From the IMG/VR virus record IMGVR_UViG_3300045999_011440, positions 1-25,291 of that record: a DNA stretch of 25,291 nt; one strand, given 5' to 3'. Positions within the stretch are counted from its first letter, which is position 1; the number at the start of each line of letters is the position of its first letter. Below the pieces are notes generated by a model. The model saw only the letters and a program-made list of their open reading frames with translations. It was not told where the DNA came from and did not search any database. The position numbers were made by a program, and so were the translations under genes. Of the stretch, positions 1-25,291 are shown piece by piece. Source of the stretch: a virus.

Positions 1-2
1 GA

Positions 3-3000
3 GCCGCGGGTTCAACTACCAATGTTGTAATTGGCCCCACAGCTGGTGTAGGCAACTTAACCATTAACAGTGGTACCACAGTGGCCATAGCCAATACTGG
101 TGGTTCTGCACTGAGTGTGGCTGGCAACATAGTGGGTGGCAATCTCAGCACTGGCGGGGTAGTCAGTGCCACAGGCAACGTAATTGGTGGTAATGTTAGC
201 ACTGGTGGATTGATCACAGCCACTGGTAACATCACTGGCGGAAATCTAATTACCAATGGCGCATTGATTTCTACTGGCAGTACCAGTGTTACAGGCAATG
301 TCACTGGCGGCAACATCATTACCAATGGTGCAGTTTCAGCAGGTGGGTTGATCTCAGCCACAGGCAATGTCACTGGCGGCAATGTCAACACCGCAGGTTT
401 GGTTTCTTCAACTGGCAACATAATCAGCGCAGCCAATGTCAGTGGTGCATATGTGATTGCTTCTCAAACTGTGATTGGTGCAACTGTCAGTGCCACTGGT
501 GCTGTGTTGGCAACAGGCAATATCAGTGCTGGCAATTTGCTAATAGGTGCAGGTTTAACACTGACTGGCAATGTTTTGGGCTCACTGGCTACCACTGGCA
601 ATATTACCGCAGCCAATGTCAATGCCACTGCGGCACTGAGTGCCGCAGGCAATATCACTGGCGGTAATTTACTGACTGCAGGATTGATTTCAAGCACTGG
701 CAATGTCAACACAGCTGGTGGCGTATTGGCCACTGGCAATGTCACTGGCGGAAATGTCAATGCCGCTGGTTTGAGTTTGAGTGGCAACGTACTCAGTGCG
801 CTGAATTCAACTTCTAACATCACTACCACCGGCAATATTTCAGCTTTGTTTTATTCTGGCAATGGCAGTTTGTTGACTGGAGTAGTGGCTACAGGCATTG
901 GTACACTGTCTAGTTTGAGTGTGACAGGCAATATTGATACAGGCAATCTACTGACGGGTGGATTGATCTCTGCTACTGGTCAAATCACTGGCAATCAGTT
1001 CAATGGATCAGGTGCTGGGTTGACATCAATTCCCGGTGGCAATGTCACTGGCACAGTGGCTTCAGCCACATCAGCTACTTCGGCTACCACAGCTGGCACT
1101 GTGACCACAGCAGCACAGCCCAATATTACCTCAGTGGGCACACTCAGCAGTTTGGCAGTGACTGGCAATGTATCAGCTGCAAACTTCATTGGTACTCTCA
1201 ACGGATCAGCAGCCAATGTTACTGCAATCAATGCGTCAAATATTTCAAGTGGCACTTTGGCACAAGCACGTTTGGCCAACGACGCAGTCACTTTGGGCAG
1301 TACAGCACTTACACTTGGCGCAACAGTGACCACAGTGGCTGGTTTGACCAGTGTGACGTCAACCACATTTGTTGGTGCGTTGACTGGTGCAGCCACAACG
1401 GCTGGCACAGTTACTACAAACGCACAACCCAACATCACTTCAGTGGGCACACTCAGCAGTTTGACAGTGACCGCCAATACCACATCAGGTAACCTGCTCA
1501 CAGGTGGATTGATATCAGCAGCTGGTCAAGTCACTGGTAGTCAGTTCAATGGATCAGGTGCTGGATTGACATCCATCCCAGGTGGCAATGTTACTGGCAC
1601 TGTGACTTCAGCAACCACAGCTGGTACTGTGACCACAGCAGCACAACCCAACATTACCAGTGTTGGTACACTATCTAGCCTGGCAGTAACTGGAAACACT
1701 ACATCGGGCAATTTCATTGGTACTCTCAACGGATCAGCAGCCAACGTTACTGCAATCAATGCGTCAAACATCTCAAGTGGCACTTTGGCACAAGCACGCT
1801 TGGCCAATGCCAGCTTGACTGTAAATGGAACCTCAATTGCTCTTGGTGGATCAGGAACTGTCACTGCAACAGCAACAGCCGCGCTAACCATTGGTACTGG
1901 ACTTGGTGGGACTAGTTACAACGGCAGCACAGGCGTCACAATTACCAACACTGGTGTTACCAGTATTGTGGCTGGCACAAACATTGCAGTGAGTGGTGCA
2001 ACTGGTGCAGTCACAGTGAGTGTTACAGGAACTGTGCCAACTGCTACATCAGCTACCACTGCAGGCACAGTGACCACTGCTGCACAACCTAACATCACTT
2101 CAGTGGGTACACTGAGCTCATTGGCTGTAACAGGTAACACTTCTGCAGGCAATTTCATAGGCACACTCAATGGATCAGGTGCCAATGTAACTTCAATCAG
2201 TGCTACCAACATTTCGTCAGGCACGTTGGCACAGGCCAGATTGGCCAACGCATCATTGACAGTGAACGGTACGTCTATTTCACTGGGTGGTTCAGGCACT
2301 GTCACCGCCAATACTCCCAACTCGTTGACATTTAACAACGGTGGCGCCGGCGGCGCATCGGGTTCAACGTTCAATGGCAGTGGAGCGCTGACTGTGAGTT
2401 ACAACACTGTTGGTGCGCCCAGTACCACAGGTACCAATGCCAGCGGCACCTGGTCAATCAATGTCACTGGGTCAGCTGGATCAGCAACCACAGCAACTTC
2501 AGCCACTACCGCTGGTACGGTTACCACTGCTGCACAACCCAACATTACTTCAGTGGGTACACTGAGTTCATTGGCTGTGACTGGCAATATCACCGCGGGC
2601 AATGTCAGTGCAACTTTGTTCACAGGCACTGCAACACAAGCTCGTTATGCTGACTTGGCCGAAATGTACTGTGCTGATGCTGACTATGAGCCAGGCACTG
2701 TGTTGATCTTTGGTGGCGCACACGAAGTAACTGTCAGCAATTTAGCTATGGATCAAAAAGTAGCTGGTGTAGTCTCTACCAATCCTGCACACTTGATGAA
2801 CTCAACTTTGGAATGTGAACATCCAGTGGCCGTTGCACTCACTGGCCGCGTTCCAACTTTGGTTGTGGGACCAATTACCAAAGGTGATATGATGGTTTCA
2901 GCTGGCAATGGCAGAGCCAAAGCCTGTGCTGTGCCAGTGTTGGGATCTGTGATTGGCAAGGCCATTGAAGACTTTGATGGCGAGCAGGGCATGATTGAAA

Positions 3001-3020
3001 TTGTTGTAGGAAGATTATAA
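3..3020 (+). CDS. Repeat-rich tail fibre-like protein, 5' end missing
   Basis: The reading frame is open from base 3 to the TAA at 3018-3020, so the true start lies before the window; an internal GTG at 81 is not a convincing start. The N-terminal part is built of short Gly/Asn/Thr/Ser repeats (type SATGNVTGGN), which suggests a trimeric beta-helical or beta-prism shaft. The middle holds five copies of a block around AQPNITSVGTLSSL, three of them followed by a longer repeat ending SSGTLAQARLAN. The last 125 residues are not repetitive and begin near ARYADLAEMYCADADYEPG; they look like the compact C-terminal module found on many aquatic phage fibres. The likely role is an elongated virion fibre or whisker that contacts the host. 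The next gene overlaps its stop by one base. Which fibre it is cannot be told from sequence. Confidence 0.8.
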   Translation, partial: AAGSTTNVVIGPTAGVGNLTINSGTTVAIANTGGSALSVAGNIVGGNLSTGGVVSATGNVIGGNVSTGGLITATGNITGGNLITNGALISTGSTSVTGNVTGGNIITNGAVSAGGLISATGNVTGGNVNTAGLVSSTGNIISAANVSGAYVIASQTVIGATVSATGAVLATGNISAGNLLIGAGLTLTGNVLGSLATTGNITAANVNATAALSAAGNITGGNLLTAGLISSTGNVNTAGGVLATGNVTGGNVNAAGLSLSGNVLSALNSTSNITTTGNISALFYSGNGSLLTGVVATGIGTLSSLSVTGNIDTGNLLTGGLISATGQITGNQFNGSGAGLTSIPGGNVTGTVASATSATSATTAGTVTTAAQPNITSVGTLSSLAVTGNVSAANFIGTLNGSAANVTAINASNISSGTLAQARLANDAVTLGSTALTLGATVTTVAGLTSVTSTTFVGALTGAATTAGTVTTNAQPNITSVGTLSSLTVTANTTSGNLLTGGLISAAGQVTGSQFNGSGAGLTSIPGGNVTGTVTSATTAGTVTTAAQPNITSVGTLSSLAVTGNTTSGNFIGTLNGSAANVTAINASNISSGTLAQARLANASLTVNGTSIALGGSGTVTATATAALTIGTGLGGTSYNGSTGVTITNTGVTSIVAGTNIAVSGATGAVTVSVTGTVPTATSATTAGTVTTAAQPNITSVGTLSSLAVTGNTSAGNFIGTLNGSGANVTSISATNISSGTLAQARLANASLTVNGTSISLGGSGTVTANTPNSLTFNNGGAGGASGSTFNGSGALTVSYNTVGAPSTTGTNASGTWSINVTGSAGSATTATSATTAGTVTTAAQPNITSVGTLSSLAVTGNITAGNVSATLFTGTATQARYADLAEMYCADADYEPGTVLIFGGAHEVTVSNLAMDQKVAGVVSTNPAHLMNSTLECEHPVAVALTGRVPTLVVGPITKGDMMVSAGNGRAKACAVPVLGSVIGKAIEDFDGEQGMIEIVVGRL
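87..900 (+). repeat. Short coding repeats, about 16-17 codons, fibre shaft
   Basis: In-frame degenerate repeats encode variants of ATGNVTGGNVNTAGLVS. Motifs such as GGCAATGTCACTGGCGG recur many times. They form the shaft of the fibre protein rather than a separate element, because the frame is kept throughout. Confidence 0.75.
1185..2248 (+). repeat. Three diverged 95-bp direct repeats inside the fibre gene
   Basis: Copies lie at 1185-1279, 1713-1807 and 2154-2248. The first two differ at only a few, mostly third-codon, positions; the third is more diverged. Spacings of 528 and 441 bases are both multiples of three. Each copy encodes FIGTLNGS(A/G)ANVT and continues to the Ala-Gln-Ala-Arg-Leu-Ala-Asn end. 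This fits duplication of a fibre module with the reading frame kept. Confidence 0.85.
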
Positions 3021-3412
3021 TGGCATACGTAGGTAACACACCGCAGATTGGACAGTACAGAAAGATGGATAACTTGGCGTTTGATGGCACCACATCCACG
3101 TTCAATATCACTGTGGGCGGTGTGGCATTTACTCCGCCCACTGCCTATGCCATGATGGTGGTGCTAAACAATGTTACGCAGAACCCTGACGTAGACTTTT
3201 CAGTATCAGCAGCCACAATAAGTTTTGCTAACCCGCCAGCAGCGTTGACTCCGTTTTTTGGCATTATCATGGGTGACACATTGTACACTGGCACACCCAG
3301 TGACGCCACGGTAATCAACAGCAAAATTGCCAATGGTGCTATCAGTTACAATAAATTCGATACCAACACGCAGTCAAGACTGACTGCCAATCAAATAATT
3401 TTTGGAGTTTAA
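3020..3412 (+). CDS. Small fibre-like virion protein
   Basis: This gene encodes 130 aa. Its ATG shares one base with the TAA of the fibre gene, so the two are translationally coupled. The N-terminus MAYVGNTPQ resembles the start found on many fibre and structural proteins of aquatic T4-like phages. The C-terminal part (SKIANGAISYNKF) resembles the short linker repeats of such fibres. No enzyme motif, signal peptide or membrane segment is seen. The likely role is a fibre attachment or baseplate-associated structural protein, inferred from position between two large virion genes and from composition. It could also be a short separate fibre segment. Confidence 0.6.
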   Translation: MAYVGNTPQIGQYRKMDNLAFDGTTSTFNITVGGVAFTPPTAYAMMVVLNNVTQNPDVDFSVSAATISFANPPAALTPFFGIIMGDTLYTGTPSDATVINSKIANGAISYNKFDTNTQSRLTANQIIFGV

Positions 3413-3415
3413 AGA

Positions 3416-6400
3416 ATGGCAAGAGAAAGAATTTACGAATATGTTTTTACACCTGGTACATCAGGACTGGGCACTGTAAAAGTACAAGGGCGAGTAAACC
3501 TTGCTGATTTCTTGGCCATTTACAACACCACAGACAACATCAACATTTTTAACTTTGGCGATCCAACTCTGGGTGGCACAGTGAGTTTCAGTTCAGCAAC
3601 TATTTCTGGGTTGCCCACAGCCTATGATGGAGTTACCACACTGGCTTTGAACTTTGATACCAGTTCTATGTCAGCCAATGATGAGCTAGCTATCTACGTA
3701 GAAAGTCGTGAACTGGTAACTCAACCTTGGGCATTTGGTCAAGATGCCATTGGCCGCGAACGAGTCAGCAATCCTGAAGCACTGATTGACGCTGACTTTG
3801 AGTATGGTTTACAAAATACCAAATGGCAAAATGTCAGCACAGTGAACAACATTCCTGCTTTTTATGAAGATGTAGGCACTGATTTACTGTTCAGTACCAA
3901 CGGTTACATCAGTTTGTTAGCTGGCGATGATGTGATTACCAGCAATGTGGACACGTCTGTAAGATTGTCAAATCCAGGATCTCCTGCATGGGTAACCAAC
4001 GACTATGCATTGATTGTGAGTCAAACTCAAGGCAATACTACACCGTTTGTGTCAACTCATGCCACAGCCAATGTTGACAGTTCAGCAGAACGCACTTTCA
4101 GTGTGGCATCTACCACTGGATTCACAGCACTAGATAATGTGTTGATAATTGGCAGACCAGCCAGTGGCAACACAACCATTGCTGTGGCCAATATAACCAG
4201 TGTGGCCACAACCACAGTAAACGTGGCCAATGCTGCCAGTGCCAACATTTCTGACGGCACATATGTGATAGTAGAAACTGACACTGCCAATGTGTATGAA
4301 GTCATGGCTGTGACCAATGTTTCAGGCAACGCTCTCACAGTGATTAGACAAACCAATAATACTAACTCTGGCAATGCTAATATAACCATTGGCAACGATA
4401 TCTACGCTGTGAGCAGTTTGGAAGTTGCACAGATTCAAGAAGTCACAGACGGCACCACTCTACAACTTCAAAGAGGATGGTACAATATTCCTGCGGTGAA
4501 CACTTTTGAAATTGGCTCAGTGATTCAAAGATTGAGCGGCAATGTAGAATTGGTCAAACAGAGTGCAATCAGCACTGCGGTCAATGGATTGCAGACCATT
4601 GCTAGAGGTCAGTTTAACACCACTGCTCTCACAGCCGCAGGCACAGGTTCTCCAATGATCAGAATGACTGGTGTATTTGATGCATCTGGCAATGCCAATA
4701 TTCCAACCATAGCTGTCAACGCACCAGACAATGGCCTGGTGGCAGGAGATTATGTAAGCGCATTTAATCAAGCCAGCAGCAATGCTGAAGGTATAAACAT
4801 TGTAGACATGGCTGAAACCAACAACTTCAGCTACTATCCACGCCGAACCACAGGCTTGGCGGTGGGCTATCCACTGAATCAGACTGACACAGTGATTAGA
4901 GAAGCATTTGCTTATACAGGAGCAGATCTTGACATTGCAACCATAACCAGCGACGGTGCCACACCCAGTACTATCACTGTGACCACATTCTATGCTCACG
5001 GCCTGGTTCCAGGTACTCCAATTTTGGTCAACTTGACTTCGGGCACCAATACCAGTTATGGCGAAGGTAGCTTTTTGATTGTGAGTGTGCCCAGCACCAC
5101 TACATTTACCTATACAGCCAAATTAGGTGCAGCAGTTTCGGGCAGCTTGGCAGGCATTGTCAATGTGCGCTCCAACGCCACTTTCTTGCCTAGGCCGTTT
5201 GACGGAGGCGTGGTTCTTGGACCGGGTACTCCCACACGTGGTGCCAGTGCTGTGCGCCAAACCAAAAAATATTTCCGATATCAATCTGGCAAAGGCATAT
5301 TGTTCACTTCGGGTAGTATGCTGAAACCCACGTTTGATGTCACTGCCCTTTCTGCAGCCGGCACAGTGACCAACAGCAATATCACAATTACCACTGACCT
5401 AGAGCACGGACTCAATGCTGGTGCTGTGATTACATTGTCTGGCGTAACCACATCTGGATACAATGCGTCAGGTTATGTGGTCACTTCTATCACCAGCGAT
5501 GTGAGTTTTGTGGTGCAAGCTCAGGGAACCCTGGGCAGCACCACTCCTGAATTGGGTCAACAGCCCAGAGTCAATATCACTGCCTGGCACGGCAGTTCAA
5601 TTCGCGCTGGTATTTTTGATGATCAAAATGGCTTGTTTTGGGAGTGTGATGGCCAATCAGTCAATGTGGTTCAACGCAGCAGCACCTTTCAGTTGGCAGG
5701 ACTGTGCAGTGTTGGTGCAGGTTCAAATTTGGTCACAGGCGACGGTACTTGCCGCTTTCAAGACCAACTGAACAACGGTGATGTGATTGTGATCAAAGGC
5801 ATGACACATTCAGTGACCAGTATTCTCAACAACAATAGAATGACTGTGGTTCCAACTTTTAGAGGAGTCAGCAATCAATCTCGAGTGAGACTGACTTTGC
5901 GCAACGAAACAAGAATCAGACAAAATCAGTTTAACATTGACAAATTGGATGGAACAGGACCCAGTGGATTTACACTGGACGCAAGTAAAATGCAGATGTT
6001 GGGCGTAGAATACTCTTGGTATGGCGCTGGCTATGTGCAGTGGATGGTTCGTGGTCAAACTGGTGAAATGATACCCGCTCACCGTTTGCCCAACAACAAT
6101 CGTAACAATGAAGCATACATGCGTTCAGGTAACTTGCCTGGCAGATACGAAGCTATAAACGAAACACCCATTAACAGTCTCAACGGTGCCATTGATGCTT
6201 CTGTGACCACAATCACTTTGAGAGATGCCACTGACTATCCTTCAGCCAGTGTGACCTATCCAGTGTTTGTGATGATTGACAGCGAAATCATCAAGTATTC
6301 TGGCAAAAGCGGCAATGATCTCACTGGATGCACGCGAGCTGCCACTTTCACTCAGTGGATTGAAGGCGCCAGCCGTAGTTTCACATCCAGCGCAGCCGCA

Positions 6401-7375
6401 TCACATGCCGACAACTCTGGAGTGATATTGATTTCCAATACCTGCACTCCATTGGTCAATCACTGGGGCAGTTCGGTAATTATGGATGGCAGTTTTGACG
6501 GTGACGAAGGTTACCAATTTACATTCAATCGAACCAACTATGGTTTGCCAGGCACAGTGGGACAAAAACAAACAGCCTTCTGTATGCGTCTGTCACCCAG
6601 TGTTTCAAACGGTATCATTGGTAATCTGGGGGTGCGAGACTTGATCAACCGTGCGCAGTTGAGCCTGAGCAACATGGTTGTCAACATTACCACAGGCCGA
6701 TTCTTGATTGAAGGTATTCTCAATCCCAGCAACATAGATGCTGCCAACACAACATGGACTGGACTCAACACCGTCGGCGGCGGATTCCAGCCCAGTTTCT
6801 CAGAGTTTGCTGTGGCTCCCAAATACACTGATGAAAGTACTGGTGGTGTCACAGGATCACTGTTTGGATCAACTGGCGGTTTTGCCAAAAGTGGCACTAA
6901 AGTCACATTTGCCAGCAGTCGTACCTTCGCCAATTTGGCTCCGACCAACATATCTAGTTCAGGTGCCAATGCCAATATCACTGTTCAACTCACTTCCACT
7001 GGCACTACCTATAACATCAACACTGTACAAATCACTGTGCAAAATCCTGGGTCAGGTTATGCTGTGGGCGACACGCTGAAAGTTACAGGCAATTTACTAG
7101 GCGGCAGCACCACTGCCAATGATTTGACGCTGACTGTGCTGGCCATTACCACCGAACTCGCTGGTGGTGAAAGACTGTTTGCCATACCAATCAGTACCAC
7201 AAATTCTGGAACCTTGGATCTACACGCGGTCAAACAGATTGGTACCAGTGCCATACCAGGCACAGGCGTGTATCCCAATGGACCCGAAGTGTTGGCAGTG
7301 CAGATCACTGCACTGTCTACCAGTTCCAGCCCAGTGGGCGAAATTCAGCTTCAGTTCCAAGAAAGCCAGGCCTAA
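3416..7375 (+). CDS. Large virion structural protein, baseplate/fibre-associated
   Basis: This gene encodes 1319 aa, starting at an ATG 8 nt after GGAG, and three bases after the previous stop. The protein is beta-rich, with abundant Thr, Asn, Gly and Val. At about residues 500-580 and 635-710 two similar Ig-like blocks appear, each with a HGL..G core, an aromatic/Tyr middle and a closing V.S(V/I)TS strand; this arrangement is common in phage structural proteins. Between them a segment with KYFRYQSGKGILF resembles a conserved stretch in cyanophage structural proteins. Near the C-terminus VQNPGSGYAVGDTL is another common virion motif. The likely role is a host-contacting or baseplate-peripheral protein. 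It ends 3 bases before the stop of the converging Nudix gene. The exact place in the virion is not known. Confidence 0.65.
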   Translation: MARERIYEYVFTPGTSGLGTVKVQGRVNLADFLAIYNTTDNINIFNFGDPTLGGTVSFSSATISGLPTAYDGVTTLALNFDTSSMSANDELAIYVESRELVTQPWAFGQDAIGRERVSNPEALIDADFEYGLQNTKWQNVSTVNNIPAFYEDVGTDLLFSTNGYISLLAGDDVITSNVDTSVRLSNPGSPAWVTNDYALIVSQTQGNTTPFVSTHATANVDSSAERTFSVASTTGFTALDNVLIIGRPASGNTTIAVANITSVATTTVNVANAASANISDGTYVIVETDTANVYEVMAVTNVSGNALTVIRQTNNTNSGNANITIGNDIYAVSSLEVAQIQEVTDGTTLQLQRGWYNIPAVNTFEIGSVIQRLSGNVELVKQSAISTAVNGLQTIARGQFNTTALTAAGTGSPMIRMTGVFDASGNANIPTIAVNAPDNGLVAGDYVSAFNQASSNAEGINIVDMAETNNFSYYPRRTTGLAVGYPLNQTDTVIREAFAYTGADLDIATITSDGATPSTITVTTFYAHGLVPGTPILVNLTSGTNTSYGEGSFLIVSVPSTTTFTYTAKLGAAVSGSLAGIVNVRSNATFLPRPFDGGVVLGPGTPTRGASAVRQTKKYFRYQSGKGILFTSGSMLKPTFDVTALSAAGTVTNSNITITTDLEHGLNAGAVITLSGVTTSGYNASGYVVTSITSDVSFVVQAQGTLGSTTPELGQQPRVNITAWHGSSIRAGIFDDQNGLFWECDGQSVNVVQRSSTFQLAGLCSVGAGSNLVTGDGTCRFQDQLNNGDVIVIKGMTHSVTSILNNNRMTVVPTFRGVSNQSRVRLTLRNETRIRQNQFNIDKLDGTGPSGFTLDASKMQMLGVEYSWYGAGYVQWMVRGQTGEMIPAHRLPNNNRNNEAYMRSGNLPGRYEAINETPINSLNGAIDASVTTITLRDATDYPSASVTYPVFVMIDSEIIKYSGKSGNDLTGCTRAATFTQWIEGASRSFTSSAAASHADNSGVILISNTCTPLVNHWGSSVIMDGSFDGDEGYQFTFNRTNYGLPGTVGQKQTAFCMRLSPSVSNGIIGNLGVRDLINRAQLSLSNMVVNITTGRFLIEGILNPSNIDAANTTWTGLNTVGGGFQPSFSEFAVAPKYTDESTGGVTGSLFGSTGGFAKSGTKVTFASSRTFANLAPTNISSSGANANITVQLTSTGTTYNINTVQITVQNPGSGYAVGDTLKVTGNLLGGSTTANDLTLTVLAITTELAGGERLFAIPISTTNSGTLDLHAVKQIGTSAIPGTGVYPNGPEVLAVQITALSTSSSPVGEIQLQFQESQA

Positions 7376-7378
7376 AAA

Positions 7379-7813
7379 TCACTCAGCCAAATATCGTTCT
7401 ACTGTGTCAATTTTACCTTGCACAGCTTCGATGTTTACTGTGCTCCACAGGCCTGGATGCATGGGTCTAGGCCATGTGCCTTGGTCTACCCATGCGTACC
7501 CAATGTGTTCGTGATTGAGACGAGGCTGGAACTCATCTTTGACTGCACATACCCAGGTATGGTATTCAAAATTTGAATCTGCAGAAGTAAATTTTTCCAA
7601 AGGCACTAGGCGTTGATAAGTGGGAAAGCTGCCCAGTTCTTCTGTGCATTCACGTTCCATACCGCCCAGCAGTGTTTCGCCAGCTTCTATTTTGCCACCA
7701 GGCAAGCCCCATGCTCCTGGATGCTTGGGGTCATTGCGCAATAGATAAAGATACCGTTTGGTGCTGCTGGCTCTGAACCACACACCCACTGCTTTTACAG
7801 GACCAGTCTCCAT
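7379..7813 (-). CDS. Nudix hydrolase
   Basis: The gene encodes 144 aa from the ATG at 7813. A full Nudix box runs over residues 40-62: G40, E46, R54-E55, E58-E59 and G61, matching the family pattern except that Cys56 and Ser62 stand at two usually hydrophobic places. The family hydrolyses a nucleoside diphosphate linked to another group, using Mg2+ held by the box glutamates; the substrate here is unknown. The chosen start overlaps the gp15 stop by 19 bases and has GGAGG just upstream, although only 3 nt away. A longer reading frame to 7945 would overlap gp15 by about 150 bases and adds an uncharacteristic Cys/Arg-rich leader, so I rejected it. It is the last gene of the minus-strand gp14-gp15 unit and may clean up the nucleotide pool or act on RNA caps or alarmones. 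Confidence 0.88.
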   Translation of the reverse strand: METGPVKAVGVWFRASSTKRYLYLLRNDPKHPGAWGLPGGKIEAGETLLGGMERECTEELGSFPTYQRLVPLEKFTSADSNFEYHTWVCAVKDEFQPRLNHEHIGYAWVDQGTWPRPMHPGLWSTVNIEAVQGKIDTVERYLAE

Positions 7814-9192
7814 TGGCCTCCAGGGTAAAATCCTTGATAACTTTTGATCCAGGTATCGCCAGTCCACACATACTGAATACCTGTGGTAATGTTGGTCACA
7901 TACTGGCCTTCGGGTTGTGTTTGTGCACGAAAAACCACTTGCCAATAATTGTCTGCATATTCTATGATGTCATTGGCATCAGCAATCAACGGTCGACCGT
8001 TGGCTCCAACCCAAGCATCAGCAGAATAAGTGTTGCTGCCGCTGCCAGTGGATTCAGTGAGCAAATATCTCTGTCCTTCTATGGCGCTGTCTAGTCCATT
8101 CAACGGCCCACTGGCCTGTGGGTCAATCACTGCATCCACTGCGGGCAAGGTATTTTGTGGCACTGTGTCAATATCCAGGTCGTACAACACAAAACGGTCG
8201 TCGTTGGGGTCAAGAGTAATGGTGCCCACAACTTCACTGCCATCGGGCTGCTCAAGAAAAATTTGACTGATACCCGGCCTCAAAACTCCGTACACTCCTA
8301 TCACAGCTGGCCACAGTAGATTGCTGTTGGGCACAATGTTGGTTGCAGTCAAACTGTTGTTGCTGGGTTCATACACAGAACTGGACTGGCGCAAAACTTG
8401 TATTTTGTTGCCGATCAATACTGCTGCATAGTTGTAAGGTGTAAAAACCATTCTTGTTCCCAGCAACAGATCGCTGTTGGTAATGGCATTGATTGCGTCA
8501 CCGTTGGCATCAAACACACTGGCCACAATGCGTTCGATAACACCCAGTTTCTTGACTTTGGCTGGAGAACTGATCCAAATTGGCAAGGTAAATCTCAGGG
8601 TACAGATATCAATGGGATTGTCTGTGCCTTGTGGAATGGTTCTCGAAGTCCAGGTTGTGCCGTCCAGCTCCACCACACTCAAAGATGTCCAGTCAATGTA
8701 GTTGTCAGTGCTTTGGATTTCCAAACTGGGATTAAACAATGTCAAAATTTGTTCTAGCAACTGTAATTTCTGATTGGTATTGCTGGTCCAGATATCCAAG
8801 TTCAGTGTGAGCTTGTATGGCACTGGCATCAGTCTTTCAATACTGAATGCATTGCCTTGCGTGGTTTCATAAGTTTCAGTGGCAGGGTCGTAGGTGCGTT
8901 GACGAACTTCAATTTTGCTCACATGGTATGGTTCTTGAATGCGTGAGCGATCATAATCTAGGCCGGTGATGTAAAAAGTCATCAACGGAGTTGATGGCAG
9001 GCTGGACGCAGAGTTTTGTTGAATTATAGTTTGAGCATTACGACTAGAGTCGCCGTAACGCACAGGCACACGCAACAGTGCAGCATTTTCACTGTTTTCT
9101 TCTCGGCCATATTCTACTTGAAAGCCTGAAAAGATTCTAGTAAACTGTAGCAGAAATCGTCGGATCTGCTCGTCGTAAAAGAATTGTTGCAT
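7795..9192 (-). CDS. gp15: Tail sheath stabiliser/tail completion protein (T4 gp15-like)
   Basis: This gene encodes 465 aa against 272 in T4. The N-terminal 230 residues follow the gp15 plan: an opening FFYDEQIRRFLLQF, then VPVRYGD, a segment on the lines of LMPVPYKLTLNLDIWT, then EQILTLFNPSL, and a final LRFTLPIWISSP strand. In T4, gp15 forms a hexameric ring on top of the tail, locks the last sheath ring and offers the docking face for the neck. The extra 230 residues form a beta-rich C-terminal extension, ending in Trp/Tyr-rich segments (YVWTGDTWIKSYQG, PGGQWRLVL) like those on aquatic T4-like phages. It starts 2 bases after the gp14 stop and shares 19 bases with the Nudix gene, so the three look like one transcript. 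Confidence 0.82.
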   Translation of the reverse strand: MQQFFYDEQIRRFLLQFTRIFSGFQVEYGREENSENAALLRVPVRYGDSSRNAQTIIQQNSASSLPSTPLMTFYITGLDYDRSRIQEPYHVSKIEVRQRTYDPATETYETTQGNAFSIERLMPVPYKLTLNLDIWTSNTNQKLQLLEQILTLFNPSLEIQSTDNYIDWTSLSVVELDGTTWTSRTIPQGTDNPIDICTLRFTLPIWISSPAKVKKLGVIERIVASVFDANGDAINAITNSDLLLGTRMVFTPYNYAAVLIGNKIQVLRQSSSVYEPSNNSLTATNIVPNSNLLWPAVIGVYGVLRPGISQIFLEQPDGSEVVGTITLDPNDDRFVLYDLDIDTVPQNTLPAVDAVIDPQASGPLNGLDSAIEGQRYLLTESTGSGSNTYSADAWVGANGRPLIADANDIIEYADNYWQVVFRAQTQPEGQYVTNITTGIQYVWTGDTWIKSYQGFYPGGQWRLVL

Positions 9193-9194
9193 GG

Positions 9195-10565
9195 TTAACT
9201 CGATCTCTGTCCTGGTTGTGTGCGAGGAAAAGGTTTGGCAGGTTTGTCACCACCGTCGTCGCCGTTGTCTGCTCTGGGTTTGAGAATTTCACTCAGACTT
9301 TGTCTGCTGGGAATGTTGCCCATGTCAGTGGTCGGCACTGTGTATGTATTGTTTACAAAGGTTGAACGCAAAGTATTGTTGGTTGAACCATTGTTCAAAT
9401 TGGTACGCACATTTTCTTCAATTTTAACCCATCTACGACCGTCATATCTAAACAGTCGGTTGGGCTGGTAATCCAATCTCAAAGCATAATCTCCACTCAC
9501 TGGATTGGTTGGAAAACTCACTCCGGGTGTAACTGGCAAACCATTGGGTGCCATATCACTGCCAGTGAGATAGCCCATGGTGTAGCCAAAACTTTTGGGC
9601 GTGACATTCATGCCACCTTGAGTGCCATCCACTGTGAGTGTTTCATCGGCTGTGATGCTGTCAGGATTGCCTGGTTGATCATCCTGTGTTGGCACAATGT
9701 AAAATTTGGAGACGTCATACCCACTCAGTGGCACTTCGACATCGGCCTGTGTAAGTATAGCGTCATTGATTTGTGTGTCTTTGTCCCTGGTGCCTTGCAC
9801 ATCACTGATGGTAGCCGGTGTGTATGGACGCCAGAACGCAGTGTTGTCAATGGCCGTGCCTGCAGGAGTATTTTGCTGCGCCTGATAGTAATTGTCACCG
9901 TAGTTAACAATGGCACCCATGGGATAAAAGTCGCCTGGATCCCAGATGTATTCGGCCACAAAAGGTTTGTCAGTGATTGACTTGTATTCTTGCTGGTCGT
10001 TCAGTGGTGTGGCTTTCACACGCCATAGGTGCGGCAACCAAGTTTGGCTAAATCCTTCAGAAGCAAAAGCAGCGTCTTGAATCACATAGTATTTGGGAAA
10101 AGCTTTGGGGATGGCTGGATTCAACGGATTATAGTCTTTGAGGTTAGGAATTTCCAACACATCACCGTTCATGAGCTTGCGCCCAAATGTGTCAATCATG
10201 TCATTGTAATGGAAAGTTATGAACAAAGTATCATTGTTCAAAAACAAGCCAAACTGTGTGAGATCAAAATCAATGTCTTGAGTGTTGTACACACCTCGCA
10301 TGACATAGATATCAGGATCATACACTCGATCGCGGTTTTCCAGCAACAGCAAGTCCTGAATGTTCAACACACTTTGATCTTCATAAACTGGCTGTGTGGC
10401 ATCGGCATTGCCCGAAAAGGCCGAATCTTCGCCCCCAGTCTGCGGCCCCATGTATTTGTGCACCAAAATGTCAAGTCCACCAACTGTATACATTTCTGAA
10501 ATGGTGCGGTCCAAAAACTGATAATCTCGTGTGCGATTTGGGCGGTAGAGGCTTAGGCGTGGCAT
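9195..10565 (-). CDS. gp14: Neck protein (T4 gp14-like)
   Basis: This gene encodes 456 aa, against 256 in T4. The core at residues 60-175 has the gp14 signature: VYDPDIYVMRGVYN, then FDLTQFGLFLNNDTLFITFH, then GRKLMNGDVLEIPNLKDY. gp14 joins gp13 in the neck that connects the packaged head to the tail. At about 206-249 an inserted block (W208, a GAIVNYGDNYYQAQ strand, then AFW245) resembles a CBM5/12-type carbohydrate-binding module. A second Trp/Tyr-rich block (NRLFRYDGRRWVKIEE) lies near residues 365-385. It is the first gene of the minus-strand unit; the late promoter octamer CATAAATA ends only 7 nt before its ATG and no clear Shine-Dalgarno site is present. Confidence 0.82.
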   Translation of the reverse strand: MPRLSLYRPNRTRDYQFLDRTISEMYTVGGLDILVHKYMGPQTGGEDSAFSGNADATQPVYEDQSVLNIQDLLLLENRDRVYDPDIYVMRGVYNTQDIDFDLTQFGLFLNNDTLFITFHYNDMIDTFGRKLMNGDVLEIPNLKDYNPLNPAIPKAFPKYYVIQDAAFASEGFSQTWLPHLWRVKATPLNDQQEYKSITDKPFVAEYIWDPGDFYPMGAIVNYGDNYYQAQQNTPAGTAIDNTAFWRPYTPATISDVQGTRDKDTQINDAILTQADVEVPLSGYDVSKFYIVPTQDDQPGNPDSITADETLTVDGTQGGMNVTPKSFGYTMGYLTGSDMAPNGLPVTPGVSFPTNPVSGDYALRLDYQPNRLFRYDGRRWVKIEENVRTNLNNGSTNNTLRSTFVNNTYTVPTTDMGNIPSRQSLSEILKPRADNGDDGGDKPAKPFPRTQPGQRSS

Positions 10566-10572
10566 GATACAG

Positions 10573-10580
10573 TATTTATG
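10573..10580 (-). promoter_or_regulatory. Late promoter CATAAATA for gp14-gp15-Nudix
   Basis: Read on the minus strand the octamer is CATAAATA, followed by CTGTATC and the gp14 ATG. With T4 spacing (octamer at -13 to -6) transcription would begin 2 nt before the start codon. Confidence 0.7.
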
Positions 10581-10586
10581 GGCAGG

Positions 10587-10615
10587 TTGACCAATATTTT
10601 GGATGCTGTTATAAT
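10587..10615 (+). promoter_or_regulatory. Sigma70-type promoter TTGACC-N17-TATAAT
   Basis: The -35 box TTGACC at 10587-10592 matches five of six consensus bases. The spacer is exactly 17 nt and the -10 box TATAAT at 10610-10615 is perfect. The start would fall near 10622, just before the AAAGGAG ribosome site of the gene at 10635. It resembles an early or middle promoter used by unmodified host polymerase, and it partly faces the minus-strand late promoter. Confidence 0.8.
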
Positions 10616-10634
10616 TACAGTCAAAGGAGCCCCA

Positions 10635-11768
10635 ATGAAGACTGCTGTTATCAAACCCTTGAATCCTCGTAGCCCTGACACCAAGTATGTAGGCGACGAG
10701 CCGCTATGGCGCGAACAGCCCACAGACAACCGATTTGCTGTGCTTACAAGGGCATTCAATTGGTATGGCTACTTCTACGGCAAAAAAGAAGCCAAGGATT
10801 TCATTGCTGGCTATCTTGATCGCCGCGAACGTGTTCGAGATGCTCGCAAAATCCGTGCCACACCTGACAGTCAAATTCGACTCACACCAGGCTGGCTGTG
10901 TCGCATGGCAGACATGGGCTTGCAGTTGGATGAGCATGAGCAAATCAAGCTGGACAACATGATTGCAGAAACACTGGCTGTGAAAGAACAAGTCAAAGTA
11001 GAAGCTGTGCCTGAAAAAGACGAACCTGCCAAAATAACCATCCAGGATCGACTGCGTGAAAAAGTGTCGGAGTGCCTGGGCGAAATGGAAGGCATGTTTG
11101 ACGAATTCATTGCGTCAGGTGCCAAACTCACAGCCGACTACAAACCTGTGAGTTTGATGCGTAGCATGAACATTGCTCCGCAGCTGACCAGCATGATTCG
11201 TGATCACTGGACTCGTCGTCAGTCTGAGTTTGAACAGGCAGTGGCCGGCGAAGATGCGCAAATTGCACAGGGCTACAGTCATCTGACCAAAACACAGCTC
11301 AAGAACTGTGTGAAGTTCTGCGAGTCAGTGATCACTGACTGCGGTGCCTATGTGCAGATCAAGAAGGTAGAACGCAAGCCTCGCAAGGTCAAACCTGTCA
11401 CGCCAGAAAAACGTGCAGCCAAGTTCAAAATTCTAACAGAGTTTGCCGAGCTCAAGCTCCGTAGCCTGCCAGCAGCTCAGTTGGTAGACAAGAGCGAAGC
11501 CTGGCTCTACGACACTAAAAAACGCAAACTCATACACTTGGTAGCCGACAGTCATGCGCAGGCTTTTACTGTGAAGAACAACACTGTGATTGGTTTCTCC
11601 ACTGTGGAAACTGTGCAAAAAACCCTGCGCAAGCCTGCAGAGCAACTGAAAACCATCACTGCCGCAGGCAAGCCAGCAGCTCGCAAAGCTTTCAAAGACA
11701 TCAAAGCCACAGAAACTGCCTGGAATGGCCGTGGTACAGATACGCTGGTCATTCTTAAGAGTTGGTAA
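10635..11768 (+). CDS. Conserved hypothetical protein, probably early expressed
   Basis: This gene encodes 377 aa from the ATG at 10635, which has AAAGGAG 6 nt upstream; the longer start at 10578 would run through the promoter boxes and was rejected. The protein is charged and probably soluble. The N-terminal half (residues 20-125) is helical, with FNWYGYFYGKKEAKDFIAGY, and the middle has a basic patch KKVERKPRKVKPVTPEKRAA. The C-terminal 130 residues include WLYDTKKRKLIHLVADS and a following FTVKNNTVIGF strand, and I recall similar sequences in aquatic T4-like phages without a known function. No signal peptide, membrane segment or catalytic motif is seen. Its stop codon lies in a weak late-type octamer that precedes the next gene. 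A nucleic-acid-binding role is possible from the basic patch but unproven. Confidence 0.75.
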   Translation: MKTAVIKPLNPRSPDTKYVGDEPLWREQPTDNRFAVLTRAFNWYGYFYGKKEAKDFIAGYLDRRERVRDARKIRATPDSQIRLTPGWLCRMADMGLQLDEHEQIKLDNMIAETLAVKEQVKVEAVPEKDEPAKITIQDRLREKVSECLGEMEGMFDEFIASGAKLTADYKPVSLMRSMNIAPQLTSMIRDHWTRRQSEFEQAVAGEDAQIAQGYSHLTKTQLKNCVKFCESVITDCGAYVQIKKVERKPRKVKPVTPEKRAAKFKILTEFAELKLRSLPAAQLVDKSEAWLYDTKKRKLIHLVADSHAQAFTVKNNTVIGFSTVETVQKTLRKPAEQLKTITAAGKPAARKAFKDIKATETAWNGRGTDTLVILKSW

Positions 11769-11771
11769 ATA
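11764..11771 (+). promoter_or_regulatory. Weak late-type promoter GGTAAATA
   Basis: The octamer GGTAAATA overlaps the TAA at 11766-11768 and lies 32 nt before the next ATG. It differs from NATAAATA at the third position (T for A is lost), so its activity is doubtful. Confidence 0.3.
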
Positions 11772-11803
11772 CACGGCCTCAATATATAGATTGACCTCAT
11801 AAT

Positions 11804-12469
11804 ATGAAAGTGTTATTGACCCTGGGTGACAGCTGGACACAAGGCGCTGAACTCGGCCGCGATGAGTTGCCCTATGGCAAATTGTTGCGGACCCAGATGA
11901 AGTTTGATTTGTTTTACAACTTTGGCAAAGCTGGAGCCAGCAACGAACACATGGTTCAACAGTTGCAGTCATATTTTGATCAGTACCATCGCCCGTATCA
12001 TCAAATCACCGTGATTGGCTTTTTGACTAACCCGCACCGCACTGCATACTGGCCACATGGCGCAGATTTCAATGTCAACGGACATCAACGATCTCACTGG
12101 GACCAAGAAGCCAAAGAAGTATTCATGCAAACATGGTTGCACTTTCACCAAGATGAAATCACAGTGTTAAGAAACAGCTTGGCCATCTGTGCATTGCAAA
12201 CCTGGTGTGCTCGTTATAATATTTCTGACTATTATTTTTCAGGCTGGAATCACTATCCAACCTGGTTGCCTTGTGTAAATGTAGATAAAATTTGGGCGCA
12301 GGGCAAAGAAACCGCAGCTGATTGGTTTGGTGCAACCAAATACATCGACGATTATATCCAAGACGCTGAAAATAATCCCTACATCCGCCCTAATCATTGC
12401 CATCCCAATCAGCTCGGCCACCAACTGATTGCTGACCGACTGCAAAGCTGGATAGAGCACAGACAATAA
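11804..12469 (+). CDS. SGNH/GDSL-like hydrolase family protein
   Basis: This gene encodes 221 aa, typical of a single SGNH domain. Block I is LTLGDSW with nucleophile Ser10; block II is the GASN at residues 44-47; a TN near residue 75 could serve block III; block V is NHCHPNQLGH, with His200 as the likely catalytic base. The usual Asp three residues before that His is Asn197, so the triad may be incomplete or the Asp supplied elsewhere. The family cleaves esters, including acetyl groups on polysaccharides. There is no signal peptide. The ribosome site is weak. It sits directly before gp13 and its stop is inside the gp13 late promoter, so it may be a virion-associated enzyme or a structural relic of one. 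Confidence 0.7.
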   Translation: MKVLLTLGDSWTQGAELGRDELPYGKLLRTQMKFDLFYNFGKAGASNEHMVQQLQSYFDQYHRPYHQITVIGFLTNPHRTAYWPHGADFNVNGHQRSHWDQEAKEVFMQTWLHFHQDEITVLRNSLAICALQTWCARYNISDYYFSGWNHYPTWLPCVNVDKIWAQGKETAADWFGATKYIDDYIQDAENNPYIRPNHCHPNQLGHQLIADRLQSWIEHRQ

Positions 12470-12472
12470 ATA
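12465..12472 (+). promoter_or_regulatory. Late promoter AATAAATA for gp13
   Basis: AATAAATA contains the TAA stop of the SGNH-like gene (12467-12469) and lies 20 nt before the gp13 ATG. Start of transcription would be about 12478, inside the hairpin that follows. Confidence 0.65.
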
Positions 12473-12473
12473 C

Positions 12474-12490
12474 AGGGACCAGGAGTCCCT
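12474..12490 (+). promoter_or_regulatory. Hairpin with the gp13 Shine-Dalgarno site
   Basis: AGGGAC (12474-12479) pairs with GTCCCT (12485-12490) around the loop CAGGA. The ribosome site AGGAG (12481-12485) lies in the loop and closing pair, 7 nt before the ATG at 12493. The stem is 6 perfect base pairs. Confidence 0.6.
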
Positions 12491-12492
12491 AT

Positions 12493-13263
12493 ATGGCCGA
12501 GCAGCAGCAAGACAGTCTGTCTACATTAAAGCAAAATCTCATTGAATATGTTCAGCTTCAGCTGGCCAGTCAAATCATTGATCTTGAACTGGATCCTGAA
12601 CATTACGAAGCAGCCTATCAAAAGACCATTGGTACCTATCGTCAGCGGGCAAATAATGCCTATGAAGAAAGCTACAGCTTCATGTATTTGGTCAAAGACG
12701 AAAATATCTATCAGTTACCTCAAGAAGTAAGCAGTGTAAGACAAGTTTTTCGTAGAACATTTGGCGATGCTACCGGTCCTTATGCATCAAACTTTGATCC
12801 GTTTAGTCAGGCCAGTCTCAATGTGTACCTAATGAATTTCAACGTGGCCGGCGGCCTGGCTACCTATGATTTTTATTCGCAGTATGTGGAGTTGGCAGCC
12901 AGAATGTTTGGCGGTTACATGAACTACACATTCAATCCTGTGACCAAAAAACTACAGTTGATCAGAGATCCCAAAGCCACAGGCGAAGCAGTATTGTTGT
13001 GGACATACAATCTCAAACCAGAAATCAATTTACTCAGTGATCATCAAATTTCACAGTGGATTCGTGATTACATGGTGGCCAACTGCAAGATGATCATTGG
13101 CGAGGCTCGTGAAAAATTTGGACAGATAGCAGGCCCACAAGGCGGCGGCACATTAAACGGCACTGCTATGAAAGCCGAAGCCAAAGAAGCCATAGCAGAC
13201 CTTATTGATCAACTCAAGATGTATGTTGACGCCAGCCAGCCCTTGACCTGGGTCATTGGTTGA
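12493..13263 (+). CDS. gp13: Head completion/neck protein (T4 gp13-like)
   Basis: This gene encodes 256 aa, against 309 in T4. The family signature is clear: YQLPQEVSSVRQVFRRTFG, then YDFYSQYVELAARMFGG with FTFNPVTKKLQLIRDP, then LLWTYNLKPE, and the well-conserved QWIRDYMVANCKMIIGEARE with KFGQIAGPQGGGTLNG. The C-terminus ends in WVIG, as in relatives. gp13 forms, with gp14, the neck ring added to the portal vertex after packaging, where the tail docks. It lies 23 bases after the SGNH-like gene and has its own late promoter and a hairpin over its ribosome site. In T4 genes 13, 14 and 15 follow one another; here 14-15 lie upstream on the other strand. Confidence 0.87.
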   Translation: MAEQQQDSLSTLKQNLIEYVQLQLASQIIDLELDPEHYEAAYQKTIGTYRQRANNAYEESYSFMYLVKDENIYQLPQEVSSVRQVFRRTFGDATGPYASNFDPFSQASLNVYLMNFNVAGGLATYDFYSQYVELAARMFGGYMNYTFNPVTKKLQLIRDPKATGEAVLLWTYNLKPEINLLSDHQISQWIRDYMVANCKMIIGEAREKFGQIAGPQGGGTLNGTAMKAEAKEAIADLIDQLKMYVDASQPLTWVIG

Positions 13264-13270
13264 TACAGTC

Positions 13271-13999
13271 ATGCCTGCAACTCTGCTGGTAGGGTGCAGT
13301 TTTTTGACCTGTCTGACCTATCGTATGTCAGACACTGACCTGTCCATTGATGCAAAAAAATATCATGTGTTGGCCAGCCCTGGCTCAGGCAATCAAGCCA
13401 TAGCAGCAAGAACCATATATCAGCTCAGTGAACATCAATATGACCATGTGATTGTGTTGTGGTCAGGCATCAATCGTGTTGATTTCCCCATCAGCTGTGA
13501 TCTACACAAAACTTATCCGCCCAATACCAAAGATCAATGGACTGCCTACTGCTCAGTGGGCAGCATGGCCTGGTACCACTCAGGCGGCATCTTGGGCACT
13601 GGCACGCAAAATTCTCATACACCAAAATCAATAAAAAAGTTTTTTCAAACACAGTATCTAGGAGCAGCGGCCAACAGTCGTTATCTCACAGATCTTTCAT
13701 TGTTGAGCATAATTTCAACGCAGGCTGTGTTGGACAGTCGTGATCAAAGTTATCAAATGGCGTTTATCTATGACACTCAAAGAGACACTTTCAATCATGA
13801 GCAAGAACACAGTTTTGGCTGCATGGATACCAGCTCACCTTTGTATAACATGATAAATTGGAAAAAGTTTTGTCGCTTTGAAGCACCTTATGAGTGGGCC
13901 AAAATGTCAGGCAAACTGGAAACCGATCAGTTTCACCCCACTAGAAATGCCATGATAGAATGGTTTAGATTGGCCATGAACATTGACCTACAACAGTAG
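13271..13999 (+). CDS. Second SGNH-like protein, GCS variant
   Basis: This gene encodes 242 aa from the ATG at 13271, 8 bases past the gp13 stop; an upstream TTG at 13256 is possible but less likely. Block I is LLVGCSF, with Cys9 replacing the usual Asp before Ser10. Block II is GSGN (38-41), block III WSGIN (N68, followed by Arg instead of Asp), and block V is DQFHP with Asp219 and His222. So the Ser-Asp-His triad is present, with substitutions beside it. There is no export signal. The same general arrangement occurs in proteins of other aquatic phages. It is not closely similar to the SGNH-like protein at 11804 apart from the blocks, so it is probably not a recent duplicate. The role is likely ester or acetyl removal on a surface glycan, or structural. 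Confidence 0.7.
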   Translation: MPATLLVGCSFLTCLTYRMSDTDLSIDAKKYHVLASPGSGNQAIAARTIYQLSEHQYDHVIVLWSGINRVDFPISCDLHKTYPPNTKDQWTAYCSVGSMAWYHSGGILGTGTQNSHTPKSIKKFFQTQYLGAAANSRYLTDLSLLSIISTQAVLDSRDQSYQMAFIYDTQRDTFNHEQEHSFGCMDTSSPLYNMINWKKFCRFEAPYEWAKMSGKLETDQFHPTRNAMIEWFRLAMNIDLQQ

Positions 14000-14017
14000 T
14001 TGTGTTACACTGTGATT

Positions 14018-14539
14018 ATGGACCTCATGATTGACCTTGAAGGCCTGGGCACAGGCCCAGAAACCACTATTCTTACCATTGCTGCTCAGGCCTTTGATCC
14101 AGTTGGGTCTGGATATTATGAACAGTCGTTCTATGCCAGAATTACACTGGAAAGTCAGGAAAATCGCAGCATTGAACAGGGCACCATTGACTGGTGGGCC
14201 ACACAACCTGCTGTGGTGCGTGAAGAAGCATTTGCTGAAGAGGGACGCATACCATTGAATGAAGCCTTAGACGCCCTAGGTAAACTGATTTGGCACTCCA
14301 AGCGAATCTGGGCACAGGGCCCAACCTACGACATGAACATCCTTGAACATGCCTACAAAAGCTATCACAAACCCCTGCCTTGGAAGTACTACATGGTGAG
14401 AGATAGTCGCACTGTGTTTTCACTGTGGCCAGATCAGCCTATTCCGCCCACCACACACCATGCTCTGGAAGATTGTCGCAGACAAATAGCCATGCTGCAA
14501 CACACACTTAAATACCTCAACGTGCAGGAGCTAAAATGA
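14018..14539 (+). CDS. dexA: DexA-like 3'-5' exonuclease (DEDDh)
   Basis: This gene encodes 173 aa from the ATG at 14018 (T4 DexA has 227). The DEDDh residues are visible: Asp6 and Glu8 in MIDLEGLG, Asp105 in PTYDMNIL, and His147 with Asp152 in HHALED. IDWWATQ at 57-63 matches the IEWW stretch of DexA and of Rv2179c-like exonucleases, which supports that subfamily. It would remove nucleotides from 3' ends with two metal ions. An upstream TTG at 14000 is in frame but has no better ribosome site. Its last bases overlap the kinase start (ATGA), so the two are coupled. The shorter length comes from a compact middle region. DNA versus RNA substrate cannot be told. Confidence 0.82.
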   Translation: MDLMIDLEGLGTGPETTILTIAAQAFDPVGSGYYEQSFYARITLESQENRSIEQGTIDWWATQPAVVREEAFAEEGRIPLNEALDALGKLIWHSKRIWAQGPTYDMNILEHAYKSYHKPLPWKYYMVRDSRTVFSLWPDQPIPPTTHHALEDCRRQIAMLQHTLKYLNVQELK

Positions 14540-15195
14540 TAATAGGAATTTGCGGATTTATTGGTTCAGGAAAAGATACCATTGCTGACTTTCTTGTAAA
14601 CTTCCATGGTTTCAAACGCGAAAGTTTTGCCAACACACTCAAAGATGCAGTATCCGCAGTGTTTGGTTGGAACCGAGATTGGTTAGAAGGTCGCACCAAA
14701 GGTGCCAGAAAGTGGCGCGAGGAAGTTGATCCCTGGTGGGCACAACGTCTTAACATACCGCATCTAACACCACGTTGGATTTTGCAAAATTGGGGGACTG
14801 AAGTTTGCCGCAAAGGTTTTCATGATGATATCTGGATTGCTGCACTGGAAAACAAGCTGCGCAACAGTGCGGATCATGTGGTGATTTCAGACTGTAGATT
14901 TCCCAATGAAATTCGTGCTATCAAGAGTGCTGGTGGGCAGGTGATTAGAGTCATACGTGGCCCTGAGCCAGAATGGTATCAGGATGCTGTGAATGTCAAC
15001 GATGGGCGGGGTAACATGAGCTGGATGATCAGTCGGGAGCGTCTCAAAACTCTAGGAATTCATGCCAGTGAAACCAGTTGGATTGGCACAGATTTTGATG
15101 CAGTGCTAGATAACAACAGCACCTTGGATCATTTGTATCAGCAAGTTATACATCTGGTGCAAGATCTCCCAGGCGCCACGGTAGATCACTCCTAG
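14536..15195 (+). CDS. Deoxynucleoside monophosphate kinase (T4 gp1-like)
   Basis: This gene encodes 219 aa. The P-loop GFIGSGKDT (residues 7-15) is that of dNMP kinases such as T4 gp1 (241 aa). Further on, LQNWGTEVCRKGFHDDIWI (about residues 83-101) and VVISDCRFPNEI (about 114-125) are conserved in the family. It phosphorylates dNMPs, including modified ones in some phages, feeding dNTP synthesis in the cytoplasm. The start overlaps the exonuclease stop by four bases. The last 50 bases overlap, in opposite direction, the 3' end of the HNH-type gene. Pairing with an exonuclease suggests recycling of nucleotides from degraded host DNA. Confidence 0.87.
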   Translation: MIIGICGFIGSGKDTIADFLVNFHGFKRESFANTLKDAVSAVFGWNRDWLEGRTKGARKWREEVDPWWAQRLNIPHLTPRWILQNWGTEVCRKGFHDDIWIAALENKLRNSADHVVISDCRFPNEIRAIKSAGGQVIRVIRGPEPEWYQDAVNVNDGRGNMSWMISRERLKTLGIHASETSWIGTDFDAVLDNNSTLDHLYQQVIHLVQDLPGATVDHS

Positions 15196-15490
15196 ACACT
15201 TCTTCCACACAGTTTTTACAAATAGACTTGAGATTTTTGAATGCAACATTGTTGAGATCTCCGTCAATATGATACACCAATATCTGTGCTGAATATCTGG
15301 CTTTGAAGCCGCAACGATCGCATTGCATTTTTTTCTTATAGCCCGCTGACTCCCAGCGGGCTTGTCTTTTTTTAAGTCCACGCCCTTTGCGTTGGCATGT
15401 TTCACACCTTGACCTATAGTGAGTGACATCTTCGCGGATGTAATTCACTGCACATGGTCGTTGATCACAAGCCTGGCAAATGGGACGCAT
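15146..15490 (-). CDS. Zinc-binding HNH-type endonuclease-like protein
   Basis: This gene encodes 114 aa from the ATG at 15490. It has four CxxC pairs: C5/C8, C29/C32, C57/C60 and C91/C94. The segment VYHIDGDLNN (H74, D76, N80-N81) followed by NLKSIC (N86) reads as a degenerate beta-beta-alpha-metal HNH core, with C57/C60 and C91/C94 as its zinc site. HNH proteins in phages cut DNA as homing or packaging-associated nucleases; here the fold is clearer than the activity. Similar proteins occur next to tail genes in aquatic T4-like phages. The late octamer AATAAATA ends 5 nt before the ATG. An upstream ATG at 15520 precedes that octamer and was rejected. A strong plus-strand terminator lies within the coding sequence. 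Confidence 0.72.
   Translation of the reverse strand: MRPICQACDQRPCAVNYIREDVTHYRSRCETCQRKGRGLKKRQARWESAGYKKKMQCDRCGFKARYSAQILVYHIDGDLNNVAFKNLKSICKNCVEEVSRSDLPWRLGDLAPDV
15340..15373 (+). terminator. Intrinsic terminator, plus strand, inside the minus-strand HNH-type gene
   Basis: The stem AGCCCGCTG (15340-15348) pairs perfectly with CAGCGGGCT (15354-15362) around the loop ACTCC. It is followed by TGTC and seven T on the plus strand (15367-15373). The minus strand lacks a T-run after the hairpin. It would stop plus-strand transcripts from the 10635-15195 unit, 145 bases past the kinase stop and before the sheath promoter. Confidence 0.88.
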
Positions 15491-15495
15491 GATAC

Positions 15496-15503
15496 TATTT
15501 ATT
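15496..15503 (-). promoter_or_regulatory. Late promoter AATAAATA for the HNH-type gene
   Basis: On the minus strand AATAAATA is followed by GTATC and ATG. With T4 spacing, +1 would be the A of the start codon at 15490. Confidence 0.65.
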
Positions 15504-15554
15504 GTCAGGACCTTTGGCAAAGGGCGCTCAACTCCACGGTTTTTGGCATTTGCC

Positions 15555-15562
15555 TATAAATA
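15555..15562 (+). promoter_or_regulatory. Late promoter TATAAATA for the tail sheath gene
   Basis: This is the exact T4 late consensus. It lies 25 nt before the ATG and leaves about 20 nt of leader containing AAAAGGA (15574-15580). Confidence 0.85.
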
Positions 15563-15587
15563 TCTGTAACTTGAAAAGGAACCCACC

Positions 15588-18500
15588 ATGGCTCTAGTAT
15601 CTCCAGGCGTAGAAGTAACAGTAGTTGACGAAAGTCAATATATTCCTTCAGCTGTAAACACAGTACCGTATTTTGTCATTGCCTCTGCGCAGAACAAAGT
15701 TTCTGGCGACGGTATCACCGTTGCAGCTGGCACCTTAGCTGCCAATGCCAACAAAACTTATTTGATTACCAGTCAACGAGATTTGGTTGCTACTTTTGGT
15801 GTACCATTCTTTTACAATACCACTACTGGCACTCCGATCAATGGTTATGAGCTCAATGAATATGGATTGCTTGCAGCATATTCTGCACTGGGAGTAACCA
15901 ATCGTGCTTATATTCAGAGAGCTGACATTGATCTCACTGAGCTCACTGCAAGTTTAACTCGTCCAGTAGGTGTTCCTGCTGACGGAACTAGCTGGTTGGA
16001 TACTTCTGAATCTGTTTGGGGTATTCAAGAATGGAATCAAACTACCAACACCTTCACTGTTAAAACACCATTGATCATAACCAATGCCGATGATGTGGTT
16101 GACAGTGAAGGCACCACACCAGATGACTTTGCACCCTTGCCCAGCATTGGCAGCATTGGCGATTATGCTGTGAGTACGTTGACTACATTTAACTATGGTT
16201 ACTACAAAAATAGCAGCAACACCTGGGTATTTTTGGGCAGTGACGACTGGAAAAATTCATGGCCCACAGTGACAGGCACCGCAAGTCCAACTTCGTTGAC
16301 CGTGGGGGCCAACATGTTAATCAACGACACGTTGGTTACAGTGGGTGCTACCAACACTGTGGCTGGCTTTGCAGCAGTGATCACTGCTGCTGCTATACCT
16401 GGGGTAACTGCCGCAGCAGTCAGCGGAAAATTGCAAATCTATGCTGATTCTCAAGCAACCAATGATGGATCTACTGGATCAGGTGGTATTGTGTCAATTG
16501 AAGCTGGGCCAGTCAGTGGTGCTGCTTTGTTGACAGCACTGGGTATTCAAGGCATTGACTATTATGCGCCAGAATATCTTAATTCTTATAGTTACCAGGC
16601 TCCAAGATGGAGAACCACAGACACCGAACCTGAACCAACTGGATCTGTATGGAACAATATGAGTGCGGCCAACAACGGTGTCAACCTATCATTTAAAAAA
16701 TACAGCACAGCACTGGGCACCTTTGTGTCTCAAAACGTAGGTGTGTACTACGGTGAATTAGGAGCTTTACAGGCACTGGATCCATCGGGTGGCGGCAAAA
16801 ATATACCTGTTGGCACAGTGATTGCTATTGCAAACAACGCAGTGACAGGCTTGGTTGAAAAACCCTCTTTTGCCTTTAGATTGCTAGAACGCCAAACATT
16901 TGGTCAGACAATCATCACTGGTACAACCACACCCACTGGAACACCTTTTGTTGTGGGCAATACATTTACACTGGAAGCCAGCGCAGTGCCTGTGACACTG
17001 ACTCTGAACTCTGGCACAGTGACCATAGGCGGTACAGGCACTGTGGCTGACTTTATTGCAGCCGTCAGTGCTGCCAATGTTGACTATGTGAGCGCCAGTG
17101 TGAATTCGGCAGGCAACATAGTGTTTACACACAGTCAAGGAGGAACAATCTTTTTGACCACTGGCACTGGTACTCCATTGACCACTGCTGGTTTTACAGA
17201 TGCAACTCCTGGAGTGCGAGTCAGTGAAGTCAATGAGTTAATCTTGTCAAACTTTGTGACCACGCCTGAATTTACTTACGCTGCCAGTGACACTGCACCA
17301 GATGTTGATCCTGCTGATGGTCGCCTGTGGTATTACAGTACTGTGAGTCAAGTTGACATTATGATCCAAAACGGCACTGAATGGTTAGGTTATCAAAATG
17401 TAAGCAATGACGTACGTGGTTACGATCTGTCTTTGACCAACGCTTCTGGACCCATTGTGGCAGCCACGGCACCCACCACACAAAACGATGCAGCTCAGTC
17501 ACCACTGGTCTATGGAGACATTTGGATTGACAGCAGTGACCTTGAAAACTATCCATTGATTTACCGTTGGCAAGCAGTGGATGGAGTTGATCAATGGGTA
17601 GCAGTTGACACCACTGATCAAGTCACAGAAAATGGTGTGCTGTTTGCTGATGCTCGCTGGGCGCCCAATGGTACCACAGATCCTATCAGTGATCCATTGC
17701 CTACCATTGAAAGTCTATTGACTTCTGACTATCTTGACCTAGATGCTCCTGATCCAGCTCTGTATCCACAAGGCATGTTGTTGTTCAACACCAGACGCAG
17801 CGGATACAATGTCAAGAGTTTCCAAGTGGATTATTTCAACTCCACTGATTTTCCTGATGATACCTTGCCCAGTGTGAAAAACACTTGGCTCACTGCCAGC
17901 GGCAACAAAGCTGATGGAGCAATGTATTCAGGTCGTCAGGCTCAGAGAAAAATGGTAGTGGCTGCAATGAAAGCTGGTCTGGACGCCAGTGCTGCTGCTA
18001 GAGAAGAGCAGAATCAATTCAACTTGATTTCAGCCACTGGTTATCCTGAGTTGACTCCAAACATGATTGCACTCAGCAATGAGCGCAACAATACCTTGTT
18101 TGTGGTTGGCGACACTCCCATGCGTTTGGGCCCAGACGGCAACAGTTTGGTTGCTTGGGCTACCAACAACGGCGGACTTGGTCTCGAAACCGAAGACGGA
18201 CTCGCTGCTACCAGCAACTATGCAGCCAATTTCTATCCCAGCTGCCAGACCAATGACCTCAGTGGCAACACAGTGGTCAGTGCACCAAGTCACATGATGA
18301 TGCGCACCATTCTGCGCAGCGATGCAGTGAGCTATCCTTGGCTGGCTCCAGCTGGCACTCGACGTGGTGTGGTTGACAATGCCACTGCCATTGGTTACAT
18401 CAACAGCACCACTGGCGAGTTTGAACAACTCAGCGTTGGTCAAGCAGTGCGAGATATATTGTACGAGCGCAATGTCAACCCAATTACCTTTATTCCAGGT

Positions 18501-18875
18501 GTGGGTATTACCAACTTTGGTAACAAGACATCGACCACAACAACCACAGCGCTGGACAGAATCAATGTGGCACGTTTGGTTGCGTTCCTGCGAGGCAGAC
18601 TGGAAGAAATTGGCAAACTGTTCTTGTTTGAACCCAATGATGAAATTACTCGTAATGAAATCACCAATACTTGCAACAGTTTGATGATTGACTTAATCGC
18701 CAAGCGAGCCATCTATGACTACTTGGTTGTGTGCGATTTGTCAAACAACACACCAGCTCGAATTGATAGAAACGAACTGTGGGTTGACATTGCCATAGAG
18801 CCAGTGAAAGCAGTGGAGTTCATTTACATTCCGTTGCGTATCAAGAACACTGGTGAAATCGCTTCTGGAGCATAA
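15588..18875 (+). CDS. gp18: Contractile tail sheath protein (T4 gp18-like), enlarged
   Basis: This gene encodes 1095 aa, against 659 in T4. The N-terminus SPGVEVTVVDESQ and the C-terminal 330 residues are typical: QAQRKMVVAAMKAGL, SNERNNTLFVVGDTP, a PAGTRRGVVDNA segment, FIPGVGITNFGN, INVARLVAFLRGRLE with NEITRN after it, and a final FIYIPLRIKNTGE. Sheath subunits wrap the tube and contract to drive it through the envelope. The additional mass is in the middle (about 130-780). Two segments, about 230-320 and 445-540, look alike and resemble flagellin-IN-type beta-alpha modules; Trp/Tyr-rich strands lie between and after them. They would project outward from the tail. It has a consensus late promoter, an AAAAGGA ribosome site 7 nt upstream, and a terminator-like hairpin behind it. 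Confidence 0.93.
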   Translation: MALVSPGVEVTVVDESQYIPSAVNTVPYFVIASAQNKVSGDGITVAAGTLAANANKTYLITSQRDLVATFGVPFFYNTTTGTPINGYELNEYGLLAAYSALGVTNRAYIQRADIDLTELTASLTRPVGVPADGTSWLDTSESVWGIQEWNQTTNTFTVKTPLIITNADDVVDSEGTTPDDFAPLPSIGSIGDYAVSTLTTFNYGYYKNSSNTWVFLGSDDWKNSWPTVTGTASPTSLTVGANMLINDTLVTVGATNTVAGFAAVITAAAIPGVTAAAVSGKLQIYADSQATNDGSTGSGGIVSIEAGPVSGAALLTALGIQGIDYYAPEYLNSYSYQAPRWRTTDTEPEPTGSVWNNMSAANNGVNLSFKKYSTALGTFVSQNVGVYYGELGALQALDPSGGGKNIPVGTVIAIANNAVTGLVEKPSFAFRLLERQTFGQTIITGTTTPTGTPFVVGNTFTLEASAVPVTLTLNSGTVTIGGTGTVADFIAAVSAANVDYVSASVNSAGNIVFTHSQGGTIFLTTGTGTPLTTAGFTDATPGVRVSEVNELILSNFVTTPEFTYAASDTAPDVDPADGRLWYYSTVSQVDIMIQNGTEWLGYQNVSNDVRGYDLSLTNASGPIVAATAPTTQNDAAQSPLVYGDIWIDSSDLENYPLIYRWQAVDGVDQWVAVDTTDQVTENGVLFADARWAPNGTTDPISDPLPTIESLLTSDYLDLDAPDPALYPQGMLLFNTRRSGYNVKSFQVDYFNSTDFPDDTLPSVKNTWLTASGNKADGAMYSGRQAQRKMVVAAMKAGLDASAAAREEQNQFNLISATGYPELTPNMIALSNERNNTLFVVGDTPMRLGPDGNSLVAWATNNGGLGLETEDGLAATSNYAANFYPSCQTNDLSGNTVVSAPSHMMMRTILRSDAVSYPWLAPAGTRRGVVDNATAIGYINSTTGEFEQLSVGQAVRDILYERNVNPITFIPGVGITNFGNKTSTTTTTALDRINVARLVAFLRGRLEEIGKLFLFEPNDEITRNEITNTCNSLMIDLIAKRAIYDYLVVCDLSNNTPARIDRNELWVDIAIEPVKAVEFIYIPLRIKNTGEIASGA

Positions 18876-18883
18876 TCAAATTA

Positions 18884-18904
18884 GGGGGCGGAAATTCCGC
18901 CTCC
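18884..18904 (+). terminator. Terminator-like hairpin between sheath and tube genes
   Basis: An 8-bp stem with one G-T pair (18884-18891 with 18897-18904) encloses the loop AAATT. No T-run follows, so it may be a weak terminator or an mRNA-stabilising 3' end. A late promoter begins 7 nt downstream. Confidence 0.6.
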
Positions 18905-18910
18905 GATCCA

Positions 18911-18918
18911 GATAAATA
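18911..18918 (+). promoter_or_regulatory. Late promoter GATAAATA for the tail tube gene
   Basis: The octamer lies 19 nt before the ATG, with TAGGAG (18925-18930) as ribosome site 7 nt upstream of it. Confidence 0.78.
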
Positions 18919-18937
18919 AAAACATAGGAGATTACAA

Positions 18938-19570
18938 ATGGCAGTTTCATCACTACAGAGAATGACAGTACCACTGGCAAGCGATCAAAGCGCAAATACC
19001 CAGGGTCTGTTGATGCCCAAACTCAAATACCGCTTCCGGGTGTTTTTTGAGAACTTTGGTATTTCTAAACCAACCACTGAATTGACCAAACAGGTGGTCA
19101 GTGCCACTAGACCCAATTTGACATTTGAAGAAATCACAATTCCAGTGTACAACTCAACACTGAAATTGGCTGGTAGACACAGCTGGGCTGATATCACCAT
19201 TGCTCTACGCGATGATGCGTCAGGACAGATTGCACGACTGGTTGGTGAGCAGCTTCAGAAGCAAATGGACTTTGTGGAAATGGCCTCGGCATCGTCGGGT
19301 ATTGACTACAAGTTCTTGACCAAGATTCAGATCCTTGATGGCGGCAACGGCGCAATTCAACCCATCGTTCTTGAGACTTGGGAACTGTACGGCTGTTACC
19401 TCAAAGGTGCAAACTATGGTGACTTGAACTACGGCACCAACGAAGCTGCAACAATTGAAATGAGCATTGCTTACGACAACGCCAACCAAACGCCTGAAGG
19501 CACTGGTGTTGGTACGCCTGTGGCACGTACTCTTGGTACTGTGGTCACTGGTGTTGGTCAAGGTCAGTAA
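18938..19570 (+). CDS. gp19: Tail tube protein (T4 gp19-like)
   Basis: This gene encodes 210 aa (T4: 163). Family features include PKLKYRFRVFFENFG near residue 27, TKQVVSATRPNLTFEEITIPVYN, LAGRHSWADITIALRDD, and the late LETWELYGCYLKGANYGDLNYG block. Hexamer rings of gp19 stack to form the inner tube through which DNA passes. The extra length is mostly an N-terminal leader of about 20 residues and a Gly/Thr-rich tail. Position directly behind the sheath with its own late promoter matches T4 order 18-19. The start ATG at 18938 has TAGGAG 7 nt before it. Confidence 0.92.
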   Translation: MAVSSLQRMTVPLASDQSANTQGLLMPKLKYRFRVFFENFGISKPTTELTKQVVSATRPNLTFEEITIPVYNSTLKLAGRHSWADITIALRDDASGQIARLVGEQLQKQMDFVEMASASSGIDYKFLTKIQILDGGNGAIQPIVLETWELYGCYLKGANYGDLNYGTNEAATIEMSIAYDNANQTPEGTGVGTPVARTLGTVVTGVGQGQ

Positions 19571-19579
19571 GGATAACTT

Positions 19580-20755
19580 ATGGCCAATGGTGGCGGCCCC
19601 TTTGGCATTGGCAATCAGATACTGCAGGGTTTTGGCGGCAACAATTACTTGCGTGATTACCGTCACGCAAGTAAAACTTTTACTACCAACAGTTATGAAC
19701 TTAAACCTCGGTTTAAGTTCTTGTTCCATGTCAGTTTCACAATCAACATAGATGCCATTCCTTATCTAAGATCTGCTGGTGTATTAGGCAATCAAGAAGT
19801 CAAAGATCTCAGTTTGTTGGTCAAAACAGTGGATCTTCCCAAGTACAAAATTGCCACTGAAACTCTGAATCAATACAATCGCAAAAGAATAATTCAAACC
19901 AAAGTTGACTATCAGCCAGTGACATTGACATTTCACGACGACGGTGGAGACAATGCTCGTAGGCTGTGGTATTATTATTTTTCCTATTACTACAAAGACC
20001 CCACACAGCCATATCTTGCAGCCGCCGCCACCAACGGTACCAACGGCACTGTGAACAATCAAAGCACTGGATCAAATCTCAACACCAGAGACATTTACTC
20101 TGACGTACAAAGAAATCGCAACGGCTGGGGTTATTCAGGTGAATCTTGGACAGACGGTACCTCCACTGCTGATGGTGGCGGCAAACCACCATTCTTCCGT
20201 GACATAAGAATCTACGGCATGGATCAGCGCAAGTACGCTGAATATGTGTTGATAAATCCTGTGATATCAAATTGGGGACACGACACTTACTCCTACGAGG
20301 ACGGCGCCGGCATCATGGAAAATTCCATGACCATTGATTACGAAACTGTAAAATATTACAGTGGTGCCATTGGCAGCAGTAGACCTGATGTCAATGTTCA
20401 AGGATTTGCTGACCCCAGTCACTATGACACTGAGTTAAGTCCAATCAGCCGCACCGGTGGCAATCAAACTGTGTTTGGCCAGGGCAGTTTGTTGGATGTC
20501 GGCGAAGGCAGCATTGAAGATTTGCAGAGTGGCTCATTGACTGGCCTAATAGGATCTGCACAAACTCCCATGCGCTCCTATGCTCAATTTGGTGGGAATC
20601 AAACCATTGGTCAGGTGGCTGTGGAAAAGAGTGCAGGCATTGCTCTGGGCACTGGCACACTGATTGAAGGCTTGCCTGCAGCCACACGATCGTTGATGAA
20701 CAACCCTGGCGGCGTTTTTATTCCTACGCCTAGCATTAATACAGGATCAAATTAA
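19580..20755 (+). CDS. Tail tube-like protein, gp19/gp54 family relative
   Basis: This gene encodes 391 aa, with AAGGA 6 nt before the ATG. The core repeats the tube-protein plan: LKPRFKFLFHVSF, VKTVDLPKYKIATETLNQYNRKR, DYQPVTLTFHDDG with LWYYYFSYYYKDP, and later FFRDIRIYGMDQRKYAEYVLINPVISNWGH followed by SMTIDYETVKYYSG. An insertion of about 60 Gly/Asn/Ser-rich residues splits the core near 155-205. The last 100 residues are low in hydrophobic content and probably flexible. It may be a second tube protein, a baseplate tube initiator like T4 gp54, or a head-proximal tube terminator. Proximity to gp19 supports a tail role but not which one. Confidence 0.72.
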   Translation: MANGGGPFGIGNQILQGFGGNNYLRDYRHASKTFTTNSYELKPRFKFLFHVSFTINIDAIPYLRSAGVLGNQEVKDLSLLVKTVDLPKYKIATETLNQYNRKRIIQTKVDYQPVTLTFHDDGGDNARRLWYYYFSYYYKDPTQPYLAAAATNGTNGTVNNQSTGSNLNTRDIYSDVQRNRNGWGYSGESWTDGTSTADGGGKPPFFRDIRIYGMDQRKYAEYVLINPVISNWGHDTYSYEDGAGIMENSMTIDYETVKYYSGAIGSSRPDVNVQGFADPSHYDTELSPISRTGGNQTVFGQGSLLDVGEGSIEDLQSGSLTGLIGSAQTPMRSYAQFGGNQTIGQVAVEKSAGIALGTGTLIEGLPAATRSLMNNPGGVFIPTPSINTGSN

Positions 20756-20756
20756 T

Positions 20757-21116
20757 ATGAGCACTGTCAACGCTGTAAATCCCAATCTAGACAGCACAGT
20801 AAGAGTTTTTGACAACTTTTACAAATTCAACATCAACGTGCCTGCTGCTGAATACGATTTGGTCTACAGTTATTTCTTGCAAGAAATGGGCAACAAACGA
20901 GCCGCTGCAAATTTTGCAACCAGTTTGTTTCAAGTGGCATCGACCACAAACATTCCTGCACTGACTTTGTTGGGCGAATTTCAAGGCATCAATGGATTGA
21001 ATCTCAATGCCAGCTTGGCATATTATCTAAATCAGATACGCAGCCGTGCCACACTGCTGGGAGTTGGAGTGGCCGTTGTTCCCAATGCCTACGTAGCTAG
21101 AAATATACTGATATGA
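20757..21116 (+). CDS. Conserved hypothetical protein between tube and gp4 genes
   Basis: This gene encodes 119 aa, starting one base after the previous stop and overlapping gp4 by four bases (ATGA). The protein is mostly helical: DNFYKFNINVPAAEYDLVYSYF, then RAAANFATSLFQVA, then a LNASLAYYLNQIRSRATLLG segment. I recall relatives in aquatic T4-like phages in a similar place, without a known function. No cysteine cluster, membrane segment or catalytic motif is visible. Tight coupling to tail-tube and head-completion genes suggests a small virion or assembly protein. Confidence 0.75.
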   Translation: MSTVNAVNPNLDSTVRVFDNFYKFNINVPAAEYDLVYSYFLQEMGNKRAAANFATSLFQVASTTNIPALTLLGEFQGINGLNLNASLAYYLNQIRSRATLLGVGVAVVPNAYVARNILI

Positions 21117-21544
21117 GTCGTTGGGCACAGGGTCAGTATGTGGTTAAAAATCCTGACAAATATGTGGGCAAGGGCATACCAAGATTTCGTTCTGGATGGG
21201 AGCACAGTTTCATGCGCTTTTGCGACACCAACGATCACATTTTGCAGTGGGCCAGTGAAAGCATTGCCATACCTTATCGACATCCACTCACTGGCAAAAT
21301 GACGCAGTACATTCCAGACTTTCTGATTACATACCGCAACAGAGACAATACAGTGAGAGCTGAGTTGATTGAAATCAAACCCAAAAAACAAAGTGTGATA
21401 GAAAGCAAAATGAGCAGTAAAGATAGAGCTGTGGTAGCAATCAACTATGCCAAATGGGATGCTGCAACCAAGTGGGCACGCCGCAACGGCATGACCTTTA
21501 GGGTGATCACCGAAAACGACATGTTTGCCAACGGGCGTGCCTGA
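21113..21544 (+). CDS. gp4: Head completion protein, TnsA-like nuclease fold (T4 gp4-like)
   Basis: This gene encodes 143 aa (T4: 150). It aligns by eye with T4 gp4 almost throughout: SRWAQGQYVVKNPDKYVGK, SGWEHSFMRFCD, QWASESIAIPYRHPLTGK, PDFLITYR and IEIKPK. The PD-(D/E)xK/TnsA-type residues are present: Glu30, Asp69, Glu87 and Lys89. In T4 the protein is needed to finish DNA-filled heads so that tails can join, and may trim or protect the packaged DNA end. It is the last gene of the sheath-to-gp4 string. Confidence 0.93.
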   Translation: MSRWAQGQYVVKNPDKYVGKGIPRFRSGWEHSFMRFCDTNDHILQWASESIAIPYRHPLTGKMTQYIPDFLITYRNRDNTVRAELIEIKPKKQSVIESKMSSKDRAVVAINYAKWDAATKWARRNGMTFRVITENDMFANGRA

Positions 21545-21547
21545 GTC

Positions 21548-21555
21548 CATAAATA
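21548..21555 (+). promoter_or_regulatory. Late promoter CATAAATA before gp16
   Basis: CATAAATA is followed by TGGC and the gp16 ATG at 21560. With T4 spacing +1 would fall within the start codon, so gp16 may depend partly on read-through. Confidence 0.5.
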
Positions 21556-21559
21556 TGGC

Positions 21560-22045
21560 ATGACAAGAAAACTCGAACAACTGTTTGATTTACCACCAAC
21601 AGAAACTGAAGTCGACACTGCTATACCCACACTGCCTTCCAATCGTGCAACCATAGTTGCACTGGATCAGGCCATTGACAAAATTGATTCGGCTCTGCCA
21701 GCTGTGCGTGGTCTAGATGCCACTGACACAGAAATGGACGAATTGGCCGGCTTGGCCACGGCCAGCTATCGAGATCTCATGGACTTAGGCATGCAAGTAG
21801 ACAGTCGTTTTGCGTCTGAAATTTTTTCAGTGGCATCCAACATGCTGGGACATGCTATCACTGCCAAAACAGCCAAATTGGATAAAAAACTCAAGATGAT
21901 TGATCTACAATTGAAAAAAGCTCGACTGGATCAATCACAACCTGAAGAAAAAGCACCGCAGCAGGGCCAAGGACATGTGTTGAGTCGCAATGAATTGTTG
22001 GATCGTATTCTTGGTACCAAGAACCAAAAAGCGCAAAATGAATAA
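21560..22045 (+). CDS. gp16: Terminase small subunit (T4 gp16-like)
   Basis: This gene encodes 161 aa (T4: 164). The central helices (about residues 60-125: ELAGLATASYRDLMDLGMQV, then FASEIFSVASNMLGHAITAKT, then KLDKKLKMIDLQLKKARL) follow the gp16 coiled-coil core. The acidic N-terminus and the C-terminal SRNELLDRILG resemble the flexible ends. In T4 gp16 forms rings that regulate the large terminase gp17 and help start packaging. gp17 is not the next gene here. No Shine-Dalgarno site is obvious. Its stop codon is within the next late promoter. Confidence 0.75.
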   Translation: MTRKLEQLFDLPPTETEVDTAIPTLPSNRATIVALDQAIDKIDSALPAVRGLDATDTEMDELAGLATASYRDLMDLGMQVDSRFASEIFSVASNMLGHAITAKTAKLDKKLKMIDLQLKKARLDQSQPEEKAPQQGQGHVLSRNELLDRILGTKNQKAQNE

Positions 22046-22048
22046 ATA
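22041..22048 (+). promoter_or_regulatory. Late promoter AATAAATA before the 202-aa gene
   Basis: AATAAATA overlaps the gp16 stop (22043-22045) and lies 17 nt before the next ATG, with CAGGAAC in between as a ribosome site. Confidence 0.68.
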
Positions 22049-22065
22049 TATCACAGGAACCTGAC

Positions 22066-22674
22066 ATGAAACCATTTGCCAAATATCTAGCAGAAAGCGA
22101 ACGCACATACGATTATCGTATCAAAATGTGTGGTCGCATTCCAGACGATCTTGTGCGCCAATTCAAAACCAAGCTGGATCAATTTGATCCAGTGAAATTA
22201 GGCGACATCAAAATCACTCCCATTCAAAAAGTGCTCACTGACTTTCCCAACAACAAAAATGACGCAGTGACCATGTTTGATGCCAGTTTCAAATATCCTG
22301 CCATTGAACCGCAAATCAAACAACTGTTTCAGTTGCTGGGCGGTGACCCCAATCTCATAGTGATGCAAACACAGGCTCATGTTGACGGCCTGGTTGACGA
22401 AGCAGACCGAGTTGAAACTGAAAACAAAGATTTGTTGGCCAACACTGATTTGCCGCCACCTGATGCTGAACAACGTGCACTGAAAAAAGATTACAGTGCT
22501 GAACCGCATGATCATGCAGTGTTGAAAAATGCTTACCGTTCTGATTTCACAGTGGCTGGTGGTAAAACACCCGCTGCGAAGACCACAAATGATTTGCCTC
22601 TGGGCACCAAAAGTCCAATGACAAATATCAAACGTCCGCCCAAGCCAGCCACTGGCGCTCAACCCCGAGGATAA
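22066..22674 (+). CDS. Hypothetical head-associated protein with capsid-targeting-like leader
   Basis: This gene encodes 202 aa. The N-terminus MKPFAKYLAESE resembles the capsid-targeting leader of T4 internal proteins (MKTYQEFIAE in IPIII); cleavage by a gp21-type prohead protease after Leu-x-Glu (residues 8-10) would remove ten residues. The next 90 residues form a compact alpha/beta unit (RIPDDLVRQF, KVLTDFPNN, MFDASFKYPAIEP and LFQLLGGDP) seen in other aquatic T4-like phages. The C-terminal 80 residues are polar and Pro/Lys-rich, likely disordered. The function is not known; a core or packaged internal protein is my inference from the leader and from adjacency to gp16 and the next gene. 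Confidence 0.65.
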   Translation: MKPFAKYLAESERTYDYRIKMCGRIPDDLVRQFKTKLDQFDPVKLGDIKITPIQKVLTDFPNNKNDAVTMFDASFKYPAIEPQIKQLFQLLGGDPNLIVMQTQAHVDGLVDEADRVETENKDLLANTDLPPPDAEQRALKKDYSAEPHDHAVLKNAYRSDFTVAGGKTPAAKTTNDLPLGTKSPMTNIKRPPKPATGAQPRG

Positions 22675-22680
22675 TTCAAA

Positions 22681-24702
22681 ATGACATTTTTTTATGACCT
22701 AAACAAAAAACTGGACAGCATTCGCGAAAAACCAGAAACCACAAACCAACAACTCAACGAACGTGACATGAGTCGTCATGCCAAAGGTATTGAAAAGTTT
22801 GGCAAAGACGGCATGCAGGCCCTGGCCAAGGCTGGTCGTGAAGGCAAGCCTCTTGACAAAATCAGAGCCAAGTATGACAAATACGACGAGTCAATGGATG
22901 AAGGCCTAGGTTCTATTGTAAAGAAAATTGGCGGTGGCATGAAAAAAATGGCCGGTCGTGCCATGGACAAAGTGGCTCCCGGAGACGAGGCACTGTTGAA
23001 AGATCTACAGAAAAAAGTGGGTGTACCACAAACTGGCATGAAGCCAGGTAGCCAACCAAATCCCAAGGTAGTCAAAGAAGTAACTGCCCCAATTGATTTT
23101 GACAAAGTGTTAGATGCTATTGCTGCATTGTACGGCGACGAAATATGGGACAATGATGCTATGCAGGATCTAGCCAACGATCTTGAACAAGCAGGTCCAA
23201 CTGAAAGAGAACTAGATTTCATTATTGCCAAAGGTAAGTTGCCAAAACGGTTGGCTGGCATCCAATTCTCAGCAGGCGACAATGTTCAATTTGGCGAAGG
23301 AAGTTCTCCAATGTCACCCAAGCAAAAGAGCTTTGCTGCATTGGCTGAGCCCAAAGACAAAATTACTTTTGCTGACAAGATTGCCGGCGCCAAAAAAGAA
23401 GTTGACGAGATGCTGGGCGATGTGGCTGCTGAAGCCATGCGTGGCGCACTCAAAGGTGGCCAGAAGAAACTAGACCGAAATCAAAACGGTAAACTGGATG
23501 CACAAGACTTTGCCATGCTGCGTAAAGGCGGCAAGCAAGAAACTGACGAAGGCTGGGATGACATGATCAAAGCAGTCGATCAACGTCGCGGTGAAGTCAA
23601 AGCTGGTCACAAAGTGCAAGGGGCCAAAGGCGAGATTGAAAAAACTGCCACTGGCATCAAGCACACTCGCAGATACGATGCCAAAACTGGCGAAACAGAC
23701 ACTGGTGATGATGCACCAGCCGATGGCGAAAAGCGCGGTCGTGGACGTCCCAAGGGCACAGGCAAGAGCATGGGCGCCAAGGGACCATCAGGCAAAAGCA
23801 AACTGATGACCAAAGAAGCAGATCACGACAGTGAAGAAATCAAACAGGCCGTGGCCATGCTGAAAAAAGCTGGATACCGAGTTGAGAAAGCTGAACAAGA
23901 GCTTGACGAAAAAGCTGTGAGCAAAAAGCAGCAGCGTTTCATGGGCATGGTTCATGCAACACAAAAAGGTGAAAAAGCTCCTTCAAAAGAAGTTGCCAAA
24001 GTAGCCAAGTCAATGGGCAAGAAAGATGCTGAAGACTTTGCTGCTACCAAGCACAAAGGCCTGCCTGAAAAGAAAAAGCCAGAAAGCAAAAAGAAAGAAA
24101 AAACAGAAGAAGCTGGTGGATCAGGAACCCCCACTGCATCCAGCGGATTCAGTTTTGGCAAAGGCATTTACGATTCAATGAATCGCGAGCTTGAAACCAT
24201 GATTGCTGAAAGCATGAACATATCAATGAGCATGAACAGCGACGATGCCATGCACGGTGGTGCAGCCAAAACACTGACAGTGACAGCCACAGATGACGAT
24301 GCCATGAAGTTGGCTGCATTGTTGAAAATGGCAGGCCTGGGCAGCCAAGGCGCTGAACAGACCATTGATGAAAACGCACCAGATTGGCCCACTGAACAAG
24401 AAACCAGCGACAATGCCATGCAGTATTCAGGTGGATTGAACGGACCCAAGTCAACTGGTCAGACCACGGTACCTGTGATTGCCAGTCAAATCAATCGTCA
24501 GGCCACCTACGAGGATGACGAATTGAATCGCTTGCGTGAAATGGCCGGTGTGGCCGAAGGCAAGAAGCCAGACTTCTTGGACATGGACAAAGACGGTGAC
24601 AAAGAAGAGCCAATGAAAAAAGCTGTCAAAGACAAAGAAGACAAAAAAGTCGAAGAAAGTATTCTTGACATGAAACGTCTGTGGACAGCCTACAAGGGGT
24701 AA
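22681..24702 (+). CDS. Large charged modular protein, candidate internal-head precursor
   Basis: This gene encodes 673 aa, rich in Lys, Glu, Asp and Ala, with a start 6 bases after the previous stop. Modules in order: a basic N-terminal region (30-130); an alpha-helical block (135-195); an EF-hand/dockerin-like calcium loop at 265-276 (DRNQNGKLDAQD); an AT-hook at 351-359 (RGRGRPKG); a DUF3008-like stretch at 411-465 (KKQQRFMGMV to KGLPEKK); a block at 510-620 common in aquatic phages (SGGLNGPK); and a second, degenerate acidic loop at 634-643 (DMDKDGDKEE). Five Leu/Ile-x-Glu sites resembling T4 gp21 cleavage sites fall at 25-27, 221-223, 408-410, 508-510 and 562-564, several at module edges. 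I infer a head-core or packaged DNA-binding precursor. It could instead be a large scaffold-like protein. Confidence 0.7.
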   Translation: MTFFYDLNKKLDSIREKPETTNQQLNERDMSRHAKGIEKFGKDGMQALAKAGREGKPLDKIRAKYDKYDESMDEGLGSIVKKIGGGMKKMAGRAMDKVAPGDEALLKDLQKKVGVPQTGMKPGSQPNPKVVKEVTAPIDFDKVLDAIAALYGDEIWDNDAMQDLANDLEQAGPTERELDFIIAKGKLPKRLAGIQFSAGDNVQFGEGSSPMSPKQKSFAALAEPKDKITFADKIAGAKKEVDEMLGDVAAEAMRGALKGGQKKLDRNQNGKLDAQDFAMLRKGGKQETDEGWDDMIKAVDQRRGEVKAGHKVQGAKGEIEKTATGIKHTRRYDAKTGETDTGDDAPADGEKRGRGRPKGTGKSMGAKGPSGKSKLMTKEADHDSEEIKQAVAMLKKAGYRVEKAEQELDEKAVSKKQQRFMGMVHATQKGEKAPSKEVAKVAKSMGKKDAEDFAATKHKGLPEKKKPESKKKEKTEEAGGSGTPTASSGFSFGKGIYDSMNRELETMIAESMNISMSMNSDDAMHGGAAKTLTVTATDDDAMKLAALLKMAGLGSQGAEQTIDENAPDWPTEQETSDNAMQYSGGLNGPKSTGQTTVPVIASQINRQATYEDDELNRLREMAGVAEGKKPDFLDMDKDGDKEEPMKKAVKDKEDKKVEESILDMKRLWTAYKG

Positions 24703-24704
24703 AC

Positions 24705-24875
24705 ATGGTATACAAGCCTTACAATGAAAATTTGAACACTCCTACTCAGCAGAATCCGCACAGTCCTGCAACCAGTGGGTATCGTCAACAACCAGTGGAG
24801 ATTCCTGGCGTGCTGGATCAAACTCGTCAGTTGTATCAACCCGTGGTTAGCCAACCCAACAAGGACAAGAAGTAA
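24705..24875 (+). CDS. Small hypothetical protein
   Basis: This gene encodes 56 aa from the ATG at 24705, with AAGGGG 5 nt upstream; it begins 2 bases after the previous stop. The protein is Pro/Gln/Asn-rich (about one third of residues) and probably disordered. The longer in-frame start at 24681 lies inside the preceding gene and lacks a ribosome site. Its stop shares one base with the next start. Small polar proteins in this position may be head-associated, but no family is recognised. Confidence 0.6.
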   Translation: MVYKPYNENLNTPTQQNPHSPATSGYRQQPVEIPGVLDQTRQLYQPVVSQPNKDKK

Positions 24876-25168
24876 TGCCTGCCAATGTATACACCTCTTT
24901 AAGCAATGCCACCGTCTATACTGACCGGTTGGAGATCAGCACCAATGCTGCCAATGCTTGGTTGCAGGTGTATGCCACAGCTCTAGGCACTGCCAATGCT
25001 GCGGGAAATTTGTACTCAGCTCCTATAAACATTCCTGCCAACACAGTGTATCAGACCTATGTTGGTGCCGGCAATAAAGTGACCATAGTGTGCACAGCTT
25101 CGTACACAGCATTGGAATTAGGAACAGCCAGTTCAGCTCAATCTGGAGTGATTGGCGGAGGCAGCTGA
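24875..25168 (+). CDS. Small beta-rich hypothetical protein
   Basis: This gene encodes 97 aa, starting in the preceding TAATG overlap and ending in the TGATG overlap of the next. It is rich in Ala, Thr, Asn and Val, has alternating strands (TVYQTYVGAGNKVTIV) and a Gly/Ser end. The composition recalls the phage's fibre and decoration proteins. No signal or catalytic motif is visible. A capsid decoration role is possible from composition and neighbours only. Confidence 0.65.
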   Translation: MPANVYTSLSNATVYTDRLEISTNAANAWLQVYATALGTANAAGNLYSAPINIPANTVYQTYVGAGNKVTIVCTASYTALELGTASSAQSGVIGGGS

Positions 25169-25291
25169 TGCGAGCCCGCGAATTTTTGGCAGAGAAAAAA
25201 GTTGGTGACATCAGCACCAGGCTGCGATATGCCACTCGTGGCCTGCATAAATTTCGCGATGGTCAGTTTGCTGATCGTATCTATGAACTCA
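25168..25291 (+). CDS. 3'-truncated gene with capsid-targeting-like leader
   Basis: The frame opens at the ATG sharing one base with the previous stop and runs to the window end (41 full codons) without a stop. The N-terminus MRAREFLAEKK again has the short leader ending in Leu-x-Glu seen in the gene at 22066. ATRGLHKFRDGQFADRIYEL follows soon after and is like a conserved segment in aquatic phage proteins that I recall only as hypotheticals. It may be another packaged or core protein. The rest lies outside the window. Confidence 0.6.
   Translation, partial: MRAREFLAEKKVGDISTRLRYATRGLHKFRDGQFADRIYEL

Follow-up and report, generated by a model that had tools for sequence, protein, structure and literature searches.

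Probable T4-like, removable capsid-targeting leaders on two phage genes and on diverse proteins of aquatic relatives

Outside a few relatives of phage T4, the phage proteins that are carried into the host have so far mostly been unmarked by sequence. The T4 capsid-targeting leader (CTS) spans about ten residues, with Lys2, aromatic residues at positions 4 and 7, Leu or Ile at position 8 and Glu at position 10. It was described for the internal proteins IPI, IPII and IPIII (Mullaney and Black 1996, via PMC9026906), and passages of the latter paper assign targeting of IPIII to residues 4 and 7 and its processing to residues 8 and 10. In the literature the CTS is known from T-even phages, and the same passages include the proposal that it allows packaging of varied proteins by T4-like phages. 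According to passages of PMC12373910, Ip1-3 have only the leader in common and inhibit GmrSD nucleases. T4 Alt, a packaged ADP-ribosyltransferase, is cut at ITE-6 and LTE-619 (passages of PMC5694885). Polyvalent proteins, which have ADP-ribosyltransferase and lysozyme domains, have been predicted to act as effectors delivered by phages (passages of PMC5512222). Judged from titles, abstracts and passages, no survey of the CTS in aquatic phages was found in the literature.

The DNA analysed here (the window) is a stretch of 25,291 nucleotides from a lake virus, IMG/VR record IMGVR_UViG_3300045999_011440. Leaders ending in Leu-x-Glu had been claimed for its genes at 22066 and 25168 in a preliminary description, and both are present, as MKPFAKYLAE and MRAREFLAE, in the following arrangement (a slash stands after the Glu):

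21113..21544, + strand: gp4-type head closure/head completion protein (phrog_218, E 1e-40; PF08722, E 3e-21)
21560..22045, + strand: putative small terminase, 161 aa, at the gp16 position, by synteny only
22066..22674, + strand: 202-aa protein gene, start MKPFAKYLAE/SERTY, with leader, domain at residues 15-102 and low-confidence C-terminal part
22066..22095, + strand: leader MKPFAKYLAE, a putative capsid-targeting propeptide that would be cut after E10
22681..24702, + strand: 673-aa protein gene, modular, low-complexity, without a CTS-like leader
24705..24875, + strand: small ORF, 56 aa, without a leader, with 32 relatives in the 80 related loci
24875..25168, + strand: 97-aa ORF without a leader, matching no family significantly
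25168..25291, + strand: 5' part (41 codons, up to the window end) of a tagged family member of about 125 aa, start MRAREFLAE/KKVG
25168..25194, + strand: leader MRAREFLAE, a putative capsid-targeting propeptide with the pattern MRAxEF(I/L)xE that would be cut after E9

The 22066 leader has F4, Y7, L8 and E10 and thus all IPIII targeting and processing positions, with F4 and Y7 as the two aromatic residues of the targeting rule. In MRAREFLAE, F6 matches T4 residue 7, whereas an Ala rather than an aromatic residue stands at the match of residue 4; the Leu/Ile-x-Glu of processing is present in both leaders (L8-A-E10 and L7-A-E9). As in T4 IPI-III, the leader sits on otherwise unrelated proteins and a gp21-type protease occurs in the related viruses. 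The locus differs from that system in a second, nine-residue form, MRAxEF(L/I)xE, that lacks the first aromatic residue, in its 202-aa cargo, which is a conserved gene beside head genes, and in the far wider tagged cargo of aquatic relatives. The cluster of packaged proteins proposed earlier is partly supported: the 22066 and 25168 products have CTS-like leaders, but the 673-aa protein between them starts MTFFYDLNKKLDSIREK, which is not CTS-like; two further small ORFs (24705-24875 and 24875-25168) separate it from the 25168 gene.

We consider it quite likely that the leaders of the window are T4-like removable CTS propeptides of packaged head proteins. During prohead assembly the leader would dock the protein onto the scaffold core, and the gp21-type S77 protease of the phage would then cleave behind the Glu in [F/Y]-[L/I]-x-E. 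Such cleavage would leave the protein free within the DNA-filled head, from which it may exit into the host together with the DNA.

The loose motif M-x(4-7)-[LI]-x-E, for which a genome-wide search had been suggested, starts 18 of 395 first-ATG proteins in genome G009 (shuffles: mean 13.0, maximum 22) and 16 of 246 in G013 (mean 7.5, maximum 17). There is no genome-wide enrichment, and as a detector the motif was rejected for its near-chance frequency in both genomes. The tight form M[KR]x[FYW]xx[FYW][LIVM]xE starts 43 of the 624 distinct ORFs in the 80 related loci (L001-L080) and MRAx[ED]F[ILVFM]xE starts 39, against none of 3,023 internal methionines for either; these ORFs are mostly orthologues and the counts are not independent. 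In G009 and G013 together, 2 of the 733 ORFs begin with the first form and 6 with the second, whereas none of 3,232 internal methionines does (overall 0 of 6,255). Unlike the loose motif, the tight forms do not arise by chance. The late promoter TAAATA lies upstream of 30 of 136, 44 of 125 and 60 of 120 genes in three tagged sets, compared with 251 of 1,201 background starts; this criterion was dropped, the first set being no higher than that background.

The residues M1, R2, A3, F6 and E9 are unchanged in 30 aligned members of the 25168 family (14 of them drawn from leader-pattern loci), at a mean column identity of 45%. The 80 related loci, which were fetched independently of the MRAREFLAE leader, hold 31 distinct start strings of the MRAxEF type. 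The 25168 protein belongs to an expanded tagged family. The C-terminus of its relatives often reads SPVxxFKGYPR, and two tagged ORF families have SPVxxFxGYPR in common at this end. A structure model of the family had a mean pLDDT of 56 and was left unused.

In the 202-aa protein, M1, K2, F4, A5, Y7, L8, A9, E10 and S11 are unchanged across 43 distinct relatives and the window, and one locus (L202) has another ORF with the variant leader MKNFQQYLTE/SERT. The AlphaFold2 model (mean pLDDT 58.5) places residues 1-11, with pLDDT below 50, outside a predicted beta-alpha-beta-beta-alpha-beta domain at residues 15-102 (mostly 70-86). Residues 2-84 match phrog_14802, 'virion structural protein' (E 4e-4). 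A fold search with this model matched no PDB structure at E<=0.001; it gave six viral matches at that threshold, none annotated with a function. A profile made from alignment A1 added no remoter relatives in a search of the 80 loci kept. Phage PA5oct encodes a homologue, gp282, which is marked as an ESI-MS/MS virion protein, as is the product of the gene in place of the 673-aa gene; for the phage of the window no mass spectrometry was found. PA5oct gp282 starts MKSFRDYYDASKRKYSF, keeping F4 and Y7 and not L8 and E10, and XbC2 207 starts MNKLQKILTDLTPEYSY; since neither has an L-x-E at the leader end, cleavage would not be universal in the family.

The position of the 202-aa gene is stable, with the 161-aa neighbour represented by 77 ORFs in 80 loci and an identical order in PA5oct. 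There the homologue of the 161-aa gene lies upstream of terL, between head closure and two MS structural proteins. This synteny favours the small terminase label given earlier to 21560-22045, but a profile comparison with S-SM1/T4 gp16 (hhalign) lends it no support (probability 0.3%, E 0.2, from thin alignments of 4 and 2 sequences). Its conserved position sets the 202-aa gene apart from the IP genes that T4 uses against restriction, which are variable, and its product is more probably a conserved component of the head, or one associated with the DNA, than a variable protein directed against host defences.

Scanning IMG/VR with three tag patterns yielded, among the matches listed, at least 349 distinct tagged ORFs, which fall into at least 104 families after leader removal; a codon-permuted control pattern matched 10 stretches. 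Among the matches listed, an in-frame stop lies within 30 codons upstream of 355 of 381 tagged ORFs versus 2 of 10 control sites. By Pfam, the tagged bodies belong to GH19, SLT, M23, SOD, ADP-ribosyltransferase and cytidyltransferase families, so that distinct folds among them are already evident at this level; the cargo thus includes ADP-ribosyltransferases, cell-wall hydrolases and superoxide dismutase, and some representatives match PHROGs annotated as 'internal head protein' and as 'internal virion protein'. Tagged genes form arrays of six in locus L347 and of five each in L202, L204, L277 and L337. These results support, at the sequence level, a reading of the window's leaders as a portable CTS-like N-terminal tag common to unrelated proteins.

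The cargo allows further comparison with described systems. Like T4 Alt, a tagged protein of the IMG/VR phage contig L450 has an ADP-ribosyltransferase domain (PF18760, E 1e-23), whereas the window has none. The cyanophage cytidyltransferase T4-GC190 of S-SM1, reported in the purified virion, carries the CTS-like leader MKKFSAFLNE/A, although it is a different cargo located elsewhere in the genome; T4-GC190 of Syn33 has the leader as well. T4-GC190 of S-PM2 lacks a leader at its annotated start and reportedly went undetected in the virion, but several T4-type structural proteins were missed there too, and the contrast is suggestive only. Polyvalent proteins fuse many domains per chain, while the aquatic phages have separate proteins with a tag on each.

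In two tagged hydrolases a Tat-like signal immediately follows the predicted cut site. On a broader and tentative reading, to which we give slightly less than even chances, one tag would serve T4-like phages of lakes and seas as a general loading address. A phage could have several tagged genes, in some cases as runs of five or six, and across the group the cargo would span at least 100 unrelated families, with ADP-ribosyltransferases, superoxide dismutase and cell-wall hydrolases among them. Removal of the leader in the head would uncover the Tat-like signal, and the host could export the injected hydrolase to its own periplasm. Should the tag hold, the proteins that uncultured T4-like phages package and perhaps inject could be listed from sequence alone, and this named cargo set would become testable in ordinary phage-host experiments.

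Absence of a prohead protease had been proposed as an argument against packaging. The 25 kb window, a fragment, contains none. Of 21 records of relatives, however, 12 encode the T4-type enzyme (gp21-type, PF03420), and for these the argument fails; the nine others are possibly fragmentary. Relatives also encode gp23. An S77 protease is present in 9 of 15 tagged records, the 6 without it being all under 102 kb, and in 13 of 18 records of a second tagged set; it is absent from 3 of 16 large tagged records and from two large records whose tagged ORFs are spurious. In the relatives' gp23, LKE/NA is the final conserved L-x-E ahead of the conserved core; as a fixed cleavage site it was rejected, since the T4 cut falls in an alignment gap.

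The leader might instead be a docking helix that targets the protein to the head and is not removed, as the presence of PA5oct gp282 in the virion with F4 and Y7 and without L8 and E10 could suggest. Against this, all 44 aligned 202-aa sequences and all 30 aligned members of the 25168 family have the Glu, while in T4 it is residues 4 and 7, rather than 8 and 10, on which targeting mainly depends (passages of PMC9026906), and we regard retention of the leader as improbable. Injection of the window's tagged proteins to block host defences, raised as a possibility in the preliminary description, would parallel the action of Ip1-3 against GmrSD enzymes and fit the ADP-ribosyltransferases among tagged cargo elsewhere, yet the 202-aa gene stays beside the 161-aa gene in the relatives and in PA5oct, its model lacks a PDB match at E<=0.001, and no defence-related match or function was found for any window protein. 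This role is unlikely, if a little less so than retention.

Two further readings concern the origin of the leaders. A DNA-level feature, such as a recombination target or a translation-start element, would agree with the frequent arrays and with a skewed Arg2 codon (39 of 50 representatives use AGA; background 0.45). However, leader codons for Ala, Phe, Glu and Lys are near background in synonymous usage and conservation drops beyond the Glu and one residue, which together argue that selection acts on the peptide and make a DNA-level origin very improbable. Common ancestry of all tagged genes as distant paralogues of one protein could account for the biggest clusters (97 and 92 of the 349 tagged ORFs, among the matches listed) and for the C-terminal motif of two families; it is the least probable of these readings, given bodies that fall in unrelated Pfam families. 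The removable propeptide remains our preferred reading.

The 673-aa protein contains a DUF3008-like stretch (412-465) and an EF-hand-like stretch (262-301), both below Pfam cut-offs; the former scores 17.9 bits against a DUF3008 cut-off of 24. Its extra [LI]xE motifs were rejected as polyprotein sites (8 observed; shuffles: mean 5.2, maximum 13), as was 'GVAE' as a repeated cleavage linker, exact GVAE occurring just five times in G009 and twice in G013. The orthologues are 415-1150 aa long, and [LIVM]xE is conserved in them at QLNE/RDM (23 of 23), MIAE/SM (22 of 22) and GVAE/GK (20 of 20).

The window, a virus record of 25,291 bases, derives from a T4-like myovirus and carries genes for the tail sheath, two tail tube proteins and the head closure protein gp4, followed by the region of interest. 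Two ORFs in this region open with short leaders resembling the T4 capsid-targeting sequence (CTS):

22066-22674, 202-aa protein, leader MKPFAKYLAE
25168 onwards, ORF cut by the window end, leader MRAREFLAE

Both leaders, pointed out in the preliminary description, are read at ORF starts. Of the cluster of putatively packaged proteins proposed there, these two ORFs bear such a leader; the 673-aa ORF between them is without one. The orthologue of 25168 in relatives is often followed by another tagged gene, with a start such as MRAREFITE.

The motif originally suggested for finding further leaders, M-x(4-7)-[LI]-x-E, proved too loose when run on two large relatives, matching 18 of 395 proteins in one (shuffle mean 13.0) and 16 of 246 in the other (shuffle mean 7.5). 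Among 624 distinct ORF starts in loci retrieved as homologous to the 202-aa protein, tight forms of the two leaders are present at 43 and 39, a set in which orthologues are counted repeatedly; in the same two large relatives they stand at 2 and 6 of 733 ORF starts. The informative part is their absence at internal methionines (0 of 3,023 and 0 of 3,232, respectively). Relatives of the 202-aa protein are encoded in 242 IMG/VR stretches; in the best 80 of these, which were retained, MK[PNS]FA[KHQ]YLAE/SER (slash, predicted cut after Glu) is found without exception (80/80). In its structural model, the 202-aa protein has a small alpha-beta domain spanning residues 15 to 102, and its leader is loose, in keeping with a removable propeptide.

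The tag is portable among protein families. Three patterns, MRAxEF(I/M)xE, MRAxEF(L/F)xE and MKx(F/Y)xEF(I/M)xE, were scanned over IMG/VR and each retrieved at least 120 stretches, while a codon-permuted control of the first retrieved 10 in all. Among the matches listed, 137 of 140, 126 of 130 and 121 of 129 sites opened a frame of at least 50 aa, and a stop codon in the same frame lay no more than 30 codons upstream of 125 of 136, 117 of 125 and 113 of 120 (2 of 10 at control sites). With the leader removed, 349 distinct closed ORFs of at least 50 aa among the matches listed fell into 104 families, a count that excludes open frames, shorter frames and duplicates. Residues fixed by the search pattern are no evidence and only free positions count: in the MK form, Thr3 occurs in 32 and Ala11 in 18 of 54 of the matches listed, and residue 12 onward is little conserved. 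Synonymous codons are near background at most fixed leader positions, with the exception of Arg2. Tagged genes also form arrays, of six in locus L347 and of five each in L202, L204, L277 and L337; L202 has a 202-aa ORF (MKNFQQYLTE/SERT) plus four MRA-tagged genes. The six ORFs with leader-like starts in L347 (9449 down to 6653) differ in size, and some have starts that by eye are ADP-ribosyltransferase-like.

Most likely, the leader would dock tagged proteins onto the prohead core, and a gp21-type protease would then remove it, cutting after Glu. In T4 such a leader targets and is clipped, according to the available part of PMC9026906; for the window proteins, we infer every step beyond leader presence and conservation. 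The gp21-type protease family that had been named as a check (PF03420) was indeed found in 12 of 21 larger relatives' records, and gp23 in 15; these records are fragments and misses therefore mean little. In one large relative, portal, core proteins, protease, scaffold and gp23 are grouped together (protease and gp23 found by search, the others named by eye). PF03420 is present in 9 of 15 tagged records, namely in 9/9 of at least 120 kb and 0/6 below 102 kb, and in 13 of 18 further large records. Two of the five lacking it (the records of L405 and L296) hold only spurious 15- and 19-aa tagged ORFs; when these two are excluded, the protease is found in 22 of 25 large tagged records, one match being weak and within an 831-aa frame. 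PF03420 was found in none of eight control records, only one of which is large, and the association is thus mostly a statement that the tag belongs to T4-like phages.

Evidence from virions comes from relatives. Phage PA5oct has the gene order of the window: head closure, a gene of the 161-aa type, the 202-aa homologue, one more gene and terL. In PA5oct the 202-aa homologue and the gene that follows it are annotated as identified by ESI-MS/MS. The leader of this homologue, MKSFRDYYDASKRKYSF, keeps F4 and Y7 and lacks L8 and E10; published IPIII work, as far as excerpted from PMC9026906, assigns targeting to residues 4 and 7 and processing to residues 8 and 10. In the XbC2 homologue, L-x-E was not found at the leader end. 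In cyanophage S-SM1 (150 of 174 kb scanned), two ORFs match M.{2,7}[FYW][LIVM].E; the match of one is probably due to chance, and the other ORF is SSM1_190, annotated 'cytitidyltransferase' T4-GC190, with the leader MKKFSAFLNE/A:

L588:48256-49419, + strand, T4-GC190 with leader, S-SM1

For S-SM1, the available part of PMC3037559 reports T4-GC190 among the proteins detected in the purified virion. Its relatives retain the leader to about 40% identity in S-SSM7, P-SSM5, S-SSM4, Syn33 and S-WAM1 (there as MRFRQFIIE), as does a fetched locus at 37% identity (L471). No leader was found on the Pseudomonas phage PAC2 homologue or, at the annotated start, on T4-GC190 of S-PM2 (L590), whose product is reported, in the excerpt available, as not detected in the virion. 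S-SM1 and S-PM2 may thus form a natural contrast.

In Pfam searches, the 104 family representatives matched 16 families at E≤0.001, every one of them in a single member; these include two ADP-ribosyltransferase families, Fe/Mn superoxide dismutase, peptidase M23 and LysM, amidoligase and a helicase domain. PHROGs labelled several tagged representatives 'internal head protein' or 'internal virion protein', and cytidyltransferase was also found. Individual cargo includes:

L375:1265-1795, + strand, Fe/Mn superoxide dismutase (two domains, Pfam E 1e-22), leader MRATEFLTE
L149:2992-3609, + strand, GH19 cell-wall hydrolase, CTS-like leader, then a twin-arginine-like stretch
L228:413-1294, + strand, LysM plus SLT cell-wall hydrolase, CTS-like leader, then a twin-arginine-like stretch

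A further tagged protein (L289) combines LysM with Phage_lysozyme2. Directly behind the leader, TAT_signal matches at E 0.0096 in L149 and 0.00013 in L228, both below cut-off; a cut behind the leader would leave the Tat signal N-terminal. Among ten tagged ADP-ribosyltransferase lookalikes chosen by eye, nine had no such match and the tenth matched at E 0.03. Head-packaged ADP-ribosyltransferases have been predicted from gene context (PMC9503650), and T-even internal proteins have only the leader in common (PMC12373910, PMC3012670), as stated in the portions available. Our literature search, which also covered passages of PMC7824862, PMC5512222 and PMC5694885, returned no survey of CTS tags across aquatic T4-like phages. 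If the 202-aa protein is packaged, its conservation and constant position favour a function in the head or in association with DNA, and the action against host defences raised earlier appears unlikely.

In the tagged family of about 125 aa (window 25168 onwards; L041:11014-11385 and relatives), two members often adjoin and have in common the leader and a C-terminal motif, SPVxxFxGYPR, which may be a second signal. Orthologues of the 673-aa protein (22681-24702) range from 415 to 1150 aa, with modules gained and lost (DUF3008-like, EF-hand-like DxDxDGD and, by eye, AT-hook-like GRGRPKG); the three inspected over their whole length terminate in ESI(F/L)...W(K/T)AYKG. The best sheath-family match of the 1095-aa tail sheath (15588-18875) spans residues 541-1089 only. 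In cyanophages, according to the available part of PMC3037559, variable genes have a hot spot in the gp16-gp17 interval. Two large relatives carry, in the interval from the tagged cluster to the large terminase (G009:C1:212076-215694 and G013:C1:39514-43077), genes whose products by eye resemble a pair of radical-SAM proteins and an oxygenase.

Follow-up and report, generated by a model that had tools for sequence, protein, structure and literature searches.

A probable multi-cassette precursor of internal head proteins, punctuated by candidate prohead-protease sites, in a T4-like aquatic myovirus

What is made from a gene that joins an EF-hand-like loop, an AT-hook and a DUF3008-like segment, and does its product stay in one piece? 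The window, that is, the whole stretch of 25,291 nucleotides that was analysed, is a 25-kb fragment of a T4-like myovirus in which sheath, tube, neck and head-closure genes are present. A single ORF at 22,681–24,702 on the plus strand encodes a product of 673 aa, and all three motifs, described in an earlier note from the sequence alone, were located in it. The same note took the protein for a precursor that is cut into several peptides at Leu/Ile-x-Glu sites on module borders; T4 gp21 cleaves after L/I-x-E (PMC9026906). We consider it probable that the protein is a multi-cassette internal-head precursor of a T4-like aquatic myovirus, cut by gp21.

A scan of IMG/VR yielded 78 distinct loci, which gave 61 non-redundant proteins, including that of the window. 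The N-terminal header MTFFYDLNKKLDSIREKPETTNQQLNE (residues 1–27; 22,681–22,761, plus strand), with a candidate cut after LNE-27, follows the pattern M[TS]FFYDLNKKL..LNE, which was common to 55 of the 61 homologues, and the blocks behind it varied in number, order and identity between relatives. The PDFLDxDxDG block was C-terminal in the window protein and lay almost directly behind the header LNE in two relatives (L029 and L066), and the DFDKVL block (residues 139–204) recurred with other N-termini, e.g., in L078, L202, L205 and L225. One relative (L059, 5218–8331) carried a DnaJ domain (E = 2.4e-11) with an HPD motif, placed between MRE and IRE. Comparison of the sequences thus shows a mosaic of cassettes that are shuffled among relatives, in which the preceding site is kept while its surroundings change. 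Searches of isolate phages by tblastn with the PDFLD+GKPGKNF block or the GKGIYDS block gave no matches. Two short contigs from the genome-contig scan, binned with Pelagibacter and with a betaproteobacterium, were not used to name a host. A second large protein of a relative (968 aa), in which a copy of the DFDKVL block has diverged, was noted in L008 (10,768–13,674); it has glycine-zipper-like stretches and many aliphatic-x-Glu sites and looks like another cassette protein.

All parts of the window protein are given here on the plus strand. Behind the header, the cassette RDMSRHAKGIEKF..YDKYDES with the site MDE-74 covers residues 28–74 (22,762–22,902), and it is preceded by the header LNE or, in other relatives, by KLEE or KVDE. 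The site VKE-133 with the cassette DFDKVLDAIAALYGDEIW..NVQF (residues 131–204; 23,071–23,292) forms a block also present in proteins with unrelated N-termini, and the cassette PMSPKQKSFAALAE..DVAAEAM (residues 210–253; 23,308–23,439) contains LAE 221–223. The EF-hand-like loop DRNQNGKLDAQD (residues 265–276; 23,473–23,508) has the pattern D-x-N-x-N-G-x-L-x-x-x-D; its match to Pfam EF-hand_7 (E = 0.008) scored 17.0 against a cut-off of 30, though across the family the loop was above chance, being present in 20/61 homologues versus 0.1 expected from shuffles. The AT-hook RGRGRPKG (residues 352–359; 23,734–23,757) had its core, RGRP with basic flanks, in 52/61 homologues versus 1.35 expected in shuffles. 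The candidate cleavage site LDE (residues 408–410; 23,902–23,910) forms the border of the DUF3008-like cassette, which runs from residue 411 to about 463–465 (23,911–24,069). This cassette matched PHROG 30268 with E = 7e-23, its Pfam score for DUF3008 (PF11450) was 17.9 bits, under the cut-off of 24, compared with 25.8 in homologue L069, and DUF3008 was found in 47/61 homologues. The helix GKGIYDSMNRELETMIAE, the site IAE-510 and the SMNISM..AGLG cassette occupy residues 493–554 (24,157–24,342), the partly kept site IDE-564 and the cassette NAPDWPT.. residues 562–607 (24,364–24,501), DDELNRLREMAGVAE with the site VAE-626 and the Ca-loop-like cassette KKPDFLDMDKDGDKEEPMKKA residues 612–648 (24,514–24,624), and the site VEE-659 with the C-terminal segment SILDMKRLWTAYKG residues 657–673 (24,649–24,699). 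Pfam revealed no enzyme domain in the protein. The AlphaFold model was too weak for a fold search (mean pLDDT 47); as weak evidence, it suggests short beads linked by low-confidence stretches, with sites 27, 410, 564 and 626 in such stretches and 510 at the end of a helix.

Does the protein contain more sites than chance would give? The five L/I-x-E triplets named earlier (25–27, 221–223, 408–410, 508–510 and 562–564) were all in place, and three more were found at 14–16 (IRE), 461–463 (LPE) and 618–620 (LRE). The protein has 8 [LI]xE where its composition predicts 5.2 (p = 0.135), and 13 [LIVM]xE where 10.1 are expected (p = 0.20). Because 8 against 5.2 is at chance level, the [LI]xE count is uninformative by itself and was rejected as stand-alone evidence. 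A count of this kind would suit an uncut multidomain internal protein of the polyvalent type, the modules of which act in one chain, with aliphatic-x-Glu as a product of linker composition. Polyvalent proteins are an established concept (PMC5512222), and the cassette borders are Glu-rich in general. Against this stands the position of the sites, which was followed through relatives and through cassette contexts.

Site conservation was counted across 19 full-length aligned relatives. LNE 25–27 and IAE 508–510 were both kept in 19/19, as was 408–410 in the form [LIV]xE. IDE 562–564 was kept in 6/19 and LAE 221–223 in 7/18, with Glu replaced by Pro in 11; the latter position, being poorly conserved and inside a cassette, was rejected as a module border. 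The expectation that homologues would keep the sites at module borders thus held for 27, 410 and 510, held in part for 564, and failed for 223. The list of five sites also proved incomplete. V and M are frequent at P3, and therefore there are more sites than the L/I rule gives; the conserved M/V-x-E sites at 72–74 (15/17), 131–133 (12/16), 624–626 (14/15) and 657–659 (19/19, as [VI]xE) had been overlooked. VDE 241–243 (17/17), LPE 461–463 (16/19) and RLRE 618–620 (19/19) are kept too, but their positions, within conserved blocks or at block ends, mean that they provide no separate evidence.

The border test asked whether [LIVM]xE ended at a fixed offset within the 16 residues before every copy of a block in the IMG/VR loci, with contexts less than 50% identical to one another and 2000 shuffles of the same residues as the control. 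DUF3008 was preceded by [LIVM]xE at offset 0 in 38/38 contexts, compared with a mean of 1.6 and a maximum of 8 in the shuffles; these contexts had an invariant E at P1, a variable P2 and one of I, V, L and M at P3. The site at 408–410, which had been described as lying directly before the DUF3008-like part, is exactly at that border. Exact register of the site across all 38 dissimilar contexts, with an unconstrained P2, an aliphatic P3 throughout and a frequency far above the shuffles, argues against linker composition, and we regard an uncut chain as improbable. Fixed-offset sites were also found in front of the PDFLD (residues 612–648; 11/22 contexts), PDWPT (residues 562–607; 14/23), PKQKSFA (residues 210–253; 7/21), DYDKVL (residues 131–204; 5/8) and GKHNN/GKPGKNF (6/9) blocks, and each exceeded every shuffle, but these five results are weaker because the non-zero offsets were picked after inspection. 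EYDxEG (0/17 contexts) and GKGIYDS (0/23) had no fixed-offset site in front. IAE-510, which indeed precedes its block, was found in 50/51 distinct contexts, but the helix upstream is itself conserved.

In cyanophage isolates, internal DUF3008 was preceded by LHE, INE, ITE, LQE, IEE and IYE (6/6 contexts), and N-terminal or free DUF3008 started with MPAVSK, MAAVSK or similar at the same point. The predicted cut would therefore leave nearly the N-terminus of a solo DUF3008, because the solo forms begin at the same place. Gap-2 residue-pair enrichment over the homologues was uninformative, as recurring modules dominated it. A de novo border test on displaced ungapped alignments showed enrichment of [LI]xE but was noisy, because linker indels create false borders and borders are generally Glu-rich, [KRQN]xE included; cassette-anchored contexts were used instead. 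The K2 row of the border test was left unused, because its pattern already demands an aliphatic P3.

Is the product a head protein at all? Sheath and tube genes are among the neighbours of its gene, as might be expected of a tail or baseplate component, or of a non-virion protein that lies by chance in a late gene cluster. Such an origin seems very improbable, since a head-closure gene and a CTS-like gene lie directly upstream, no similarity to tail families was found for the window protein in PHROG and Pfam, and the sites are conserved at cassette borders. The upstream gene (22,066–22,674, plus strand) begins with the capsid-targeting-like sequence MKPFAKYLAE. Its counterparts in relatives gave 40 distinct N-termini, and nearly all of them followed the plan MKxFxxYLAE. 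In T4 IPIII, positions 4 and 7 determine targeting and positions 8 and 10 processing (PMC9026906), and by eye MKPFAKYLAE fits all four; the product of 22,066–22,674 is probably an internal head protein. A further gene, cut by the window end (25,168–25,290, plus strand), overlaps the preceding stop (TGATG), and by eye its start, MRAREFLAEKK.., is also capsid-targeting-like.

No protease gene was found within the 25-kb fragment. Among 18 long contigs with relatives, Peptidase_S77 was encoded in 7 and Gp23 in 9. The gene order in relatives was acidic protein, gp21, gp22-like scaffold and gp23, with aliphatic-x-Glu sites throughout, and gp23 of relatives begins MSQELLE/SRWGETKEALLE/GLNG..ILE/NTRKYLKE/NAS. 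Comparison among relatives shows aliphatic-x-Glu conserved at several borders, and a protease together with matching sites. The idea of a multi-part precursor cut at module borders is thus well supported by the shuffled cassettes, the kept sites, the S77 protease and the sites in gp22 and gp23 of relatives, and by the comparable virion proteins of two cyanophages described below. Against it, the count is at chance level, two cassette types are siteless, and 221–223 is not kept.

In the precursor that we favour, the N-terminal FFYDLN header (residues 1–27) would act as a core-targeting propeptide and direct the protein into the core of the prohead, in the manner of the capsid-targeting propeptides of T4 internal proteins, which are 10–19 residues long and are shed (PMC9026906). 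A gp21-type S77 protease would cut after aliphatic-x-Glu behind the header (27) and between cassettes, where the best candidates are the cuts after 410, 510, 626 and 659, followed by those after 74, 133 and 564. Cutting would free several small pieces, among them an AT-hook segment, Ca-loop units and the basic DUF3008 unit, with the AT-hook and DUF3008 pieces as putative DNA binders. Pieces kept in the head would be packed alongside the DNA and may accompany it into the host. Relatives swap cassettes between sites. Taken together, the array and its sites indicate that the gene probably loads several small proteins, some of them likely DNA-binding, into the head. T4 IPI, IPII, IPIII and Alt (PMC9026906, PMC3012670) are alike in having a short N-terminal propeptide that ends in aliphatic-x-Glu and a gp21-type protease, and as late head proteins with diverse mature parts after the targeting peptide. 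Each T4 IP, however, consists of a single unit and one propeptide, whereas the window gene has many cassettes, several sites and a header without obvious sequence similarity to the T4 CTS.

T4 gp22, gp67 and gp68 are also alike, in that each of these precursors has several L/I-x-E sites at which it is cut, as is predicted here, and they point to a serious rival. The window protein could be an expendable chain of the prohead core that gp21 shreds in the same way, most fragments leaving before DNA entry, with the cassettes as core filler or size-setting parts instead of cargo. In T4, gp22 and two more core proteins each give several fragments, most of which are removed (PMC9026906), and the low predicted order of the window protein would suit such a chain. 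In the same direction, S-SZBM1_194, a comparable cassette protein, was absent among the listed rows of its phage's MS table, an absence that we grade as neutral to negative. However, the relatives have a separate gp22-like scaffold and their cassettes are movable from genome to genome, recognisable cassettes (DnaJ, SAM-lyase family and zinc-ribbon-like) occur in the wider family, and cyanophage virions contain a free DUF3008 as well as two cassette proteins (PMC9602691, PMC10665884). An expendable scaffold is, in our judgement, unlikely, though it deserves more weight than an uncut chain.

For internal head proteins released from a precursor, known virion presence is limited to comparable cyanophage proteins, and it bears on the window protein by analogy. 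In S-SCSM1, the proteins annotated as belonging to the virion after MS (PMC9602691) include the cassette protein SSCSM1_92 (PDFLDLDKDG and other blocks), the free DUF3008 SSCSM1_93 and the NMNAT SSCSM1_91, which has the N-terminus MKSFLQFLKE. In S-CREM2, the virion proteins identified by MS include cassette-like gp137 and gp160, the cytidylyltransferase gp154 (MKNFSSFLTE) and gp136 (MQTFSMFFSE) (PMC10665884, Table 3). The available parts of PMC9602691 and PMC10665884 report no cleavage of these proteins. Starts such as MKSFLQFLKE and MKNFSSFLTE would account for the entry of NMNAT/cytidylyltransferase into virions; these enzymes of S-SCSM1 and S-CREM2, with their targeting-like starts, were noted at L081 3209–4438 and L117 10,609–11,469. 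Internal K[TS][WF]xEFLxE or ITYREFIAE was found before GNRT in P-RSM6 (L085, 5995–7611), S-WAM1 (L249) and S-SZBM1 (L250), and in P-RSM6 this targeting-like stretch lies about 20 residues ahead of a match to the SAM-lyase family (PF23780), which scores 33.5 bits over a cut-off of 28. Cyanophage cassette proteins (T4-GC 119 type and others; S-IOM18, S-CAM22, DSL-LC02, S-SCSM1_92 and S-CREM2 gp160), likewise from T4-like phages, resemble the window protein in having DUF3008 and other small units separated by aliphatic-x-Glu, but they have mostly other cassettes and no FFYDLN header, and they are annotated merely as hypothetical or virion proteins.

On a bolder reading our opinion is evenly divided: as a cargo-loading strategy of T4-like aquatic phages, a single gene would line up small, unrelated head proteins in an array whose members can be exchanged and are set apart by prohead-protease sites. 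Recombination in linkers would gain, lose and reorder the delivered proteins, and head maturation would release them. The DnaJ, SAM-lyase family, zinc-ribbon-like and AT-hook units of the wider family suggest cargo for host take-over or anti-defence. Polyvalent proteins (Iyer et al. 2017, PMC5512222) are alike in being multidomain and mosaic, with proposed co-delivery with DNA and processing. Their processing was proposed for zincin-like peptidases (PMC5512222), whereas the window protein and its relatives have small cassettes, most of which are not enzymes; Pfam found no peptidase domain, zincin-like included, in the window protein or ten cassette proteins, and DUF3008 and punctuation by prohead-protease sites are absent from the text of PMC5512222. 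In phiKZ and SPN3US, a gp21-related protease cleaves many head proteins, inner-body and ejection proteins among them, after x-x-Glu (PMC9026906, PMC7411985), but the motif is S/A-x-E or A-x-E and propeptides are removed from otherwise single proteins. In the literature searched, with most subscription journals outside its scope, we found no description of a shuffled cassette array with prohead-protease sites and no mention of DUF3008. The parts are of known kinds, as in T4 internal and core proteins and the polyvalent concept, and the shuffled, punctuated array would be a new variation. T4 internal proteins are single genes. If the array is real, it would account for a group of virion proteins that are annotated as 'hypothetical' in aquatic T4-like phages, place DUF3008-type units among the internal head proteins freed from a precursor, and provide a sequence rule for predicting which cargo these abundant phages bring into host cells. 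Elsewhere in the window, an ORF at 7379–7945 (minus strand), which by eye resembles a Nudix hydrolase (GLPGGKIEAGET..RECTEELG), lies beside structural genes.
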